Shown here: positions 1 through 64,000 of the stretch, piece by piece
How positions within the stretch are numbered: position 1 is the stretch's first letter
Layout: every line of letters begins with the position of its first letter
Origin: Citromicrobium sp. JLT1363
Lineage (GTDB): Bacteria; Pseudomonadota; Alphaproteobacteria; Sphingomonadales; Sphingomonadaceae
Assembly: GCF_000186705.1 (NCBI RefSeq)
Contig: NZ_AEUE01000004.1
Span: 434,001-498,000 of the forward strand
DNA length: 64,000 nt
Reading direction: 5' to 3'
Translations under genes and position numbers: made by a program
The notes under the pieces: model-generated
Seen by the model: only the letters and a program-made list of their open reading frames with translations
Told to the model about the DNA's origin: nothing
The model's database searches: none

Positions 1-62
1 ATTAAGAACAGCGATTTGTAACTCATCAGGGCGCCTCTCTCCGGTTATCTTTTGAAAGGGTA

Positions 63-92
63 TTGACCTCGAATTCCACCGGTGTCAATTAA
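63..92 (+). promoter_or_regulatory. Candidate promoter of the TonB receptor / TRAP operon
   Basis: A TTGACC hexamer at 63-68 resembles a -35 box. A weak AT-rich -10 (around 86-92) lies 17-18 bases downstream. The two operator-like copies at 77-87 and 93-109 overlap or directly follow the -10, as expected for LacI-type repression. The -10 is poor, so this is an inference from spacing only. Confidence 0.4.
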
Positions 93-109
93 TTGGGTAA
101 CCGGTGTCA
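93..109 (+). promoter_or_regulatory. Probable LacI-family operator, copy 1
   Basis: The sequence ttgggtaaccggtgtca is the exact reverse complement of 7677-7693, in front of the isomerase operon. It is an imperfect palindrome centred on CG, the usual form of LacI-family operators. A partial second copy lies upstream: accggtgtcaa at 78-88 repeats at 100-110, 22 bases apart (two helical turns), and includes the perfect palindrome CACCGGTG at 77-84. The likely binder is the LacI protein encoded at 6610-7626. Confidence 0.7.
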
Positions 110-167
110 AAAATGACATCCCTCGTCACAGGCGATGTGGCGAGGAATAACAGGAGAGGGAGAAAAC

Positions 168-3011
168 ATGCGTCACCAGATGGAGTCTGTCGATTCGCGT
201 CGACTTCGCGCAGGCCAGAGCCTGAAAGCTGCGTTGCTGGTATCCGCCCTGGCATTCGCGCCTGCCCACGCCATGGCGCAGGAAACCGATCCGGACGAGG
301 ATGCGGATGTGGTCGAAGAGGCGCTGCAGGACCCGAACACCATCGTGGTGGTGGGTGACATAGCCCGTACGATCGAAAACTCGCTCGAGACGAAGCGCGA
401 CCTGAGTGTGATCGGCGATGCGATCGTGGGCGAGGATGTGGGCGATCTCCCCGACCTTTCGGTTGCCGAGACGCTGGAACGCATCGTGGGCGTGACGTCG
501 GATCGCTTCAAGGGCGGCGCCTCGGAGCTGTCGGTTCGCGGCCTCGGCGCGTTCCTGGGTTCGTCGGTCCTCAACGGGCGCGAAGTGACCTCGGGCAGCG
601 ACGGACGCGATGTGAACTACGGACAGTTTCCGTCCGAACTGATCAGCGGCGCGATCGTCTACAAGTCGCAGCAGGCGCAGTTCATCGAAGGCGGTGTGTC
701 CGGCATTATCGAGCTGCAGACGCTGCGGCCCGTCGATTACGGGAAGAGCCGGGTGCAGATTCAGGGTCTCGCGGGATACAGCGATTACGAAGATCGCGTG
801 GTCGACGGCGATCCCTACAGCTTCCGCGTAACCGGATCGTTCGTCGATCAGTGGGACATGGGCGACGGTGAACTCGGCATTGCCCTGGGCGGACAGATCC
901 GGCGGGACACGGCGCCCGAGGATGTCTTCACCAGCAGTTCCACCTACAGCGTGTGCAACACGGACTATGCGCAGGATGGCGGATCGAACTGCGATTTCAC
1001 GGCCAGCGGTTCCGCCGACCAGTACTTCGTTTCCAACCAGTACATATATCGCGCGCTTGAGACGCAATCCGACCGCGATGCCCTGATGGGTGCGGTCCAG
1101 TGGAAATCGCCCGGTCTCGATATCAATATCGACGCACAATATTCGTACCGCGACGATAGCGAGGACCGCCAGAATCTCATCATTTCCGATGGCCGCCGTC
1201 GCATCAGCCCGATCGAGGTGAGCGATCGGGGGGCGCTGCTGGCCTATACCGGCAACAGCCGGATCGAGATTAACCCGTTCCGCCAGGAGCAGAGCGAGGA
1301 GTATCTCGGGCTGGGTGCGAATGTGGAGTTCGAGGTCGGCGATCGCCTGACCTTGGCGGCCGATGCCGGATATTCGCAGACCCAGCGCCGTCGCGACGAG
1401 CTGGACATGCGTATCCGCACGCAGGACCGCGTCGATTACCGGCTCGATTTCCGCGACGTCGAGGTCCCGGCGCTTACCTTCCTGGATACGACCGCAGTCG
1501 AAAACCGGATTGGCGCACCGTTCGATCTCAACAATTACGATCAATACACCAACGCTCTTCGGGTCCGCCGCCGGCAGGAGAATGTGGACGATGATATCCT
1601 GTCGTTCCGCCTCGACGGGAAGTACGAACTCGACGGCGCACTCTCGTCGATCCAGGCGGGTGTCCGCTATGCAGACCGCCATCGCGTCCGGGACGACGGA
1701 ATCGACCGCAGTTCCGACGACAGCACCAACCCGATTGCGCTGGTAAACGGCATCTTCTCGGATGAGGCGATTGCCGCACGGCAGCCCTTCCCGGTGGAGG
1801 ACCTCTATGCGGGGGCAGACACTCCGATGCGGGGGCTCACCTTCGCTTCGTGGGACCCGAGGCAGCTGTTCCTTGCCCTCACCGGCGACCCCGACGCGGG
1901 GCTTCCGCTGGGCTCCACGCTCAGCCCCGACGATACGGACGTTACCGAGGAAACCTGGGCGGGTTATATCCAGGCCAACCTGCAGACGGAGCTGTTCGGC
2001 CTGCCTGCGTTCGGCGATATCGGGGCGCGCGTAATCAAGACGAACATCACGTCGCTGGGTATCAGCCGCGATCTGGAAACCTCGCCGGGTGACGATCCGG
2101 GAGAGATCGACATCACGCCCGTTGGGCCGGCCACCGTGAACACGGAGACCAACGATTTCTGGAACGTCCTGCCGAGCGCTAATCTGGGGCTCGAGCTCAA
2201 TCCCGACCTATTGCTGCGGCTTGCGGTCTACAAAGCCATCGCCAGGCCCGATCCGGAAGCGATGAGTGCGGCCCTCTCCATCTCGGATGAATCGGGCGCG
2301 CAGGACGTGGGGCAGGCAATTTCTGCTGCGGGCAGCCCGTACCTCGAACCGCTCAAGAGCTGGAACGGCGACATATCGCTCGAATGGTATGCCGCAGATA
2401 CGACCGCCATCTCGCTGGCGGCCTATTACAAGAGTCTGCAGACCGGGTTCGACACGGATGTGAGTACGATCTCTGTCGTGGTCGATGGCACGCCGACCGA
2501 CGTTCAGATCGCCCGCACGGTCAATTCGGACGACAAGAGCCGCATCTTCGGCTTCGAACTTACGGCCCAGCACAAGTTCGATTTCGGCCTCGGTTTCCAG
2601 GCGAGCTACAATTTCGCCGACTCCAACTTCGAGTTCCCCGATCCCACGATCGGCCGGAATGGAGAGACGCTGGCGGTCTTCATCGAGAATGCGAACCTGC
2701 CGGGCTATTCCAAGCATTCGCTGAACGCCACGATGTTCTACGAGACGGGCCCGTTCAATGCGCGCCTCGCCTACAAGTGGCGTTCGCGCTACTTCAAGCC
2801 CTATCGCAGCACATCGAACCGCTTCGCCGCCGAGCAGGGCTTCCTCGATTTCTCGACGAGCTATGACCTGACCAGGAATGTCGAGGTGCGCTTCCAGGTT
2901 CTCAACATCCTGGACGAGCCGAACCTGCTTTATCGCCCGACGCGTGACAGCCTGGCGCAGTCCGATTTCTCGGGTCGTCGCTACTTCCTTGGCCTGCGCG
3001 GCCGATTCTGA
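168..3011 (+). CDS. TonB-dependent receptor, probable polysaccharide/oligouronate uptake
   Basis: Outer membrane receptor of 947 residues that would bind an oligosaccharide and import it using TonB energy. Residues 1-38 form a signal peptide ending AHAMAQ. The plug domain follows (about 60-190) and begins with TIVVVGD. The rest is the beta-barrel, ending in aromatic Phe as outer membrane proteins do. The plug resembles the TonB_Xanth-Caul carbohydrate-receptor group. The ATG at 168 is chosen because of a good ribosome site (aggaga) at 152-157 and because the signal peptide starts there. It is first in an apparent operon with 3029-7626 and is preceded by LacI operator copies. The substrate is inferred from neighbours, not from the receptor. 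Confidence 0.9.
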   Translation: MRHQMESVDSRRLRAGQSLKAALLVSALAFAPAHAMAQETDPDEDADVVEEALQDPNTIVVVGDIARTIENSLETKRDLSVIGDAIVGEDVGDLPDLSVAETLERIVGVTSDRFKGGASELSVRGLGAFLGSSVLNGREVTSGSDGRDVNYGQFPSELISGAIVYKSQQAQFIEGGVSGIIELQTLRPVDYGKSRVQIQGLAGYSDYEDRVVDGDPYSFRVTGSFVDQWDMGDGELGIALGGQIRRDTAPEDVFTSSSTYSVCNTDYAQDGGSNCDFTASGSADQYFVSNQYIYRALETQSDRDALMGAVQWKSPGLDINIDAQYSYRDDSEDRQNLIISDGRRRISPIEVSDRGALLAYTGNSRIEINPFRQEQSEEYLGLGANVEFEVGDRLTLAADAGYSQTQRRRDELDMRIRTQDRVDYRLDFRDVEVPALTFLDTTAVENRIGAPFDLNNYDQYTNALRVRRRQENVDDDILSFRLDGKYELDGALSSIQAGVRYADRHRVRDDGIDRSSDDSTNPIALVNGIFSDEAIAARQPFPVEDLYAGADTPMRGLTFASWDPRQLFLALTGDPDAGLPLGSTLSPDDTDVTEETWAGYIQANLQTELFGLPAFGDIGARVIKTNITSLGISRDLETSPGDDPGEIDITPVGPATVNTETNDFWNVLPSANLGLELNPDLLLRLAVYKAIARPDPEAMSAALSISDESGAQDVGQAISAAGSPYLEPLKSWNGDISLEWYAADTTAISLAAYYKSLQTGFDTDVSTISVVVDGTPTDVQIARTVNSDDKSRIFGFELTAQHKFDFGLGFQASYNFADSNFEFPDPTIGRNGETLAVFIENANLPGYSKHSLNATMFYETGPFNARLAYKWRSRYFKPYRSTSNRFAAEQGFLDFSTSYDLTRNVEVRFQVLNILDEPNLLYRPTRDSLAQSDFSGRRYFLGLRGRF

Positions 3012-3028
3012 CCGGGGTTACGGAGGGA

Positions 3029-3811
3029 ATGACAAGGGTCGCACAAAGGGACGTTCTCCCAGCCGGGCATCGCGAGATCTCGGCAAGGCTGGTCCGGGCG
3101 AGGGCGAATGCACACGCCCTCTCCGGGCCGCCGGAGGGCCTGCCCGACAGTCTCGATGAAGCATATCTGCTGCAAGCGCAGTCGATTGCCGATTGGGACG
3201 ACGATGTCGTCGGCTGGAAGGTCGGCGGCGTGCCGGCCGCCTATCTCGATCGGTTCGACGAGAGATATCTTGCCGGGCCCATCTTTGCCCGCTCGGTTCG
3301 CACGGTCGAGCAGGACGGGTGCGCGGACATGCCGGTGTTCGATGGCGGGTTTGCCGCCATCGAACCGGAATTCGTGTTTCGTCTCGGTCGTACGGATGAG
3401 GAGGACCGTCTGTACATCGGTGCGGAAATCGCCAGCAGCCCGATCCCCAGGATCAACGATTACGGACCGACCGCCGTCATCAGCGACTTCGGAAATAATA
3501 ATGGGCTATTGATCGGCCCCGAAATCGCCGACTGGCGTACCATCGATGGGGCGGCCAAGGTTACCACGCACATTGATGGCGAGTGCATTGCGATGAAGAC
3601 GCTACCGGACTTCCGCGAAAATGCGCTCGCATCGCTGGCCTTCCTGCGCCGTCTCTCCGCCGAACGCGGGTTCCCCCTGTCCGAAGGCACCTTCGTATCC
3701 TCCGGCGCGATAACGGGCGTGCACGAGGCGGCGCCTGGTGCGCAGGCCTTGCTCGATTTCGACGCGTTCGGCAGCTTCGAACTCAAGCTGGTCAAAGCGA
3801 AAGCCACGTGA
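3029..3811 (+). CDS. Fumarylacetoacetase / 2-keto-4-pentenoate hydratase family enzyme
   Basis: Soluble protein of 260 residues of the MhpD/FAH fold. Family landmarks are VGWKVGG at 61-67 and the metal-ligand segment EPEF at 112-115, followed by a C-terminal sheet region with SSGAITG. Family members hydrate or hydrolyse 2-oxo-enoic acids with Mg2+. Here it sits between the receptor and a TRAP transporter, so a role on a 2-keto acid from uronate breakdown is likely, but no standard uronate step needs it. It is 17 bases after the receptor stop. The GGAGGG at 3022-3027 is very close to the ATG, so the true start may be slightly downstream. Confidence 0.75.
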   Translation: MTRVAQRDVLPAGHREISARLVRARANAHALSGPPEGLPDSLDEAYLLQAQSIADWDDDVVGWKVGGVPAAYLDRFDERYLAGPIFARSVRTVEQDGCADMPVFDGGFAAIEPEFVFRLGRTDEEDRLYIGAEIASSPIPRINDYGPTAVISDFGNNNGLLIGPEIADWRTIDGAAKVTTHIDGECIAMKTLPDFRENALASLAFLRRLSAERGFPLSEGTFVSSGAITGVHEAAPGAQALLDFDAFGSFELKLVKAKAT

Positions 3812-4812
3812 ATTCCCTGATATCCCGCCGCGCAGTGCTCGCCGGAATGGTGGCAAGCGGCGCCGTGCTGTCCGGCTGTGCCCGGCGGCTCGGGCCGGGC
3901 CTGCTGACCTCGGTCGATACGCATCCCGTCGGCTATCCGACGGTAGAGGGCGTGCGCCATTTCGGAGACCTGCTGCGGGAGCGGACCGGCGGGCGTCTGG
4001 ACCTGCGAATCTACGCAGGCGGGCAGCTGGGTAACGAGCGCGATACGCTGGAGATCACCACTTTCGGCGGGATCGACTTCAATCGCGTCAACCTGGCGCC
4101 GCTCAATTCCATCGAACCGCTGACCATCGTTGCTGGCCTGCCGTTCATCTTCGAGAGCACCGCACATATGCGGCGCGTGGTCGACGGGCCGATCGGTGAG
4201 GAAATCCTCGCCTCGCTCGAACGGCACGGGCTGATTGGTCTTTGCTTCTACGATTCGGGCGCGCGCAGTTTCTACAACACGCGCGGCCCCATCCGCACCC
4301 CCGGGGACATGAAAGGGCTCAAGCTGCGCGTGCCCGGTTCCGATCTGTATATCGACATGGTCCGCTCGCTCGGCGCCGATGCCGTGCCCATGCCGCTGGA
4401 CGAGGTGTATCAGAGCCTCGCGCAAGGGGTGATCGACGGGGCGGAAAACAACTGGCCCAGTTTCGAAAACGGCCGCCATTTCGAGGTTGCGCGCTACTAC
4501 AGCCTGACCCGCCACCTCCTTGCACCCGAGGTTTTCGTCATGTCGAAGGCTACTTGGGACGACATGTCTGCCGACGACCAGGCGACGATACGACAGGCCG
4601 CGCGTGATTCGGTGCCCTACATGCGCCAGCTTTGGGACGAACAGGTCGAGAAGAGCCGTGCGATCATCCTGTCCTCCGGGGTCGAGGTGAACGAAGTCGA
4701 TCCGGCGCCTTTCGCCGAAGCGATGACCGGCATGTGGGAGGCTTCGCTGACCACCGACCGGCAGCGCGCCTTGGTCGAACGCATTCTTTCCGCAAGGGGC
4801 GCAAGCCGATGA
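3808..4812 (+). CDS. TRAP transporter substrate-binding protein (DctP family), predicted lipoprotein
   Basis: Solute receptor of a TRAP transporter, 334 residues. The GTG start at 3808 overlaps the previous stop. The N-terminus has RR at 7-8, a hydrophobic stretch and a lipobox LSGC with Cys24, so it is probably a membrane-anchored lipoprotein rather than freely periplasmic. DctP hallmarks follow: MKGLKLRVPGSD with Arg174, the arginine that usually holds the substrate carboxylate, then PLDEVYQSLAQGVIDGAENN near 195-214. TRAP receptors take up organic acids including uronates, which fits the locus. It is translationally coupled to the DctQ and DctM genes downstream. Confidence 0.92.
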   Translation: MNSLISRRAVLAGMVASGAVLSGCARRLGPGLLTSVDTHPVGYPTVEGVRHFGDLLRERTGGRLDLRIYAGGQLGNERDTLEITTFGGIDFNRVNLAPLNSIEPLTIVAGLPFIFESTAHMRRVVDGPIGEEILASLERHGLIGLCFYDSGARSFYNTRGPIRTPGDMKGLKLRVPGSDLYIDMVRSLGADAVPMPLDEVYQSLAQGVIDGAENNWPSFENGRHFEVARYYSLTRHLLAPEVFVMSKATWDDMSADDQATIRQAARDSVPYMRQLWDEQVEKSRAIILSSGVEVNEVDPAPFAEAMTGMWEASLTTDRQRALVERILSARGASR

Positions 4813-5285
4813 ACAACGCGCTATCCGATCGCGTAGCGGATCTGCTGGTCAAGCTCGGCGCCCTCGGTCTGCTGGCGACGACAGCGATTATCGGCTGGCA
4901 GGTATTCGGCCGCTACGTCCTGCAATCCTCCCCCAGCTGGACCGAACAGGCATCGCTGCTGCTGATGATCTGGTACGTGTTCCTCGCCGCGGCGGCGGGC
5001 GTGTGGGAGCGGTTTCATATCCGCATCGAAATCCTCGAGCTGCGCTTCAACGAAGACAACCGGCGCCGGCTGCGGATCGGCATTCATGCGCTGGTCGCAG
5101 TTATGGGGCTCGTTTTGCTGGTCTATGGCGTCATGCTCGCCTGGGATGTGCGCGTACATGTCATCCCTTCGTTGGGGATCAGCCGGGCGTGGGCCTATGT
5201 GGTGATCCCCTTCGCGGGGCTGCTCATCTCGCTGTTCTCCCTCGCGCGTATCCGCGTAAGAATGTCCGAGAGAGGGGCGAACTGA
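4809..5285 (+). CDS. TRAP transporter small membrane subunit (DctQ family)
   Basis: Inner-membrane protein of 158 residues with four predicted helices, at about 15-35, 50-70, 90-112 and 128-148. It carries the family segment WQVFGRYVL...SWTEQ near the first helix and the WERFHIRI loop. It supports the large subunit in Na+-driven organic-acid uptake. The ATG at 4809 overlaps the dctP-like stop (ATGA), and its own stop overlaps the next start, so the three genes are translationally coupled. Confidence 0.92.
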   Translation: MNNALSDRVADLLVKLGALGLLATTAIIGWQVFGRYVLQSSPSWTEQASLLLMIWYVFLAAAAGVWERFHIRIEILELRFNEDNRRRLRIGIHALVAVMGLVLLVYGVMLAWDVRVHVIPSLGISRAWAYVVIPFAGLLISLFSLARIRVRMSERGAN

Positions 5286-6562
5286 TGGAAATAATCGTCC
5301 TCTTCCTCGTCCTGTTCGTCATGCTCGCGCTGGGCGTGCCGGTGGCCTTCGCGCTGTTCGGCGCGGCGCTGACGACCTTCATGGTTGCCGACATCCCCCT
5401 GATCGTTGCGGTTCAGCGCATGGCGGCGGGCATCAGCGTGTTCACGCTGATGGCGATTCCGTTCTTCATCTTCGCCGGGGACCTGATGTACCGCGCCGGG
5501 ATCGCCGAACGGTTGGTGCGTGTCGCCGATGCGGCTTTCGGCCGGGTACGAGGTGGCCTTGGCCTGGTGGACGTGGGCGCAAGCATGATGTTCGGAGCGG
5601 TGTCCGGCTCGGCTATCGCCAGCGCCAGCGCGATCGGCTCCACGATGGTGCCGCTGATGGACGAGAAGGGCTACGACCGGGACTATTCGGTCAACGTCAC
5701 CGTCACTGCCGCCATAGTCGGCCTGCTGATCCCGCCATCGCACAACATGATCATCTACGCCGCCGCGTCGGGCATCGGCGTTTCCATCGGCGACCTGTTT
5801 CTCGCAGGGATCGTCCCCGGACTGATGACCGGCTCCATGCTGATGCTGACCGCGTGGCTGGTGGCGAGAAAGCGCAATCTTCCGCGCGGCCATTTCCCCG
5901 GCTGGGGGGCCTTTACCCGCGCGGCGCTATACGCCTTGCCCGGCCTTATGACCGGCGTCATCATCATGGGCGGCATTCTGTCCGGGATTTTCACGCCGAC
6001 CGAAAGCTCCGCCATTGCGGTGATCTACACCATCATCGTGGGATCGCTGGTCTATCGCAATCTGGGGTGGCGCGGCACGTGGGAGGCAGCGCAGAAATCG
6101 GTCCGCACGACCGCGCTGGTCCTGTTCATCATCGCAGCCGCGACCGCATTCGGCTTTGCGCTCGCGTTGCTGGAGGTGCCTGCTGCGCTCGCCGCGCTGA
6201 TCGGCGTGATGACGGATAATCCGCTCATGACCCTGCTGGTCATCAACATCATGCTGCTGATTCTCGGCACCTTCATGGACATGGCCCCGCTGATCGTGAT
6301 CACGACCCCGATCTTCCTGCCCGTTGCAATGGCGAACGGGGTGGACCCGGTGCATTTCGGTATCATCCTGATGATCAATCTGGGCATCGGACTGGTGACG
6401 CCGCCGGTCGGATCGGTGCTGTTCGTCGGTTCCGCGGTGGGCAAGCTGCCGATCGCGCAGATTGTCCGCACGATCTGGCCTTTCTATCTCACGCTGATCG
6501 CCGCGTTGCTGCTTATCAGCTTCGTCCCCGCGCTTTCGCTGTGGCTGCCCGGGCAATTCTGA
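5285..6562 (+). CDS. TRAP transporter large permease subunit (DctM family)
   Basis: Twelve-helix permease of 425 residues. Family motifs include PFFIFAGDLM near 60, the GSAIASASAIGSTMVPLM segment near 105, LLIPPSHNMIIYA near 142 and TPTESSAIAV near 238, and the C-terminal TPPVGSVLF repeat. With the preceding DctP and DctQ it forms a Na+ symporter for a carboxylated substrate, here probably unsaturated mono- or di-uronate. It starts by overlapping the DctQ stop (TGATG). Confidence 0.95.
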   Translation: MEIIVLFLVLFVMLALGVPVAFALFGAALTTFMVADIPLIVAVQRMAAGISVFTLMAIPFFIFAGDLMYRAGIAERLVRVADAAFGRVRGGLGLVDVGASMMFGAVSGSAIASASAIGSTMVPLMDEKGYDRDYSVNVTVTAAIVGLLIPPSHNMIIYAAASGIGVSIGDLFLAGIVPGLMTGSMLMLTAWLVARKRNLPRGHFPGWGAFTRAALYALPGLMTGVIIMGGILSGIFTPTESSAIAVIYTIIVGSLVYRNLGWRGTWEAAQKSVRTTALVLFIIAAATAFGFALALLEVPAALAALIGVMTDNPLMTLLVINIMLLILGTFMDMAPLIVITTPIFLPVAMANGVDPVHFGIILMINLGIGLVTPPVGSVLFVGSAVGKLPIAQIVRTIWPFYLTLIAALLLISFVPALSLWLPGQF

Positions 6563-6609
6563 CACCGCTGGACTTCCCGAGTCGAACAATTGGCCATAAG
6601 ACCTGGCGG

Positions 6610-7626
6610 ATGGGGACCGACAGCAAACCGACGATCAACGATGTGGCGCGTGTCGCCAATGTCTCGAAGAAGACAGTAAGCCGGGTCATCAACAAGTCGC
6701 CGCTCCTGAGCGACAAGACGCGCGAGAAGGTCGAAGCGGTCATCAAGGAGATCGGCTTCGTCCCCAACATGCAGGCCCGCGCGCTGGCGCTGCGCCGCAA
6801 TTTCATCATCGCCGCGATCCACGACAACCCCAACGCCCAGTTCCTTGTGAACGTGCAACAGGGCATTCTTGAAGGGATCGCGGATACCGAATTCGGCCTG
6901 ATGGTGCAGCCGGTGGACCGAAACTCGCCGACCATAGAGGCGGACATCCGGGCGTTTCTGGAGCGCCAAAGGCCTTATGGCGTGGTGCTGCTGCCGCCGA
7001 TTTCCGAGCGGGATTCGCTCGCCGAACTCTGCCGCGAATTTGATTGCCGCTATGTCCGCATGGGTTCCGTGCAGCTGGACGACGCGGAGCACGTGGTCAG
7101 TTCGAACGACCGCGAGGCGGTGCGCGACGCGGTTACATACCTGATCGACAAGGGGCATACCCGTATCGCGTTGATCGAGGGGCCGGAGGGCTTCACCTCC
7201 CCGCGGGAACGGCGGGCCGGGTTCGAGGAGGCGATGGAGCGAGCGGGGCTGGAGCTGGACGAAAGCCTGATCCGCCCCGGCAGCTACACCTTCGAATCGG
7301 GTGTCACCGCGGCGGAAGACCTGATGGCGAAGGGCATGAACGCCACCGCCATCTTCGCCTGCAACGACGAGATGGCGATCGGCGCAATGATCGCCTGCCG
7401 CCGGCACGGGCTGCGCATCCCCGAAGACGTATCGATCGTAGGGTTCGATGATACGCCGCTCTCGAGCCATATCTGGCCGTCGCTGACGACGGTCCACTGG
7501 CCGATCAAGCAGATGGCGTTGAGCGCGGCGCGCAAGATCATAGACCCGCCAGGAAGCCCGTCCCAGCAGGACTGGCTGCTCCCTTCGACCCTGATCGAGC
7601 GCGGGTCCGTCGTCCCACCGACCTGA
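6610..7626 (+). CDS. LacI-family transcriptional regulator of the uronate locus
   Basis: Repressor of 338 residues. Residues 7-30 form the LacI helix-turn-helix (TINDVARVANVSKKTVSRVIN), followed by a hinge and a sugar-binding-protein-like effector domain with FACNDEMAIG and VSIVGFDDTPLSSH. It lies 47 bases after the permease gene and just before the metabolic genes. Operator-like sequences occur at 93-109 and 7677-7693, so it probably represses both transcription units, and itself if it is co-transcribed with the receptor operon. The inducer would be an intermediate such as KDG or the ketouronate; this is inference. ATG 6610 is chosen because it begins just before the HTH. Confidence 0.92.
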   Translation: MGTDSKPTINDVARVANVSKKTVSRVINKSPLLSDKTREKVEAVIKEIGFVPNMQARALALRRNFIIAAIHDNPNAQFLVNVQQGILEGIADTEFGLMVQPVDRNSPTIEADIRAFLERQRPYGVVLLPPISERDSLAELCREFDCRYVRMGSVQLDDAEHVVSSNDREAVRDAVTYLIDKGHTRIALIEGPEGFTSPRERRAGFEEAMERAGLELDESLIRPGSYTFESGVTAAEDLMAKGMNATAIFACNDEMAIGAMIACRRHGLRIPEDVSIVGFDDTPLSSHIWPSLTTVHWPIKQMALSAARKIIDPPGSPSQQDWLLPSTLIERGSVVPPT

Positions 7627-7669
7627 CTGCGCCACTACCTGTCGTAAATCGCCAAATCGGCCCTTGCGT

Positions 7670-7693
7670 TGCTATATGACACCGGTTACCCAA
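7670..7693 (+). promoter_or_regulatory. Extended -10 promoter overlapped by LacI operator copy 2
   Basis: TGCTATATG at 7670-7678 looks like an extended -10 element. The operator tgacaccggttacccaa (7677-7693) begins inside it, so bound repressor would block initiation. The operator is the exact reverse complement of 93-109. It lies 72-88 bases upstream of the isomerase start codon. Confidence 0.65.
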
Positions 7694-7764
7694 GGGCCAA
7701 GCAGATAACTGTGCGGCGATGCCAAAGGCAGGCCGTCAAACCCCTTCCGGAGAGATACAGACCC

Positions 7765-8397
7765 ATGAAAATCGCGCTCATCAACGAGAACAGCCAGGCT
7801 GCCAAGAACGGCATGATCCACGACGCGCTGACCACGGTCGCGGGGGAGCTTGGCCACGAGGTCCACAATTACGGCATGTACACCGCCGATGACACGGCCC
7901 AGATCACCTATCCGATGGTCGGTCTGCTGACCGGCATCCTGCTGAATTCCGGCGCTGCCGATTTCGTCGTCACGGGCTGCGGCACTGGCTCGGGCTCGAT
8001 GCTTGCCGCCAACGCCATGCCCGGCGTGTTCTGCGGGCTGGTGATCGACCCGACCGACGCCTTCCTGTTCGCCCAGATCAACGACGGCAACGCCATTGCG
8101 ATGCCCTACGCCAAGGGCTTCGGTTGGGCGGCCGAGCTCAACCTGCAGGATTGCTATCGCAAGCTCTTCGAGGGCGAGAGCGGGGTGGGATATCCCAAGG
8201 AACGCGCCGAGATCATGGCCAAGAACCGCAGCGTTCTGGCCGACCTCAAGGCGAAGACCTGCCACGACATGCTGACCGTGCTCAAGAATGTCGATCAGGA
8301 CCTTCTCAAGAGCGCGATTGCGGGCGAGAAGTTCGAAGAGCTGTTCTACAAGAATTCGCAGGACGAAGAGATCAGCAACTACCTGCGCGGGCTGTAA
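7765..8397 (+). CDS. RpiB/LacA/LacB-family sugar isomerase, probable ketouronate isomerase (DhuI-like)
   Basis: Isomerase of 210 residues. RpiB-type features are GCGTGSGSML at 71-80, with Cys72 as candidate catalytic base, and NDGNAIAMP at 107-115. Streptococci use a RpiB-family enzyme (DhuI) to convert 4-deoxy-5-keto-uronate (DKI) to DKII in place of KduI. Its position directly before a KduD-like reductase and a KDG kinase fits that same step here. It is longer than classical RpiB (about 150 residues) because of a C-terminal helical extension. It is first gene of the metabolic operon. Substrate assignment is by context. Confidence 0.8.
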   Translation: MKIALINENSQAAKNGMIHDALTTVAGELGHEVHNYGMYTADDTAQITYPMVGLLTGILLNSGAADFVVTGCGTGSGSMLAANAMPGVFCGLVIDPTDAFLFAQINDGNAIAMPYAKGFGWAAELNLQDCYRKLFEGESGVGYPKERAEIMAKNRSVLADLKAKTCHDMLTVLKNVDQDLLKSAIAGEKFEELFYKNSQDEEISNYLRGL

Positions 8398-8399
8398 TC

Positions 8400-9173
8400 G
8401 TGGCTGGCAACGCGTTCGATCTGTCGGGCAAGGTGGCGCTGGTTACCGGCGCCAATACCGGCATAGGGCAGGGCATCGCCGTCGCGCTCGCGAAGGCGGG
8501 GGCGGATATCGCGCTCACTGCAAGGCGCAGTCCGGATGAAACAAAGGCGATGGTGGAGGCCGAAGGCGTCCGTACGCATGTCGTCATGGCGGACCTTTCC
8601 TCGATCGAGCCGTGCCAGCGGATCGTCAACGAGACGGTCGACGCGCTGGGCCGGATCGACATCCTCGTCAACAATGCCGGGATCATCCGGCGCGAGGACG
8701 CGCTCGATTTCTCGGAGGAGGACTGGGACGCGGTGATGGACGTGAACCTGAAGGTTCTGTTCTTCCTCAGCCAGGCGGTCGCACGGCACATGACCGGCTG
8801 GGCATCGCAGGACGGCGCGCGCGGCAAGATCGTCAACATCGCCTCCATGCTGACCTTCCAGGGCGGCATCCGCGTGCCCAGCTACACCGCCTCGAAAAGC
8901 GGGGTGGGCGGCCTGACCAAGCTGCTGGCTAACGAGTGGGCGCCCAAGGGCATCAACGTGAACGCGATCGCGCCCGGCTACATCGCGACCAACAACACCG
9001 CGGCTCTGCAGGCCGACGAGACCCGCAACCGGCAGATCATGGAGCGTATCCCCGAAGGACGCTGGGGCGACCCCTCCGATATCGGCGGCGCAGCGGTTTT
9101 CCTGTCGAGCGGCGCGGCGGATTACGTGCAGGGACACATCCTTGCGGTCGACGGGGGATGGCTGGCCCGCTGA
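8400..9173 (+). CDS. kduD: SDR oxidoreductase, 2-dehydro-3-deoxy-D-gluconate 5-dehydrogenase (KduD-like)
   Basis: Short-chain dehydrogenase of 257 residues. The nucleotide motif TGANTGIGQG is at 16-25, NNAG follows, and the catalytic residues are Ser149, Tyr162 and Lys166. The FDLSGKVALVTG start and the C-terminal VDGGWLAR are typical of KduD/DhuD. It would reduce 2,5-diketo-3-deoxygluconate to KDG with NAD(P)H. The start is a GTG two bases after the isomerase stop, and its stop overlaps the next ATG. A generic 2-deoxygluconate dehydrogenase or alginate-type DEH reductase is the alternative, but the paired isomerase favours KduD. Confidence 0.85.
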   Translation: MAGNAFDLSGKVALVTGANTGIGQGIAVALAKAGADIALTARRSPDETKAMVEAEGVRTHVVMADLSSIEPCQRIVNETVDALGRIDILVNNAGIIRREDALDFSEEDWDAVMDVNLKVLFFLSQAVARHMTGWASQDGARGKIVNIASMLTFQGGIRVPSYTASKSGVGGLTKLLANEWAPKGINVNAIAPGYIATNNTAALQADETRNRQIMERIPEGRWGDPSDIGGAAVFLSSGAADYVQGHILAVDGGWLAR

Positions 9174-10177
9174 TGGAGGGTGCGGTCGCCTGTTTCGGCG
9201 AGATATTGCTGCGCTTCGCCGCGTGCGACGGTGCGACCCTGCGCGACACCGCGAAGCTAGACGTGCATGTGGGCGGGGCGGAGGCCAATGTAGCGGTCGC
9301 GCTAGCGAATCTCGGGTTCGCAACCCGCATGGTCTCTGCACTTCCGAACAATGCCCTCGGCACGCTGGCGCTCAAGGCCTTGCGGCGCGAGGGGGTGGAC
9401 GGCGATCATGTCGTCACTGCCGAGGGCAGGATGGGCACCTATTTTCTGACCCCCGCCGCCGGCCCGCGCGGCGGAGAGGTGGTCTACGATCGCGCCAGAA
9501 GCGCCTTTGCGAAGACGCAGGATTACGATCCCGCGGTTCTCGATGGCGTGCGTCACCTGCACGTTTCGGGCATCTCTCTGGCCGTCAGCGAAGCCTCTTC
9601 AACGGCTACGCGCGCGCTCGCCAGGAAGGCGAAGGAGCGGGGCCTGACCCTGTCTTTCGATGGCAATTACCGTCCGTCCCTTTGGAAAGCGAGCGGGCGC
9701 GATGGGCGCGACGAGATCGCCGAGATGGTGGCGATGGCGGACATTCTTTTCGGCAATCACAAGGACGTCTCGCTGCTGCTGGGGCGCGAATTTTCGGGCG
9801 ACGGCGCAGCCCGCCGGCGCGAGGCCGCGCTGGCGCTACTGGAGAAGTTTCCCGATCTCACGGCGATATCCAGCACGGCGCGCCACGTAGGGAACGGCAC
9901 CACCCATCGCATCGTCGCGCGGATCGACAGCCGAGAGGCTGCCGCCGAGAGCGAGGAGCGGGTGCTGACGGGTATCATCGACCGGATCGGTACGGGAGAT
10001 GCCTTTGCCGCCGGTGTACTCGCCTGCTGGCTGGAGGACGCATCCGATCTGCAGGGCGCGGTCGATGGCGGCATCGCGCTCGCCGCATTGAAGCACTACG
10101 AACCGGGCGACTTCTGCCGCGCCAATGCGGCGGAATGGCGCGCGGCCATGGGAGGGACGGGCGATGTTTCGCGCTAG
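9173..10177 (+). CDS. kdgK: 2-keto-3-deoxygluconate kinase (PfkB family)
   Basis: Sugar kinase of 334 residues that phosphorylates KDG to KDPG with ATP. PfkB landmarks are FGEILLRF at 8-15, the first signature GGAEANVAVALANLG near 33-47, FDGNYRPSLW mid-protein, and the catalytic GTGDAFAAG with Asp276. ATG 9173 overlaps the KduD stop (TGATG). KDPG aldolase, which would split the product, is not in this window. The gene overlaps the following lyase start by 14 bases. Confidence 0.9.
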   Translation: MEGAVACFGEILLRFAACDGATLRDTAKLDVHVGGAEANVAVALANLGFATRMVSALPNNALGTLALKALRREGVDGDHVVTAEGRMGTYFLTPAAGPRGGEVVYDRARSAFAKTQDYDPAVLDGVRHLHVSGISLAVSEASSTATRALARKAKERGLTLSFDGNYRPSLWKASGRDGRDEIAEMVAMADILFGNHKDVSLLLGREFSGDGAARRREAALALLEKFPDLTAISSTARHVGNGTTHRIVARIDSREAAAESEERVLTGIIDRIGTGDAFAAGVLACWLEDASDLQGAVDGGIALAALKHYEPGDFCRANAAEWRAAMGGTGDVSR

Positions 10178-11381
10178 TATTCTGGCAGGCTTGATGATTG
10201 CGGCCCCTGCCGCCGCGCAGGACGGTGAGGTCGCCGTTCCTGCATTCACTCCGACCGAGGGCGCGCCGGTATGTCGCGGCTCGGCAGGCTATGCGCAGGA
10301 CTTCGATGGCGCCCGTACCTTCCTCTGGCGGCCCCGCTGGATCGAGGCGATCGCGCGCGACGAGGCCATGCGCGCACAGGTGCTGCGCGAGGCGGAGAAG
10401 GCGCTGGACAACGGGCCTTATTCGGTAACCGACAAACCGCGCCCCGTGCCCGGGGCCACGGCGAACGACTATGCTTCGATCGGGCCGTACTGGTGGCCTT
10501 CGGGCTCCGGCGACGGCCTGCCCTATACGCGCCGTGACGGCGAGGTGAATCCCGAGCGCGATGGCCCTGAATTCGACCGATCGCGCATCCGCAACCTCGC
10601 CAGCGACATGGAGGCGCTCGCGCTTGCCTATCGTATTACCGGGGAGGAGCGATTTGCCGACCATGCCGCCAAGCTGGCTCGCGCATGGTTCGTCACGCCG
10701 GCCACGCGCATGAACCCGCATTTCAATTTTGCGCAGGGGATTCCGGGCCGGGTGAACGGGCGGGGCGAGGGCATCATCGAGGCATCCGAATTCTCTACGA
10801 TCGTCGAAGCGCTGGGGCTGCTTTGGCCGTCGGACGCAATGTCGGCCGAGGAGAAGACTACAATCCGCAAATGGTACGCCGATTTCGCGGTGTGGATGGC
10901 ATCCAGCGATATCGGCGCCGAGGAGATGAACAAGCGCAACAATCACGGCGTGTTCTACGATTTCTACCTCGCGCACTTCCTGCTGTTTGCCGGGGCGGAC
11001 GATGTCACGCGCACTCTGGTGGCGAAGTTTCCCGAGTTCCGGATCGGCGTGCAGATGGACAGGCAGGGCCGCTTCCTCGACGAACTCAAGCGCACCCGCA
11101 GCTGGCATTATGCACATTTCGTCGTCGACGGTGCGGCGAGACTGGCGACCATCGGCGAATGCGTGGGGCTCGACCTGTGGGAGGCCCAGCTGGAGGACGG
11201 GCGCGGCATGGCCACGGCAGCCGCGTTCCTCGATCGGTATGCGGACAACCCCGCCGCCTGGCCGTTCCAGGATCGCGAACTTGCAGCCGGCCGGATCGAC
11301 CGGATGAGGGACACGACGCAGGAACTTGCCGTGTTGCTGCGAACCGTACCTGCCCCTTCACGGCTCAAGCATTTGCCGTGA
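10164..11381 (+). CDS. Secreted alginate lyase-family polysaccharide lyase (PL38/PL5-like)
   Basis: Lyase of 405 residues with a signal peptide at 1-19 or so, ending AAAQ. It has the alginate_lyase family segment PYWWP at 108-112, followed by LPYTRRDGEVNPE, and the catalytic-type motif NNHG with His261 and nearby Tyr265. The fold is an alpha/alpha toroid. Such enzymes cleave alginate (mannuronate) or glucuronan by beta-elimination, leaving unsaturated ends that become the 4-deoxy-5-ketouronate processed by the preceding three genes. A ggaggg ribosome site lies inside the end of kdgK. Whether the substrate is alginate or glucuronan cannot be settled by reading. Confidence 0.85.
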   Translation: MFRASILAGLMIAAPAAAQDGEVAVPAFTPTEGAPVCRGSAGYAQDFDGARTFLWRPRWIEAIARDEAMRAQVLREAEKALDNGPYSVTDKPRPVPGATANDYASIGPYWWPSGSGDGLPYTRRDGEVNPERDGPEFDRSRIRNLASDMEALALAYRITGEERFADHAAKLARAWFVTPATRMNPHFNFAQGIPGRVNGRGEGIIEASEFSTIVEALGLLWPSDAMSAEEKTTIRKWYADFAVWMASSDIGAEEMNKRNNHGVFYDFYLAHFLLFAGADDVTRTLVAKFPEFRIGVQMDRQGRFLDELKRTRSWHYAHFVVDGAARLATIGECVGLDLWEAQLEDGRGMATAAAFLDRYADNPAAWPFQDRELAAGRIDRMRDTTQELAVLLRTVPAPSRLKHLP

Positions 11382-11526
11382 ACCGGGCGCGCATAATACA
11401 GCCGGGTCGGTGAGGCGAGGGATCGATCCGTCCCGAATTTCGGGCAGCGGTTGTGCAGGTGTGCCGTAGATATTCCCGTCGGGATCAGGATCTGCGGGCG
11501 GCCCAGGCCGTGATCGGGCGTCTAAC

Positions 11527-13464
11527 TCAGTCCAACAGCATTTCGCGCAGGAAAGCGATCTGCGCACCGGTGGAAATGCGGCTGTTCTCGCTCTTGTCGA
11601 AACCGTGCCCCTCGTCCGTGGCGAGCACGTAGGACACCCGCACCCCGTTGGCGCGGATTGCGGCGATCATATCTTCGGACTGCTGCTGCGGCACGCGCGG
11701 ATCGTTGCCCCCCTGGATAAACAGCACGGGTACGGTGATCCGGTCCGCATTCTGCATCGGCGAAATCTGCTGGAAGAACGCCGCGATCTCCGGATCACGC
11801 TCGTCGCCGTACTCGCGCCGCCGGTTGTCGACCCGGTAAGGCTCGGTATTTTCCATGAAGGACGCGAAATCGGAGACGCCGAAACGCGAAATTCCGCCCT
11901 TCAGCCGATCCGAGTACTCGACCAGCGACGCCAGCGAAACGAACCCGCCGTAGGAGCCGCCCGCAACGACCACGCGCGAGGCGTCGAGATCGGGCTGCTC
12001 CTCGATCCAGTCCAGCAACGCGCCGATGTCGCGGATCGCGTCTCCGCGCCGGGTCGTCTCGTCGAGCTGTTCGAAGGTCTTGCCGTAACCATCGGAGCCG
12101 CGGATGTTCGGCCGCAGCACTGCGATGCCCATCTGAGTCACGATATAGTGGTAGAAGCGGCTGAAGCTGGGGCGCGACTGCGATTCCGGACCGCCATGGG
12201 CGAAGATTACGACCGGCGCCGGATTCTCGGGCGAGGCGGTCGAGGGGCGATAGGCCAGCAGCGGGATGCGCCGGGGCGCGTCGCCATCCATGTCGAACGT
12301 CTTGTAGGTGGTCAGGTCCGGCACCAGCGAGGTCATCTTCTGGTTCGGCTTGAAACCGCCCGTCCAGGGCTCGAACGCCCCGGTGCGATAGTCGTAGAGA
12401 CCCGAGCGCCAAGGCACTTCGGGCTGCGACACGCTCATCGCCAGCATTTCGCCATCGGGGGAAAAGCGCATGCTGGAGACCACCCCGGGCGAGCGCTCGG
12501 ATGGGCCTGCCACAAGCTCCAGCCGGTTCATGTCGATCACCAGGATCGTCGATAGACCGTCCCGGTTGTACGAGACCGCCATGCGGCTGCGATCGGGGGA
12601 GACGGCGATGCCATCAATGTCGAAGCCGACATCGCTGAGCACCGGTATCAACTCGCCGGTCTCGCGATCATAGCGCATCAGATCGGTGAAATCGGAATAG
12701 GCGTTGCTTGTGAAGAAGACGTACCGCCCATCTGCGGAGTAGGCGGAATCCTTCACGTCCTCCTCCGCCTCCACGAGGATTGTCTCCTCGCCCGTTTCGA
12801 GGTCGATCTCGGAGAGCTTGAAGCCGTCCTCGGCCGGGCCTTCGGCAAGCAGGTAGCGGCCATCCGGGCTGAAATCATCGGGATAGAACGGCGCGTTCCC
12901 CCGCGCGAGCACTTGCGGCGGCCGATCGGCGCAGCCGGGCTGCACGATCAGCTGCCATACGCCAGTGCCCGCCTCGGCACTGGCATAAGCGATCTGGTCG
13001 CCGGTGTCGGATACGATGACCGAGATATTGCGCGACCGACCCGGCGAGACCTTGTCGGCGTCGAAGGACCGTCCGTCGGTCAGGTAGACGGCGCTATATT
13101 CGTCGCCATCGCGATCCGAGGTGAAGACATAGCCATTGCGCCCGCAAACCGACGCGGGTTTGGCATTGGAAAGGCTGAGGCCCGGTAGGTCGAGAAGCTT
13201 GACGTAGTCGCCCTTGACGCTGGACCGGCGATAGAGGTCACCGCGATAGGAGAAGAGCAGCGCGTCGCCGTCGTGCGTCCAGCCCCGCACCGAATAGCTG
13301 TTCTGGGTCTGCATGTGGCCGGCGACCTCGCGCCCGTCGTAGAGCACGGACTGCGGCACGTTTTCGAGAAATAGATTGTCGCCGAACTGCCGCCGCTCCT
13401 GCGCCCCTGCGGGCACACTGGCGGCTAGAATGGCGGCAAGAGTCAGGGGAAATAGCAACCGCAC
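11527..13464 (-). CDS. S9-family (prolyl oligopeptidase-type) serine peptidase, exported
   Basis: Peptidase of 645 residues with a signal peptide at 1-21 (ends AGAQ). The N-terminal half is a WD40-like beta-propeller with repeated SPDG/SADGRY blades. The C-terminal alpha/beta hydrolase has GGSYGG with Ser504, GGNDPRV with Asp588 and EGHGF with His620, a complete catalytic triad. It cuts oligopeptides in the periplasm. The GTG start at 13464 has ggagg 11 bases upstream. It lies just downstream of a large TonB receptor on the same strand and may process the peptide that receptor imports. Confidence 0.92.
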   Translation of the reverse strand: MRLLFPLTLAAILAASVPAGAQERRQFGDNLFLENVPQSVLYDGREVAGHMQTQNSYSVRGWTHDGDALLFSYRGDLYRRSSVKGDYVKLLDLPGLSLSNAKPASVCGRNGYVFTSDRDGDEYSAVYLTDGRSFDADKVSPGRSRNISVIVSDTGDQIAYASAEAGTGVWQLIVQPGCADRPPQVLARGNAPFYPDDFSPDGRYLLAEGPAEDGFKLSEIDLETGEETILVEAEEDVKDSAYSADGRYVFFTSNAYSDFTDLMRYDRETGELIPVLSDVGFDIDGIAVSPDRSRMAVSYNRDGLSTILVIDMNRLELVAGPSERSPGVVSSMRFSPDGEMLAMSVSQPEVPWRSGLYDYRTGAFEPWTGGFKPNQKMTSLVPDLTTYKTFDMDGDAPRRIPLLAYRPSTASPENPAPVVIFAHGGPESQSRPSFSRFYHYIVTQMGIAVLRPNIRGSDGYGKTFEQLDETTRRGDAIRDIGALLDWIEEQPDLDASRVVVAGGSYGGFVSLASLVEYSDRLKGGISRFGVSDFASFMENTEPYRVDNRRREYGDERDPEIAAFFQQISPMQNADRITVPVLFIQGGNDPRVPQQQSEDMIAAIRANGVRVSYVLATDEGHGFDKSENSRISTGAQIAFLREMLLD

Positions 13465-13516
13465 GGCGGGGCGAGCCTCCAGCAGGATTCCGGATTTCAG
13501 GAAGCGATCGAAAGGG

Positions 13517-13548
13517 GGAGGGCCGGACGATATCCCGTTCGGCCCTCC
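13517..13548 (-). terminator. Hairpin between the TonB receptor and S9 peptidase genes
   Basis: GGAGGGCCG (13517-13525) pairs with CGGCCCTCC (13540-13548), a 9-base GC-rich stem. On the minus strand it is followed by CCTTTCG, a very weak U tract. It may act as a partial terminator or attenuator that lowers peptidase expression relative to the receptor. Confidence 0.45.
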
Positions 13549-13564
13549 TGCCTATTGATGATCG

Positions 13565-16500
13565 TTAGAACGCGAAACGGGCGCCCAGGTAGAATTCGCG
13601 TCCGTCGAGGTCGTTGAGCGAGGACACGATGTTGCGGCTGTTCCCGCTGTCGAGGCCACTCGGCAGGAACGGGCCGAGATCATCGAACAGGTTGTTCACG
13701 CCCGCATAGAAGCGGATCGTGGGGCGGCTGCGCAGCGTGTAGCCAACGTAGATGTTGTGATAGGCCTGCGATCCGATGCTGAAGTAGGCCGGGTCGCCGG
13801 GCGCCACGTCCTTGTCGTCAACACCGCCGCTCTTGAAGAGCGTCGTCCAGGCCAGCCGCAGCCCCTTGTGACCCCAGCCGATCTTGGCGCGGAATTCGTC
13901 CTGCGGATTGCCGATGATGCCGAGCGTGTTTTCTTCTTGCAGCCCGTCGATCGCCTGGAAGCTGTACGAATCTTCCAGGTAGTGGGTGTAGATCACGTTG
14001 AGGTCGAAATCGCCCGGGATACCGCCAATCTCGAAATCGTAGTCGAGCGTAGTGTCGATACCGGCAGTCTTGTACTCGTCCAGGTTCTCCGCCTGGTTGA
14101 TGACCTCGCGGACCTGGCCGTTGGCCGCATTGCGGGTGATCGTGTCGCAGAAACGGTTATTCGGATAATTCTCCGCCGTATAGCACAGCTCGGCCGCGAG
14201 CTGGGTCGAAACGGATCCGATCGCGTCCTTCACGTTGATCTGGTAGTAGTCCACGATCAGCGCGAGCCCGGGCACGAACCTGGGAGTGAAGATCACGCCC
14301 GCCGTGAAGGTGTCCGCCGTTTCCTCGGTCAGGTTGGTATTGCCCGCGTTCGGGCCGAAGACGCTGCCGCCGGCGCTGAAGTCCTGCCCGGCATTCGCGG
14401 GATCGGCAAAATAGGCCTGGATGCCCGGCTCGGCGAGGCAATTCGTGGCGATCGTCGATGCAGGCGTATTGCTGCCCGGAGGAGGGGTGATCCCCGAGCC
14501 ATCAGGCAGCAGGCCGTCGCACGGGTCGTTGAGCGAATCGTAATCCCCGCGCGGCGGAGAGAAGAACTCGGTCAGCGTCGGTGCGCGCTGCGAACGCGAA
14601 TATTGCGTGCGGAAGCGGACATCGGGGCTGGGGAAGTAGCTGCCACCGATATTGTAGCTGTAGACGGTGCCCACCGTTGAATAGTCGGCAACGCGGCCAG
14701 CCAGCTGGAGCGAGACCGACTCGACGACGGGAATGTCGAGCTCGGCAAACGCTTCGACGACGTCGAAACGCGCGTCGATATCGGGCACACCGGTCGAGGT
14801 CGTCTGGAGGATCTTGTCACCGCCCTGGCCCCAGGTGCGCTGGTACTCGCGGCGGTACTCCAGGCCGATAGCAGCCTTCAGCGGCCCGGCTGGAAGCTCC
14901 AGCAGCGTGCCATTGGCACTGGCGAGGCCGGTCACCTGCTCGCGCTCCTGCCGCAGGTCGGCATCGTAGCGGATGTAGTTGGCCATGGCGTCGGTGATCG
15001 AACCTTCACCGAAGATATTGACCGGAACACAGCCTTCCGCACGCGCGGCGGCGCTGGCGCAGACGACCTCTCCGCCGACCGTTGTCACCTGAAGCGCGTT
15101 TGCCAGGTGCTGCAGGTCGATCTCGTTGATGTCGCGCTGATGCTGGTTGTAGGTGCCGTAGGTGCCGCCGACATTCCACTGCCAGTCGCCCCATGCATTG
15201 CCGGTCAGGCTGAAGTTTGTCCGCAGCGTCTTGCGCTCGTTGATCTTCTCGTCCCAGCCCAGTTCGGTGAAACGGCGATACCAGCTGACCGAGCCCGAGC
15301 GGGTTTCCTCGACTTCGGGCGGGATGAAGGGATGGTTCGAAGCGATCTGCGGCAGCTCGGCTTCGATGATGACGCCGTTCGCATCGTACTGCGCGTTCCC
15401 GTTGGCATCGAGCACCGCATAGGTATCGCCATAGATCGCCGCTTCAGACGAACTCCGAGCGCGCGTGTTGATGACGGAGTACATCGCCCCGGCGTTGAAG
15501 GAAATGCTCGGCGTCAGCTCGTACCGGCCCCTGAAGGCGCCCGACCACATCTCGTATTCCGGCGAGAGGGTCTGGCCGGGACGGTAGTTGAAGCCGTCCG
15601 GATAGGTTTCGAAACCATCCCCCGATGTCCGGCCATCATTGGGCAGCAGCGACTGGTCGTTGAACCAGACGCCGCCGACGTTCCACGCATCGTCGGATTC
15701 GAAACGCCCGCCGGGAATGTAGGAACTGAGGCTGGGCGTGAAGCAATAGCGCCCGGAAGCATCGCAGCCCGGCAGGAGCGATTCATCGTTGAAGTTTCCG
15801 ATGTCGCTCGGCACGCCCCAGGACACTGCCCGGATCGAATCGGGGCGGGTCCCGTCGGCGTAGATCGCGTCTTCATGCTCGTAGCTGAAGCCGAGCATGA
15901 TGTTGCCGCGACCTTCATCGAAATTCTTGCCCCAGGTCAGATCGGCGAGGATTTCCTCTTCGCCCGAACGTTCCGGCTTGGCGTAGCGCAGGTTTGCGTC
16001 GAACCCGTCGAAGTCGTCCTTGAGCAGGATGTTCACGACCCCCGCGATTGCGTCGGAGCCGTAGATCGCGGACGCACCGCCGGTGGTGACCTCGATCGAC
16101 CGGACGAAGCCTGCCGGAATGGTGTTCAGGCTCACGCGTTCGCCGTTACCCGCGTTGGAGATGGCCCGGCGGCCGTCGATCAGCGTCAGTGTCCGGTCGC
16201 TGCCCAGGCGGCGAAGGTTGATCGTGCTGATGCCCGAATTCTGGACGCTGGTGTTCGTCGTCTCGGGAGAGAGATCGGAATCGACGCCGGGGATTTCGGC
16301 AACGACTTCCGCGAGGTCGACCGAACCGGTTTCCTCGATCGTCTCTTGGTTGAATATCTGCACGGGAATGGCGGCCGTGGCGTTCGAACGCCGGATGCGC
16401 GAACCGGTCACCGTGATGACGTTGTCTTCCGAAGCAGTCTGCTGATCGGCGGCAACCGGAAGCGTCGCAGGATCATCCTGCGAACCGGTATCCTGGGCAT

Positions 16501-16570
16501 ATGCGGCCCCAGGCGCCAGTGCGATCGCCAGTGCTCCCGTGCACGACGTAACGAGCAACAAATTTTTCAT
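13565..16570 (-). CDS. TonB-dependent receptor, large
   Basis: Outer membrane receptor of 1001 residues. The signal peptide (1-26, ending AAYAQ) is followed by NVITVTGSRIRRSN, the TonB-proximal start of the plug. The plug contains TLIDGRRAISNAGNG and IEVTTGGASAIYGSDAIAGVVNI; the barrel ends in FYLGARFAF. The sequence type is that of sphingomonad receptors often found with peptidases. The ATG at 16570 has a strong ribosome site (ggggggt). It precedes an S9 peptidase on the same strand and diverges from a LysR gene, suggesting a regulated peptide or amino-acid-conjugate uptake unit. The substrate is unknown. Confidence 0.92.
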   Translation of the reverse strand: MKNLLLVTSCTGALAIALAPGAAYAQDTGSQDDPATLPVAADQQTASEDNVITVTGSRIRRSNATAAIPVQIFNQETIEETGSVDLAEVVAEIPGVDSDLSPETTNTSVQNSGISTINLRRLGSDRTLTLIDGRRAISNAGNGERVSLNTIPAGFVRSIEVTTGGASAIYGSDAIAGVVNILLKDDFDGFDANLRYAKPERSGEEEILADLTWGKNFDEGRGNIMLGFSYEHEDAIYADGTRPDSIRAVSWGVPSDIGNFNDESLLPGCDASGRYCFTPSLSSYIPGGRFESDDAWNVGGVWFNDQSLLPNDGRTSGDGFETYPDGFNYRPGQTLSPEYEMWSGAFRGRYELTPSISFNAGAMYSVINTRARSSSEAAIYGDTYAVLDANGNAQYDANGVIIEAELPQIASNHPFIPPEVEETRSGSVSWYRRFTELGWDEKINERKTLRTNFSLTGNAWGDWQWNVGGTYGTYNQHQRDINEIDLQHLANALQVTTVGGEVVCASAAARAEGCVPVNIFGEGSITDAMANYIRYDADLRQEREQVTGLASANGTLLELPAGPLKAAIGLEYRREYQRTWGQGGDKILQTTSTGVPDIDARFDVVEAFAELDIPVVESVSLQLAGRVADYSTVGTVYSYNIGGSYFPSPDVRFRTQYSRSQRAPTLTEFFSPPRGDYDSLNDPCDGLLPDGSGITPPPGSNTPASTIATNCLAEPGIQAYFADPANAGQDFSAGGSVFGPNAGNTNLTEETADTFTAGVIFTPRFVPGLALIVDYYQINVKDAIGSVSTQLAAELCYTAENYPNNRFCDTITRNAANGQVREVINQAENLDEYKTAGIDTTLDYDFEIGGIPGDFDLNVIYTHYLEDSYSFQAIDGLQEENTLGIIGNPQDEFRAKIGWGHKGLRLAWTTLFKSGGVDDKDVAPGDPAYFSIGSQAYHNIYVGYTLRSRPTIRFYAGVNNLFDDLGPFLPSGLDSGNSRNIVSSLNDLDGREFYLGARFAF

Positions 16571-16748
16571 TCGACCCCCCAATTGATCCTGATCGATTTT
16601 TGAAACCGGACGAAACTTTCGAACACTTGGTGCGTTGCAGTTTGTCATTCCGTTACGTGCACTAAGGCCGGGGCATATCGCGCGGCGCAAATTCGAAATT
16701 TTCCATTCGCGATGACAAAAACGCAAGACGCTGATAAGCGTCGATCTT
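16571..16748. promoter_or_regulatory. Divergent control region between TonB receptor and LysR gene
   Basis: 178 bases separate the receptor ATG (minus strand) from the LysR ATG (plus strand). LysR proteins usually bind such divergent regions. TTCGAA occurs twice, at 16618-16623 and 16692-16697, the latter within an AT-rich stretch. I cannot place the promoters or a T-N11-A box with confidence. Confidence 0.4.
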
Positions 16749-17639
16749 ATGCATCTCAGATGGCTAGAGGATCTCGTTTGTGTTGCCGAAGAGGGACACT
16801 TTGCGCGTGCCGCGGAGCGTCGGCACATCACGCAGTCCGCGCTCAGCCGGCGCATCAAGTCGCTCGAATTATGGGCCGGGGCTGAACTTCTGGACCGCTC
16901 GAAACACCCCATTCGCCTGACCGTCGCGGGGGCGGAATTCGTCACCGTCGCGCGCGGAATCATCGGTCAGGCTTACGAAGCCCGGCTTCAGGCAGAAGCG
17001 CTCTCCCGCGAAACGCGGGACGAAGTCACCATCGCTTCGCTCCACACGCTGGCACTGTATTTCGTCCCTTCGCTGGTCTCCAGGCTGAACCGGATGATCG
17101 GGCCGTTCGCAGTTTCGGTTGTGGCCGAGACCCGCACGGTGGAGGAGTATCTTTCCTCGCTGGCAGAGCAGCGGACCGATTTCTTCATCAGCTATGCGTT
17201 GCCTTCGGGTTCCGAGGAGGTCGATTCGAGCGTCTTCGAGCAGAAGGTCATCGGGCGCGACCGACTGCTGCCCTTCGCGCACGCGAGTATCGAGGACCCC
17301 CTGCTGGACAGTGCCGACGGGCCGCCGATTCCCTATGTCGGCTATTCGGGGACGGCGATGATGTCGTACCTCGTGAAACAGCTGATTCAGGGCGCGCCAT
17401 TCCGTCAGCGTCTGCAAACGCGATATCGGGCCACGCTGGCGGAAAGCGTCCGCACGGCAGCCTCCTTCGGACTCGGGATAGCGTGGTTGCCGGAATCGAC
17501 CGTTACCGGCCATGGCGGAGACCCCGAACTGCGTCAGATTCCCGGACCGTGGCAGACCGAATTCGAAATCAAGCTGTTCAAGTCGCGCAACAATACCCGC
17601 CCGGTGGTGGAGCGTATCTGGGGCGCCGCCGACGCCTGA
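16749..17639 (+). CDS. LysR-family transcriptional regulator
   Basis: Regulator of 296 residues. The N-terminal winged HTH spans about 1-60 (MHLRWLEDLVCVAEEGHFARAAERRHITQSALSRR is the classic pattern, seen here in pieces), then a linker helix and a LysR substrate-binding domain from about 90. It is divergent from the receptor/peptidase pair, so it probably controls them in response to an imported small molecule. The ligand is not deducible. Confidence 0.92.
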   Translation: MHLRWLEDLVCVAEEGHFARAAERRHITQSALSRRIKSLELWAGAELLDRSKHPIRLTVAGAEFVTVARGIIGQAYEARLQAEALSRETRDEVTIASLHTLALYFVPSLVSRLNRMIGPFAVSVVAETRTVEEYLSSLAEQRTDFFISYALPSGSEEVDSSVFEQKVIGRDRLLPFAHASIEDPLLDSADGPPIPYVGYSGTAMMSYLVKQLIQGAPFRQRLQTRYRATLAESVRTAASFGLGIAWLPESTVTGHGGDPELRQIPGPWQTEFEIKLFKSRNNTRPVVERIWGAADA

Positions 17640-17690
17640 GCAGGCGGCCAGATAATGTAGTCGCCCCAGACCCGGTTTCGGCGGCAGACA

Positions 17691-17709
17691 TGCCCCTGGC
17701 GACGGGGCA
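17691..17709. terminator. Hairpin between convergent LysR and helicase genes
   Basis: TGCCCC (17691-17696) pairs with GGGGCA (17704-17709) across a 7-base loop. It lies in the 83-base gap where two genes converge. There is no U tract, so the terminator role is inferred from position. Confidence 0.35.
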
Positions 17710-17722
17710 CTGCGCTCCCATC

Positions 17723-19483
17723 CTACCGGTTCTTGTTTTTCACCTTTTTCGGCGGGCCCTTGCCCTTGGGGCCCGGGCGCACTGTCGCGTCGTTGTTCTT
17801 GCGGTGGGGGTTCGGCTTGCCGTTGCGGCGTCCCTGCGGCGGGCCCTTGCGGTTGGCGCGAGCGGTGTCCCGCGGTCCGTTGGCCGACGCCTCGATCCGG
17901 ACGTCGTCACCATCGTTGCCGTCGCCTGCAGTGCGGGCGAGCGCATCGGAGAACTTGTCTGCTATCGCGCGCGGAATCTGGAAGTAGGTCTCGTCCGGGC
18001 CGATCCGGATCGCGCCGACTTCGTTGCGGGTAATGTGCCCGCGGCGGCAGAGCAGCGGCAGGATCCAGCGAGGGTCGGCGTTGCGGCGGCGGCCGATGTC
18101 CATCCTGAACCAGACCGTATCCTCAAACCCCGGGCGATGCTTTTCGGCCTTTGCCGCGCGTCGTGCCTCCGGCGTATTCGCGATCAGATCCTCGGGTTCG
18201 GGCATCTTGGCGCGGTGAGAGGCGACGAGCATGGCGGCCAGCTCGCGGGGGCTGCGCTGTGCGAGCAGAGCGTCGACCAGATCGCTGTCCTCTTCGTCAG
18301 GCTCCACCGCGGTCAGCAGGGTCTGCATCAGGCGGTCGCGGTCCTTGGCCCGGATCGCCTCGCGGTCGGGCGCATCTGTCCACTTGGCATCGATCTTCGC
18401 GTTGCGGAGCATCTGTTCGACGCGGCGACGGCGGGAAAACGGAACGACCAGCACTGCGGTGCCCTTGCGCCCGGCACGGCCCGTGCGGCCCGAGCGGTGC
18501 TGCAGCGTCTCCGCATCGCGCGGAATCTCGACATGGACCACGAGGCTGAGTGTCGGCAGGTCGATGCCGCGCGCCGCGACATCGGTGGCGACGCATACCC
18601 GTGCACGCCGGTCGCGTAGCGCTTGCAAGGCCTGATTGCGTTCCGACTGCGAATTCTCGCCCGAGAGCGAGACGACGGCAAAGCCACGTTCCTGCAAGGT
18701 CGCATGCAGGTGGCGTACCTTTTCGCGCGTCCCGCAGAAAAGGATGGCGGTTTCCGCTTCGTGATAGCGCAGCAGGTTGACCACTGCGTTCTCAACCTCC
18801 GGGGGGGAGATCACGACGGCTTCGTAGGAAATGTCGCCATGGCCGCGATCGGCGCTGACCGTCGAAATGCGCAGGGCATTGCTCTGGTAGCGGCGGGCCA
18901 GCGCCTCGATCGGCTTGGGCATTGTGGCGGAGAACAGCAGCGTGCGGCGTCCTTCGGGCGTCGCATCGAGGATCGTTTCCAGCTCTTCGCGGAATCCCAT
19001 GTCGAGCATCTCGTCCGCCTCGTCGAGCGTGGCCGCCTTCAGAGCCGACAGGTCCAGCGCGCCGCGTTCCAGATGATCGCGCAGGCGGCCCGGAGTGCCG
19101 ACCACGATGGTCGCGCCCGAACGGAGGGCCTTGCGCTCCTGCGACGGGTTCATCCCGCCCACACAGGTCGCAACACGGCCGCCCGCCTTCGCGTAGAGCC
19201 AGGAAAGCTCGCGGCTGACCTGCAATGCGAGTTCGCGGGTGGGGGTGATGACGAGGGCGAGGGGCGCGGCAGGGAAGGGCACCTTCCCGCTATCGTCGAG
19301 CAGCTGGCGCGCGAAAGCCAGCCCGAAGGCAACCGTCTTGCCCGAGCCCGTTTGAGCAGAGACCACGAGATCGCGGCCATGCGCTTCGGGTTCGAGCACG
19401 GCGGCTTGCACGTCCGTCGGTTCGGAGTAGCCACGTTCGGTCAGCGCGCTTTGCAGGGTGCTGGGCAGTTCGGAAAAATTCAT
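17723..19483 (-). CDS. DEAD-box RNA helicase, DbpA type
   Basis: ATP-dependent RNA helicase of 586 residues. It has Walker A AQTGSGKT at 43-50, DEAD (LDEADEMLDMGF) near 153, SAT (FSATMPK) near 185, and helicase motifs ATDVAARGID and HRSGRTGRAGRKG in the second RecA domain. Near 455-530 is a DbpA-like RNA-binding domain. A Lys/Arg/Pro/Gly-rich tail (residues about 545-586) completes it. It likely acts in ribosome assembly or RNA turnover. It stands alone; the next gene is divergent. Confidence 0.92.
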   Translation of the reverse strand: MNFSELPSTLQSALTERGYSEPTDVQAAVLEPEAHGRDLVVSAQTGSGKTVAFGLAFARQLLDDSGKVPFPAAPLALVITPTRELALQVSRELSWLYAKAGGRVATCVGGMNPSQERKALRSGATIVVGTPGRLRDHLERGALDLSALKAATLDEADEMLDMGFREELETILDATPEGRRTLLFSATMPKPIEALARRYQSNALRISTVSADRGHGDISYEAVVISPPEVENAVVNLLRYHEAETAILFCGTREKVRHLHATLQERGFAVVSLSGENSQSERNQALQALRDRRARVCVATDVAARGIDLPTLSLVVHVEIPRDAETLQHRSGRTGRAGRKGTAVLVVPFSRRRRVEQMLRNAKIDAKWTDAPDREAIRAKDRDRLMQTLLTAVEPDEEDSDLVDALLAQRSPRELAAMLVASHRAKMPEPEDLIANTPEARRAAKAEKHRPGFEDTVWFRMDIGRRRNADPRWILPLLCRRGHITRNEVGAIRIGPDETYFQIPRAIADKFSDALARTAGDGNDGDDVRIEASANGPRDTARANRKGPPQGRRNGKPNPHRKNNDATVRPGPKGKGPPKKVKNKNR

Positions 19484-19824
19484 GTCATAACCTTGGGAAT
19501 CAATGCACGCGCGCCGGGCAGCCCAGGCGGCTGGACGTTGCTATCAGCGGCGCGGAAATCGGGAATCGTCAAACGCTCTGCGTTCGGCGAGGTTGGGGCC
19601 CCTTACCCGATTATTGCCGCTTTGGCTTGCGAATTATTTTGCGCGGCCTGCGCGAGAGTTCGTCCCACCGCCCGAGATCAGGCGTCGTCGGTCGCGCGAT
19701 GGCGCCAGCATGCCTGCGGATTCCTCTCTCGGGCGTGGCAGGCACGATGATCCATCTGCAGCGCTTGCAACTGAAAACCATTCGCAGTAGCAGCGCGCCG
19801 AACACGCAAATTAGGGATGCAACC
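19484..19824. other. 341-base intergenic region between helicase and siderophore receptor
   Basis: It holds the promoters of two divergent genes. TTGCGAATTATT at 19627-19638 matches the left half of the palindrome found upstream of hemA (46349-46367) but the right half is degenerate. An ATTCGCA half site lies at 19779-19785. A longer reading frame of the receptor (ATG at 19747) enters the region. I see no RNA gene or repeat. Confidence 0.35.
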
Positions 19825-21951
19825 TTGAAACCGATTCTCGCCGCAACGTCGGCAACCCTCGCATTGATCCTGTCCACGCCGGCCCTGGCCCAGACCGTCG
19901 ATCCTGAAGCGAGCACCGAAACTGGTGACCCCGTCGATGGCGCTGAAGACCCGACGATTGTCGTCACCGGGTCGCTGACCGATTTCGGCGCGACCAAGTC
20001 CGACACACCGATCGTAGAGACGGCGCGTTCGATCTCCATCGAGACGGAACAGGATTTCGAGGAGAAGGGCGCCCAGTCGCTGGACGACGCCTTGACCTAT
20101 TCGGCGGGCGTGACCGCCGAGCCCTACGGATTCTCTACCCGTGGCGATTTCGCGCAGGTTCGCGGGCTGGATGCGCCGGAATATCGCGACAACCTGCAGT
20201 ACCTTTTCGGCTTCTACAACACGACGCGGCAGGACATCTATACGCTGGAGCAGGTCGAGGTGCTCAAGGGCCCGGCCTCTGTGCTCTATGGCGCGGGGTC
20301 GCCGGGCGGCATCATCAATGTGGTGACCAAGCGGCCCCACGGCGTGACCGAAGGTGAGGTCCGTTTCGATTATGGCAGCTTCGATCGCAAGCAGATTGCG
20401 ACCGACATCAATTTTGCGGTTCCCGGCGCCGAGGACAAGGCGCAGTTCCGCTTCGTCGGCATCCTGCGCGATGCGGACACCCAGATCGACGAAGTGAACG
20501 ACGACAAGCTGGTGATCGCGCCCGCGCTCACCTTGCGCCCGGCCAGGGGGACTGAATTCACCATTCTGGCCAATTACTCCGATCAGGATTCGGACACCGC
20601 GCACCAGTTCCTGCCCGTCACCGGCACTCTGCTTCCGGGGCCCGGCGGGCAGGAGATCGACCCCTACGAATATATGGGCGCACCCGATTTCAACGCCTAC
20701 AACACGGAAAGCTTCGCTCTCACGCTGCTGTTCGAACAGCAGTTGAGCGATGCGTTCTCGATCGAGGCGGTCGGCCGCTATGTCGATTCCCAGGCGGATT
20801 ATCGCCAGGCCTGGATCGCCTTCCAGGGCAATGGCGTGCCCCGGATCGATGCCAACGGCAATGGCACCTGGACGTTCTACCTGGCAGATAATCGCAGTGA
20901 GCAGCTGGCCATCGATGCCCGTCTGCGCGGTGAATTTTCGACCGGCCCGATCGACCACGAACTGCTGGTCGGTGTGCAGCGGCAGGACGTGTTCACCGAT
21001 TCCGACACGGCCTATCTCTTCGACGGCGGCACGCTGAACGTGTTCGATCCGACCTACGCCGGTGCCCCGACGGTGGAGCAGGTGCGCCAGTTGCAGGGCA
21101 ACGGCCCGCGCAACTATGTCGACTCGACTGGCTACTACATTTCCGACCAGATGAGCCTGGGCTCGCTCGTCGCAACGGCAGGTGTCCGGTTCGACGATGT
21201 GACCAATCGCGTGGAGAACGGCGCGACGCAGAAGGACGATGCGACCAGCCTCAGCTTCGGCGTGCTCTGGCGGGGACCGGCAGGGATCTCTCCTTATGTG
21301 AGCTACGCCGAGAGCTTCGAGCCGGTGGTGGGCATCGATACGATCACCAACCAGCAGCTTCTGCCGCAAGAAGGCCGCCAGTACGAAGCGGGCATCAAGT
21401 GGCAGCCGACCGGCGTCAACGCGCTGGTGACGGTCTCGGCCTTCGATATCGAGGTGTCCAACCTGCCGAACCCCAATTCGCTTGTCGGTGGTGACAGCCA
21501 GCAGGAGGGCGTGTCCAAGGTTCGCGGGATCGAAGCCGAGGCCAATGCCCTGATCGGCGGCCTGCGGCTGGACGGGAATGTCAGCTATCTCGATACGGAA
21601 GACCCGAACGGCCTGCCGCTCACCTCGATCTCCGACTGGCAGGCTTCGCTGTTCGCGCTGTACAATTTCGGCGGCGCGCTGGACGGCCTCAGCTTCGGTG
21701 GTGGCGTTCGGTATGTCGGCGGTAACGAAAGCAACGGCATCTCGGCGGTCACCAACAATCTGCTAACCTATCGGGTGGATGGCCGGACGGTCGGCGATCT
21801 GTCGCTGGGCTACGATTTCGACCGGTTCTCCCTGCGGGTGACGGCGCGTAACATCACAAACGAGGAATATTTCGCCGTCTGCCTGGTACGCGGCGATTGC
21901 TTCCCCGGCGAAAAGCGCAGCATCAATGGCTCGCTGACCGTCGCGTTCTGA
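19825..21951 (+). CDS. TonB-dependent siderophore receptor
   Basis: Outer membrane receptor of 708 residues from a TTG start with aggga about 8 bases upstream. The signal peptide (1-24, ending ALAQ) begins right at that codon; an in-frame ATG at 19747 would put 26 odd residues before it. The plug starts at PTIVVTGS, and contains TRGDFAQVRGLDAP and EVLKGPASVLYGAGSPGGIINVVTKRP, the ferric-siderophore receptor signature. The barrel ends SLTVAF. It imports iron-siderophore complexes. Its stop overlaps the next gene, and a PepSY protein follows, a common iron-uptake layout. Confidence 0.92.
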   Translation: MKPILAATSATLALILSTPALAQTVDPEASTETGDPVDGAEDPTIVVTGSLTDFGATKSDTPIVETARSISIETEQDFEEKGAQSLDDALTYSAGVTAEPYGFSTRGDFAQVRGLDAPEYRDNLQYLFGFYNTTRQDIYTLEQVEVLKGPASVLYGAGSPGGIINVVTKRPHGVTEGEVRFDYGSFDRKQIATDINFAVPGAEDKAQFRFVGILRDADTQIDEVNDDKLVIAPALTLRPARGTEFTILANYSDQDSDTAHQFLPVTGTLLPGPGGQEIDPYEYMGAPDFNAYNTESFALTLLFEQQLSDAFSIEAVGRYVDSQADYRQAWIAFQGNGVPRIDANGNGTWTFYLADNRSEQLAIDARLRGEFSTGPIDHELLVGVQRQDVFTDSDTAYLFDGGTLNVFDPTYAGAPTVEQVRQLQGNGPRNYVDSTGYYISDQMSLGSLVATAGVRFDDVTNRVENGATQKDDATSLSFGVLWRGPAGISPYVSYAESFEPVVGIDTITNQQLLPQEGRQYEAGIKWQPTGVNALVTVSAFDIEVSNLPNPNSLVGGDSQQEGVSKVRGIEAEANALIGGLRLDGNVSYLDTEDPNGLPLTSISDWQASLFALYNFGGALDGLSFGGGVRYVGGNESNGISAVTNNLLTYRVDGRTVGDLSLGYDFDRFSLRVTARNITNEEYFAVCLVRGDCFPGEKRSINGSLTVAF

Positions 21952-22529
21952 TGAATGCAGGGCTTCTCATGTGGCTGGCCGCCGTGTTTGCCCTGGCGGG
22001 CGTGGCGGTGCTCCGGATGTCGTGGGGTCGGGCCAAGCGCTCGACCCCGCTGAATCTTGCCGGATGGGGCGCATTGCTGGTCGGGCTTGTCCTGGCCGAC
22101 CGGGCGGCGGGCGAGTGGGGCATTGCGGTGACCGTACTGGTAATCGGTGCCGCCGCTCTCGCTGCACTCGCCGTTGCGGCGTTCAAGCCGGTCAACAGAG
22201 GGCCTCGAAAGGCGCCCCGCACCGCGCATCGCGGGGCGAATGAGATAAAGCCGCGCGGCCGTTCCGGCCTGCTGACCTTCACGATCGCCGGACCGCTTGC
22301 GCTGGGTGCGAGCCTGTTGTTCGCCCTGGCAATCCGCGCCCTGATCCTGTTCGGAGGCGGCGCGGAGGCCGATGCCAACGTCGCCGTTCTGGCGACGGTG
22401 CCGATCGCCTGGCCCGTGCTCGCCTTTGCCCTGCTGATGATGTCGCGCCGCGCGGATCAGTTCGCCTGGGTGCTCGGCATCGCGGCGCTTGCGGCACCTT
22501 TCCTCATGTTCCAGGGGACCATGGTATGA
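21951..22529 (+). CDS. Membrane protein of iron-uptake operon, unknown function
   Basis: I do not recognise a named family. The 192-residue protein has about six hydrophobic segments (2-22, 33-50, 55-78, 108-130, 142-162, 168-188) and a basic loop near 80-105. ATG 21951 overlaps the receptor stop and its own stop overlaps the PepSY gene start, so all three are translationally coupled. A helper in siderophore handling or ferric reduction is plausible from context only. Confidence 0.75.
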   Translation: MNAGLLMWLAAVFALAGVAVLRMSWGRAKRSTPLNLAGWGALLVGLVLADRAAGEWGIAVTVLVIGAAALAALAVAAFKPVNRGPRKAPRTAHRGANEIKPRGRSGLLTFTIAGPLALGASLLFALAIRALILFGGGAEADANVAVLATVPIAWPVLAFALLMMSRRADQFAWVLGIAALAAPFLMFQGTMV

Positions 22530-23863
22530 GCTTCGCTTTCGCCAAGGACACCGTGCGCAAGGCGATCTCCGCGCACTCCGCGCTGGGGCTGGTGTGCTGC
22601 GCGCTGCTCTACCTTATTTGCGTCACGGGTACGGCTATCGTGCTGTACGAGGAGTGGCAGCGCTTCGAGCAGCTCGACGCGCCCGAGATGTCGCAGATCG
22701 AACCGGCAGCCGTTCAGCGCGCGATCGAGAACGTGCTCGAAAGCGAGAGCGACGGGCCGACCACCACGCATTTGTACGTCCACCTGCCGACCGCAGATTT
22801 GCCGCGCACCACCATCACCACCGATACGCAGGCCGTCCATGTTGATGCGCAGGGCCAAATTGCGGCGCCGGAAGAAAATGCCTGGGCCGAATTCCTGCTG
22901 GCCCTGCATTATCGCCTCAACCTGCCCGCACTTTACGGAATGACGCTGGTCGGCCTGTTCGGCGCGATGATCGTTGCGCTCGCCGTCTCGGGCGTCGTCG
23001 CGCATCCGCGCATTTTCCGCGATGCTTTCCGGCTGCGCGCGCGGCGGGCGGACGATGTCGCGACGATGGACTGGCACAACCGGCTGGCGGTGTGGACCTT
23101 GCCCTTCGCGCTCGCCATTTCGCTGACCGGCGCGATGATTGGTCTGTTCTATGTCTCCGGCGGGGGGCTTGCCGCCGCCGGGTACGGCGGAGACAGCGAC
23201 GCTGCATTGGCGCCGATCTTCGGCGATGAGCCCGAAGGCGATTCCTCGCCAGCCGGGATTCCGAACGCCGCGCCCGCGCTCGCCTTCATGGAGCGCGAGT
23301 ATCCGGAGGTGGAGCCCTACTACGTGATCCTGCATGATCCGGGCACGGCCGGACAGCACATGCAGATCATTGCAGAACACCCACGGCGGCTCATTTTCGG
23401 CGAATATTATGCCTTCGATGCGGCCGGCGGTTTTCACGGCACGGTAGGCCTGGCCGACGGCACGGTAGGCCAGCAGCTTTCGGCGTCGACCTACAACCTG
23501 CACTTCGGGAATTACGGCGGCCTTCCGGTCAAGATTGCCTATATCCTTTTCGGGATTGCGCTGAGCGTGGTGGTGGCGACCGGGACCTTCATCTGGCTCG
23601 ACAAGCGGGAACGGCGCGGCAATGCCTCCACCCGGCTGCGCGCTGCTTGGTGGGGGCTGGTCGCTGGCGTACCCGCAGCGCTGGTTCTGACGCTGGTCGC
23701 TCGCCTCGTGCTGGGCAACACCGCGTCTTTCGTGCCGATCTTCTGGGTCGCCTGCGTGCTGGCCGTGCTGCTGCCGGTGATCGCTGCTCACCGTTCGCTC
23801 TCAGCGCAGTCGAACCGCGAAGTGGCCGCCTCGGCCGGCGTACGCGGGATCGAGGCTTCCTGA
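22526..23863 (+). CDS. PepSY-associated transmembrane protein (probable ferric-siderophore reductase type)
   Basis: Inner-membrane protein of 445 residues with a first helix at about 15-38, a periplasmic PepSY-type region, and later helices near 140-165, 190-215, 335-355, 375-400 and 405-425. HNRLAVWTLPFAL and LHFGNYGGLPVKIAYILFGIALSVVVATG are typical of PepSY_TM proteins, in which conserved His residues are thought to bind haem for reduction of ferric siderophores. It is last in the operon with the siderophore receptor. Confidence 0.88.
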   Translation: MSFAFAKDTVRKAISAHSALGLVCCALLYLICVTGTAIVLYEEWQRFEQLDAPEMSQIEPAAVQRAIENVLESESDGPTTTHLYVHLPTADLPRTTITTDTQAVHVDAQGQIAAPEENAWAEFLLALHYRLNLPALYGMTLVGLFGAMIVALAVSGVVAHPRIFRDAFRLRARRADDVATMDWHNRLAVWTLPFALAISLTGAMIGLFYVSGGGLAAAGYGGDSDAALAPIFGDEPEGDSSPAGIPNAAPALAFMEREYPEVEPYYVILHDPGTAGQHMQIIAEHPRRLIFGEYYAFDAAGGFHGTVGLADGTVGQQLSASTYNLHFGNYGGLPVKIAYILFGIALSVVVATGTFIWLDKRERRGNASTRLRAAWWGLVAGVPAALVLTLVARLVLGNTASFVPIFWVACVLAVLLPVIAAHRSLSAQSNREVAASAGVRGIEAS

Positions 23864-24028
23864 CTGCTTCCACGGTCGCCCACGGCTTTCGGGCGGACTC
23901 ACCGGGCACATCGCGGGCCGTCGATGGTTGTCTGATCTCAAGGTCGGGGAGCCCATGCCAACTGCACACGGACATCATTCGCGCATCGGTGCGTCTCGCA
24001 ACGGGGCGGCGATCGGCGGGCGCGCCGC

Positions 24029-24868
24029 GTGACTGCTGGCCATCTCGCGGATGAGGACCACCGGGCGCTGGCTGCCGCATGCCAACCCGATGTCGGCCTG
24101 TGCACCATCGTCGGGATAGATGGCAGCTTTTCCCGTCGGCTCGGTGCGCAGCTGGCAGTTTTGCCCGATGGTTCTGTTGTGGGGGACCTCGCCGATACCT
24201 GTCTGGAACGCCAATTGGTCAGCGATCTGGATGAGATCGGCGAGCCCGCCGTGGTCCGTTACGGCGCGGGATCGTCCAAAATCGATTTCCGCCTGCCCTG
24301 CGGGGGCGGGCTGGACATTCTGCTCGACCCGGCACCGGACCGGAAGGCCTGCCGCGATACCCTCGACCAGCTTGAAAGGCGTGAGCCCGCATCACTGATG
24401 CTGCCTGCCAACGCTATGATGGCGCGGCGCGCCTTCATCCCGGGCCTGAAACTGCGCGTCTTTGGCGAGGGCGCGGAGCTTGCCGCCATTGGCGATCTGG
24501 CTGACGCCCTCGGCTTGGCAACCGATGCTGTGGCGAAGGATGCCCTTTCGCTCGGCCGGGGCAGCTGCCTACCGCCCGCCGATCGATGGACGGCCGTGCT
24601 GCTGCTGTTCCACGACCATGAGTGGGAACTTGCGCTGCTGGAGGAGGCTGTGGAGAGCCCGGCGTTCTATATCGGCGCGCAAGGCGGCCATACTGCACGA
24701 GAGGCGCGGGCCGATGCGCTGGCCATGAAGGGAGTGCCCGAGCAGAGCATTGCCCGCATTCGCAGCCCCGTCGGCACGCTTCCGGCCTGCCGAACGGCCC
24801 AGACCCTCGCGCTCTCTGCCCTGAGCGAAATTGTCGGCGAATATGAGCGGCTGCGACCCAATGCCTGA
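24029..24868 (+). CDS. XdhC/CoxI-family molybdenum-enzyme maturation protein
   Basis: Protein of 279 residues. The N-terminal XdhC region has TIVGIDGSFSRRLGAQLAV and DGSVVGDLADTCLE; the C-terminal Rossmann domain has FYIGAQGGHTAREAR and RIRSPVG. XdhC proteins bind molybdenum cofactor, help sulfurate it and insert it into xanthine dehydrogenase-type enzymes. The start is the GTG at 24029; no ATG fits. It overlaps the MobA-like gene. No molybdenum hydroxylase lies in this window, so the client is elsewhere. Confidence 0.88.
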   Translation: MTAGHLADEDHRALAAACQPDVGLCTIVGIDGSFSRRLGAQLAVLPDGSVVGDLADTCLERQLVSDLDEIGEPAVVRYGAGSSKIDFRLPCGGGLDILLDPAPDRKACRDTLDQLERREPASLMLPANAMMARRAFIPGLKLRVFGEGAELAAIGDLADALGLATDAVAKDALSLGRGSCLPPADRWTAVLLLFHDHEWELALLEEAVESPAFYIGAQGGHTAREARADALAMKGVPEQSIARIRSPVGTLPACRTAQTLALSALSEIVGEYERLRPNA

Positions 24869-25466
24869 CCCGTCGATCGCGGTCGCGCTTCTGGCAGCGG
24901 GGCGTTCTCGCCGGTTCGATGGCGACAAGCTGACCGCGCAGATCGCGGGCGATCCGCTGTGGCATCACGCCGCGCGCGCGGCCGAGCGCGCAGGGTTCCA
25001 GCGCCGTCTCCTCATCTGCCGCGACGGGATGCAGGCGGCGTTCGCGCGGGAGGGGTGGGCCACGATCGCCAATCCCGACGCCGACGAGGGCATGGCAACC
25101 TCCATCCGCGCGGCCGTTGAAGCGTGCGGGCCCGCCATGCGCCTTGTGGTCATGCTGGCGGATATGCCCTTCCTGGACGCGTCACACCTGCGGGCGCTCG
25201 GCCGGGCGCAAGACACTCTCTTTTCCCGCTATCCGGACGGATCGAGCGGTGTGCCTGCGGCATTTGCGCGCGCGGACTTTGCATCACTCGCCAACCTCGA
25301 CGGGCAGGGCGGGGCGCAATCGCTTGCGCGGGCACCGGGGGCCAGGAGTATCGCGCCTGCGAACCCGATCGCCTTGAAAGACATCGACACGCGCCTCGAT
25401 TTGGCAGAAGCGCGCGGTCTCCCACTGTCCGATCCCGAATCCGGCCAGCCTTCCTCATCCGCTTGA
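24861..25466 (+). CDS. MobA/MocA-like nucleotidyltransferase (molybdenum cofactor cytidylyl/guanylyltransferase)
   Basis: Transferase of about 201 residues with the NTP-binding signature LLAAGRSRRFDGDKL near 10-24 and VVMLADMPFLDASHL near 92-106. Such proteins attach CMP or GMP to molybdopterin. Paired with XdhC it probably makes MCD for a CO-dehydrogenase or aldehyde-oxidase type enzyme. ATG 24861 overlaps the XdhC stop; ATG 24843 is an alternative start six codons earlier. Confidence 0.85.
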   Translation: MPDPSIAVALLAAGRSRRFDGDKLTAQIAGDPLWHHAARAAERAGFQRRLLICRDGMQAAFAREGWATIANPDADEGMATSIRAAVEACGPAMRLVVMLADMPFLDASHLRALGRAQDTLFSRYPDGSSGVPAAFARADFASLANLDGQGGAQSLARAPGARSIAPANPIALKDIDTRLDLAEARGLPLSDPESGQPSSSA

Positions 25467-25537
25467 CGGATTTTGGCGAACTTGCGACCTTCCGTTGCGC
25501 GGCGTCCGGAGAACGCCGCGTCAGGGGGAGACGGGAA

Positions 25538-25864
25538 ATGGCAGCGAGACTGGCAGTGGCCTTCGGCATTGCCTCGTTGGCGGCGGGTGCCGGCCAGGCC
25601 CAGCAGGCCGAAAGGGCGGTTCTGGTGGAGGTCCGCAACGGGGTGGAGACCGAGTATCTTGCAGATGCCGACAAGGCACGGCGGGAACTCGCGGCGAAGG
25701 TTGAAATGGCCGCACGGATGGCCTGTGCTGATGCATGGACGCCGCGTTCGACCATTTACGAATCGATCGATTACACGGTGGACTGGTCGTCGACCGAGGG
25801 GCGTCATGCCGGGCAGCGCAAAGCGATCGCGCGCAATATCTCCGTTCGCTGTCGCCTCGATTGA
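25538..25864 (+). CDS. Small exported protein, UrcA-like
   Basis: Protein of 108 residues with a signal peptide (1-22, ending GQAQ). The mature part has LADADKARRELAAKVEMAARMAC, which resembles the single repeat and conserved Cys of UrcA-family periplasmic proteins, and a second Cys near the C-terminus (VRCRLD) that could form a disulfide. The ribosome site cagggggag lies before ATG 25538. Function is unknown; the UrcA call is tentative. Confidence 0.6.
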   Translation: MAARLAVAFGIASLAAGAGQAQQAERAVLVEVRNGVETEYLADADKARRELAAKVEMAARMACADAWTPRSTIYESIDYTVDWSSTEGRHAGQRKAIARNISVRCRLD

Positions 25865-25909
25865 GGCTGCCTCTGGCAGCGCATGCCAGACCGGGCTAGG
25901 GCGCTGGCC

Positions 25910-26833
25910 ATGACACATGATCCGCACAATCCCGCGACGCATTCCGCCGATGCGGGCCGCAACATCCAGCCATGGGCCGCCCGTTCTCTCCTGTTCGTGC
26001 CGGGGGACAGCCCGCGAAAGCTGGAAAAGGCGCTTGGTGGCGAGGCGGATCTCATCATCCTCGATCTGGAAGATTCTGTCGCCGAAAGCGCCAAGCCCGA
26101 TGCGCGCGACCATGTGGCAGGCGCGCTCGGGCAACCGGACCGCGCGAAGCCGCTATGGGTCCGCATCAACCCGATGGATACGCCCGACGCGCTGCGCGAT
26201 CTCGTGGATGTGGTGCCCCATCGCCCCGATGGCATCATGCTGCCCAAGGCGACACCGGACGAGGTGCGTTTGCTGGGTCACTATCTTACCGCTCTGGAGG
26301 CATCTGCGGGGATCGAGCCCGGATCGATCCGGCTGATTGCCGTCGCCACCGAAACCGCGCCCGCGCTGTTCCGGCTCGGCGATTACGCAGGCGTTCCCCG
26401 GCTCGACGCACTCACCTGGGGCGCGGAAGACCTTGCGGCAGCCTTCGGTGCCTCCGCCAATCGGGACGAGGACGGCAATCTGCTGGAGCCCTTCGCACTG
26501 GCCCGCACGCTGTGCCTCGCCGGAGCCCACGCGGCCGGGATCGCACCAATCGAGACGATCGATCCCAATTTCCGCGATGAAGAGCGGATGAAGCGCGTTC
26601 CCGAAGATGCGCGCAAGGTGGGTTTTCGCGGGATGATGTGCATTCACCCCGCGCAGGTCGAACCGATCAATCGCGCCTTCACACCATCCGATGAAGAGCT
26701 GGACCGCGCGCGCCGGATCGTCGCCCTGTTCGAGGAGAACCCGGGCGCGGGTGCGCTGCAACTGGATGGCGAGATGGTCGATATCCCGCACCTGAAGCAG
26801 GCGCGCGGGATCCTTGGGCTCGCGGCGAAGTAG
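25910..26833 (+). CDS. HpcH/HpaI aldolase / CitE-like CoA-ester lyase
   Basis: Enzyme of 307 residues of the CitE TIM-barrel family. Motifs are RSLLFVPGDSPRKLEKAL, IILDLEDSVAESAK with the metal-binding acids, VRINPMDT, MLPKA, the Glu in VATETAPAL, WGAEDLAA and CIHPAQVEPIN. Relatives split malyl-CoA, citramalyl-CoA or methylmalyl-CoA with Mg2+. ATG 25910 is preferred over 25883 because the conserved part begins soon after. It converges on an enoyl-CoA hydratase, 6 bases apart. Confidence 0.88.
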   Translation: MTHDPHNPATHSADAGRNIQPWAARSLLFVPGDSPRKLEKALGGEADLIILDLEDSVAESAKPDARDHVAGALGQPDRAKPLWVRINPMDTPDALRDLVDVVPHRPDGIMLPKATPDEVRLLGHYLTALEASAGIEPGSIRLIAVATETAPALFRLGDYAGVPRLDALTWGAEDLAAAFGASANRDEDGNLLEPFALARTLCLAGAHAAGIAPIETIDPNFRDEERMKRVPEDARKVGFRGMMCIHPAQVEPINRAFTPSDEELDRARRIVALFEENPGAGALQLDGEMVDIPHLKQARGILGLAAK

Positions 26834-26839
26834 GCGGCG

Positions 26840-27631
26840 CTACTTCCCCTTGAACTCGGCTTTCGTCTTGGTGGCGAAGGCCTGCGCGCCGATCATGAAA
26901 TCCTGACTGTTGCCCGCGATCTGTTGAGCTTCCGCCTCCGCCTGCATCGCATCCGCCAGGCTGGCGCCTTGCGCATTGCGGGCCAGCTTGCGGATCTGAC
27001 CGATCGCCACCGTGGGCCCGCTTGCCAGCCGCTCGGCGAGGGCCATCGCCTCTTCGATCACCTTGTCGTCGTCGACGCAGCGATTGATCGCGCCCATTGC
27101 AAACGCATCCTCGGCAGGCAGTCGCTCGCCGAGCAGCATGGCCTCCATGGCACGCGGCAGGCCCATGACCTTCGGCAATATCCAGGTTCCGCCCCCGTCC
27201 GGGACGAGCCCGATATTGACGAAGGCCTGGAGGAAATAGGCCGATTTGCCGGCCACGATCAGGTCGCCCGACAGCGCAAGCGTGGCGCCGATCCCGGCCG
27301 CTGCCCCGTTGACCGCGGTGATGACGGGGATGTCGGCCGACATCAGCGCGAGCATCGCGGGGTTGTAATGGTCCTCGAGCGATCTGCGCGAGGCGTCGCC
27401 AGGCTTGCCTCCCGAAAAGCTTCTGCCGCTGATATCCGCGCCGGCGCAGAAGGCCCGGCCCGCGCCGGTGATGACCACAGCACGTGTTTTGGAAGTGTCG
27501 AGGCCGGCGAGAATGTCGCGCAGGTCGTCGAACATGTCCGGTGTAACGGCGTTCATCCGGTCGGCCCGGTTGAGCGTGATTTTCGCCACCTTGCCCACGT
27601 GTTCGACCAGCAGTGCATTTTCCTCGGACAT
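26840..27631 (-). CDS. Enoyl-CoA hydratase/isomerase family protein (PaaG-like)
   Basis: Crotonase-fold enzyme of 263 residues. The oxyanion-hole segments are GAGRAFCAGADISG and NGAAAGIGATLALSGDLIVA; the active-site loop reads NIGLVPDGGGTWILP, with Asp in the position used by PaaG-type isomerases rather than the Glu of classical hydratases. It acts on an acyl-CoA. The ATG at 27631 is favoured over a 50-residue upstream extension because family similarity begins there. Confidence 0.88.
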   Translation of the reverse strand: MSEENALLVEHVGKVAKITLNRADRMNAVTPDMFDDLRDILAGLDTSKTRAVVITGAGRAFCAGADISGRSFSGGKPGDASRRSLEDHYNPAMLALMSADIPVITAVNGAAAGIGATLALSGDLIVAGKSAYFLQAFVNIGLVPDGGGTWILPKVMGLPRAMEAMLLGERLPAEDAFAMGAINRCVDDDKVIEEAMALAERLASGPTVAIGQIRKLARNAQGASLADAMQAEAEAQQIAGNSQDFMIGAQAFATKTKAEFKGK

Positions 27632-27750
27632 TCTTCGCTTCTCCCCAAGCGGGTTGATTCTGTTGTCGCAGCCTTGGCCCAGCCACCGGAGAACCGCAAA
27701 TCTTGCGTCGCGTGCTTGCGCGGACGGGTTCGCCCTGCCACCGAACTTGC

Positions 27751-28533
27751 ATGAGCGAGACTTCTCCCACCTTCTACGCAACCGACGGCATCCACAATTT
27801 CCGCGATTACGGCGGCTACCCCACGCGGGGCGGGGGCAGGGTGGTCTCCGGGCTGCTCTATCGCTCGGGCCAGCATGTCGAGGCGAGCGAGAGCGATCTG
27901 GCGACCGTCGCCGAGCTGGGCATCCGCACGGTCATCGACCTGCGCGGCAATGCGGAACGTGAACGCCATCCCTGCCGCCGCCCGGACCTGTGGGATGGCG
28001 AAGTGGTATTCTACGATGGCGAGACCAGTTCGCGCGCGCCGCACGAGCCGGACCAGCCTCTGGAACTCACCGCCGAGGCCGCGCACGGGCGTATGCTGAA
28101 GGTCTATACCCGCATGCCGCGCAACGAGGCGATGCAATCCATCTTCGGGCAATATCTTCGCGCTCTGGCGGAACGGGATGGGGCGAGCCTGGTCCACTGT
28201 TTCGCGGGCAAGGACCGTACGGGCATCGCGGCCGCACTGCTGCATCACATACTGGGCGTATCGCGCGCCGACATGCTGACCGAGTTCCTGCGGACCAACG
28301 ACGCGCCGACCTACGACATTCTGGAGCGGCAATCGCTTCCGGGTATCGAAGAGCGGCTCGGCCCGCTGCCGCGCGATGCGGTGAACGAGCTGATGCAGGT
28401 ACGCGAGGCCTATTTCGACCGCTTCATGGAGGTGGTCGGTGGTGAATGGGGTTCGCTTGATGCGTTTCTCGATCAGGCGATTGGTGTGGATGAATCGCTG
28501 CGAGAGCGCCTGAACCAACGCTTCGTAGTGTAA
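27751..28533 (+). CDS. Tyrosine-protein phosphatase (Y_phosphatase3 type)
   Basis: Phosphatase of 260 residues with the active-site P-loop HCFAGKDRTG, catalytic Cys150 and Arg156. GIHNFRDYGGYPT near the N-terminus and LYRSGQ are characteristic of the family that includes secreted and cytoplasmic lipid/tyrosine phosphatases. No signal peptide is seen from ATG 27751. Its target is unknown; it stands alone, divergent from the hydratase gene. Confidence 0.9.
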   Translation: MSETSPTFYATDGIHNFRDYGGYPTRGGGRVVSGLLYRSGQHVEASESDLATVAELGIRTVIDLRGNAERERHPCRRPDLWDGEVVFYDGETSSRAPHEPDQPLELTAEAAHGRMLKVYTRMPRNEAMQSIFGQYLRALAERDGASLVHCFAGKDRTGIAAALLHHILGVSRADMLTEFLRTNDAPTYDILERQSLPGIEERLGPLPRDAVNELMQVREAYFDRFMEVVGGEWGSLDAFLDQAIGVDESLRERLNQRFVV

Positions 28534-28611
28534 CAACCCGGGCGTGACTCTCGGGGCCGCGATCCCCATACTTGCAAGCCAAGACTTCAGACGGACAGGA
28601 GAGCTTCGCAC

Positions 28612-29592
28612 ATGGCGACGCACCGCACCAAGATGCTCATCATCGGTTCCGGCCCCGCAGGCTACAGCGCGGCGATCTATGGCGCGCGCGCCATGCTGGA
28701 GCCGGTCATGGTCCAGGGCCTGCAACCCGGCGGCCAGCTGACTATCACCACCGATGTCGAGAACTACCCCGGCTTTGCCGACGTGATCCAGGGCCCCTGG
28801 CTGATGGAGCAGATGCGCGCGCAGGCGGAGCATGTGGGCACGAAGATGCACTGGGACACGATCGTCGAGATCGACCTCAAGAACGGCCCTCCCTTCCGCG
28901 CGGTGGGCGACAGCGGCGACGAGTATATTGGCGACACGGTCGTGATCGCGACCGGCGCTTCGGCCAAGTGGCTCGGTGTGCCGGGTGAGCAGGAACTGGG
29001 CGGCAAGGGCGTGTCGGCCTGCGCGACCTGCGACGGGTTCTTCTACCGAGGCAAGAAGGTCGCGGTCATCGGCGGCGGCAACACCGCGGTTGAGGAAGCG
29101 CTGTACCTCACCAACCATTCGGACGATGTGACGCTGATCCACCGCCGGGACGAGCTGCGGTCCGAGAAGATCCTGCAGGAGCGGCTGTTCGCGTCGGACA
29201 AGATCACGCCGATGTGGAACAAGACCGTGGAGCGGTTCGAGGCGGGCGAGAACGGTTCGCTGCATCACCTCGTCCTGAAGGACACCGTGACAGGCGAAGA
29301 GAGCACGCTCGAGGTCGACGGCGCCTTTGTCGCTATCGGTCATGCGCCTGCTACCGAGCTGTTCAAGGATCAGCTGCCGACCGACGAGAGCGGCTATCTG
29401 CTGGTCGAGCCCGGCACGCCCAAGACCGAGATCCCCGGCGTGTTCGCGTGCGGCGACGTGATGGACCACACCTATCGCCAGGCGGTGACGGCGGCGGGCA
29501 CGGGCTGCATGGCCGCGCTCGATGCGGAGCGGTTCCTGGCGACGATGGACTTTGCGAAGGAAGAGCTACCGGCCGTCGAAGCGGCCGAGTAG
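28612..29592 (+). CDS. trxB: Thioredoxin reductase
   Basis: FAD/NADPH flavoenzyme of 326 residues. It has FAD motif GSGPAG at 12-17, GGQLTITTDVENYPGF, redox pair CATC at 137-140, NADPH motif GGGNTAVEEA from 154, and the C-terminal GDVMDHTYRQAVTAAGTGC. Length and order match bacterial TrxB, which keeps thioredoxin reduced. It converges on the MAPEG genes, 4 bases apart. Confidence 0.97.
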   Translation: MATHRTKMLIIGSGPAGYSAAIYGARAMLEPVMVQGLQPGGQLTITTDVENYPGFADVIQGPWLMEQMRAQAEHVGTKMHWDTIVEIDLKNGPPFRAVGDSGDEYIGDTVVIATGASAKWLGVPGEQELGGKGVSACATCDGFFYRGKKVAVIGGGNTAVEEALYLTNHSDDVTLIHRRDELRSEKILQERLFASDKITPMWNKTVERFEAGENGSLHHLVLKDTVTGEESTLEVDGAFVAIGHAPATELFKDQLPTDESGYLLVEPGTPKTEIPGVFACGDVMDHTYRQAVTAAGTGCMAALDAERFLATMDFAKEELPAVEAAE

Positions 29593-29596
29593 CAGC

Positions 29597-30031
29597 TCAG
29601 CCAAACACCCGCGCCGCCGCGATGCCGATCAGCGCGATCAGCACCACGCTGGAAACAGCGAACAGAACAAAGCGGACCATGACCTTGTTTGCCGTGACCT
29701 GCACGATCGTGTGGATCACGCGCAGACCGGTATAGATCCAGGCCAGCAGGGCAGGGACCCCGTCGCCCGCGCCGATGATCGCCAGTACGATGGCGACCGC
29801 GTAGAAGACGGTCGGCTGTTCGTGCAGGTGGTTGTAGTTGTGCGCTTTCCACTGCACCCGGTCGGGCAGCACGCCGTCGAGATCCTTGCCCGTGCCGCCA
29901 TGCAGGTTTTTGGTGTCGATATCCTTGCTCGCCTGCATTGCCGGAATGCGCGCCGCGTACATCCAGGCCCATACGATCATGGTCCAGATCATCAGCGCGA
30001 CGACGGGTTGCAGGATGGTCATGCCGATCAT
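29597..30031 (-). CDS. MAPEG-family membrane protein, copy 2
   Basis: Inner-membrane protein of 144 residues with four hydrophobic segments and the MAPEG-like stretch KAHNYNHLHEQPTVFYA near 70-86. Eukaryotic relatives are glutathione-dependent; the bacterial function is unknown. It is a paralogue of the upstream gene (30028-30465) and overlaps it by four bases (ATGA), so the pair is co-translated and probably arose by tandem duplication. Confidence 0.85.
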   Translation of the reverse strand: MIGMTILQPVVALMIWTMIVWAWMYAARIPAMQASKDIDTKNLHGGTGKDLDGVLPDRVQWKAHNYNHLHEQPTVFYAVAIVLAIIGAGDGVPALLAWIYTGLRVIHTIVQVTANKVMVRFVLFAVSSVVLIALIGIAAARVFG

Positions 30032-30465
30032 GAGGGCGCTCCGAGAGTTGCAATGAGGGCCATGATCGCGAGGGCGATCAGCGCGAGAGTAGAGGCGATA
30101 AACAGCAGAAAGCGAACCGTCACGATGTTGACCGCCGCCTGCCAGATCGAATGCACGATCCGCAGGCCCACGTAGATCCACGCAAGCAGGATCGCGAGCG
30201 GGCTGGGGGCGAGGATCGCGAGGATCACGATGGTGGCGTAGAACAGCGTGGGCTGTTCCATCAGGTGCGCGTAGTTATGCGCCTTCCAGTTGACCTTGTC
30301 CGGGATGACCCCTTCCAGATCCTGCCCGCGGCCGCCGCGTTTGGCACCCTTCAGCTTGTCGCTGATTTTCGCCATCGCGGGAAAGCGCGTGAGCGCCATC
30401 CAGAGCAGCATCACCAGCGACCATGCGACGAGCACCGCGCCCGGAGCGAGCATTTGAGCCTGCAT
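30028..30465 (-). CDS. MAPEG-family membrane protein, copy 1
   Basis: Membrane protein of 145 residues with four hydrophobic segments. KAHNYAHLMEQPTLFYA and LAWIYVGLRIVHS match the neighbouring copy closely in pattern. A ribosome site cagggggaa lies before the ATG. Possible partners are unknown. It is upstream in the pair. Confidence 0.85.
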   Translation of the reverse strand: MQAQMLAPGAVLVAWSLVMLLWMALTRFPAMAKISDKLKGAKRGGRGQDLEGVIPDKVNWKAHNYAHLMEQPTLFYATIVILAILAPSPLAILLAWIYVGLRIVHSIWQAAVNIVTVRFLLFIASTLALIALAIMALIATLGAPS

Positions 30466-30515
30466 TCATTCCCCCTGAAATTTTGCGCCAAGCGTGGCGC
30501 TGGGCAGCGGGCCTG

Positions 30516-31178
30516 TCAATCCGTTGCCCCGGCTTCGCGGTACAGCCGCTCCAGCCGGTAGTAACCGCCCATCCCGTCGCGCCCTTCGCGCCGCCAGCCG
30601 GGCTGCGCGCCGATCTCTGCCGCAACGTCTGGCAGCTTCAGCCGGGGCGACACATGGAACTGCTTCAGCCACCACTTCAGAATGCGGGCGCCCAGCGTGT
30701 CGCGCGCGCTGTAGCTGCCGAAGTCGACCACGTGCAGCGATCCGCCCGGCGCAACCAGAGTCGCCGCATGGCGCATCGCGCGTTCCCAGTCGGGTATCAT
30801 GGATACCGAATAGGACAGGATCACCCGTTCGAAGGTCGGCCTGCCCAGCATCGCGCGCGCATCGAACTGGCGCGCATCGGCCGGGGCGAGGATCGCGCTG
30901 GTGCCGAGCTTTCCGGCCGCGCTCTTGAGCATTTCGGCGGAGATATCGATCCCGAACAGCTTGGTGCCCGGATAGGCCTGCTGTACCTTGGCAAGGTTGC
31001 GACCCGTCCCGCAGGCGATTTCCAGCACCGCATCGCCGGACGTGCAATCCAGCCCGCGGATCAGATCGTCGCGCCCGAACAGGTAGTACTTGCGCGTCAC
31101 ATCGTAGATGTACTTCTGCCCGCGATAGATCGAATCCATCAGCGCCGCGTGATCGTGTTTCTCCCCCGCCGGTGCCAT
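30516..31178 (-). CDS. btaB: BtaB: SAM-dependent N-methyltransferase of betaine lipid synthesis
   Basis: Class I methyltransferase of 220 residues with the SAM motif VLEIACGTGRNLAKV and post-motif FGIDISAEML. BtaB trimethylates the homoserine head group to give diacylglyceryl-trimethylhomoserine (DGTS). The assignment rests on the gene directly upstream being BtaA; the ATG at 31178 overlaps the BtaA stop by one base (a GTG three bases earlier is possible). DGTS replaces phospholipids when phosphate is scarce. Confidence 0.88.
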   Translation of the reverse strand: MAPAGEKHDHAALMDSIYRGQKYIYDVTRKYYLFGRDDLIRGLDCTSGDAVLEIACGTGRNLAKVQQAYPGTKLFGIDISAEMLKSAAGKLGTSAILAPADARQFDARAMLGRPTFERVILSYSVSMIPDWERAMRHAATLVAPGGSLHVVDFGSYSARDTLGARILKWWLKQFHVSPRLKLPDVAAEIGAQPGWRREGRDGMGGYYRLERLYREAGATD

Positions 31179-32392
31179 CACTTCAGCTCATACAGGTGTA
31201 CGCCGCCGTAGATCGAGCTGCGATCGCGCTGCGTCAGATCCTTCGAGAGCTCATCGTGGTAGGTCCACTGATCGAGGATTTCGTTCGGCACGCGGCCCGG
31301 AAGCAGGCTGGGTTCGGCGGCCGTGCGGAAGAGCACGCGCGCGCCCGTGCGGGCGGTGCGGGTGACCTCACGCCACAGATCGGTCAGCTGGTGGTCGTCC
31401 ATCCAGTCCTGCGCATCGAGGAAGACATAGCGGTCGAGGCTCATCGCGGGCTGGGAGGAGAGGAATTCGGACAGGTTGGCGCGCTGCACGCTCAGCTTCG
31501 CCACGCGTTCGCGCAGGTTCTGGTAATTCTCGCGCTGGAGATAGGGCGGCAGCGGAGCGTCCTCGTCCTTCGAATAGCCGCGATTGAAGGCCTGCCACGC
31601 GAAGTAGTTGTCCTTCACGTCGAAATCGCAGGCCAGCTTCTCCAGCCGCTTGCGCAGCACTTCGGCCATCTTCTCGTCGCCGGCCAGCGCGTCGTACTGC
31701 GCAGGGGGGATGCCCAGGCCGAACAGCGAGGCGGGCTGGTTGGTCACCCAGCGCACGAACTTCTTGTCGAACACCGGCGCCAGCTCGCTTTCGAAGATGG
31801 CGCGCTGTTCTTCCACCGTGGGCGCTTCCAGCACCTTGCGCAGGTCGACGCCGTACAGCTTGGCGAACAGGTGGGCCATGCCGATGAAGTTGCCTAGCAG
31901 GCCCTGCTTGTAGATACCGCGCTGGAACTGCGTGATCCGGCGGCGCCCACGAATGTCGCGCCCTTCCCAGTACTTGCGGCTCTCATCGTCCAGCAGAGGC
32001 GCGATCCGATCCTTGTAGATCGCCACATTCTCCTTGTAGTCCGAATGCGCGAAGAAGCGGCGGAACAGGTCGTAATTGGGCAGCGCGTTGATCGCCGCGA
32101 TCTTCAACCGGCCCAGCGCGATATGCGCGCGGTTGAGATCGACCGCGGTGATCGCTTCGGGATTGGCGGTGAGGTAGGACAGCGCGTTGCAGCTGCCACT
32201 GGCGATGCACAGCACGCGGCTGCTCTCGTCGATCTGGAGGCCTTCCATGTCGACCACCGGGTCTTCCCAGATCTGCGCGTAGACCAGCCCGCGAAACGCG
32301 GTTGCGAAGGCCTTGTCGAGCAGCGTGTCCTTCAGGCCCGAACTCTTGCGGACGACCGAACGGTCGATGATGTGGGCTTCGCCTTGCGGCAT
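31178..32392 (-). CDS. btaA: BtaA: SAM:diacylglycerol 3-amino-3-carboxypropyltransferase
   Basis: Protein of 404 residues of the DUF3419/BtaA family, which transfers the 3-amino-3-carboxypropyl group of SAM to diacylglycerol, the first step to DGTS. Conserved parts are YAQIWEDPVVDMEGL, LCIASGSCNALSYL (SAM-binding), AVDLNRAHIAL and YVFLDAQDWM. It forms a two-gene operon with btaB. I looked for a Pho box in the short upstream region and did not find one. Confidence 0.92.
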   Translation of the reverse strand: MPQGEAHIIDRSVVRKSSGLKDTLLDKAFATAFRGLVYAQIWEDPVVDMEGLQIDESSRVLCIASGSCNALSYLTANPEAITAVDLNRAHIALGRLKIAAINALPNYDLFRRFFAHSDYKENVAIYKDRIAPLLDDESRKYWEGRDIRGRRRITQFQRGIYKQGLLGNFIGMAHLFAKLYGVDLRKVLEAPTVEEQRAIFESELAPVFDKKFVRWVTNQPASLFGLGIPPAQYDALAGDEKMAEVLRKRLEKLACDFDVKDNYFAWQAFNRGYSKDEDAPLPPYLQRENYQNLRERVAKLSVQRANLSEFLSSQPAMSLDRYVFLDAQDWMDDHQLTDLWREVTRTARTGARVLFRTAAEPSLLPGRVPNEILDQWTYHDELSKDLTQRDRSSIYGGVHLYELK

Positions 32393-32440
32393 GATGGGGG
32401 TATCTCCGGTTGCGAACTTCGTCTGTGATGCGCCGGGGGG

Positions 32441-33409
32441 TCAGCGCGGATCGATGGTTTCGGCATAGGCTGCCGGATCGACATTGCGGCCCGTCAGCAT
32501 GATTACCGTATCGTTTTCCAGCGCTAGCTTACCGGCAAGGGCTGCCGCAAGGGCTGCCGCGCCGCCGGGCTCCACCACCAGGCCCAGCCGCGCGAAGGCG
32601 AAGCGCTGCGCCTCGCGCACCTCTTCGTCGGTCACGGTGACGCCCGGGCCTGCGCGACCTTGTAGCACGGCGAGGTTGATCGCCCTGGTCGCGGGCGGCT
32701 GGAGTGCGTCGCAGATCGTGTCCGGCGCATCGGGCGCGACCTGCACGATCTCGCCCTTCGCCAGCGCCTGCCCGACCATGTCCCACCCGAAAGGCTCGAC
32801 CGGCACGACCTTGCTGTCGGGGCAGGCGAGGGCGAGCCCGGCAGTCAGCCCGCCGCCACCGCAGCAGGCGAGGATCAGCGGCGGTTGCCTGCCCAGCTGC
32901 TCGGTCGCTTCGATGCCCGCAGAGCCTTGTCCTTCGATCACCCACGCATCGGCAAAGGCATGGACCAGCACCGCACCGCGTTTCTCGATCTCGCGCGCGG
33001 CAACCTCGTCCCGGTCTTCGCCGGGCCGGTCGTAGAGCACGATCTCGGCACCAAGCGCTTCGGTAGCCGCAAGCTTCACCTTGGGCGCATTGCGCGGCAT
33101 CACGATGGCGGCCTTGATGCCGAGTTTGCGCGCCGCCCAGGCAACGCCCTGCGCGTGGTTGCCGCTGGATACGGCGACCACGCCGCGTGCGCGCTCTTCC
33201 TCTGTCAGGTTGGAAAGGCGCCACCAGCCGCCCCTGATCTTGAAAGCGCCCACAGGCTGCAGGCTTTCTGCCTTCACCCAGCATTGCTTCCCGCCGATCT
33301 CCACCGGGAGCAGCGGTGTCGGCGGCAGGATGTCTGCGATGCTCTGCGCTGCGGCGATTACGCCTTCGCGGGTCGGCTGGCGGGTCAAGGCAGCCGCTCC
33401 CTGACACAC
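32441..33409 (-). CDS. PLP-dependent threonine/serine dehydratase family enzyme
   Basis: Fold-type II PLP enzyme of about 322 residues. The PLP lysine is in GAFKIRGG near 58, SSGNHAQGVAWAA binds the substrate, and GGGGLTAG holds the phosphate. Relatives include biosynthetic and catabolic threonine dehydratases and serine racemase; no C-terminal ACT domain is present, so it is the short, TdcB-like type. The GTG at 33409 is the furthest start; a TTG eight codons later is also possible. Confidence 0.88.
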   Translation of the reverse strand: MCQGAAALTRQPTREGVIAAAQSIADILPPTPLLPVEIGGKQCWVKAESLQPVGAFKIRGGWWRLSNLTEEERARGVVAVSSGNHAQGVAWAARKLGIKAAIVMPRNAPKVKLAATEALGAEIVLYDRPGEDRDEVAAREIEKRGAVLVHAFADAWVIEGQGSAGIEATEQLGRQPPLILACCGGGGLTAGLALACPDSKVVPVEPFGWDMVGQALAKGEIVQVAPDAPDTICDALQPPATRAINLAVLQGRAGPGVTVTDEEVREAQRFAFARLGLVVEPGGAAALAAALAGKLALENDTVIMLTGRNVDPAAYAETIDPR

Positions 33410-33623
33410 CTGACACAGTGTCCAGGGCCCAAAAAGCCGCTCGGCCGGGGGGTGGGCGTGGTGAGGGAGGGCAGGGCGGGCGGGCGGATGCTCATTCCTC
33501 CCCGATAGTCTCTCGCGCCCCGATTAGGAAAGCGCCGATTGCCTTCGCGATTTCGGATCGTTTGGACCCGCGCCATCGTTTGGCTAAAGGCGCGCGCAAG
33601 GATTCGAATACGGAGAACAAGCA

Positions 33624-34834
33624 TGTCGAAGGTACTGGTGATCGGGGCAGGGGGCGTGAGCTCGGTCTGCGTCCACAAGATGGCGATGAACAAGGATATC
33701 TTCAGCGAAATCCACCTTGCCAGTCGCACCAAGAGCAAGTGCGATGCGATTGCCGCATCGGTGAAGGACCGTACCGGCGTGGACGTCGCGACCTACGAGA
33801 TCGACGCCGAGGAAGTCCCCGCGATGATCAACCTGATCAGGAAGATCGGCCCTTCGCTGGTGGTCAATCTGGCGCTTCCCTACCAGGACCTGCCGATCAT
33901 GGATGCCTGTCTGGAGGCGGGCGTGGATTACCTCGACACCGCGAACTACGAGCCGAAGGACGAGGCGAAGTTCGAATATCACTGGCAGTGGGCCTATCAC
34001 GACCGCTTCAAGGAGAAGGGCCTGACCGCGCTGCTCGGCTCGGGCTTCGATCCGGGCGTGACCAGCGTGTTCACGATGTGGCTCAAGAAGCACAAGCTCA
34101 AGACCATCCGCCAGCTCGACATTCTCGACTGCAATGGCGGCGATCACGGGCAGGCCTTCGCGACCAATTTCAACCCGGAAATCAACATCCGCGAAGTGAC
34201 CGCGCCCGCGCGCCACTGGGAAAACGGCGAGTGGGTCGAAACGCCCGCAATGCAGGTGAAGACCGAGTTCGACTTCGAGGAAGTCGGGCCCAAGAACGCC
34301 TACATGATGTATCACGAGGAACTGGAAAGCCTCGCCAAGTTCGTGCCCGAGCTGGAACGTGCGCGTTTCTGGATGACCTTTGGTGACGAGTACATCAAGC
34401 ACCTGACCGTGCTGCAGGCGGTCGGCATGACCAGCATCGAACCGGTCAAGTACCAGGGCCGCGACATCATCCCGCTGCAGTTCCTCGCCGCCGTGCTGCC
34501 CAAGCCCGAAAGCCTGGGTGAGACGACCAAGGGCAAGACCAATATCGGCGTCATCGCGACCGGCGAAGCGCTGGACGGCAGCGGCGAGAAGACGTTCTAC
34601 ATCAACAATATCTGCAGCCACGAAGCCGCCTACGAGGAAACCGGCAACCAGGCGGTCAGCTACACCACCGGCGTGCCGGCGATGATCGGTTCGGCCATGA
34701 TGCTGCAGGGCAAGTGGGACGGGGAGGGCGTCTTCAACATGGAGCAGTTCGATCCCGATCCCTTCATGGACATGCTGAACCAGCACGGCCTGCCGTGGAA
34801 CGTGAAGGAGCTGGACGGGCCGGTCGGCTTCTGA
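33624..34834 (+). CDS. Carboxynorspermidine/carboxyspermidine dehydrogenase (Lys1-like)
   Basis: Saccharopine-dehydrogenase-fold enzyme of 403 residues. The N-terminal Rossmann motif is [13 protein letters not shown], followed by [14 protein letters not shown]. It condenses putrescine or diaminopropane with aspartate semialdehyde and reduces the imine to carboxy(nor)spermidine with NADPH. The identification is supported by the matching decarboxylase and an ornithine-type decarboxylase in the same gene run. It is first in the cluster, with ribosome site ggagaa before ATG 33624. Saccharopine dehydrogenase proper is less likely. Confidence 0.88.
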
Positions 34835-34836
34835 CG

Positions 34837-35349
34837 ATGTCGGTCGTCCTCGAAATCCACCGGGGCGACATCACCAGGCTGGATGTCGACGCGATCGTCA
34901 ACGCCGCCAACTCTTCCCTGCTGGGCGGAGGCGGCGTCGACGGCGCGATCCACCGTGCGGCGGGCAAAGGACTGCTCGAAGAATGTCGCCAGCTGGGCGG
35001 ATGCGAAACCGGGCAGGCCAGGATCACCGGCGGGTACGATCTTCCGGCAAGGCACGTTATTCACACCGTCGGCCCCGTGTGGAGCGGCGGCGATAAGGGC
35101 GAGCCGGAGTTGCTGGCGGACTGCTACCGCAATTCGCTTGAGGTGGCGCGCGCGAACGGCGTTCGCAGCATCGCCTTTCCCGCCATCTCGACCGGCATCT
35201 ACGGCTTCCCGACAGAACGTGCGGCACCGATCGCGGTGCGCACCGTGCGCGAGGTGACCGGCCAGCACGACGGGGCGCTCGAGCGCGTGCTGTTCGTATG
35301 CTTCGACGACGCCACGCAGGCTGCTTTTGACGCAGCACTCGCGGAATAG
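34837..35349 (+). CDS. Macrodomain protein (ADP-ribose / O-acetyl-ADP-ribose processing)
   Basis: Single macrodomain of 170 residues of the YmdB/MacroD type. Landmarks are [23 protein letters not shown] near 17-39 and [12 protein letters not shown] near 113-124. Such proteins remove ADP-ribose from proteins or deacetylate O-acetyl-ADP-ribose. It starts 2 bases after the dehydrogenase stop, so it is co-expressed with polyamine genes, for which no known reason exists. Confidence 0.93.
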
Positions 35350-35366
35350 ACAGGGACCTATCGATT

Positions 35367-36656
35367 ATGCGCAGGCTTGCCTTCGGGTGCGTTTTGCTGG
35401 CGATGCTGGCCATGCCTCTGGCGGCGCAGGAGGCTCCGTCCGAATCCGACCAGAGTGCGACTGCCTTCGACGCGGCTGCTGCATGGGACGAGTTCGAGCA
35501 GGTGCTGCGGCGCGGGTATGCCTATATCGAGCGCGACGATATCGACGTCGAGGCGCAGCTGGACCGCTCCCGCGCGCTGGCCGCGAAGGCGCCCGACAAG
35601 GCGGCGCTGCGGCGGATCATGCACCGCACCGCACTGACCTTCATGGATCCGCACCTGATCGTCGGCCCGTTCGAGGATGACGACTACGCGATCGTGATGA
35701 CCGCCGCCGATCTCGATGCCCGGTTCGAGGATGGCAAGGCGCTGATCGTCGATGTCCGGCGCGGATCGCCTGCCTTCGATGCCGGGCTGCGGCCGGGTGA
35801 CGAGGTGCTGTCCGTGGACGGTAAACCGGCGCGCGCTGCGGCCCAGGCGCCTTTCGGAGAGGTTCTGCCCGATCCCGCCGCCGACCAGTTCGATTACGGG
35901 CTGACGCTGGCAGTCAACGGGCGGCGCAAGGGCGACCGATCGCTCGAACTGCGCAAGGCGAACGGCCAGGTCCGCACCTTCGAGCTGGGTTCGACGCGCG
36001 ACTGGGCCAATTCCCTGCGCGAGCGCGAACCTGTCGACCTGTCCTTCGTCGGGCCGCGCGGCGATGTGGCGGTGCTCTCGCCGCTCAATTCGCTCGGCAA
36101 TAACGACACCATCACCGCCTTCGACGCAGCGCTGAAGAACGCCATCGCGGCGGGGGCGCGGGCCGTCATCCTCGACATGCGCGAAACGCCGAGCGGCGGG
36201 AACACTGAGGTCGGCCGCTCGATCATCGGGCACTTCACCGATCGGGTGCGTCCCTACCAGATGCACCGCATCCCCGCGCTGGAACGCGAGTTCACCGTGC
36301 CGCGCCAGTTCGTGGAATACGTCTTCCCGCGCGAGCCTTTCTTCGGCGGCCCCGTGTTCGTGCTCCACGGCCGCTGGACCGGCAGCATGGGCGAAGGCAT
36401 CGTCATCGGGATGGATGCGGCCACCGGCGCAACCACGATCGGCTCCAACATGGGCGACCTGCTGGGCGGGCTGTGGAACGAACAGCTCGAGCTGAGCGGC
36501 GCGCGCGTCGATCTGGGTGGCGAGGCGCTGTTCCATGTCGACGGCACACCGCGCGAAGATTACGTCGCAAACGTTCCTGTAGAGCCGGCCAGTACGGCCC
36601 GCGATGGGACCGATCCGGCCCTGGCCGAAGCCCTGCGATTGTTGGAGAAGCGCTAG
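35367..36656 (+). CDS. S41-family peptidase-like exported protein with PDZ domain
   Basis: Protein of 429 residues with a signal peptide (1-20, ending PLAAQ). A PDZ-like stretch (VDVRRGSPAFDAGLRPGDEVLSVDG, residues about 128-152) precedes a tail-specific-protease fold with the nucleophile in GRWTGSMGEG (Ser340). It would act in the periplasm on unfolded or processed proteins. It lies between two spermidine genes with short gaps (17 and 2 bases), so it is probably in the same operon though unrelated in function. Confidence 0.82.
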   Translation: MRRLAFGCVLLAMLAMPLAAQEAPSESDQSATAFDAAAAWDEFEQVLRRGYAYIERDDIDVEAQLDRSRALAAKAPDKAALRRIMHRTALTFMDPHLIVGPFEDDDYAIVMTAADLDARFEDGKALIVDVRRGSPAFDAGLRPGDEVLSVDGKPARAAAQAPFGEVLPDPAADQFDYGLTLAVNGRRKGDRSLELRKANGQVRTFELGSTRDWANSLREREPVDLSFVGPRGDVAVLSPLNSLGNNDTITAFDAALKNAIAAGARAVILDMRETPSGGNTEVGRSIIGHFTDRVRPYQMHRIPALEREFTVPRQFVEYVFPREPFFGGPVFVLHGRWTGSMGEGIVIGMDAATGATTIGSNMGDLLGGLWNEQLELSGARVDLGGEALFHVDGTPREDYVANVPVEPASTARDGTDPALAEALRLLEKR

Positions 36657-36658
36657 TC

Positions 36659-37831
36659 ATGGAAACCAGAGCCGGCGACCCGGGCGCCTTCGCCCAATTC
36701 GATCTCAACCGCGTCGAGACGCCCGCCTTCGTGGTGGACGCGGCGAAGCTGCGCGAGAACTGCCGCATCCTGGCCGAAATCCGCGACGAGGCGGAGATCA
36801 AGATGCTCAGCGCGCTCAAGGCGTTCTCCATGTGGAGCACCGCGCCGATCATCGGCGAATATCTGGACGGCGTATGCACCTCCGGCCTGTGGGAAGCGCG
36901 GCTCGCCTCCGAGTTCTACGATGGCGAGATCAGCACCTATTGCGCCGCCTACAAGCCAGACGAACTGGAAGAGGTCGCGCGGCTTTCCGACCATGTGATC
37001 TTCAATTCGCCCGGCCAGATGCAGCGCGCCGCGCTGATTCTGGAGCAGGCGAAGGCCAGCGGCGGTGCCTTCGATGTTGGCCTCAGGATCAATCCGCAGG
37101 TGCCCACGGGCGAAGTGCCGCGCTACGATCCGTCGAGCCCGGGCAGCCGACTCGGCTTCCCCCTCAGCCAGCTTACCGAGGAGCATATGGAAGGCGTCGA
37201 GGGCATCCACTTCCACAACCTGTGCGAACAGGGGTTCGAGCCGCTGCATCGCACGTGGGACAAGGTGTTCGACGCGATCGAGCCGTATTTCGGCCAGCTC
37301 AAGTGGATCAACATGGGTGGCGGGCATCACATCACGCGGGCGGATTACGCACGCGAGGAGCTGATCGAGTTCCTGCGCGATGCGAAGGACGATACCGGCG
37401 CGGAAATCTACCTCGAGCCCGGGGAGGCGGTGGCGCTGGATGCGGGCATCCTTGTCGGCACGATCCTCGACACCGGAGAGAACGACGGGCCTTTCGCCAT
37501 CACCGATATCTCGGCCACCTGTCACATGCCCGATGTGATCGAAGCGCCCTATCGCCCGGCCATGCTACACGAGAAGGCGGGCGAGCCGCCGGTGCGCCTC
37601 GGCGGGCCGTCGTGCCTCGCGGGTGACGTTGTCGGCGAGTATTCGCTGCCTGTGCCGAACGAGCCGGGGCAGCGCATCGCCTTCCTCGACCAGGCGCATT
37701 ATTCGATGGTGAAGACCAACACGTTCAACGGCGTTCCGCTGCCATCGATCTGGCTGTGGGACAGCGAGACCGACGCGCTCGATTGCGTGAAGCGCTTCGG
37801 TTACGAGGAATTTCGCAATCGGCTGAGTTGA
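36659..37831 (+). CDS. nspC: Carboxynorspermidine/carboxyspermidine decarboxylase
   Basis: PLP enzyme (alanine-racemase fold) of 390 residues. The PLP lysine is Lys54 in MLSALKAFS; EGIHFHNLCEQ, NMGGGHHI and EPGEAVALDAG follow, and the active-site CHMPDVIEAPYRP is typical of NspC. It decarboxylates carboxyspermidine to spermidine (or carboxynorspermidine to norspermidine). ATG 36659 is 2 bases after the S41 gene. Together with 33624-34834 it forms the aspartate-semialdehyde route to spermidine, which needs no decarboxylated SAM. Confidence 0.93.
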   Translation: METRAGDPGAFAQFDLNRVETPAFVVDAAKLRENCRILAEIRDEAEIKMLSALKAFSMWSTAPIIGEYLDGVCTSGLWEARLASEFYDGEISTYCAAYKPDELEEVARLSDHVIFNSPGQMQRAALILEQAKASGGAFDVGLRINPQVPTGEVPRYDPSSPGSRLGFPLSQLTEEHMEGVEGIHFHNLCEQGFEPLHRTWDKVFDAIEPYFGQLKWINMGGGHHITRADYAREELIEFLRDAKDDTGAEIYLEPGEAVALDAGILVGTILDTGENDGPFAITDISATCHMPDVIEAPYRPAMLHEKAGEPPVRLGGPSCLAGDVVGEYSLPVPNEPGQRIAFLDQAHYSMVKTNTFNGVPLPSIWLWDSETDALDCVKRFGYEEFRNRLS

Positions 37832-37854
37832 CCGGGGCGGCCGGGGGGAGAGCC

Positions 37855-38376
37855 ATGACATATTCCAGGATTGCCACGCTGGCCGCCTGCCTGGCGGCGA
37901 TGGTCCCGGCGCCCGCCGTGGCCCAGGTTTCGGGCGAGCAACCCCGGCAGGTCCAGCTGATCGACACGCTGACGCTTCCCGAGCTCGAGGCTTTCCTGGA
38001 ATCGGCGGAGTATCGCGTGCTCGCCGCCGTGGAAGAAACGAACACGCTGCGCATTCAGGGTGGCGACGATCCGGCTTTCTATGTCGAGCTGGAGCAATGC
38101 AACCGCGCCCCCGGCAATCGCTGCGCCGCGATCACCGTCATGTTCCCCGACGCCGAGCTGGCAGGCGTGTCCGAAGCGATCCTGCTCGATGCCAATCGCG
38201 GGTTCGCAGGGATCAAGACCGTCACCCATGGGCCGGAAAAGACCGTCTTCTACCGGCGCTACATCAGGCTTGAAGGGGGTGTCACGCCAGCGCACCTGCT
38301 GCGGCAGCTCGTCATTTTCGAAGTCCAGTACAAGAACGTCGCGCAGCATCTGAGAGAACGGATTTCGGCCAATTGA
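37855..38376 (+). CDS. Exported YbjN-like protein
   Basis: Protein of 173 residues with a signal peptide (1-24, ending AVAQ). IDTLTLPELEAFLESAEYRVLA is the usual start of YbjN domains, and YVELEQCNRAPGNRCAAITVMF has the paired Cys of exported members. Function is unknown. It has a strong ribosome site (ggggggag) and lies between nspC and the decarboxylase leader. Confidence 0.75.
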   Translation: MTYSRIATLAACLAAMVPAPAVAQVSGEQPRQVQLIDTLTLPELEAFLESAEYRVLAAVEETNTLRIQGGDDPAFYVELEQCNRAPGNRCAAITVMFPDAELAGVSEAILLDANRGFAGIKTVTHGPEKTVFYRRYIRLEGGVTPAHLLRQLVIFEVQYKNVAQHLRERISAN

Positions 38377-38497
38377 GCCCGTTTGGAGAGCAAGCTCGGA
38401 ACCCCTCGGCCTCGCAGCGTTGATTCACCACATGCTGCTATCTCAGATTCCGCTTGCATTCATGCGCGAAGCCTCTAGATGCGCGCTTCCGCTGCCC

Positions 38498-38571
38498 CAA
38501 GGGGACTCTAAAACCGCAAGGCAGCCCCGGATTTTCCGGTTCTGAAACTTCACCGTTTTGGGGGTCCCTTG
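38498..38571 (+). ncRNA. Structured leader of the ornithine-type decarboxylase mRNA that covers its ribosome site
   Basis: A long stem forms between 38498-38514 and 38555-38571. CAAGGGGAC pairs with GTCCCTTG (one bulged G), then, after a small internal loop, CTAAAAC pairs with GTTTTGG. The loop contains a second hairpin, CCGGA (38527-38531) with TCCGG (38535-38539). The ribosome site GGGGG (38560-38564) is in the 3' arm and the TTG start (38574) follows directly. The structure would block translation. An RNA motif called speF is known upstream of alphaproteobacterial ornithine decarboxylases; I cannot test whether this is it. Confidence 0.65.
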
Positions 38572-38573
38572 AA

Positions 38574-39776
38574 TTGGCCACTTATCCTGACGCTCGATCC
38601 GTAGTCGCAGCCCTCGCGCCCGACGAACCGGTCATTCTGAACCGTCCGCACGCTGCGGCGCGCGCCGCGCGTTTCTTCGCGGACGGCTTTCGCGGGCGTT
38701 CGCTCTATGCGGTGAAGGCAAACCCTTCGCCCGATCTCATACGTATCCTCTGGGACAACGGGATCACCCATTACGACGTCGCCTCGATTGCCGAGGTGCG
38801 GCTGGTACGTTCGATCCTTCCGGAAGCGGAGCTGTGCTTCATGCATCCGGTGAAGGCGAAGAGCGCGATCGCCGAAGCCTACCACCAGCATGGCTGCCGC
38901 ACCTTCAGCCTCGATAGCGAGGAGGAACTGGCCAAGATCGTCGACGCCTGCCGTGCGCCCGATGGAAGCCCTGCGAAGGATCTGAAGCTGCTGGTGCGCC
39001 TGCGCGTGTCCAGCGAGTTTTCCGAGCTTTCGCTGGCCAGCAAGTTCGGCGCCGACCTGATCGACGCGCCGGTGCTGCTGCAGCAGACCCGCCAGCACTG
39101 CGACTGGCTGGGCGTGTGCTTCCATGTCGGCAGCCAGGCGATGACGCCGTTCGCCTATGTCCAGGCGATCGAGCGTGCGCGCGCCGCCATTGCCTCGTCC
39201 AGCGTGGTGATCGACATCATCGACGTGGGCGGTGGCTTCCCGAGCATCTATCCGGGTATGGAGCCGCCGCCGCTGGAAGACTATTTCGACGTCATCTTCC
39301 GCGCGGCGGAATCGCTGCCGATTTCCTATTCGTCCGAACTGTGGTGCGAACCCGGCCGGGCGCTGTGCGCGGAATATTCGTCGCTTCTCGCCCGCGTGGA
39401 AAAGCGGCGCGGGACCGAGCTTTTCATCAATGACGGCGCCTATGGCGCGCTGTACGATGCGGCCCATCTGGGGTGGAAATTCCCGGTCAAGGCGCTGGAC
39501 CATGCAGACAGCGCGCCGGCAGACGATTTCGCTCTGTACGGCCCGACCTGCGACGATGCGGACTTCATGGAAGGCCCCTTCGCGCTTCCTGCGGAGATTG
39601 CGGCCGGAGACTATATCGAAGTCGGCATGCTGGGCGCCTACGGCGCGGCGATGAAGACCGATTTCAACGGCTTTGGTGCGACGCAGGCGATCGTGGTGGA
39701 GGACGAGCCTATGCTGAGCCTCTACGATGGTCGCCGTGTGCTCCCGGAAACGGACAACGTGGTCAATCTGCGCTGA
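38574..39776 (+). CDS. Ornithine (lysine/ornithine) decarboxylase, alanine-racemase fold
   Basis: PLP decarboxylase of 400 residues. Lys48 in YAVKANP forms the Schiff base; FHVGSQ, DVGGGFPSIYPG, CEPGRALCAE and the catalytic Cys in GPTCDDAD follow. It makes putrescine (perhaps cadaverine) from ornithine (lysine). Putrescine is the acceptor for the carboxyspermidine route encoded just upstream. There is no ATG near the N-terminus, so a TTG start is forced, with GGGGG 9 bases ahead. Translation is probably controlled by the structured leader. Confidence 0.93.
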   Translation: MATYPDARSVVAALAPDEPVILNRPHAAARAARFFADGFRGRSLYAVKANPSPDLIRILWDNGITHYDVASIAEVRLVRSILPEAELCFMHPVKAKSAIAEAYHQHGCRTFSLDSEEELAKIVDACRAPDGSPAKDLKLLVRLRVSSEFSELSLASKFGADLIDAPVLLQQTRQHCDWLGVCFHVGSQAMTPFAYVQAIERARAAIASSSVVIDIIDVGGGFPSIYPGMEPPPLEDYFDVIFRAAESLPISYSSELWCEPGRALCAEYSSLLARVEKRRGTELFINDGAYGALYDAAHLGWKFPVKALDHADSAPADDFALYGPTCDDADFMEGPFALPAEIAAGDYIEVGMLGAYGAAMKTDFNGFGATQAIVVEDEPMLSLYDGRRVLPETDNVVNLR

Positions 39777-39778
39777 AA

Positions 39779-40516
39779 TCAGGTGGCGGCGCGCCCCGCC
39801 TCCTCCCGTTCCGCGGCTTTCTGCGCTTCCCATTCGGCCATGCGCAGCGTCTTGTAGCGTCGCAGCATCTCCGCGCGACGCGGGCGGAAGCTGACCGTTC
39901 CGAGGTCGAGCCGTTCCATCCGGGCAACCTCGAAGCTGCGGTAGTCTTCCCGCAGCAGGCACCATCCGACCAGCATCAGCGTCGTCGGGCTGTACGACAG
40001 GCCGAGCGGCAGGATTTCGCGCTGTGTGACCCGCTCCTGCCGGTCGCGATAGGTAATCGTCACGCTCATCTCGTCCCAGCAGGCCTGGCGTAGCAGGTCG
40101 ACATCGACCGCGATTTGCGGACGCTCTGCGGGCATGCGCCACGACCGCATGATCGCGTGCATGGACTGGCGCGCCTGACGGTCGGGCAGGGTCGCGATGA
40201 TCCGCGCCATCGCATCGCGCCCGGCCTTCGCGAGCCGCTCGTCACCCAGCTCCTCCAGACTGCCGACCGCCAGCATCAGCGCTTCGGTTTCGAGGCGGGA
40301 GAAGCTCTGCGGGGGCAGCGCGGGGTCTTCGGTCAGCGTGTAGCCGTAGCCCGCCGCGCCATCGATCAGGACGCCGCCCGCGCGCAGCGTGGCGATATCG
40401 CGATAGAGCTGGCGCTCCGAAATCTCCGTTTCCGCCGCGAGGCGCCGCGCGGTGACGGGCGAGGGCAGCCGCCGGAGCGCGGCGAGCAGCCGCATCAATC
40501 TGTCCTGCCGCGCCAT
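39779..40516 (-). CDS. HTH/WYL-domain transcriptional regulator (YafY type)
   Basis: Regulator of 245 residues. The N-terminal HTH (SPVTARRLAAETEISERQLYRDIATLRAGG) is followed by a WYL-domain region with ITYRDRQERVTQREILPLGLSYSPTTLMLVGWC. WYL domains sense ligands or nucleic acid. It is divergent from a GST gene 70 bases away and probably regulates it. It converges on the decarboxylase gene with a 2-base gap. Confidence 0.9.
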   Translation of the reverse strand: MARQDRLMRLLAALRRLPSPVTARRLAAETEISERQLYRDIATLRAGGVLIDGAAGYGYTLTEDPALPPQSFSRLETEALMLAVGSLEELGDERLAKAGRDAMARIIATLPDRQARQSMHAIMRSWRMPAERPQIAVDVDLLRQACWDEMSVTITYRDRQERVTQREILPLGLSYSPTTLMLVGWCLLREDYRSFEVARMERLDLGTVSFRPRRAEMLRRYKTLRMAEWEAQKAAEREEAGRAAT

Positions 40517-40586
40517 CGCTACTGCCTCTTTCTGTCAGGAGGGTGGGCATATCCCTGCGCCACCGCAAACGGAAAGGAAAAAGCAC

Positions 40587-41159
40587 ATGCTTACGCTCTA
40601 TCACTCGCCCCAGTCGCGCTCCGATACGGTGGTCGATCTGGTCCGCATGCTCGGCGCGGATGTCGATATCCGCGAGGTCACCATCCGGCGGCAGGACGGC
40701 TCGGGCGCGCAGGACCCGGCCAATCCGCACCCGGAAAAGAAGGTGCCCTATCTCGTCGATGGGGACGAGCATGTGCGCGAGCGCGGGGCGATCATGCTCT
40801 ACCTGACCGACAAGTACCCGCAGGCCAAGCTGGGCCCGCTGGCGGGCGAGGCCGGGCGCGGCGCGTACCTTTCGTGGCTGGCCTATTACCAGGGCGTGAT
40901 GGAGCCGCTGCTGATCCTGCAATGGGCGGAGGTGTCGCATCCGGTCGTCACCGACGGCCTGGGCGACATGGAACGCATGCTGGGGACGCTGGCCACTCGG
41001 CTACGCCAAGGTCCCTGGCTGCTGGGCGAGCGGTTCAGCGCGGCGGACATGCTGCTGAGCTCTCCGTTCCAGTGGTTCGGCGATGCGCTGCCTGCCGGGC
41101 CGGAGGTCCGCGACTGGGTGGACCGGTGCGCGAAGCAGGTCAGCGCGCAGACAGCCTAG
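40587..41159 (+). CDS. Glutathione S-transferase family protein
   Basis: Protein of 190 residues. The N-terminal thioredoxin-fold half starts MLTLYHSPQSRSDTVV, with Ser residues near the usual catalytic site, and has the cis-Pro in KKVPYLVDG. The helical half has ERFSAADMLLSSPFQW. It has a good ribosome site (aaaggaaaaa). The substrate is unknown; the divergent WYL regulator suggests induction by a toxic compound. Confidence 0.9.
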   Translation: MLTLYHSPQSRSDTVVDLVRMLGADVDIREVTIRRQDGSGAQDPANPHPEKKVPYLVDGDEHVRERGAIMLYLTDKYPQAKLGPLAGEAGRGAYLSWLAYYQGVMEPLLILQWAEVSHPVVTDGLGDMERMLGTLATRLRQGPWLLGERFSAADMLLSSPFQWFGDALPAGPEVRDWVDRCAKQVSAQTA

Positions 41160-41168
41160 GCGCACGGA

Positions 41169-41194
41169 TGCGGGAGGGCGCGCGCTCTCCCGCA
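41169..41194. terminator. Hairpin between convergent GST and cell wall hydrolase genes
   Basis: TGCGGGAG (41169-41176) pairs with CTCCCGCA (41187-41194), an 8-base GC-rich stem with a 10-base loop. It sits in the 46-base gap of two converging genes, so it can serve both. No clear U tract. Confidence 0.5.
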
Positions 41195-41205
41195 AACTGC
41201 GTCGA

Positions 41206-42426
41206 TCACGGCCGGGCGGAGGGCATGCACCGGCCCTCTGCCGGTTGGGCGAACAGGCGACAGTCGAAATAGATCGCTTCCGGATTGCCGTTGCGCGGCG
41301 CGAGATAGCTGAAGCGCAGCTGGCGGCGGGCATCGTTGGACAGCGGCAGTTCGGAGGGGATCGCGCCTGCCTCGCTCCAGCCATAGACCTGGCAGAAGCG
41401 CTCTCCCGGGCACAGGCCCCGTGCGCGTGCAATGATCGCACCGGGATCGTCGCCCGATCCCACGAGCACGAAGTGCGCGCCCGGTCCCGGGCCGGAGGGT
41501 TGGGGCGTGCTCGACTGCCTCTGCCGTTCTTCGCCTGCCTCGCGTGCACTCCTGCCGACCGTCTCTGCCGTGATGCTGCGCACTGCTGCATCGTCGGCGA
41601 CCAGGCTGGGCAGTTCACCCATCGGACGATCGACCGCCTGCGCCACCGTACGCAGCGCCATGGGATCGGGCTCTCCGCCGCGATAGGTGGCCGACAGGGC
41701 TTTGGTGCTGCCCCAGAAGCCGCGCCAGCGGAAGAACAGGTGCGGGCCGACCACGGCGATCTTGTCCAGCTGGTCGCTCCACCACGGGTAGACGTAGTTG
41801 GCGTGGTAATGGGTCGCGTTGCCGACCGCCGCCTCGACCCGTCCGCCCAGCGCTTCCTCGGCCCTTTCGCGCGCGGCGCGCCACTGCGCCTGCGGGTAGG
41901 TGCGGGCCAGCGACCCATCGCAGGTGAAGGTGAACTGGCAACCGGTGGGGCGATGCGATCCCTGGTAGACCACTCCGCATACCGTGTTGGCGAAACCGGG
42001 GTGGCGCGTTCGGTTGAGGATCACCTGCATCACCGCGCGCTGGTCCGCATCGCCATAGCCCGCCTCCGCCATTGCAGCCAGGGCGAGGCAGTCGCGCGCC
42101 CGCGACCGGTCGGCGCCGTTGCCCGAAAAGCGGAAGGGCGGCGCGGTGCCCGGCCCTTCCTCAACAATCGCGACCGCAGCGTTGAGCGCTTGCGCGTCGT
42201 CAGGCTCCAGCTCGGACTGGATCGTGTCCGCATCCTCCCCGCTGGCGGGCAACGCCTCGACGGGGAGGGGGGTGGGGGAAAGCGGTTCCACCTGCGCGAC
42301 GGGGGTTTGCGGCCCGGAGTGCGAGGCGCCTGCGATCGCCAGCCCGGCGAAGGCCAGCAGCAGGATTGCTCCAACGCCCACCAACGGGGTGTTCTGGCGC
42401 AGCCATGTCGATTGCAGGAAGTGCAT
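41206..42426 (-). CDS. Cell wall hydrolase, SleB (Hydrolase_2) family
   Basis: Protein of 406 residues with an N-terminal membrane anchor (about 15-35) and a Pro-rich linker. The SleB-type catalytic domain runs from about 110, with ALAAMAEAGYGDADQRAVMQVILNRTRHPGFANTVCGVVYQG, in which Glu in MAEA is the candidate catalytic acid, then GCQFTFTCDG and THYHANYVYPWW. Such enzymes cut peptidoglycan (lytic amidase/transglycosylase type). A C-terminal extension of about 170 residues is unusual in length and has no domain I recognise. Confidence 0.88.
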   Translation of the reverse strand: MHFLQSTWLRQNTPLVGVGAILLLAFAGLAIAGASHSGPQTPVAQVEPLSPTPLPVEALPASGEDADTIQSELEPDDAQALNAAVAIVEEGPGTAPPFRFSGNGADRSRARDCLALAAMAEAGYGDADQRAVMQVILNRTRHPGFANTVCGVVYQGSHRPTGCQFTFTCDGSLARTYPQAQWRAARERAEEALGGRVEAAVGNATHYHANYVYPWWSDQLDKIAVVGPHLFFRWRGFWGSTKALSATYRGGEPDPMALRTVAQAVDRPMGELPSLVADDAAVRSITAETVGRSAREAGEERQRQSSTPQPSGPGPGAHFVLVGSGDDPGAIIARARGLCPGERFCQVYGWSEAGAIPSELPLSNDARRQLRFSYLAPRNGNPEAIYFDCRLFAQPAEGRCMPSARP

Positions 42427-42670
42427 CGCGCCTATGTAGCGCGCGGCGTCCGCATTGCTATCGGCGATGGATCGGCGTGCGTTTCGGATCGACGGATTGG
42501 TCGACGAATGCGGCGTTTCCAAAGGGTGCCACACGGCGGCGCGTCCGAGGCGGAGGCGGGACAGCTAGTACGAAGGACGGCCGGCCGCGTGGCATTCTGG
42601 AGATAGGAGCGCGACCGGCGCACCGGAACATGGACCTTCGCCCTAGGCCCTCAAGCCCGTAGCGAAGGCG

Positions 42671-43339
42671 CTAGATCCCGGCTTCCACCGCGACCCGGAT
42701 CAGATCGGCCGAGGTGCGCAGCTCCAGCTTTTCCATCACCAGCTTGCGGTGCATCTTCACCGTCTTTTCCGACAGGCCGAGCGCGGCGGCGATCTGCTTG
42801 TTCAGCAGCCCGCTGGCCACCATCCGGGTCACTTCGAACTGCCGCGGCGAGAGCGTCTGCAGCATCGCGGAGGCGCGCTCGCGGCGGCTGGCGGCAAGCT
42901 GCGGTTCGTCGCAATCGATCTCCACCTGGCTGCCCAGAAAATAGAGCAGCTCGTTCGCCTCGTCGTAGATCGGCGCGACAAGCACGGCGTTGCGGAAGGG
43001 CGCGCCGCTTTTCTTGTAGTTGAGAATTTCGACCAGCACCGGCTTCTTCTCGCGCACGCCCGACCGGATTTTCTCGGTCAGCCACGGCTCGGTGCCTTCG
43101 CCCGCCAGGAAGCGGCAGTTGCGGCCGAGGATTTCGTCCGGCCCGTATTCGGTCAATTCGATGAAGGCCTGGTTGACCGCGACGATGGGATTGTCCTGCA
43201 GGCGCGGGTCGGAAACGACCGATGCGATCGGGCTCGTCTCGACCAGCTGTCGGACCCACTGGGCAGGTTTCGGGTTGGCGATACTGTAAGAACGGTCGCT
43301 CTCCGCGTCCCACGCGACCGCCGGTAATTGCTTGTCCAT
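42671..43339 (-). CDS. Blue-light photoreceptor transcription factor, LOV-HTH (EL222-like)
   Basis: Protein of 222 residues, the same length as EL222 of Erythrobacter litoralis and very similar along its whole length as I recall it. The LOV domain has GRNCRFLAG with Cys75, which forms the flavin adduct on blue light, and [15 protein letters not shown]. The C-terminal LuxR-type HTH ([35 protein letters not shown], residues about 165-200) is released by light, dimerises and activates promoters. The start at 43339 gives the EL222 length. Light-controlled targets may include nearby genes, but that is not shown. Confidence 0.95.
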
Positions 43340-43442
43340 GCAGTTCTTATCGCTACCCCCGGCTGAAAATGCAATTGGTGCGCACGTTGGTCTGCCGGTT
43401 CGAACACCGGCCCGGCTCGCGCCCGGTGCCAGGCCCGCGCGC

Positions 43443-44141
43443 TCAGTCATCGAAGCCGATGAAGCGGGCCGTTTCGTCCAGAGGCCTGCGCTCCGAGATG
43501 ACGGCATTCGCCGGGAAGTCCGGGTCCGGCCAGCCCATCGCAACGCAGATCATGATCACCTGGTCTTCCGGGATCTGCGCATTTTCGCGGACCACGGGGC
43601 TCTGCATGATGCCTTGCGAGTTGATGACGCATCCCAGCCCGCGCGACCATGCGGCGTTGACCAGCGCGTTGGTCACCGCGCCGCAATCGAAGGGCGCGAT
43701 GTCGCTGCCCAGTATTTCGCGGTCATAGGTGACGACGATGGAAACAGGCGCGTCGAACTGGCGAAAGCCGCGCATCATCCAGTCCTGACGGCCGGCCTTG
43801 TCCTCCCGCTCGATCCCCATCGCGCCGAACAGCTGCTTGGCGACGGCGACCTGCCGGGCACGGTGGCTGTCGGGCGTATGATCGTGCCGCCGGAACTCGC
43901 GGCTGTCGGGCTGGCCCGCAAGGATGCCTTCGGTATTGCCCTGCCGGATCGCGGCCAGCGGATCGCCCGTGACGACCGTGAAGTTCCAGCACTGGTTGTT
44001 GTAGGACGAGGGCGCACGGGTGGCGAGGGCGATCACCTCCTCGATCAGGGCGCGCGGCACCGGCCTGTCCAGGAAGCCACGGATGGAGCGGCGGCCTGTG
44101 ACGACCTCGTCATAGGTCTGGTCGGAGGAATTCTGAGACAT
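43443..44141 (-). CDS. Nitroreductase family flavoprotein
   Basis: FMN-dependent oxidoreductase of 232 residues. Landmarks are [16 protein letters not shown] at the N-terminus (FMN phosphate), [12 protein letters not shown], and [10 protein letters not shown] and [18 protein letters not shown] toward the C-terminus. It reduces nitro compounds or quinones with NAD(P)H. It is on the same strand as the LOV-HTH gene, 103 bases upstream of it. Confidence 0.9.
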
Positions 44142-44217
44142 TGACGAACCTGCGCCCCTTCTCGCGGGTGACCTGCGGGGAAGAGCGCGCGCCCTGGCCC
44201 GGCTCCCCCCTCGCGTT

Positions 44218-45021
44218 CTACTCGGCGCTGCGTGGCACCGTGCGGTGCTTCTCGAGTATCTTAGAGATTCTGCCGAGCGCCGCGCCGACTTTTTCGGGAA
44301 ATTCGCCGGCGTTCAGCTCCATGGTGGTGTTGTGCGCGGTCGCCACGCGGCGGGCGTCGGCCCAGTCCTGCCCCATGTGAATGGCCCATTCGCGGAAGGC
44401 GTCTGCGGCATGGGGGTTGGGTTCCAGCGCCTTGGCCAGCGTGGGGTGGAAGGCCAGCTTGCCCGTGATCGGCAGCAGCGAGAGCGGGAAGGGCGCCTTG
44501 ATGCACGACAGCGTGTCGTCGACGAAGATCGTGCCGCTGGGCCTGTGAAAAGCGAGTACGGAGGAGAAATGCACGTTCTCGTCCTCGCACACCATCTGCA
44601 CGCCTTCGGGGATCGAAAACTCCAGCGCGTCGCCGAACAGACCGTCGAGCGCGCCTGCCTCGCAGTGCCCGCTTTCCCATTTGAGCTCGGGAAACTTCTC
44701 GTGATGGCGCTTCGTGCCGTAGAGCTTTGCGTCGGGGTAGGCCTTGGCCATCCATTCGCAGTGCAGCGTGTGGAAGGGGTGCAGGTTGATAATCGCCGCG
44801 ACCTTGCGCCCGTTATCGGTCAGCGCGTCGACCTTGGCTTTCAGATCATCGTCCAGCGTATAGCTGTCGAGAAAGACGAACCGCCCGTCGGGCAGCTCGA
44901 CCAGCGCGCAATGCGTGCCGAGGTCGAGAACCCCGCCGAGTTTGAACGATCCGCGGATGTGATGGAACCCGTCGCCGAAATCGGTGAGGGTGCCGGGCTT
45001 TACTTTTGTTATCTCTGCCAT
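44218..45021 (-). CDS. Metallo-beta-lactamase-fold-like protein
   Basis: Protein of 267 residues. VLDLGTHCALVELPDGRFVFLDSYTLDDDLKAKV and IINLHPFHTLHCEW follow the order of a metallo-beta-lactamase fold, with IFVDDTLSCI later. The metal motif is HPFHTLH instead of HxHxDH, so metal binding and activity are uncertain. It is immediately downstream of hemA on the same strand (56-base gap), so it may be co-transcribed. Function is unknown. Confidence 0.7.
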   Translation of the reverse strand: MAEITKVKPGTLTDFGDGFHHIRGSFKLGGVLDLGTHCALVELPDGRFVFLDSYTLDDDLKAKVDALTDNGRKVAAIINLHPFHTLHCEWMAKAYPDAKLYGTKRHHEKFPELKWESGHCEAGALDGLFGDALEFSIPEGVQMVCEDENVHFSSVLAFHRPSGTIFVDDTLSCIKAPFPLSLLPITGKLAFHPTLAKALEPNPHAADAFREWAIHMGQDWADARRVATAHNTTMELNAGEFPEKVGAALGRISKILEKHRTVPRSAE

Positions 45022-45077
45022 GCTGGGCAAGCGGTTCAAAAGCCGCTCGGTTCCGCAAAGGGGCCGATTTGTGCGGG

Positions 45078-46301
45078 CTACGCCGCCTGCCGCAGCTCCA
45101 GTTCCAGCCGGTCCCAGATCTCGGCCAGCGCGTCGACCAGTTCGCGCATCATGTCCTCTGTATGCGCGGGGCCGGGGGTGAAGCGCAGGCGCTCGGTGCC
45201 GCGGGGCACTGTCGGGAAATTGATCGGCTGGACGTAGACGCCGTATTCGGCGAGCAGGATGTCGCTGATCCGCTTCGCTTTTACCGGGTCGCCGACCATC
45301 AGGGGCACGATGTGGGTGGTGGAATCCATCACCGGCAGCCCGGCATCGCGCATGATCTGCTTGAGCAGAGCGGCGGCCGCCTGCTGCGCGTCGCGTTCCT
45401 CGCTGCTGGACTTGAGGTGCCGCACCGAGGCGAGCACGCCTGCGACCAGCACCGGCGAGAGCGAGGTGGTGAAGATGAAGCCGGGGGCGTAGCTGCGGAT
45501 GCAATCCACGATCCGCTTGTCCGCCGCGATATAGCCTCCCATCACGCCGAAGGCCTTGCCCATCGTGCCTTCGAGGATGTCGATCCGGTGCGCCGCCTCG
45601 TCGCGTTCCGAAATACCGCCGCCGCGCGCGCCGTACATGCCGACCGCGTGGACCTCGTCGCAATAGGTCAGCGCGTTGTACTTCTCGGCCAGGTCGCAGA
45701 TCGCGTGCAGCGGGGCGACGTCGCCATCCATCGAATAGACGCTTTCGAAGGCGATAACCTTGGGCGTGTCGGGGTCTTCGGCGGCAAGCAGTTCCTCGAG
45801 ATGGTCGAGGTCGTTGTGCCTGAACACGCGCTTGGCGCAGCCCGAGTTGCGGATGCCGGCAATCATGCTGGCGTGGTTGAGCTCGTCGGAGAAGATCACG
45901 CAGCCCGGCAGCAGCTTCGCCAGGGTGGAGAGCGTTGCGTCGTTCGATACGTAGCCACTGGTGAAGATCAGCGCGGCTTCCTTGCCGTGCAGGTCCGCCA
46001 GCTCTGCCTCAAGCTCGATATGGTAGTGCGTGTTGCCACCGATATTGCGCGTGCCGCCCGAACCCGCGCCGACATCGTGCAGCGCCTCTTCCATCGCCTC
46101 GGTCACCTTGGGGTGCTGGCCCATCGCGAGATAGTCGTTGGAGCACCACACGGTGATCGGCTTCGGGCCGTTGTGGCCATGGAAGCAGCGCGCGTTAGGG
46201 TAGGCACCCTTGTTGCGCAGGATATCGATGAAGACGCGGTACCGGCCTTCCTCGTGCAGGCGATCGATCGCCCGGTCGAATATATGGCTGTAATTGGTCA
46301 C
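45078..46301 (-). CDS. hemA: 5-aminolevulinate synthase
   Basis: PLP enzyme of 407 residues that joins glycine and succinyl-CoA to 5-aminolevulinate, the first step of haem synthesis in alphaproteobacteria. It has [25 protein letters not shown], the PLP aspartate in [12 protein letters not shown], and the catalytic Lys249 in EGTMGKAFG. The GTG at 46301 is the best start; the next upstream codons lack similarity. A Fur-like palindrome 48 bases upstream suggests iron control. Confidence 0.96.
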
Positions 46302-46348
46302 AGTGCGAGCCCGTTTAAGCTGCAAAAACGGCAGATTCCAGCGCGATC

Positions 46349-46367
46349 TTTGCGAGTGATTCGCAAA
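46349..46367. promoter_or_regulatory. Fur/Irr-like palindrome upstream of hemA
   Basis: TTTGCGA-GTGAT-TCGCAAA is a perfect 7-5-7 inverted repeat of 19 bases between hemA and murI. It resembles alphaproteobacterial Fur sites of the form TGCRAAT-x-ATTYGCA. It lies 48 bases before the hemA start, a position suited to repression or activation by an iron regulator. Part of it recurs upstream of the siderophore receptor (19627-19638). Confidence 0.55.
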
Positions 46368-46386
46368 GGTGCCGGATATTTTGCAA

Positions 46387-47178
46387 TCAGAATTGCGTAA
46401 CGCGCATGAGTCCATGGCGTTCGAGCATAGGGGCGAGGGCGGCCAGGCCTTGTCCATCGCCCGTCGCCACCGCGAAATCGCTGGTTTCGCGCACAAAGTC
46501 CTGCCCTTTGGTCAGCGAGGCGATGCGCCGGGCGATCCCCGCGGCCCCATCGACCAGTCTCACGTCTTCGCCGAACACCGCACGCAATTCTTCGGAGAGC
46601 AGCGGGAAGTGCGTGCAGGCGAGCACCAGCGTGTCGATCCGTTCGCTCCATCGGTCTGCCATAAGCTCGGCAACGGCGTCGGCTACGGCGGCTTGCACCG
46701 CTTCACCGCGCAGCTTCGCTTCCGCCGCCGCGACGAGGCCGGGTGCGGGGTACCTGACGAGCGTCTTGTCCCATGCAAATTCGCGTTCCAGCCGGTCGAC
46801 ATAGGGCTGGCGGATGGTGGCTGCGGTCCCAAGCAGCGCGATGACGCCCGTTGCGGTCAGCGCGGCGGCGGGCTTGATCGCGGGTACCGTGCCGACAATC
46901 GGGATTTCGAGCACGTCGCGCACCATGCCCAGCGCAATGGTGCTGGCGGTGTTGCACGCGATGCAGATGAGGCGCGGCTGATAGCGCTCCGCCATCCGCC
47001 CCAGCAGACCGCAGACCCGCGCGGCAACCTCCGCCTCGCTCTTGGTGCCGTAGGGCAGGCCCGCGAAATCGGCGGCGTAGATCACCGGCGCTTGCGGCAT
47101 TGCTTTGCGAACTTCGGCGAGGATCGTCAGCCCGCCGACGCCGGAATCGAAGATCAGGATGGGGGCGGCGGGATTCAT
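46387..47178 (-). CDS. murI: Glutamate racemase
   Basis: Cofactor-independent racemase of 263 residues that makes D-glutamate for peptidoglycan. The two catalytic cysteines are present: Cys75 in IACNTAS and Cys188 in [20 protein letters not shown] and [11 protein letters not shown] are the standard N-terminal motifs. It is on the same strand as hemA, 85 bases upstream of it. Confidence 0.96.
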
Positions 47179-47211
47179 GCCCGGGCGGCATGGCCCCGCG
47201 CGCCCCTCCGG

Positions 47212-48009
47212 TCAATTCTCCGAAGGGTGCTGGATCTTCAGCACGCTGGTCCGCTCGATGCCGAGTTCGGCAAGGCTGGCGCGGCTCCAGCTGTGGTACT
47301 CGCGGAAGGAGATGCGCCCGTCGCCGTCGGTATCGGCCTCATCGTAAAACGCGGCGAGCTGTTTGGGATCGTCAGCCGCGCCGAGGACTACGGTGCCTTT
47401 GAGATCTTCGGCGAGTTTTTCGCCGGGAGCGCGATCCTGGAAAACCATCGCTTGCTCCGTGCCGCCGATTTCCGTTCCCGTGCCGCTATCTCGATCCTCG
47501 AAAGTCAGCGTGACGAAGGGCGATTCGGGCGCCTCCAGAAAACCACTGGCGTTCCTGTCGAGCTCATCGAAAATCCGCTCCAGATCGCCGTCCAGTTCGA
47601 TCTCGCGAGTCTGGTCCGCAACTTGGGTAGCTTCGGAAGAGGGTGACGCCGGGGCGAGGGCGACGGCGAGAACGAGCGTAAGCAACATGGCAATACCTCC
47701 AAGGGCAATGGTCGGAAGTTGCCAGGCTTTGTGCGGAACGGCCGGCGGAGGAAGGTCCGGCGGACCGGTTACGGGCCGGTCGTACCCCTCGGCCTGAGCA
47801 AGAACCCGCGCCGCTTCGAGCGATGTCGCCACGTCCAGCTTGGCACGTGCCATCTTCAGCCGTTTCTCGACCGCGTGATGTGAAATGCCGAGCTCGAGCG
47901 CGATTTCCTTCGCGGTCTTGTGCTCGAGCCACAGTCGCAGGCACTCGCGCTCCTTCGCGGTCAGCCGCGCGATTGCCGCGTCCAGAGCATCGGTTTGCCG
48001 CCCGTCCAT
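47212..48009 (-). CDS. LuxR-type HTH protein with membrane segment and EF-hands
   Basis: Protein of 265 residues with an unusual layout. Residues 14-66 form a LuxR/sigma-4-like HTH (LTAKERECLRLWLEHKTAKEIALELGISHHAVEKRLKMA). A single transmembrane helix follows at about 98-120. The remainder contains EF-hand loops, one degenerate (DRNASGFLEAPE, 151-162) and one good (DTDGDGRISFRE, 227-238). The topology would put the HTH in the cytoplasm and the calcium site in the periplasm, suggesting a one-component sensor of Ca2+ or another periplasmic signal. I infer this; no tested relative is known to me. ATG 48009 is chosen over a 28-residue extension. Confidence 0.85.
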   Translation of the reverse strand: MDGRQTDALDAAIARLTAKERECLRLWLEHKTAKEIALELGISHHAVEKRLKMARAKLDVATSLEAARVLAQAEGYDRPVTGPPDLPPPAVPHKAWQLPTIALGGIAMLLTLVLAVALAPASPSSEATQVADQTREIELDGDLERIFDELDRNASGFLEAPESPFVTLTFEDRDSGTGTEIGGTEQAMVFQDRAPGEKLAEDLKGTVVLGAADDPKQLAAFYDEADTDGDGRISFREYHSWSRASLAELGIERTSVLKIQHPSEN

Positions 48010-48134
48010 GCGATCGAGGCTTACCCGCAGCGTCGCGGCGCGCAAGGTACGGTCTGCTGGTACTCCCACCAATCCGGGCGCAATTGGCCACACGAGACTT
48101 CGACATGCGGCCTGACCGGGCTATGGGAGCAGGC

Positions 48135-48746
48135 ATGGACACGTTACTCGCCGCGCTGATCGGCTACCTCCTCGGCTCGATTCCCTTCGGCTACCTGCTC
48201 ACCCGCGCGGCGGGGCTGGGCGATGTGCGCGCGCAGGGCAGCGGCAATATCGGCGCCACGAATGTTCTGCGCACCGGCAGCAAGAAGCTGGCGGCGGCGA
48301 CCCTGCTGCTCGACCTCGTAAAAGGTCTCGCGCCGGTGCTGATCGCGCGCGCGCTGTTCGACCAGCCCGATACGATGCCCGCTGCGGCCCTCGGGCCCGT
48401 GCCTGCCGCCGCGCTGTTCGCGGTGATCGGGCACTGCTTCCCGGTCTGGCTGAAGTTCAAGGGCGGCAAGGGTGTGGCGACCAATGCGGGTGTATGCTTC
48501 GGGCTCGCCTGGCCGCTGGGCCTCACCTACGCGATCGTCTGGCTGGGTGTGCTCGGCGGGGTGCGGATCAGCTCGCTCGCCGGGATGGCCGCGGTCGTGT
48601 GCGCCGCCATTGCCGCCGCCGTCCTCCAATACGAGGCCCTCGTCCCGGTCCTCGCGCTGATCGCGGCGCTGGTCCTGTGGCTCCACCGCGCGAATATCGG
48701 GCGGCTGGTGAAGGGCGAGGAACCCAGGGTCGGCGCCAGGAAATGA
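48135..48746 (+). CDS. plsY: Acyl-phosphate:glycerol-3-phosphate acyltransferase
   Basis: Inner-membrane acyltransferase of 203 residues that adds the first fatty acid to glycerol 3-phosphate in phospholipid synthesis. The three PlsY motifs are GSIPFGYLLTR, GSGNIGATNVLRTG and FKGGKGVATNAG, within about six helices. The stop overlaps the dprA start. An ATG at 48123 is an alternative start. Confidence 0.96.
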   Translation: MDTLLAALIGYLLGSIPFGYLLTRAAGLGDVRAQGSGNIGATNVLRTGSKKLAAATLLLDLVKGLAPVLIARALFDQPDTMPAAALGPVPAAALFAVIGHCFPVWLKFKGGKGVATNAGVCFGLAWPLGLTYAIVWLGVLGGVRISSLAGMAAVVCAAIAAAVLQYEALVPVLALIAALVLWLHRANIGRLVKGEEPRVGARK

Positions 48747-49840
48747 GCGCGCTGTCGCAGGCAGAAGCGTTTGCGCGCATCCGCCTGCTGCGCAGCCCCC
48801 GGATCGGCCCGGTCAGTTTCGCGCAGCTGCTCGCCCGCTATGGCAGCGGGGAGGCGGCGGTCGAGGCTCTGCCGGGGATCGCGAAGAAGGGGGGCGGGCA
48901 CTATACGCTCGCGAAGCAGGACGCCGTCCGAAGCGAGATCGACGCGGTGAAGCGCCACGGCGCGCGATACCTGTTCCACGACCAGCCGGATTATCCGCAA
49001 GCGCTCGCCCAAAGCGACGGCGCGCCGCCGATCATCACCTACAAGGGCGATCTGTCGCTGGCGAGCAAGCCGGTGGTCGCGATGGTCGGCGCGCGCAACG
49101 CCAGCGCGGCGGCGGTGAAGCTGGCGCGCGAATTTGCATCGGCACTGTCCGCAGAAGGCTTCGTCGTGGTCTCCGGGCTCGCGCGCGGGATCGACGGGGC
49201 GGCGCACGAGGGCGCTTTCCCACGCACCATCGGCGTGATCGCGAGCGGGATCGAGATCGCCTATCCGCCGCAGCACGCCGACCTGCAGGAGCGGATTGCG
49301 AGCGAAGGCCTGCTGATCGCCGAACAGCCTCCGGGCACGGAGCCGCGCGGCAGCCACTTCCCCAGCCGCAACCGGATCATCGCCGGGCTGGCGCTGGGAA
49401 CGCTGGTGGTGGAGGCGGCGGTGAAATCCGGCAGCCTGATCACCGCGCGGCTGGCGGGCGAATACGGGCGCGAGGTGATGGCGATCCCCGGCAGCCCGCT
49501 CGACGCGCGCAGCCACGGCTGCAACCACCTGATCCGCGAAGGCGCGGTGCTGGTGCAGGAGCCTTCGGACGTGGTCGAACTGCTCAGCAGTTTCGACGGC
49601 TCGCCGCGCAGCACCTTCCACGAACCGTCAGGCGCGTACGAAGCCGTGCCCGATGATATGGCGCAGGTGGAGCCTGCCGATATCGCAAGTCTGCTCACCA
49701 GCGCGCCGGTCTCGGTCGACGAGCTCATCCGCCAGTCGGGGACGAGCGCAGCGGCGGTGCAACTGGCGCTGCTGGAGCTGGAGATCGCCGGGCGGCTAGA
49801 TCGGCATGCCGGGGGCAAGGTATCGCTGGCCGGTGGGTGA
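48743..49840 (+). CDS. dprA: DNA processing protein DprA
   Basis: Protein of 365 residues that loads RecA on single-stranded DNA during transformation. The Rossmann-fold domain holds VVAMVGARNASAAAVKLAREF, VVSGLARGIDGAAHEGA, GSHFPSRNRIIAGL and GSLITARLAGEYGREVMAIPGSPLD. The C-terminal region (about 300-360) is a winged-helix DprA domain. ATG 48743 overlaps the plsY stop. plsY-dprA-topA is a common alphaproteobacterial order, interrupted here by three genes. Confidence 0.95.
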   Translation: MSALSQAEAFARIRLLRSPRIGPVSFAQLLARYGSGEAAVEALPGIAKKGGGHYTLAKQDAVRSEIDAVKRHGARYLFHDQPDYPQALAQSDGAPPIITYKGDLSLASKPVVAMVGARNASAAAVKLAREFASALSAEGFVVVSGLARGIDGAAHEGAFPRTIGVIASGIEIAYPPQHADLQERIASEGLLIAEQPPGTEPRGSHFPSRNRIIAGLALGTLVVEAAVKSGSLITARLAGEYGREVMAIPGSPLDARSHGCNHLIREGAVLVQEPSDVVELLSSFDGSPRSTFHEPSGAYEAVPDDMAQVEPADIASLLTSAPVSVDELIRQSGTSAAAVQLALLELEIAGRLDRHAGGKVSLAGG

Positions 49841-49914
49841 CAGACCGCTCATTGCCGGTTCAGGAGTTTGGGTGACATTCAGGTTTTGCTCCAGGGATGA
49901 TGAGGGGAAAATCG

Positions 49915-51474
49915 ATGCGCAGATCTGTGGGCCTTCTTTGCGGTATTGCCATGCTGGCTCCAGCTCCGTTCGGCGCACCGGCGCTCGCGCGGGAAGCCCC
50001 CGCCGCGACGGGTGCGAGCGCGAGGGAGGGCTACTGCCGCACGCCCGCTCCGTTGCCCGACCTCGGGACCGAGCCTGTGCCCGAGCAGCGGCCCGGCCCG
50101 CTCACTTCGGCAGAAGGGTCGGCCGGGAGGGCGAAGGAGGTCGCGCCAGGCTCCAGCCCGCCGCCTCCGTCGGCACCGCCGCCTCCGCCTCCGTCTCCGC
50201 CTCCGCCTCCGCCTCCGCCGCCTCCTTCCCTCTCCTCGGAAGCCGAAGCGGGAAGCATCGTGGTCACCGGGTCGGCTGCACGAGCGGTGACGGTTTCGGA
50301 CTCCGATGGCGGCGAAAGCGCCGAATCCTCGGCCCCCATGCCGCCGGGGCCACGCCTTCCCCGTCCGCAGAGCGGATTGCTGACGGCGGGCGAGCATGAC
50401 GATCTTCTCAACCCCGAACTTTACGCCGCCTATGTCGCGCGCTCGAACGTGGGGCAGGGCGGAGCGCAGGTGCCCGTGCTCGACACCGCGCGGCTGTTCA
50501 CCGTGGAGGTGCGCGACCGGGCGGGTCGGGCGATGCCGTTCGAGACGGTCGAGCTGCGCTGCGCAGACGGCAATTCGATCGAACTCGACACCGTCGCCGA
50601 TGGCAGCGTGGTGTTCTTCCCCGAACTCGACCGCCTGAGCGACAGGGTATGGGTCCGCGCCAGCGGCGGGGAATGGCGTTCCGCGACGATCTCTGGCGCG
50701 CCGGGCGGCCAGACGCTGCGGATTACCGGGAAAAAGCAGGCGCAGGCGGTGAAGAAGCTCGACCTTGCGCTGGTGATCGACGTCACCGGCTCGATGGGTG
50801 ACGAGATCCGGTTCCTCCAGGCGGAGCTCGAAACCATCGTAACCGCGCTGGCCAAGCGCCACCCGCAGCTGGACATACGCGTGGGTTTCACCTTCTACCG
50901 CGATCAAGGCGATGATTTCGTCACGAGAACGGTGGGCTTCACCGGCGACATGGCGGCGGCGCGCCAAACGCTGGCGGCCCAGTCCGCGAATGGCGGCGGG
51001 GATTATCCCGAGGCGATGCAGGAAGCTCTGGTGCGTGCAGCCAATCTGGACTGGCGCGAGGATGCGGTGAAGTCGCTCCTGCTCGTCGCGGATGCGCCGC
51101 CGCATGACGAAGACGTGCCCACCGCCTGGCTTGCGGCCGAGCATCTGCGTGCCAATCGCGTGCATATCGTGCCGGTGGGCGCATCGGGTGTCGCGGACCT
51201 TGCCGAATACGTCATGCGCGCAATGGCGGCGGCTACGCAGTCGCGCTATACCTTCCTCACCGACGACAGCGGCATCGGCAATCCGCACGCACCGCCTGCA
51301 ATCGATTGCTATCTCGTCACCCGGCTCGACCAGTTGCTGCGCCGCGTGATCGACAGCCAGATTTCGGGCCGCCGGATCGAACCGGAAAAGGACGAGGTGA
51401 TCCGCAGCGTCGGACAGTACGACGCGGGCCGCTGTGTCCTGCCCGCGGATTTCGGGCAGGACCGGGAGAGCTAG
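49915..51474 (+). CDS. Exported von Willebrand factor type A domain protein with proline-rich linker
   Basis: Protein of 519 residues. The signal peptide (1-26, ending ALA) is followed by a proline/serine-rich tract (about 82-105) encoded by a CCTCCG-type repeat, then SIVVTGSA (114-121), a string normally at the start of TonB-receptor plugs. A beta-rich domain (about 195-270) precedes the VWA domain, whose metal site reads LVIDVTGSMGDE with Asp289. The VWA domain would bind a protein partner. ATG 49915 has gagggg upstream; ATG 49897 is an alternative start. Function is unknown. Confidence 0.85.
   Translation: MRRSVGLLCGIAMLAPAPFGAPALAREAPAATGASAREGYCRTPAPLPDLGTEPVPEQRPGPLTSAEGSAGRAKEVAPGSSPPPPSAPPPPPPSPPPPPPPPPPSLSSEAEAGSIVVTGSAARAVTVSDSDGGESAESSAPMPPGPRLPRPQSGLLTAGEHDDLLNPELYAAYVARSNVGQGGAQVPVLDTARLFTVEVRDRAGRAMPFETVELRCADGNSIELDTVADGSVVFFPELDRLSDRVWVRASGGEWRSATISGAPGGQTLRITGKKQAQAVKKLDLALVIDVTGSMGDEIRFLQAELETIVTALAKRHPQLDIRVGFTFYRDQGDDFVTRTVGFTGDMAAARQTLAAQSANGGGDYPEAMQEALVRAANLDWREDAVKSLLLVADAPPHDEDVPTAWLAAEHLRANRVHIVPVGASGVADLAEYVMRAMAAATQSRYTFLTDDSGIGNPHAPPAIDCYLVTRLDQLLRRVIDSQISGRRIEPEKDEVIRSVGQYDAGRCVLPADFGQDRES
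50161..50226 (+). repeat. CCTCCG-type hexanucleotide repeat coding a proline tract
   Basis: The stretch is built of imperfect (CCGCCT)/(CCTCCG) units with a few CCG and TCT variants. It encodes Pro with occasional Ser. Because units are multiples of three, gain or loss by slippage would change linker length without a frameshift. Confidence 0.8.
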
Positions 51475-51593
51475 GGGCTGCCCGCCTGCCTGCCCCGATT
51501 GGCGAGCCGGTCCGCCGGTCGGTCTAGGTGAGCCTTTCCTCCGTCCGATCGCCGCGATATGTGCTGGCGCAGGGGATTGGACAGGGGGAATAG

Positions 51594-52340
51594 ATGGAAC
51601 GCGAAGCAGACGTCAGCGGCATACTCGGCCAGACGGTGGAGGTGCTCGGCGCGGCGGGCCGCGCGGTCATTACCTATGTGGTGGTTCTGGGCCTGTTCAA
51701 CGGCGCCGGCGGGCTCTTCGGGCTTGCTTCCGCAGACGATAACTTCTTCTCTGCGCGGTTCACGGACACAATGTGGGAAACCCAGACTTCCAGCGCGCTC
51801 GAGGCGCTGTTCGGCGTCTGCAGCATGGTGCTGTTCGTGATCGCCAGCTATGTGCTGCTGACGCAGATGATGGCGGCGACGGGCCGCCCGATGCGCAATG
51901 GTGCGCGCTTCTGGAGCTTCGTCGGCATGTCGATCCTGGCGATGATCGGCGTGATGATCGGCTTCGTGTTCCTGGTCATTCCCGGCATCATCGTGCTGGT
52001 ACGCTGGTCCGCCGCCAATGGTTTCGTGCTGACGGGGGAGCACGGGATTACCGGAAGCCTGGGCGCGAGCTGGGAGGCGACCGACGGGCATGGTCTGTCG
52101 ATCTTCGGCGCGGGTCTGGTGGTCTGGATCGGGCTGGCTGTGCTCAGCAGCGTCGTCCTGGGCGTTGCTTATGCCGGGGTGGGCGGCGGCGGGGGCTCTT
52201 TCTCGCCCCTGTTGGGGCTCGCAACGGCGATTTCGGGACTTACCGAGGCTTTCGGCAACGCGGTCAGCTTCGCCTTCAGCATCGCGGTGTTCCACCTCGT
52301 GGCACCGGCCGACACGAGCGTGGCGGACGTGTTCGAGTAG
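51594..52340 (+). CDS. Multi-pass membrane protein, first of a tandem pair
   Basis: Unrecognised inner-membrane protein of 248 residues with about six hydrophobic segments. It has VIPGIIVLVRWSAANGFVLTGEHGITGSLGASWEATDGH, in which the PG, RW and SWEAT elements recur in the next gene (LIVPGLYLWARWAPAYGFALAE...SWDATRGH). This resembles the glycerophosphodiester-phosphodiesterase membrane-domain/YciC group. Both proteins end in VFE. Function is unknown. ATG 51594 follows gggggaat. Confidence 0.75.
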   Translation: MEREADVSGILGQTVEVLGAAGRAVITYVVVLGLFNGAGGLFGLASADDNFFSARFTDTMWETQTSSALEALFGVCSMVLFVIASYVLLTQMMAATGRPMRNGARFWSFVGMSILAMIGVMIGFVFLVIPGIIVLVRWSAANGFVLTGEHGITGSLGASWEATDGHGLSIFGAGLVVWIGLAVLSSVVLGVAYAGVGGGGGSFSPLLGLATAISGLTEAFGNAVSFAFSIAVFHLVAPADTSVADVFE

Positions 52341-52352
52341 GTACGGACCGGA

Positions 52353-53015
52353 ATGGACAAGAATATACCCTTTGCCGCGCAATCCGCCGCGATTTTCGGC
52401 GAAGCCTGGCGGCTGATCCTCGCGTCGCCCCTGGCCGTGCTGCTCTATCTCGCGCTGATGATCGGCGGTGCGATGCTGGTCGACACGAACGACTGGGGCG
52501 AAGGGGCGGACTTCGCCATCCTTGCAGTCGATATCGGCGCGACCTTCGCGCTGACCATGATCCTGATCGTCGAAGGGGTGCCGGGCGAGCGCATGGGCAG
52601 CAGAGGGTTCGGCACCTATTTCGGCCTCTCTTTTCTGACGGGCATCGCTATTGGCGCCGGGTTTCTGCTGCTGATCGTGCCGGGCCTGTACCTGTGGGCG
52701 CGCTGGGCGCCCGCCTACGGCTTCGCCCTGGCGGAGGACATGGATGTCTCCACCGCGATGGGCGAAAGCTGGGACGCGACACGCGGGCATGTCGTGCCCA
52801 TCCTGCTTGCCATGCTTGTCCCCGCTGCTGTCAGCATGGCAGGCGCGCTGGCCTTCCTCCTCGTCATCGACGAGTACGCTGCGGTTTCATGGCCGCTGGC
52901 GCTGGGTGGCAACGCGCTTGTCTACCTCGGCAGCGTGCTGAGCACCGCGGTAGGCCTGGCAGTCTTCTCGCTCCTGGCCCGCAGCGGCGGGGCCAAGGCG
53001 GAGGTTTTCGAATAA
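52353..53015 (+). CDS. Multi-pass membrane protein, second of a tandem pair
   Basis: Membrane protein of 220 residues, paralogous to the preceding gene and 12 bases downstream of it. The shared PG..W.RW...GFAL.E..........SW.AT.GH pattern spans about 110-150. Five or six hydrophobic segments are seen. The pair lies between dprA and topA, outside the usual order, and may be an insertion. Function is unknown. Confidence 0.75.
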   Translation: MDKNIPFAAQSAAIFGEAWRLILASPLAVLLYLALMIGGAMLVDTNDWGEGADFAILAVDIGATFALTMILIVEGVPGERMGSRGFGTYFGLSFLTGIAIGAGFLLLIVPGLYLWARWAPAYGFALAEDMDVSTAMGESWDATRGHVVPILLAMLVPAAVSMAGALAFLLVIDEYAAVSWPLALGGNALVYLGSVLSTAVGLAVFSLLARSGGAKAEVFE

Positions 53016-53107
53016 ATCCCGCGATCGGGCGCTTGCCCGCTTGACGAAATGCGTATCCGATTCCCACTCTCGCGCGTACGTACACGTGAAGGAACGCCCC
53101 CACTCTT

Positions 53108-55702
53108 ATGCAACTGGTCATCGTCGAATCGCCCGCGAAGGCGAAAACAATCGAGAAATATCTCGGCAAGGACTTCAAGGTTCTCGCCTCCTACGGCCAC
53201 ATCCGCGACCTGCCGCCCAAGGACGGCAGCGTGCGGCCGGACGAGGATTTCGCGATGGACTGGGAGATCTATTCCGACCAGCGCAAGCGTAGCCAGGTCA
53301 AGGCCATCGCCGACGCAGCGAAGAATGCCGACCGCCTCGTTCTCGCAACCGACCCCGACCGCGAGGGGGAGGCGATCAGCTGGCACGTGCTGGACATGCT
53401 CAAGAAGCGCAAAGCCTTGCCGACCAATGTCGACCGGGTGACCTTCAACGCGATCACCAAGGGTGCGGTGACCGAGGCGATGAAGAAGCCGCGCGCGCTC
53501 GACCAGGACCTGATCGACGCCTATCTGGCGCGCCGCGCGCTCGACTACCTGTTCGGCTTCACGCTTTCGCCGGTGCTGTGGCGCAAGCTGCCCGGCGCCA
53601 AGTCGGCGGGCCGCGTGCAGTCGGTCGCGCTGCGCATCATCGTCGACCGTGAGCGTGAGATCGAGGCCTTCAAGGCGGACGAGTACTGGTCGATCGTTGC
53701 GCAGTTCGAACATGACGGTACGGGCTTCGAAGCGCGGCTGGTGACGCTCGACGGCAAGAAGCTGGAGAAGCTGACGCTGGGCGACGAAGCCTCCGCCATG
53801 GCCGCCAAGCAGGCGGTCGAGGAAGGGCGCTTTACGGTCGCCGGGATCGAGACCAAGCCGGTCAAGCGCAATCCCGCGCCGCCGTTCACCACCTCGACCC
53901 TGCAGCAGGAGGCCGCGCGCAAGCTCGGCTTCTCGGCCAGCCACACGATGCGGTGCGCGCAGTCGCTCTACGAAGCGGGCGCGATCACCTACATGCGTAC
54001 CGACGGCGTGAGCATGGACCAGAGCGCCATCGACGCCTGCCGCGATGCGATCACCGATCGCTACTCCGCCGAGTATCGCCCGGAAAAACCGCGTTTTTAC
54101 AAGACCAAGGCGAAGAATGCTCAGGAAGCGCACGAAGCGATCCGGCCGACCGATTTCCGCAAGGACAAGGCAGGATCTGGCGACGAGGCACGGCTTTACG
54201 ACCTGATCTTCAAGCGCGCGCTGGCGAGCCAGATGGCGACCGCGCAGCTCGAACGCACCACCGTAACGCTCACCGAGGGCAGCGGGCAGCACTCGCTTCG
54301 CGCCACCGGCCAGGTGGTGAAGTTCCCCGGCTTCCTCGCAGTCTATCAGGAAGGCTTCGACGACAAGGGCGATGACGAGGACGGCGGTCTGCTGCCGCAC
54401 ATGCGCGAAGGCGATGCCCCGGCGCGCAAGAGCGTCGAGGCCAACCAGCACTTTACCCAGCCACCTCCGCGCTATTCCGAAGCATCGCTGGTCAAACAGC
54501 TGGAGGAGCTCGGCATCGGGCGCCCCTCCACCTACGCCTCCACGATCCAGACGCTGCGCGACCGCGAATACGTGCGGATCGAGAAGAACCGCTTCTTCGC
54601 CGAGGAATCGGGCCGGTTGCTGACCGCCTTCCTCGAACGCTTCTTCCCCACCTATGTCGCCTACGACTTCACCGCAGGGATGGAGGAAGAGCTCGACGAT
54701 GTCTCCGGCGGGCGCGCCGAGTGGAAGGCGATCCTCGAAGCGTTCTGGAAGGACTTCAAGCCGAAGTCCGACGAGGTGATGGAGCAGAAACCGTCGGACA
54801 TCACGGCGGTGCTCGACACGTTCCTGTCCGACTACCTGTTCCCCGAACGCGCCGATGGCAAGGATCCGCGCTTCTGCCCGCTGTGCGACCAGGAAGGGCG
54901 CGCCGGGGGCCGCCTGCACCTGCGCGGTGGTCGCTTCGGTGCGTTTGTGGCCTGTGAAAACTATCCTGAGTGCAAGTTCACCCGCCGCTTCGCGCAGCCG
55001 GGTTCGGATGCGGACGAAGTGGCCGAGGATGCGGTGCTCGGCGAAGATCCGGAAACCGGACTGCCGGTCGAGCGCAAGACGGGCCGTTTCGGGCCGTACC
55101 TGCAGCTGGGCGAGGGCAAGGAGGCCAAGCGTGCCAGCATCCCCAAGGATATCGGCGAGCTTGATCTGGAGATGGCGCTCAAGCTGCTGAGCCTCCCGCG
55201 CATCGTCGGCCAGCATCCGGAGACGGGCAATGACATCGAAGCGTCGATAGGACGTTACGGGCCATACCTGCGTCACGATGGCAAGTATGCCAGGCTCACC
55301 AGCACGGCCGATGTGTTCGACACCGGCATGAACGCCGCGGTCACGCTGCTCGCCGAAGCGGCTCAGAAGGGCGGCCGCGGGCGCGCCAAGGCGGAGCCGA
55401 TCAAGGTTCTCGGCAAGCATCCGACCTCCGAAGCCGAAATGAAGGTGATGCCCGGCCGATATGGCCCCTACGTCACCGACGGCACGACCAACGCGACCAT
55501 CCCCAAGGATGTGAAGCCCGAAGACGTGACCGAGGAGCAGGCGATCGAACTGATCAATGCCCGCATCGCCAAGGGGCCGGCCAAGAAGAAGAAAAAGGCT
55601 CCCGCCAAGAAGAAGGCCCCGGCCAAGAAGGCGGCTGCGAAGAAGCCTGCCGCGAAGAAGGCTCCTGCCAAGAAAGCCACCGCCAAGAAGGCGGACGACT
55701 GA
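53108..55702 (+). CDS. topA: DNA topoisomerase I
   Basis: Type IA topoisomerase of 864 residues that relaxes negative supercoils. The Toprim domain begins LVIVESPAKAKTIEKYLG and has DPDREGEAISWH; the catalytic Tyr295 is in YMRTDG. Several C-terminal topoisomerase repeats follow, the first with a four-Cys zinc motif starting at Cys590 (CPLC...CENYPEC). The last 40 residues are repeats of AKK/APAKK, like a histone H1 tail, likely to increase DNA binding. The stop overlaps the next small gene. Confidence 0.96.
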   Translation: MQLVIVESPAKAKTIEKYLGKDFKVLASYGHIRDLPPKDGSVRPDEDFAMDWEIYSDQRKRSQVKAIADAAKNADRLVLATDPDREGEAISWHVLDMLKKRKALPTNVDRVTFNAITKGAVTEAMKKPRALDQDLIDAYLARRALDYLFGFTLSPVLWRKLPGAKSAGRVQSVALRIIVDREREIEAFKADEYWSIVAQFEHDGTGFEARLVTLDGKKLEKLTLGDEASAMAAKQAVEEGRFTVAGIETKPVKRNPAPPFTTSTLQQEAARKLGFSASHTMRCAQSLYEAGAITYMRTDGVSMDQSAIDACRDAITDRYSAEYRPEKPRFYKTKAKNAQEAHEAIRPTDFRKDKAGSGDEARLYDLIFKRALASQMATAQLERTTVTLTEGSGQHSLRATGQVVKFPGFLAVYQEGFDDKGDDEDGGLLPHMREGDAPARKSVEANQHFTQPPPRYSEASLVKQLEELGIGRPSTYASTIQTLRDREYVRIEKNRFFAEESGRLLTAFLERFFPTYVAYDFTAGMEEELDDVSGGRAEWKAILEAFWKDFKPKSDEVMEQKPSDITAVLDTFLSDYLFPERADGKDPRFCPLCDQEGRAGGRLHLRGGRFGAFVACENYPECKFTRRFAQPGSDADEVAEDAVLGEDPETGLPVERKTGRFGPYLQLGEGKEAKRASIPKDIGELDLEMALKLLSLPRIVGQHPETGNDIEASIGRYGPYLRHDGKYARLTSTADVFDTGMNAAVTLLAEAAQKGGRGRAKAEPIKVLGKHPTSEAEMKVMPGRYGPYVTDGTTNATIPKDVKPEDVTEEQAIELINARIAKGPAKKKKKAPAKKKAPAKKAAAKKPAAKKAPAKKATAKKADD

Positions 55703-55884
55703 TGGCGAAGGACAAGTTCGAGCGGCACAAGCAGCCCTGGACGGGCGAGGAGGCGGGACAGCTGAAGGTGCTGGCCGGCAAGGGGCAAGGCCTCAAGCAG
55801 ATTGCCAAGGCGCTGAACCGCAGCGAGGAATCGACCAGGGACTTCGCCAAGAAGAACAAGATCGCGATTGCGAAAAAGCGATAG
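55702..55884 (+). CDS. Small basic protein, SANT/HTH-like
   Basis: Protein of 60 residues, ATG overlapping the topA stop (TGATG). WTGEEAGQLKVLAGKGQGLKQIAKALNRSEES resembles a SANT/Myb or GcrA-like helix-turn-helix, with Trp at the start and many Lys. It may bind DNA alongside topoisomerase I; that role is inferred from coupling only. Confidence 0.7.
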   Translation: MAKDKFERHKQPWTGEEAGQLKVLAGKGQGLKQIAKALNRSEESTRDFAKKNKIAIAKKR

Positions 55885-55930
55885 GAGAGGGCTTCTGGAG
55901 AGCGAGCTTGGAGGACATGGCGCGCGGCGG

Positions 55931-55950
55931 CCCCCGGTCATGACCGGGGG
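55931..55950. promoter_or_regulatory. Perfect 20-base palindrome overlapping a ribosome site
   Basis: cccccggtcatgaccggggg reads the same on both strands. Its right arm runs into the ribosome site gggggagg of the deacetylase gene (start 55960). In RNA it could fold and hide that site. In DNA it could be an operator. Confidence 0.5.
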
Positions 55951-55959
55951 AGGATTGCG

Positions 55960-56799
55960 GTGATCCGCTGGTTGCTGGCTTTTGCTCTGGGCGGCGTGCT
56001 CTCGGCTTGCGCGTCGCTGACGGACGTCGAAGAGGCCGGTTCGAGCCCGGCCCCCGCCATCGTCTTGAAGCTCGACGATTTTCGTGCCGACGGCGGCGTT
56101 CACCCGGGCTGGGAAGAGGTTTTTCGCTTTCTCGAAGCGCAGGATGTGACCGCCACGATCGGCGTGATCGGCGAGGGGCTGGAGGAACCCCGGCAAGAGG
56201 CGGTGGACTGGCTGCTTGCCCGCGATGCGCGAGGCCACGAGCTGTGGAACCACGGTTACTGCCATTGCCGCAGCGGAGAGGGCACGGCGCATGTCCGCGA
56301 ATTCCGGGGGCGTTCGCTGGCGGAGCAGCAAGCGGCCATCGCGCGCACGCAATACCTGGGCGAGCGGATGCTGGGAATTACCTTCTCAACGTTCGGCGCG
56401 CCCTACAACAGCACGGATGCGAACACTGCACGTGTGCTGGCCGATCGCGACGATGTGCGCGTATGGATGTACAAGGACACGAGCGAGGAAGCCGCGCCAT
56501 CGCGCAAAAGTCCGCTACCGCGCATCGCGGCGGTCAATATCGAATACCCGGTGCACATCCCCGATTTCGAGAGTTTCCGCGCCGGATATGCGGCGCATCG
56601 CGATGAACCGGTGCTGGTGATCCAGGGCCATCCGCGAAGCTGGGTCGACGACCCGGCGCGGATGGAAGAGTTCAGGCGGATCGTGATGTTCCTGAAGGCG
56701 CAAGGTGCGCGATTCGTCACGCCGACCGAGGCCGTGCGGGAACGGGAAGCGGCGTCCTCCGCCAACGACCCTGCGGCTGCCCGCGAGGCTGGCCGATAG
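55960..56799 (+). CDS. Polysaccharide deacetylase-like lipoprotein
   Basis: Protein of 279 residues starting at GTG with gggggagg upstream. A lipobox LSAC puts the lipidated Cys at residue 17. The NodB-type fold shows VLKLDDFRADGG (the DD region), NHGYCH and QGHPRSW, matching the positions of metal ligands in carbohydrate esterase family 4 relatives. It would remove acetyl groups from an envelope glycan, but the DDF variant is common among divergent members whose substrate is unknown. Confidence 0.82.
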   Translation: MIRWLLAFALGGVLSACASLTDVEEAGSSPAPAIVLKLDDFRADGGVHPGWEEVFRFLEAQDVTATIGVIGEGLEEPRQEAVDWLLARDARGHELWNHGYCHCRSGEGTAHVREFRGRSLAEQQAAIARTQYLGERMLGITFSTFGAPYNSTDANTARVLADRDDVRVWMYKDTSEEAAPSRKSPLPRIAAVNIEYPVHIPDFESFRAGYAAHRDEPVLVIQGHPRSWVDDPARMEEFRRIVMFLKAQGARFVTPTEAVREREAASSANDPAAAREAGR

Positions 56800-56801
56800 C
56801 G

Positions 56802-56822
56802 GCGGGGACGCCCTGTCCCCGC
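56802..56822. terminator. Hairpin between convergent deacetylase and lipoprotein genes
   Basis: GCGGGGAC (56802-56809) pairs with GTCCCCGC (56815-56822), loop of five. It occupies the 32-base gap of two converging genes and could act in both directions. No U tract. Confidence 0.5.
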
Positions 56823-56831
56823 GTCGTCACG

Positions 56832-57251
56832 CTACTGCGCCACCGGCACTTCGGTAATCACCACCACCGGGCGATCCGCGCAGGTGATCATGATCTCGCG
56901 GATCTGCGAATAGGGTGTCGGTTCGCTATAACGCACCTCGGTAGGCGTGATCACCTGCGTCACCGGCCCATCGGGCGGCGTGACTTCCATGCGGAAACGC
57001 AGGCCCGGCGGTTGCATCCGGTCGGCGGGCCCTCCCACCAGCTCCAGCGAATAGCCGGGCGTGGGCATGTCGACACTGCCGGTGATGTGCAGCGTGCGCT
57101 GCGCATCCGGTCCGGGCATGGCATTGATCCATGCCTGCCAATCGCGGCTCACCGTTGGGCAGCTTGCCGATCCGTCATCGGGTACGGTGGCGCATGCACT
57201 CAACGCGAGGGAGGCGGCGAGGGTGACGGGAAGGGCGGTGGTGATGCGCAT
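56832..57251 (-). CDS. Small lipoprotein, unknown function
   Basis: Protein of 139 residues with signal and lipobox (LALSAC, Cys20). The mature part begins TVPDDGSASCPTVSRDWQAW and has a short beta-rich body ending EVPVAQ. I know no named family. It is on the same strand, 41 bases downstream of era. Confidence 0.75.
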   Translation of the reverse strand: MRITTALPVTLAASLALSACATVPDDGSASCPTVSRDWQAWINAMPGPDAQRTLHITGSVDMPTPGYSLELVGGPADRMQPPGLRFRMEVTPPDGPVTQVITPTEVRYSEPTPYSQIREIMITCADRPVVVITEVPVAQ

Positions 57252-57292
57252 GCGAGACTCTCTGTGAAGGTTGTGCCGGAAGGTTAGCGCGA

Positions 57293-58237
57293 TCAGCGCA
57301 CCCAGTCCAAGCCCATTTCCTCGAAGATTTCCTTGTCCTCCGACCAGTTCTCGGTCGCCTTGACGTGCAGGAACAGGTGGACCTTGCGGCCCAGCAACTC
57401 GCTCAGTTCCTCGCGCGCGGCGGAGCCGATTTCCTTGATCCGGCTGCCGCCCTTGCCCAGCACGATCGCGCGCTGGTTTTCGCGCGCAACCACGATCTGC
57501 TGGTGGATTTCCACGCTGCCGTCCTTGCGCTCGACATATTTCTCGGGCCGCACCGCGCTGTCGTAAGGCAGTTCCTCGTGCAGCTGGCGGTAGAGCTGTT
57601 CGCGCGTGATCTCGGTCGCCAGCAGGCGTTCGGACGCGTCGGAGACCTGATCTTCGGGATACATCCACACGCCTTCGGGCATTTCGGCCGCCAGCGCGTC
57701 CTTCAACTCGGGCACGCCATCGCCGGTGAGCGCGGAAATGAAGTATATCTCCGCGAACTCGACCTTGCCGGAAAGCTCCTGCGCCAGCGCCAGCAGGGGC
57801 TCCTTCCTGGCGACATCCACCTTGTTGAGGACCAGGATCTTCTTCTCGGGACGGCCGGCCAGCTGTTCCAGCAGCGGCTCCAGCTCGTGTCGGCGCTGCT
57901 TCACCGGATCGACCAGCAGCAGCACCGCGTCCGCGCTTTCCGCACCTTCCCACGCCGCGCTCACCATCGCGCGGTCGAGCCGGCGGCGGGGCGCGAAGAT
58001 GCCCGGCGTATCGACCAGGATCATCTGTGTGCTGGCCTCGTCGCTCTCGTGCAGCGCGATGCCCAGCATGCGCGCGCGCGTCGTCTGCGCCTTGGCGCTG
58101 ACGATGGCGACCTTCTGGCCCACCAGCGCATTGACCAGCGTGGACTTGCCCGCATTGGGCGCGCCGAGCACGGCGACCACGCCGCATTTCTGCTTTTTCT
58201 CGCCGCTCTTGGCGGATGAATTTTCTGTATCGGTCAT
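57293..58237 (-). CDS. era: GTPase Era
   Basis: Ribosome-assembly GTPase of 314 residues. G1 GAPNAGKST, G3 DTPG, G4 NKVD and G5-like SALTGDG are in order in the first 170 residues. A KH domain follows, with VARENQRAIVLGKGGSRIKEIG. It binds 16S rRNA during 30S maturation. It is third in the lepB-rnc-era run. Confidence 0.96.
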   Translation of the reverse strand: MTDTENSSAKSGEKKQKCGVVAVLGAPNAGKSTLVNALVGQKVAIVSAKAQTTRARMLGIALHESDEASTQMILVDTPGIFAPRRRLDRAMVSAAWEGAESADAVLLLVDPVKQRRHELEPLLEQLAGRPEKKILVLNKVDVARKEPLLALAQELSGKVEFAEIYFISALTGDGVPELKDALAAEMPEGVWMYPEDQVSDASERLLATEITREQLYRQLHEELPYDSAVRPEKYVERKDGSVEIHQQIVVARENQRAIVLGKGGSRIKEIGSAAREELSELLGRKVHLFLHVKATENWSEDKEIFEEMGLDWVR

Positions 58238-58282
58238 ATCCCGCTCGTCCTGAGCCTGTCGAAGGGCGAGCGCAAGCGCGCG

Positions 58283-58954
58283 CTACCCATAGCGCTCCAT
58301 AAACGCTTTTGCCGCCGCCGTTTCCGCTTCCTGCTTGCTGCTTGCCATCGCTTCTGCCTCGCCGACATTCCTCACCGAAACCCGGACGGTGAAGCGCGCG
58401 GCATGATCGGGGCCGGATCGGTCGATCAGCGCGTATTCGGGCGGGCGCCGGCGATTGCCCGCCGCCCATTCCTGCAGCGCGGACTTTGGATGTTTCGCGC
58501 GACCGGCATCGCCTTCCACCGCGTCCGCCCATAGCCGCCGCACGAGCGTCTTGGCATCGTCGAAACCGGCCTCGCGCATCTGGGCGCCGAGCAGCGATTC
58601 CATCACGTCGCCAAGGATATTGTCGCTGCCGGCAGCGCCGTCGTCGCGCGCCTGCCTGCCCAGCCGCACATGCTCGGGCACGCCGATCTTTCGCGCCACC
58701 CCAGCGCAGGCCTGCTTGCTGACCAGCGCGTTGAGCCGCTGGGCCAGCGCCCCTTCGGCCGCGTCCGTCTGCGTTTCGAACAGCCATTCCGCAATCGTCA
58801 GGCCGAGCACGCGATCGCCCAGGAATTCGAGCCGCTGATAGTCGCGGCTTTCGCCCAGGCTGCCATGCGTCAGCGCTTCGACCCACAGCGCTTCGTCGCG
58901 CGCGGCAAAGCCGATACCCTGGAGCCAGGATCTGGTCTTGCGCCACTCGCTCAT
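58283..58954 (-). CDS. rnc: Ribonuclease III
   Basis: Double-strand RNA endonuclease of 223 residues. The catalytic signature QRLEFLGDRVLGL near 40-52 and the second acidic cluster DVMESLLGA near 115 are intact. A double-stranded RNA-binding domain occupies about 155-223. It processes rRNA and mRNA. It is 13 bases after lepB. Confidence 0.96.
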   Translation of the reverse strand: MSEWRKTRSWLQGIGFAARDEALWVEALTHGSLGESRDYQRLEFLGDRVLGLTIAEWLFETQTDAAEGALAQRLNALVSKQACAGVARKIGVPEHVRLGRQARDDGAAGSDNILGDVMESLLGAQMREAGFDDAKTLVRRLWADAVEGDAGRAKHPKSALQEWAAGNRRRPPEYALIDRSGPDHAARFTVRVSVRNVGEAEAMASSKQEAETAAAKAFMERYG

Positions 58955-58967
58955 GCAAAACTCCCGA

Positions 58968-59798
58968 TCACAGTGCCTGCCCTGTCCGTTCGTCCCGCAG
59001 CGCCTCGAACCAGCTTTCGGGGTCGAGCCACCGGGCCGATCCGTCGGTCGACCACAGGATCGATCCGGCCTGGCCGACCAGCTTGTCCTGACTGACGAAG
59101 CCGATGCCGCCGCCGGGCACTGCGGGGAAGCGGCTGTCCATTGAGTTGTCGCGGTTGTCGCCCAGCAGGAACATCGTACCGGCGGGCACCGTGCGCGGGC
59201 CCCAGTCGTCCTGCCCGGTCGCTCCGTAGTCGATAACTTCGTAGCTTACGCCCGACGGCAGGTATTCGCGATTGCGGGTGTAGTGACAGTCCGCACCGCC
59301 TGCGGGGCGCGCTTCCTCGCGCCCGCCCCAGCCGCAGGGGTTGTTGGGCGTTACCGGAACGATTGCATCGTCGGTGGCCGACTGGCTGAGCGTCTGACCA
59401 TTGAGGATCACATATCCGCCGCGCAGTTCCACCTCGTCGCCCGGCAGGCCGATCACGCGCTTGACGTAATCCGTGTGGTCGACCGGGTGCTTGAAGATCA
59501 CGATGTCGCCGCGCTGGGGCTGGTGTGCGAACCAGCGGCCCGGAATCAGCGGCAGATCGAACGGCAGCGAATTGCTCGAATAGCCGTAGGGCCATTTCTT
59601 CGCCGCGATCGTATCGCCAGGCATCAGGCGGGGCATCATGCTCTCGCTCGGGATCGTGAACAGCGAGAATGCGAAGGTGCGCACGGTCAGCGCGAAAAGG
59701 GCGACCAGCAGCACAAGCGTCAGCAGGCTTGCCAGCCCGCCGCCGCGCGCATCGTCTCCGGCCTCGTGCGCCGGGCCTGCTTCGCCCTTTTCATCCAT
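58968..59798 (-). CDS. lepB: Signal peptidase I
   Basis: Inner-membrane peptidase of 276 residues that removes signal peptides. One N-terminal helix lies at about 22-42, then IPSESMMPRLMPGD with the catalytic Ser, DYVKRVIGLPGDEVELR with the catalytic Lys, and GDNRDNSMDSR. ATG 59798 is chosen; a GTG two codons upstream is possible. It is first in the lepB-rnc-era cluster and divergent from pgi. Confidence 0.96.
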   Translation of the reverse strand: MDEKGEAGPAHEAGDDARGGGLASLLTLVLLVALFALTVRTFAFSLFTIPSESMMPRLMPGDTIAAKKWPYGYSSNSLPFDLPLIPGRWFAHQPQRGDIVIFKHPVDHTDYVKRVIGLPGDEVELRGGYVILNGQTLSQSATDDAIVPVTPNNPCGWGGREEARPAGGADCHYTRNREYLPSGVSYEVIDYGATGQDDWGPRTVPAGTMFLLGDNRDNSMDSRFPAVPGGGIGFVSQDKLVGQAGSILWSTDGSARWLDPESWFEALRDERTGQAL

Positions 59799-59843
59799 CG
59801 CCACAGCACCTAGGCGCTAAGGGCAGGCAGGCAACAGGATTTT

Positions 59844-61391
59844 GTGCAGATGAGCGACAGCAGGACAGCGGCGTGGGACCGGATCGAGGCTTTGCCCCAG
59901 GCGAGCCTGAGCGATCTTTTCGCGGGCGACGATGCCCGCGTGGACCGGCTTTCGGGCCGGATCGACTGGGGTGAAGGGGAGGACGCCGCCGGTATCCGCT
60001 TCGACTGGTCGAAAACACACCTCACGGCAGACCTGCTCGACGCGTTCGATGGCCTGGCCGAGGCGAGCGATTTTGCGGCCAGACGAGCCGAACTGTTCGC
60101 TGGCGAGCCGATCAACGTGACGGAAGGCCGGGCGGCCGAACACACGGCGCAGCGCGGATCGGGCAGCGAGGCGAGCGTCGAGGAAGCGGACGCGCTGCGC
60201 ACGCGCATGCAGATGCTGGTCGAAGCGATCCGCGAGGGTGCGCTGGGCGATGTGAACCATCTGATCCACATCGGCATCGGCGGCTCCGCGCTGGGGCCCG
60301 ATCTGGCGGTCGACGCGCTCACGCGGGACCTCGCCTATGTCGATTGCCACGTCGTATCGAACATCGACGGGGTCGCTCTGGAAGAGGCGTTTGCGGCGTG
60401 CGATCCGGCGACCACGCTGGTCGCGGTAGCCTCCAAGACCTTCACCACGATCGAGACCATGACCAACGCCGAAAGCGCGATGCGCTGGCTGCGCGAGGGC
60501 GGGGTGTCCGACCCGCATGGCCGCGTGATCGCGCTGACCGCCAATCCCGAACGCGCGGTGGAATGGGGCGTGGACGAAACCCGTGTGCTGCCCTTCATGG
60601 AAAGCGTCGGCGGGCGCTATTCGCTGTGGTCGAGCATCGGTTTTCCTGTCGCGCTGGCCGCGGGGTGGGACGAATTCGCCGCGATGCTGGAAGGGGCTGC
60701 GGCGGTCGATGCGCATTTCCGCGACACCGACGGACGCGACAACCTGCCGCTGCGTGCTGCTTTCGCGGACCAGTATTATGCCCGCGTGCGCGGCTGCCAG
60801 ACCCGCGCGGTGTTTGCGTATGACGAGCGGCTGGCGCTGTTCCCCAGCTACCTCCAGCAGCTGGAAATGGAGAGCAACGGGAAACGCGTGACGTCGGATG
60901 GTGAGCCGGTCGACGGGCCGACAGCTCCGATCACCTGGGGCGGGGTGGGGACCGATGCGCAGCACGCGGTGTTCCAGCTCCTGCACCAGGGCACCCACAT
61001 GGTCCCGGTCGACTTCATTGCCAGCATCGCGCCGGGCGACGCGCTCGACCCGGCGCATCATGCCATCCTGCTGACCAACTGCTTCGCGCAGGGCGCGGCG
61101 CTGATGGCGGGCGGCAAAATGAGCGCGGATGGCAAGGACCCCGCGCGCGAGTTCCCCGGCAACCGTCCCAGCGCAACGATCCTGTGCGACGATCTCGACG
61201 CGGCGACCCTGGGCGCGCTGATCGCCTTCCACGAACACCGCACATTCGCCAACGCGGTGCTGATGGGCATCAACCCCTTCGACCAGTTCGGCGTCGAGCT
61301 GGGCAAGAAGATGGCCAGGGATATCGAGGGCGGCGCGGCGGAGTTCGATGCGAGCACCAAGGCGCTGCTGGAGGCGAGCGGGCTGGGTTGA
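59844..61391 (+). CDS. pgi: Glucose-6-phosphate isomerase
   Basis: Phosphosugar isomerase of 515 residues, interconverting glucose 6-phosphate and fructose 6-phosphate. It has the SIS fold, GIGGSALGPDLAVDAL, ASKTFTT, GGRYSLWSSIGFPVAL (family signature) and the C-terminal catalytic lysine region DQFGVELGKKM. An internal Met two codons on is an alternative start. It is divergent from lepB, 45 bases apart. Confidence 0.96.
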   Translation: MQMSDSRTAAWDRIEALPQASLSDLFAGDDARVDRLSGRIDWGEGEDAAGIRFDWSKTHLTADLLDAFDGLAEASDFAARRAELFAGEPINVTEGRAAEHTAQRGSGSEASVEEADALRTRMQMLVEAIREGALGDVNHLIHIGIGGSALGPDLAVDALTRDLAYVDCHVVSNIDGVALEEAFAACDPATTLVAVASKTFTTIETMTNAESAMRWLREGGVSDPHGRVIALTANPERAVEWGVDETRVLPFMESVGGRYSLWSSIGFPVALAAGWDEFAAMLEGAAAVDAHFRDTDGRDNLPLRAAFADQYYARVRGCQTRAVFAYDERLALFPSYLQQLEMESNGKRVTSDGEPVDGPTAPITWGGVGTDAQHAVFQLLHQGTHMVPVDFIASIAPGDALDPAHHAILLTNCFAQGAALMAGGKMSADGKDPAREFPGNRPSATILCDDLDAATLGALIAFHEHRTFANAVLMGINPFDQFGVELGKKMARDIEGGAAEFDASTKALLEASGLG

Positions 61392-61520
61392 GTGCATGGG
61401 ATGAGAGGCGGTGCGCTGCTCACCCTCTTTCGCCTGCCACTTAACCGATGTGAAATTCTGAAAGGTTTGCAGCGTCGTGCGTTTACGTTGCGGGCTCACA
61501 CAAACCTTGAAGGATCCCCC

Positions 61521-62183
61521 ATGAACCATCGTCTCAAACTGACCGCACTGGTCTCCACAGCCGCGCTCGCGCTCGCCGCGTGCGGTTCCGAGGATGTCGA
61601 GAACACTGCGATCGATGATGTCGACGAGATCGTGGACGATGATGTCAACGCCGATGACGATGCCTATCCGGTCGGCGGTGACCTCGACGAGGACCAGCAG
61701 ACGCGCTTCGACGAGATGGACCGGCAGGCCGTCAGCGACGAATACGACCGCAACCGCGATGCCATGGCGGATGAGATGGAATCCGGCGGCGGCATGGACG
61801 ACAGCTCCACGAGCGCAGGCTCGATGGACGATGAAACCACCGCAGGCGGATCGGGCGGCGACACGATGGCCTCGTCCGGTGATTCGGCTTCGACCAGCGG
61901 TTCGGACATGTCGGGCGAAAGCCAGATGATGCCGCGCAGCCGGATGGATTTCGCTTTTCTCGACCGGAACGACGATGGCGAGCTGTCCGTCGCCGAATAT
62001 GCGATCTGGGCGCTGCCGACCGATCCGACGGAGCCTGCACGCAACGACGCAAAGGCGCCTTATCTGACGCAGAGCCAGATCAACGAGGCGGGTCAGACCT
62101 TCTTCTACTTCGACGAAGATGGCGACAGCTATCTTTCGCAGTCGGAATTCCAAGCGGCACGCAATTCGGCGCGCACGCCGTAA
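61521..62183 (+). CDS. Acidic EF-hand lipoprotein
   Basis: Protein of 220 residues with signal and lipobox (LALAAC, Cys21). A long Asp/Ser/Gly/Met-rich, probably disordered segment (25-135) leads to two EF-hand loops: DRNDDGELSVAEY (about 149-161) and DEDGDSYLSQSEF (about 196-208). It probably binds Ca2+ in the periplasm. The upstream 129 bases may hold its own promoter. Partner and function are unknown. Confidence 0.82.
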   Translation: MNHRLKLTALVSTAALALAACGSEDVENTAIDDVDEIVDDDVNADDDAYPVGGDLDEDQQTRFDEMDRQAVSDEYDRNRDAMADEMESGGGMDDSSTSAGSMDDETTAGGSGGDTMASSGDSASTSGSDMSGESQMMPRSRMDFAFLDRNDDGELSVAEYAIWALPTDPTEPARNDAKAPYLTQSQINEAGQTFFYFDEDGDSYLSQSEFQAARNSARTP

Positions 62184-62248
62184 AGGCTTCACAGGCTTCC
62201 CCGGGGATCGATGCGGCGGTTCGGCGCCGTCGCCATCGATCTTCAACC

Positions 62249-62281
62249 AGAGGGCGCAGGAACGTGGTTCTTGCGCCCTCT
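62249..62281. terminator. Strong bidirectional terminator hairpin
   Basis: AGAGGGCGCA (62249-62258) pairs with TGCGCCCTCT (62272-62281), a perfect 10-base stem followed by TTC. It lies between the convergent EF-hand lipoprotein and MgtC-like genes. It is the best terminator in the window. Confidence 0.8.
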
Positions 62282-62310
62282 TTCATGAGATTTGTCCGTC
62301 GGAAAGAGGC

Positions 62311-62787
62311 TCAGTCTTCGTCCAGCTTGCGGTCATCGTGGCCGAACCAGCCTTCGACCACGCGCATGGCCGAAATCATGACCAGGCTGATGACCGCCAG
62401 CACCACCACCAGCGGCCACTGGCCGAGCCCGCAGGCGAGGCCGATCACGGTCGCCAGCCATAGATGCGCAGCGGTGGTAAGGTTGTGGACCCTGCCGCGG
62501 CTGAAGACGATGAGTCCCGCGCCGACGATCCCGATAAAGCCCGCTGCCGCCTCGAACATGCGCAGCGGGTCGACGCGCGGTGCGTCGAGCTGGTTGTACA
62601 GCGCCAGAACCGAGACCGCCATTCCCGCGGCTGCCACGCAGATGAGGCCATGGGTGCGCATCCCGGCGGCATGCCCGCGCCATTCGCGATCGAACCCCAC
62701 GACCAGGCCGAGAAGCGCGGCCACGCCGAGGCGCAGCACGATTTCGATGTCGAGCGCAGCGACCGGGATCGGGGCATTCAGGTCCAT
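62311..62787 (-). CDS. MgtC/SapB-family membrane protein
   Basis: Inner-membrane protein of 158 residues with four hydrophobic segments. It has the N-terminal MgtC motif RLGVAALLGLVVGFDREWRGHAAGMRTHGLICVAAAG and FIGIVGAGLIV. MgtC proteins affect Mg2+ and phosphate homeostasis and ATP synthase. It is the short form without the C-terminal ACT-like domain. Single gene. Confidence 0.9.
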   Translation of the reverse strand: MDLNAPIPVAALDIEIVLRLGVAALLGLVVGFDREWRGHAAGMRTHGLICVAAAGMAVSVLALYNQLDAPRVDPLRMFEAAAGFIGIVGAGLIVFSRGRVHNLTTAAHLWLATVIGLACGLGQWPLVVVLAVISLVMISAMRVVEGWFGHDDRKLDED

Positions 62788-63004
62788 ATCCCTATCGAGC
62801 GCTCGGCAGCTGGTTTGGTTTCAAACGCGAGCAATGCAGGTTGGCACTGCGTATTCCCCGCCACGGCCACGCGCGCCACAGCGAGGATCGCAAGAGAACC
62901 CGTCGGGCCATGAACTCCAGTTCAGAACTCTTTAAGAGCATCGATATAAATTCCGTCATTACAGATATTTGAAATATCAAATACTCGAAAAGGGGGCATC
63001 GATC

Positions 63005-63277
63005 ATGTCTTTGCGGGACGAGGTTTTGAGGGATTTTCGCGCGTCGTTCGATCGCTTGCAGACTGTTCGCGCGTGCGGCAATACGGAAGTGGAAAGGCAG
63101 GAATTGCGGCACGCCCAGCGGAACTTCGATGCTGCGGCGGAAAGCCTTGCCCGGCTGGTGCCGAAACTCATTGACGGTCCGGGCGAAGTCGGCGGGCACG
63201 GTGCGGAACCTGCGGTTGGGGCGCCGGCAGCGGCGGCGAGAATGCAGTGCGCAAGCTCGCTGCGGCGATCGGCCTGA
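63005..63277 (+). CDS. Small hypothetical protein
   Basis: Predicted protein of 90 residues; the first 60 are helical and charged (SLRDEVLRDFRASFDRLQ...), the rest Ala/Gly-rich. AT-rich sequence upstream (62938-62980) fits a promoter, and the ATG at 63005 is preceded by aaaaggggg. I recognise no family. The C-terminal 25 residues look poorly conserved in character. Confidence 0.5.
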   Translation: MSLRDEVLRDFRASFDRLQTVRACGNTEVERQELRHAQRNFDAAAESLARLVPKLIDGPGEVGGHGAEPAVGAPAAAARMQCASSLRRSA

Positions 63278-63282
63278 TCGCC

Positions 63283-64000
63283 CTAGTCCGCAGCGTTCCG
63301 GCCGGGATCGGGCGGCTGCGACCCGCCGCCAGCGTCGTTCATCAGCCTTAGCTGCGCAAAATCTTCCGGCCTGTTGTCCGCCAGCCATTCCATCATGCCT
63401 TCGCGGATATCGCAGCGAAGATCGAACAGGGTGGGCGAGTTCTTCGCGCTCATCAGCAGGCGCACTTCCTTGGAATCGCGCGTTGTCTCGGTCACCTGCA
63501 CCACCTTCACCCGGCCATCCCAGCGCTCGTTCGCTTCGACCTGCCGGAAGAACTCCTCACGAATGGGGCCGATTTTCGCCTTGGGATCGAGGTGGAGGAA
63601 CACGGTGCCCAGCAGATTGGCGGTCTGCTTGGTCCAGTTCTGGAAGGGTTTTTCGAGGAAATAGCTGGTCGGCACCACCAGCCGCCGCTCGTCCCAGATC
63701 TTCACGACCACGTAGGTCGTGCGGATATCCTCGATCCAGCCCCATTCGCCTTCGAGCACCACGGCATCGTCGATGTTGATCGGCTCGGTCAGCGCCATCT
63801 GCACGCCTGCGATCAGTGATTTGAGTGCAGGCTGCGCGGCAGCACCCACTGCGAGGCCGGCGAGGCCCGCCGAGGCAACCAGCGTCAGCCCGATGTCGCG
63901 CACGCCTGGAATCGCGAGCAGCATCAGGCCCACGGTCACGAACACGATGATGAAGGTGGCGATGCGGTTGAACATCGTCAGCTTGGTGCGCTTGCGGCGC
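63283..64000 (-). CDS. MscS-family mechanosensitive ion channel, 5' end outside window
   Basis: C-terminal 230+ residues are in the window; the frame stays open to position 64000 past the Met at 63975, so the gene begins further on. A hydrophobic helix is followed by the pore-type helix GLAGLAVGAAAQPALKSLIAG, with the Gly/Ala pattern of MscS TM3, then the beta domain with INIDDAVVLEGEWGWIEDIRTTYVVVKIWDERRLVVPTSYF. It opens under membrane tension. A C-terminal tail of about 30 residues is Gly/Pro-rich. Confidence 0.88.
   Translation of the reverse strand, partial: RRKRTKLTMFNRIATFIIVFVTVGLMLLAIPGVRDIGLTLVASAGLAGLAVGAAAQPALKSLIAGVQMALTEPINIDDAVVLEGEWGWIEDIRTTYVVVKIWDERRLVVPTSYFLEKPFQNWTKQTANLLGTVFLHLDPKAKIGPIREEFFRQVEANERWDGRVKVVQVTETTRDSKEVRLLMSAKNSPTLFDLRCDIREGMMEWLADNRPEDFAQLRLMNDAGGGSQPPDPGRNAAD

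Follow-up and report, generated by a model that had tools for sequence, protein, structure and literature searches.

The window analysed here, a stretch of 64,000 nucleotides from Citromicrobium sp. JLT1363, carries a predicted ornithine decarboxylase gene that is preceded by a short structured leader and, further upstream, by genes for a carboxynorspermidine-synthase-like dehydrogenase and an nspC-like decarboxylase (Table 1). Between positions 33620 and 38376, the polyamine genes are interleaved with a gene for an S41-peptidase-like protein, whose match was below the cut-off, and with an open reading frame that we take to be macro-domain-like. A small protein encoded at 37855-38376 had no match in profile searches.

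Table 1. Features of the decarboxylase locus (positions in the window) and, in the last row, related leaders of family f8 (positions in their own loci)
Feature	Position	Strand	Basis or remark
Carboxynorspermidine-synthase-like dehydrogenase	33620..34834	+	NF043000, E 6.6e-117, below curated cut-off
nspC-like carboxy(nor)spermidine decarboxylase	36653..37831	+	TIGR01047, E 2.2e-113, below curated cut-off
Probable -10 region, directly 5' of the element	38473..38480	+	Position of TATAAT-like hexamer in relatives
P1 5' strand, GCUGCC (published pseudoknot helix)	38491..38496	+	Covariation; pairs with 38520-38525
P2 5' strand, anti-ribosome-site arm	38500..38514	+	Comparative arm pairing and window coordinates
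Loop 2 (CGCAA), highly conserved unpaired bases	38515..38519	+	Alignments of relatives
P1 3' strand, GGCAGC, within the P2 loop	38520..38525	+	Covariation
Loop 3, of variable length and sequence, with a non-conserved CCGGA/UCCGG hairpin in the window	38526..38554	+	
P2 3' strand: ribosome site and first two bases of the uORF start	38555..38570	+	
Shine-Dalgarno sequence GGGGG	38560..38564	+	
Overlapping uORF, UUG start, 11 codons (MNWPLILTLDP), UAG stop (38602-38604)	38569..38604	+	
Ornithine decarboxylase, PLP-dependent, Orn_Arg_deC_N and Orn_DAP_Arg_deC domains, UUG start	38574..39776	+	Predicted: Pfam, solved ornithine or lysine/ornithine decarboxylases
odc1-like leaders of family f8	L129:1394-1494; L130:1374-1479		

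A first-pass annotation of this DNA had proposed a stem of about 15 base pairs that hides the ribosome site of the decarboxylase gene. Its arms were correctly placed: in the window 38500-38514 and 38555-38570 form 15 pairs, including G-U pairs, with one bulged G. We drew this stem, P2, as a single helix in which 38500-38509 pair with 38561-38570 and 38510-38514 with 38555-38559. The GGGGG sequence (38560-38564) lies in the 3' arm as described, and the main UUG at 38574 follows two bases after 38571. An inner CCGGA/UCCGG hairpin had also been counted as structure of the element. It is present in the window as an insert in loop 3, but we rejected it as a part of the element, since a hairpin occupies this place in three of ten same-genus leaders (L001, L004, L007). 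The annotation missed a second helix, P1, which relatives revealed and which interlocks with P2; the fold is therefore an H-type pseudoknot. It also missed that the end of the 3' arm, 38569-38571, is the UUG start of an overlapping open reading frame (uORF) of 11 codons.

The energy of single-sequence folding does not single out the element and is not informative as proof, the 121-nt fold being ordinary (z -0.28; 74 of 200 shuffles fold as well). The duplex of one arm with the other beats chance, being reached by 13 of 1000 shuffles. The main evidence for the stem is comparative. The earlier annotation had proposed aligning the leaders of orthologous genes, and in such alignments the pairing was kept and compensating changes were seen in both helices. 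A search based on the decarboxylase provided 60 relatives, 58 of them with some match, and 30 family leaders were collected, the window counted. Common to these leaders, with some variation, are CCGCTGCCCCA(A/T)GGG.ACT..AACCGCAAGGCAGC and, after a stretch that varies, GG(G/A)GGTCCCTTGA(A/G)TTG. For detailed counts we used 84 loci, a sample of the best and weakest scorers rather than all matches.

In 27 leaders, 99.4% of the P1 cells were paired, and in two of the six pairs both sides had changed, a number reached by 11 of 500 shuffles; slid helices gave at most one P1-type pair with changes on both sides. None of the 500 shuffles matched the percentage paired or the covariation score. The 3' strand of P1 was recognised in 81 of the 84 loci, counted without making the rows distinct, and the best upstream hexamer paired at all six positions in 77, at five in three and at four in one (L108). 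Variants such as GCAGCC/GGCUGC and GUCGCC/GGCGAC were among the fully paired loci. For P2, the model-fitted alignment A3 was abandoned because the 5' arm shifts by one base between subgroups, and pairs were counted on anchored arms instead, in 82 of the 84 loci (L117 and L118 were dropped), corresponding to 71 distinct sequences. The Shine-Dalgarno sequence was GGAGG in 30 of 71 distinct relatives. Its middle base and the P2 partner formed U-A in 29, U-G in 23 and C-G in 14 and were unpaired in five of the 71 distinct sequences, in a table that uses the best-pairing register and so favours pairing. Cognate arms outpaired permuted arms in every case (0 of 5000 permutations reached them). When the variable part of P2 was permuted within ribosome-site classes, using the 68 sequences with a GGGA anchor, one of 5000 reached the real pairing; kinship among the sequences inflates all of these permutation counts. 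The anchor was absent in L015, L037 and L101. The P2 stem is real and very probably functional. By eye, loop 1, between P1 and P2, contains extra sequence, apparently a hairpin, in L016, L111, L112, L113, L114 and L116. Three other loci (L042, L094, L115) have the 5' arm AUGGG, able to pair with CCCAU or CUCAU. The best TATAAT-like hexamer begins 12 or 13 nt 5' of the element in 53 of the 79 distinct upstream regions surveyed, four loci having been set aside beforehand.

The uORF overlaps the decarboxylase gene, with the two UUG codons five bases apart, and its stop begins 28 nt past the decarboxylase start. It had 11 codons in 82 of the 84 loci, 10 in L025, where one base separates the two starts, and 22 in L117. 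Codon 12 of the uORF was a stop in 73 of 73 distinct sequences (L025, L117 and L118 left out), whereas 6.25 would be expected from the way these same genes use synonymous codons; the stop was UAG in 67, UAA in four and UGA in two (L024, L101). Where the overlapping decarboxylase codon 10 encodes Val, it was GTA in 54 of 54 cases (background 5%); where it encodes Leu, 17 of 19 were CTA or TTA (about 1% each) and the other two CTG. At decarboxylase codon 9, GGG was used for 23 of 25 Gly (background 11%), GCT for 17 of 20 Ala (8%) and TCT for 12 of 19 Ser (3%), and because of this choice residue 11 of the uORF is then Gly or Leu. The 73 sequences are related, and the codon counts are not independent. 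These results show that the uORF is under selection and that its stop codon is held. Both start codons were AUG together in L042, L094 and L115, and the uORF start was GUG in L037. At its C terminus the peptide comes in at least two forms, ..L and ..RWG. We asked whether these forms mark the triamine pathway and rejected this: ..L occurs with a deoxyhypusine-synthase-like (DHS-like) gene in G022, G124 and G134, and ..RWG with an nspC-like gene in G029 and G123. We also considered a -1 shift by which ribosomes would pass from the uORF into the frame of the decarboxylase, but by eye no slippery run was found at the uORF stop in the window.

To describe the distribution of the element we used R1, a covariance model with P1 only. 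Of 397 family genomes, 378 carried the element, representing 95 of 96 genera, with one match each apart from a single genome with two. In a sample of the class, five of 385 genomes had it, all five from the family of the window. There was no R1 match in ten leaders from the order's other families (L043, L045-L049, L051-L054), and absence there rests on these leaders, as the genomes listed for the class sample include none of those families. Rfam gave no match up to E 0.05 in 11 pieces 5' of decarboxylases in the order's other families. Some of the regions 5' of decarboxylases in those families (L043, L044, L046-L050, L052) share a short AGTCCGA-type block, which may be the end of an upstream gene. 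Ten of the 19 family genomes that had no match belong to one genus, g95; eight of these were searched with the decarboxylase, and all eight gave only distant paralogues or nothing. Four of the other nine were examined: in G086 (L117) the decarboxylase gene is kept and the leader is degenerate, G155 and G166 are cut by contig ends, and G276 is 73% complete and has no close decarboxylase gene. The decarboxylase lies downstream in 80 of the 84 loci, with its alignment starting within 80 bases in 76; the other four are about 500 bases long and were taken from the DNA preceding a decarboxylase. Nearly the whole of this one bacterial family thus has the element, and one genus lacks both it and the decarboxylase gene. 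The structure is established by covariation, the stop of the uORF is under selection, and the element is tightly linked to the decarboxylase gene. In Sphingomonas parapaucimobilis, where the annotated decarboxylase start is the second UUG, as in the window, the element is on an 880-kb replicon labelled a plasmid (L177, NZ_CP155749.1), and a deoxyhypusine synthase gene shares this replicon with the decarboxylase.

We also surveyed the triamine genes in 75 genomes. An nspC-like match of at least 227 bits was present in 41, none over the curated cut-off, with matches of about 50 bits or less left uncounted. A DHS-like gene (PF01916) was found in 29. Enzymes of this kind are thought to make homospermidine in such bacteria. 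The two genes occurred together in none of the 75, and neither was found in five, all of genus g95. In five genomes of that genus (G106, G173, G225, G265, G300), no close decarboxylase, nspC-like or DHS-like gene was found. Among 67 element-bearing family genomes tested, the nspC-like gene was present in 40 and the DHS-like gene in 27. The element is thus kept whichever triamine route is present, which points to a signal shared across the routes, such as putrescine or ornithine.

The window element is an example of the odc1 motif (uORF-25-1), which was published as a riboswitch candidate by Brewer et al. in 2021 (PMC8632094) and which we class as an orphan. That report describes 272 alphaproteobacterial examples, Sphingomonas among the hosts, with an extended stem whose right shoulder contains the ribosome site, a pseudoknot between the 5' end and the loop, two UUG codons two bases apart, a conserved 11-residue uORF without length variation and an ornithine decarboxylase downstream. 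Judged against this text description rather than the consensus nucleotides of its Fig. 3A, the window has the extended stem, whose 3' strand includes the ribosome site, the pseudoknot between 5'-terminal bases and the loop (P1), two bases between UUG 38569 and UUG 38574, and the 11-codon uORF; the ornithine decarboxylase downstream is predicted by sequence. Nothing that we tested in the window differs from odc1 as that section presents it. Relatives depart from the published form in several ways: their uORF may begin with AUG or GUG, it has 10 codons in one case, loops 1 and 3 can carry a hairpin insert, and a variant from another family has a 6-codon uORF. Conservation of the peptide and constant uORF length were already reported (PMC8632094); the codon test and the joint changes of start codons are additions, as far as the odc1 section shows. 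The first-pass reading was right in seeing translational control 5' of a decarboxylase of the polyamine pathway, a hidden ribosome site and a conserved TTG start; its suggestions of a speF variant or a new element were not supported. Rfam 15 gave no match for the odc1 element in the window, nor in seven further loci, two of which belong to family f8 and the other five to the family of the window. Annotation based on Rfam 15 would overlook such members, as those tried went unrecognised. The phrase "odc1 motif" was not found beyond Brewer et al. in the literature searched.

The variant with the shorter uORF comes from f8, another family of the order, of which 32 genomes were searched and seven loci had a close decarboxylase. 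Two of these, L129 and L130, from two genera, share CCTCTTGCCGAATCGGGCCTTCGCAACGTCGGCAAC, a diverged stretch and then GTTGTGGAGGTC(T/C)CATGAATGG; the block was absent from the other five. Their decarboxylases are 49% identical to that of the window, and a DHS-like gene follows in both. P1 reads UUGCCG/CGGCAA, and the long P2 is interrupted by one mismatch and one bulge; the uORF, of 6 codons (MNGLLP, MNGLLY), and the decarboxylase have overlapping AUG starts. A covariance model of this variant, R2, with P2 drawn with 12 pairs, gave three matches in 296 genomes of the order, the two known loci and a weak one that had no adjoining decarboxylase and was taken as chance. A pattern scan of genome contigs gave five matches, all in unrelated phyla and likewise taken as chance. 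We propose that the f8 variant may be kin to odc1.

The reading that we prefer, with a probability of about 0.66, is that this odc1 instance uses its pseudoknot to set ribosome loading and start choice, probably as polyamine feedback with a second step at the uORF peptide. The message would probably begin at or near the element and fold into the H-type pseudoknot, in which P2 would take in the ribosome site together with the larger part of the uORF start codon, leaving the main UUG just outside. The fold would then set how often ribosomes load and which UUG they use, that of the uORF or that of the decarboxylase. Sensing of a polyamine, which had been suggested at first pass, is plausible; most likely, a signal such as putrescine or ornithine would act on the RNA fold to give feedback on the first polyamine step, and the uORF peptide would add a second, sequence-dependent step. 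Which signal acts, in which direction control runs and what the peptide does are what we infer here. With the S. echinoides odc1 in E. coli, translation began at either start, with about three times more from that of the uORF, and expression from both was modest and higher in minimal medium; three changes just 5' of the pseudoknot bases led to a loss of main-ORF expression, two of them barely affecting the uORF, so conserved bases adjoining the pseudoknot are required for the main start there (PMC8632094). This modest expression counts against the feedback reading, as do the degenerate leader of G086 (L117), which keeps its gene, the 10 codons of L025, the weak P1 of L108, the GGGA anchor missing from L015, L037 and L101, and a single-sequence fold that is not unusually stable. 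The same modest expression, with no ligand found in that study (PMC8632094), would suit a device without sensing, in which the fold and a decoy start hold decarboxylase expression low and constant. We consider this unlikely: the conserved unpaired CGCAA and the pseudoknot exceed the needs of a weak start, the mutations next to the pseudoknot hit the two starts differently, and minimal medium raised both (PMC8632094).

It is possible, if somewhat improbable, that the uORF peptide is itself the sensor, with a polyamine or ornithine arresting the ribosome at the uORF stop and the pseudoknot metering loading; the footprint of a ribosome arrested there would overlap the decarboxylase start. The fixed length and stop of the uORF (11 codons in 82 of 84 loci) agree with this, as does wobble choice in the decarboxylase frame, which follows the peptide (codon 9, 73 distinct sequences), and the one degenerate RNA, L117, has also lost the fixed stop. 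However, the ..L and ..RWG peptides are not strictly tied to one triamine pathway each. A protein, for instance the decarboxylase itself, might instead bind the pseudoknot and repress translation, which would fit the finding that nearly every genome has just one element, placed before this one gene in the loci examined, but the odc1 section of Brewer et al. (PMC8632094) names no such protein, and we regard this as very improbable. That the element is a variant of the speF motif (RF00518) is hardly credible. The downstream gene is of the same kind and in the same class, but the search with the Rfam speF model that had been proposed gave no match in the window at the gathering score, nor up to E 10 in 38350-38700. 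RF00518 was found in 14 of 372 class genomes, of which 12 exceeded the cut-off; the five genomes of the window's family listed for this sample had no match. In all ten speF loci fetched, the downstream decarboxylase was only 27.8-30.4% identical to that of the window, and no double start was seen in them by eye. We rejected the speF assignment on these Rfam scans and on the comparison of fold and decarboxylase lineage, which both differ.

Returning to odc1 feedback, the comparative data narrow the question posed by this orphan: they favour a common precursor rather than a triamine as the signal, and make the role of the peptide testable. A more elaborate version, which we put forward tentatively and ourselves doubt, is that odc1 might be a two-stage polyamine feedback device, in which the pseudoknot would pick the start codon and the nascent peptide would arrest at a stop just past the decarboxylase start, the signal (putrescine or ornithine) being common to spermidine-route and homospermidine-route lineages and the design recurring as the 6-codon uORF of the other family.

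Like the window element, speF as described by Corbino et al. in 2005 (PMC1273637) is an alphaproteobacterial leader 5' of an ornithine decarboxylase for which that report gives no ligand. Unlike it, speF lies more than 150 nt before the start and is a long stem-loop with bulges, of other sequence and fold (PMC1273637). The Rfam scan of the window revealed no sequence relation to SAM-II or preQ1-II. These two riboswitches resemble the window element in being compact pseudoknots with the ribosome site in the 3' part, but have other genes downstream and are not known to have a uORF. The SpeFL leader peptide and the AdoMetDC uORF are, as here, short uORFs 5' of a polyamine-pathway gene, and peptide sensing is established for them; to our knowledge, neither has an overlapping start inside a pseudoknot, the arrangement found in the window.
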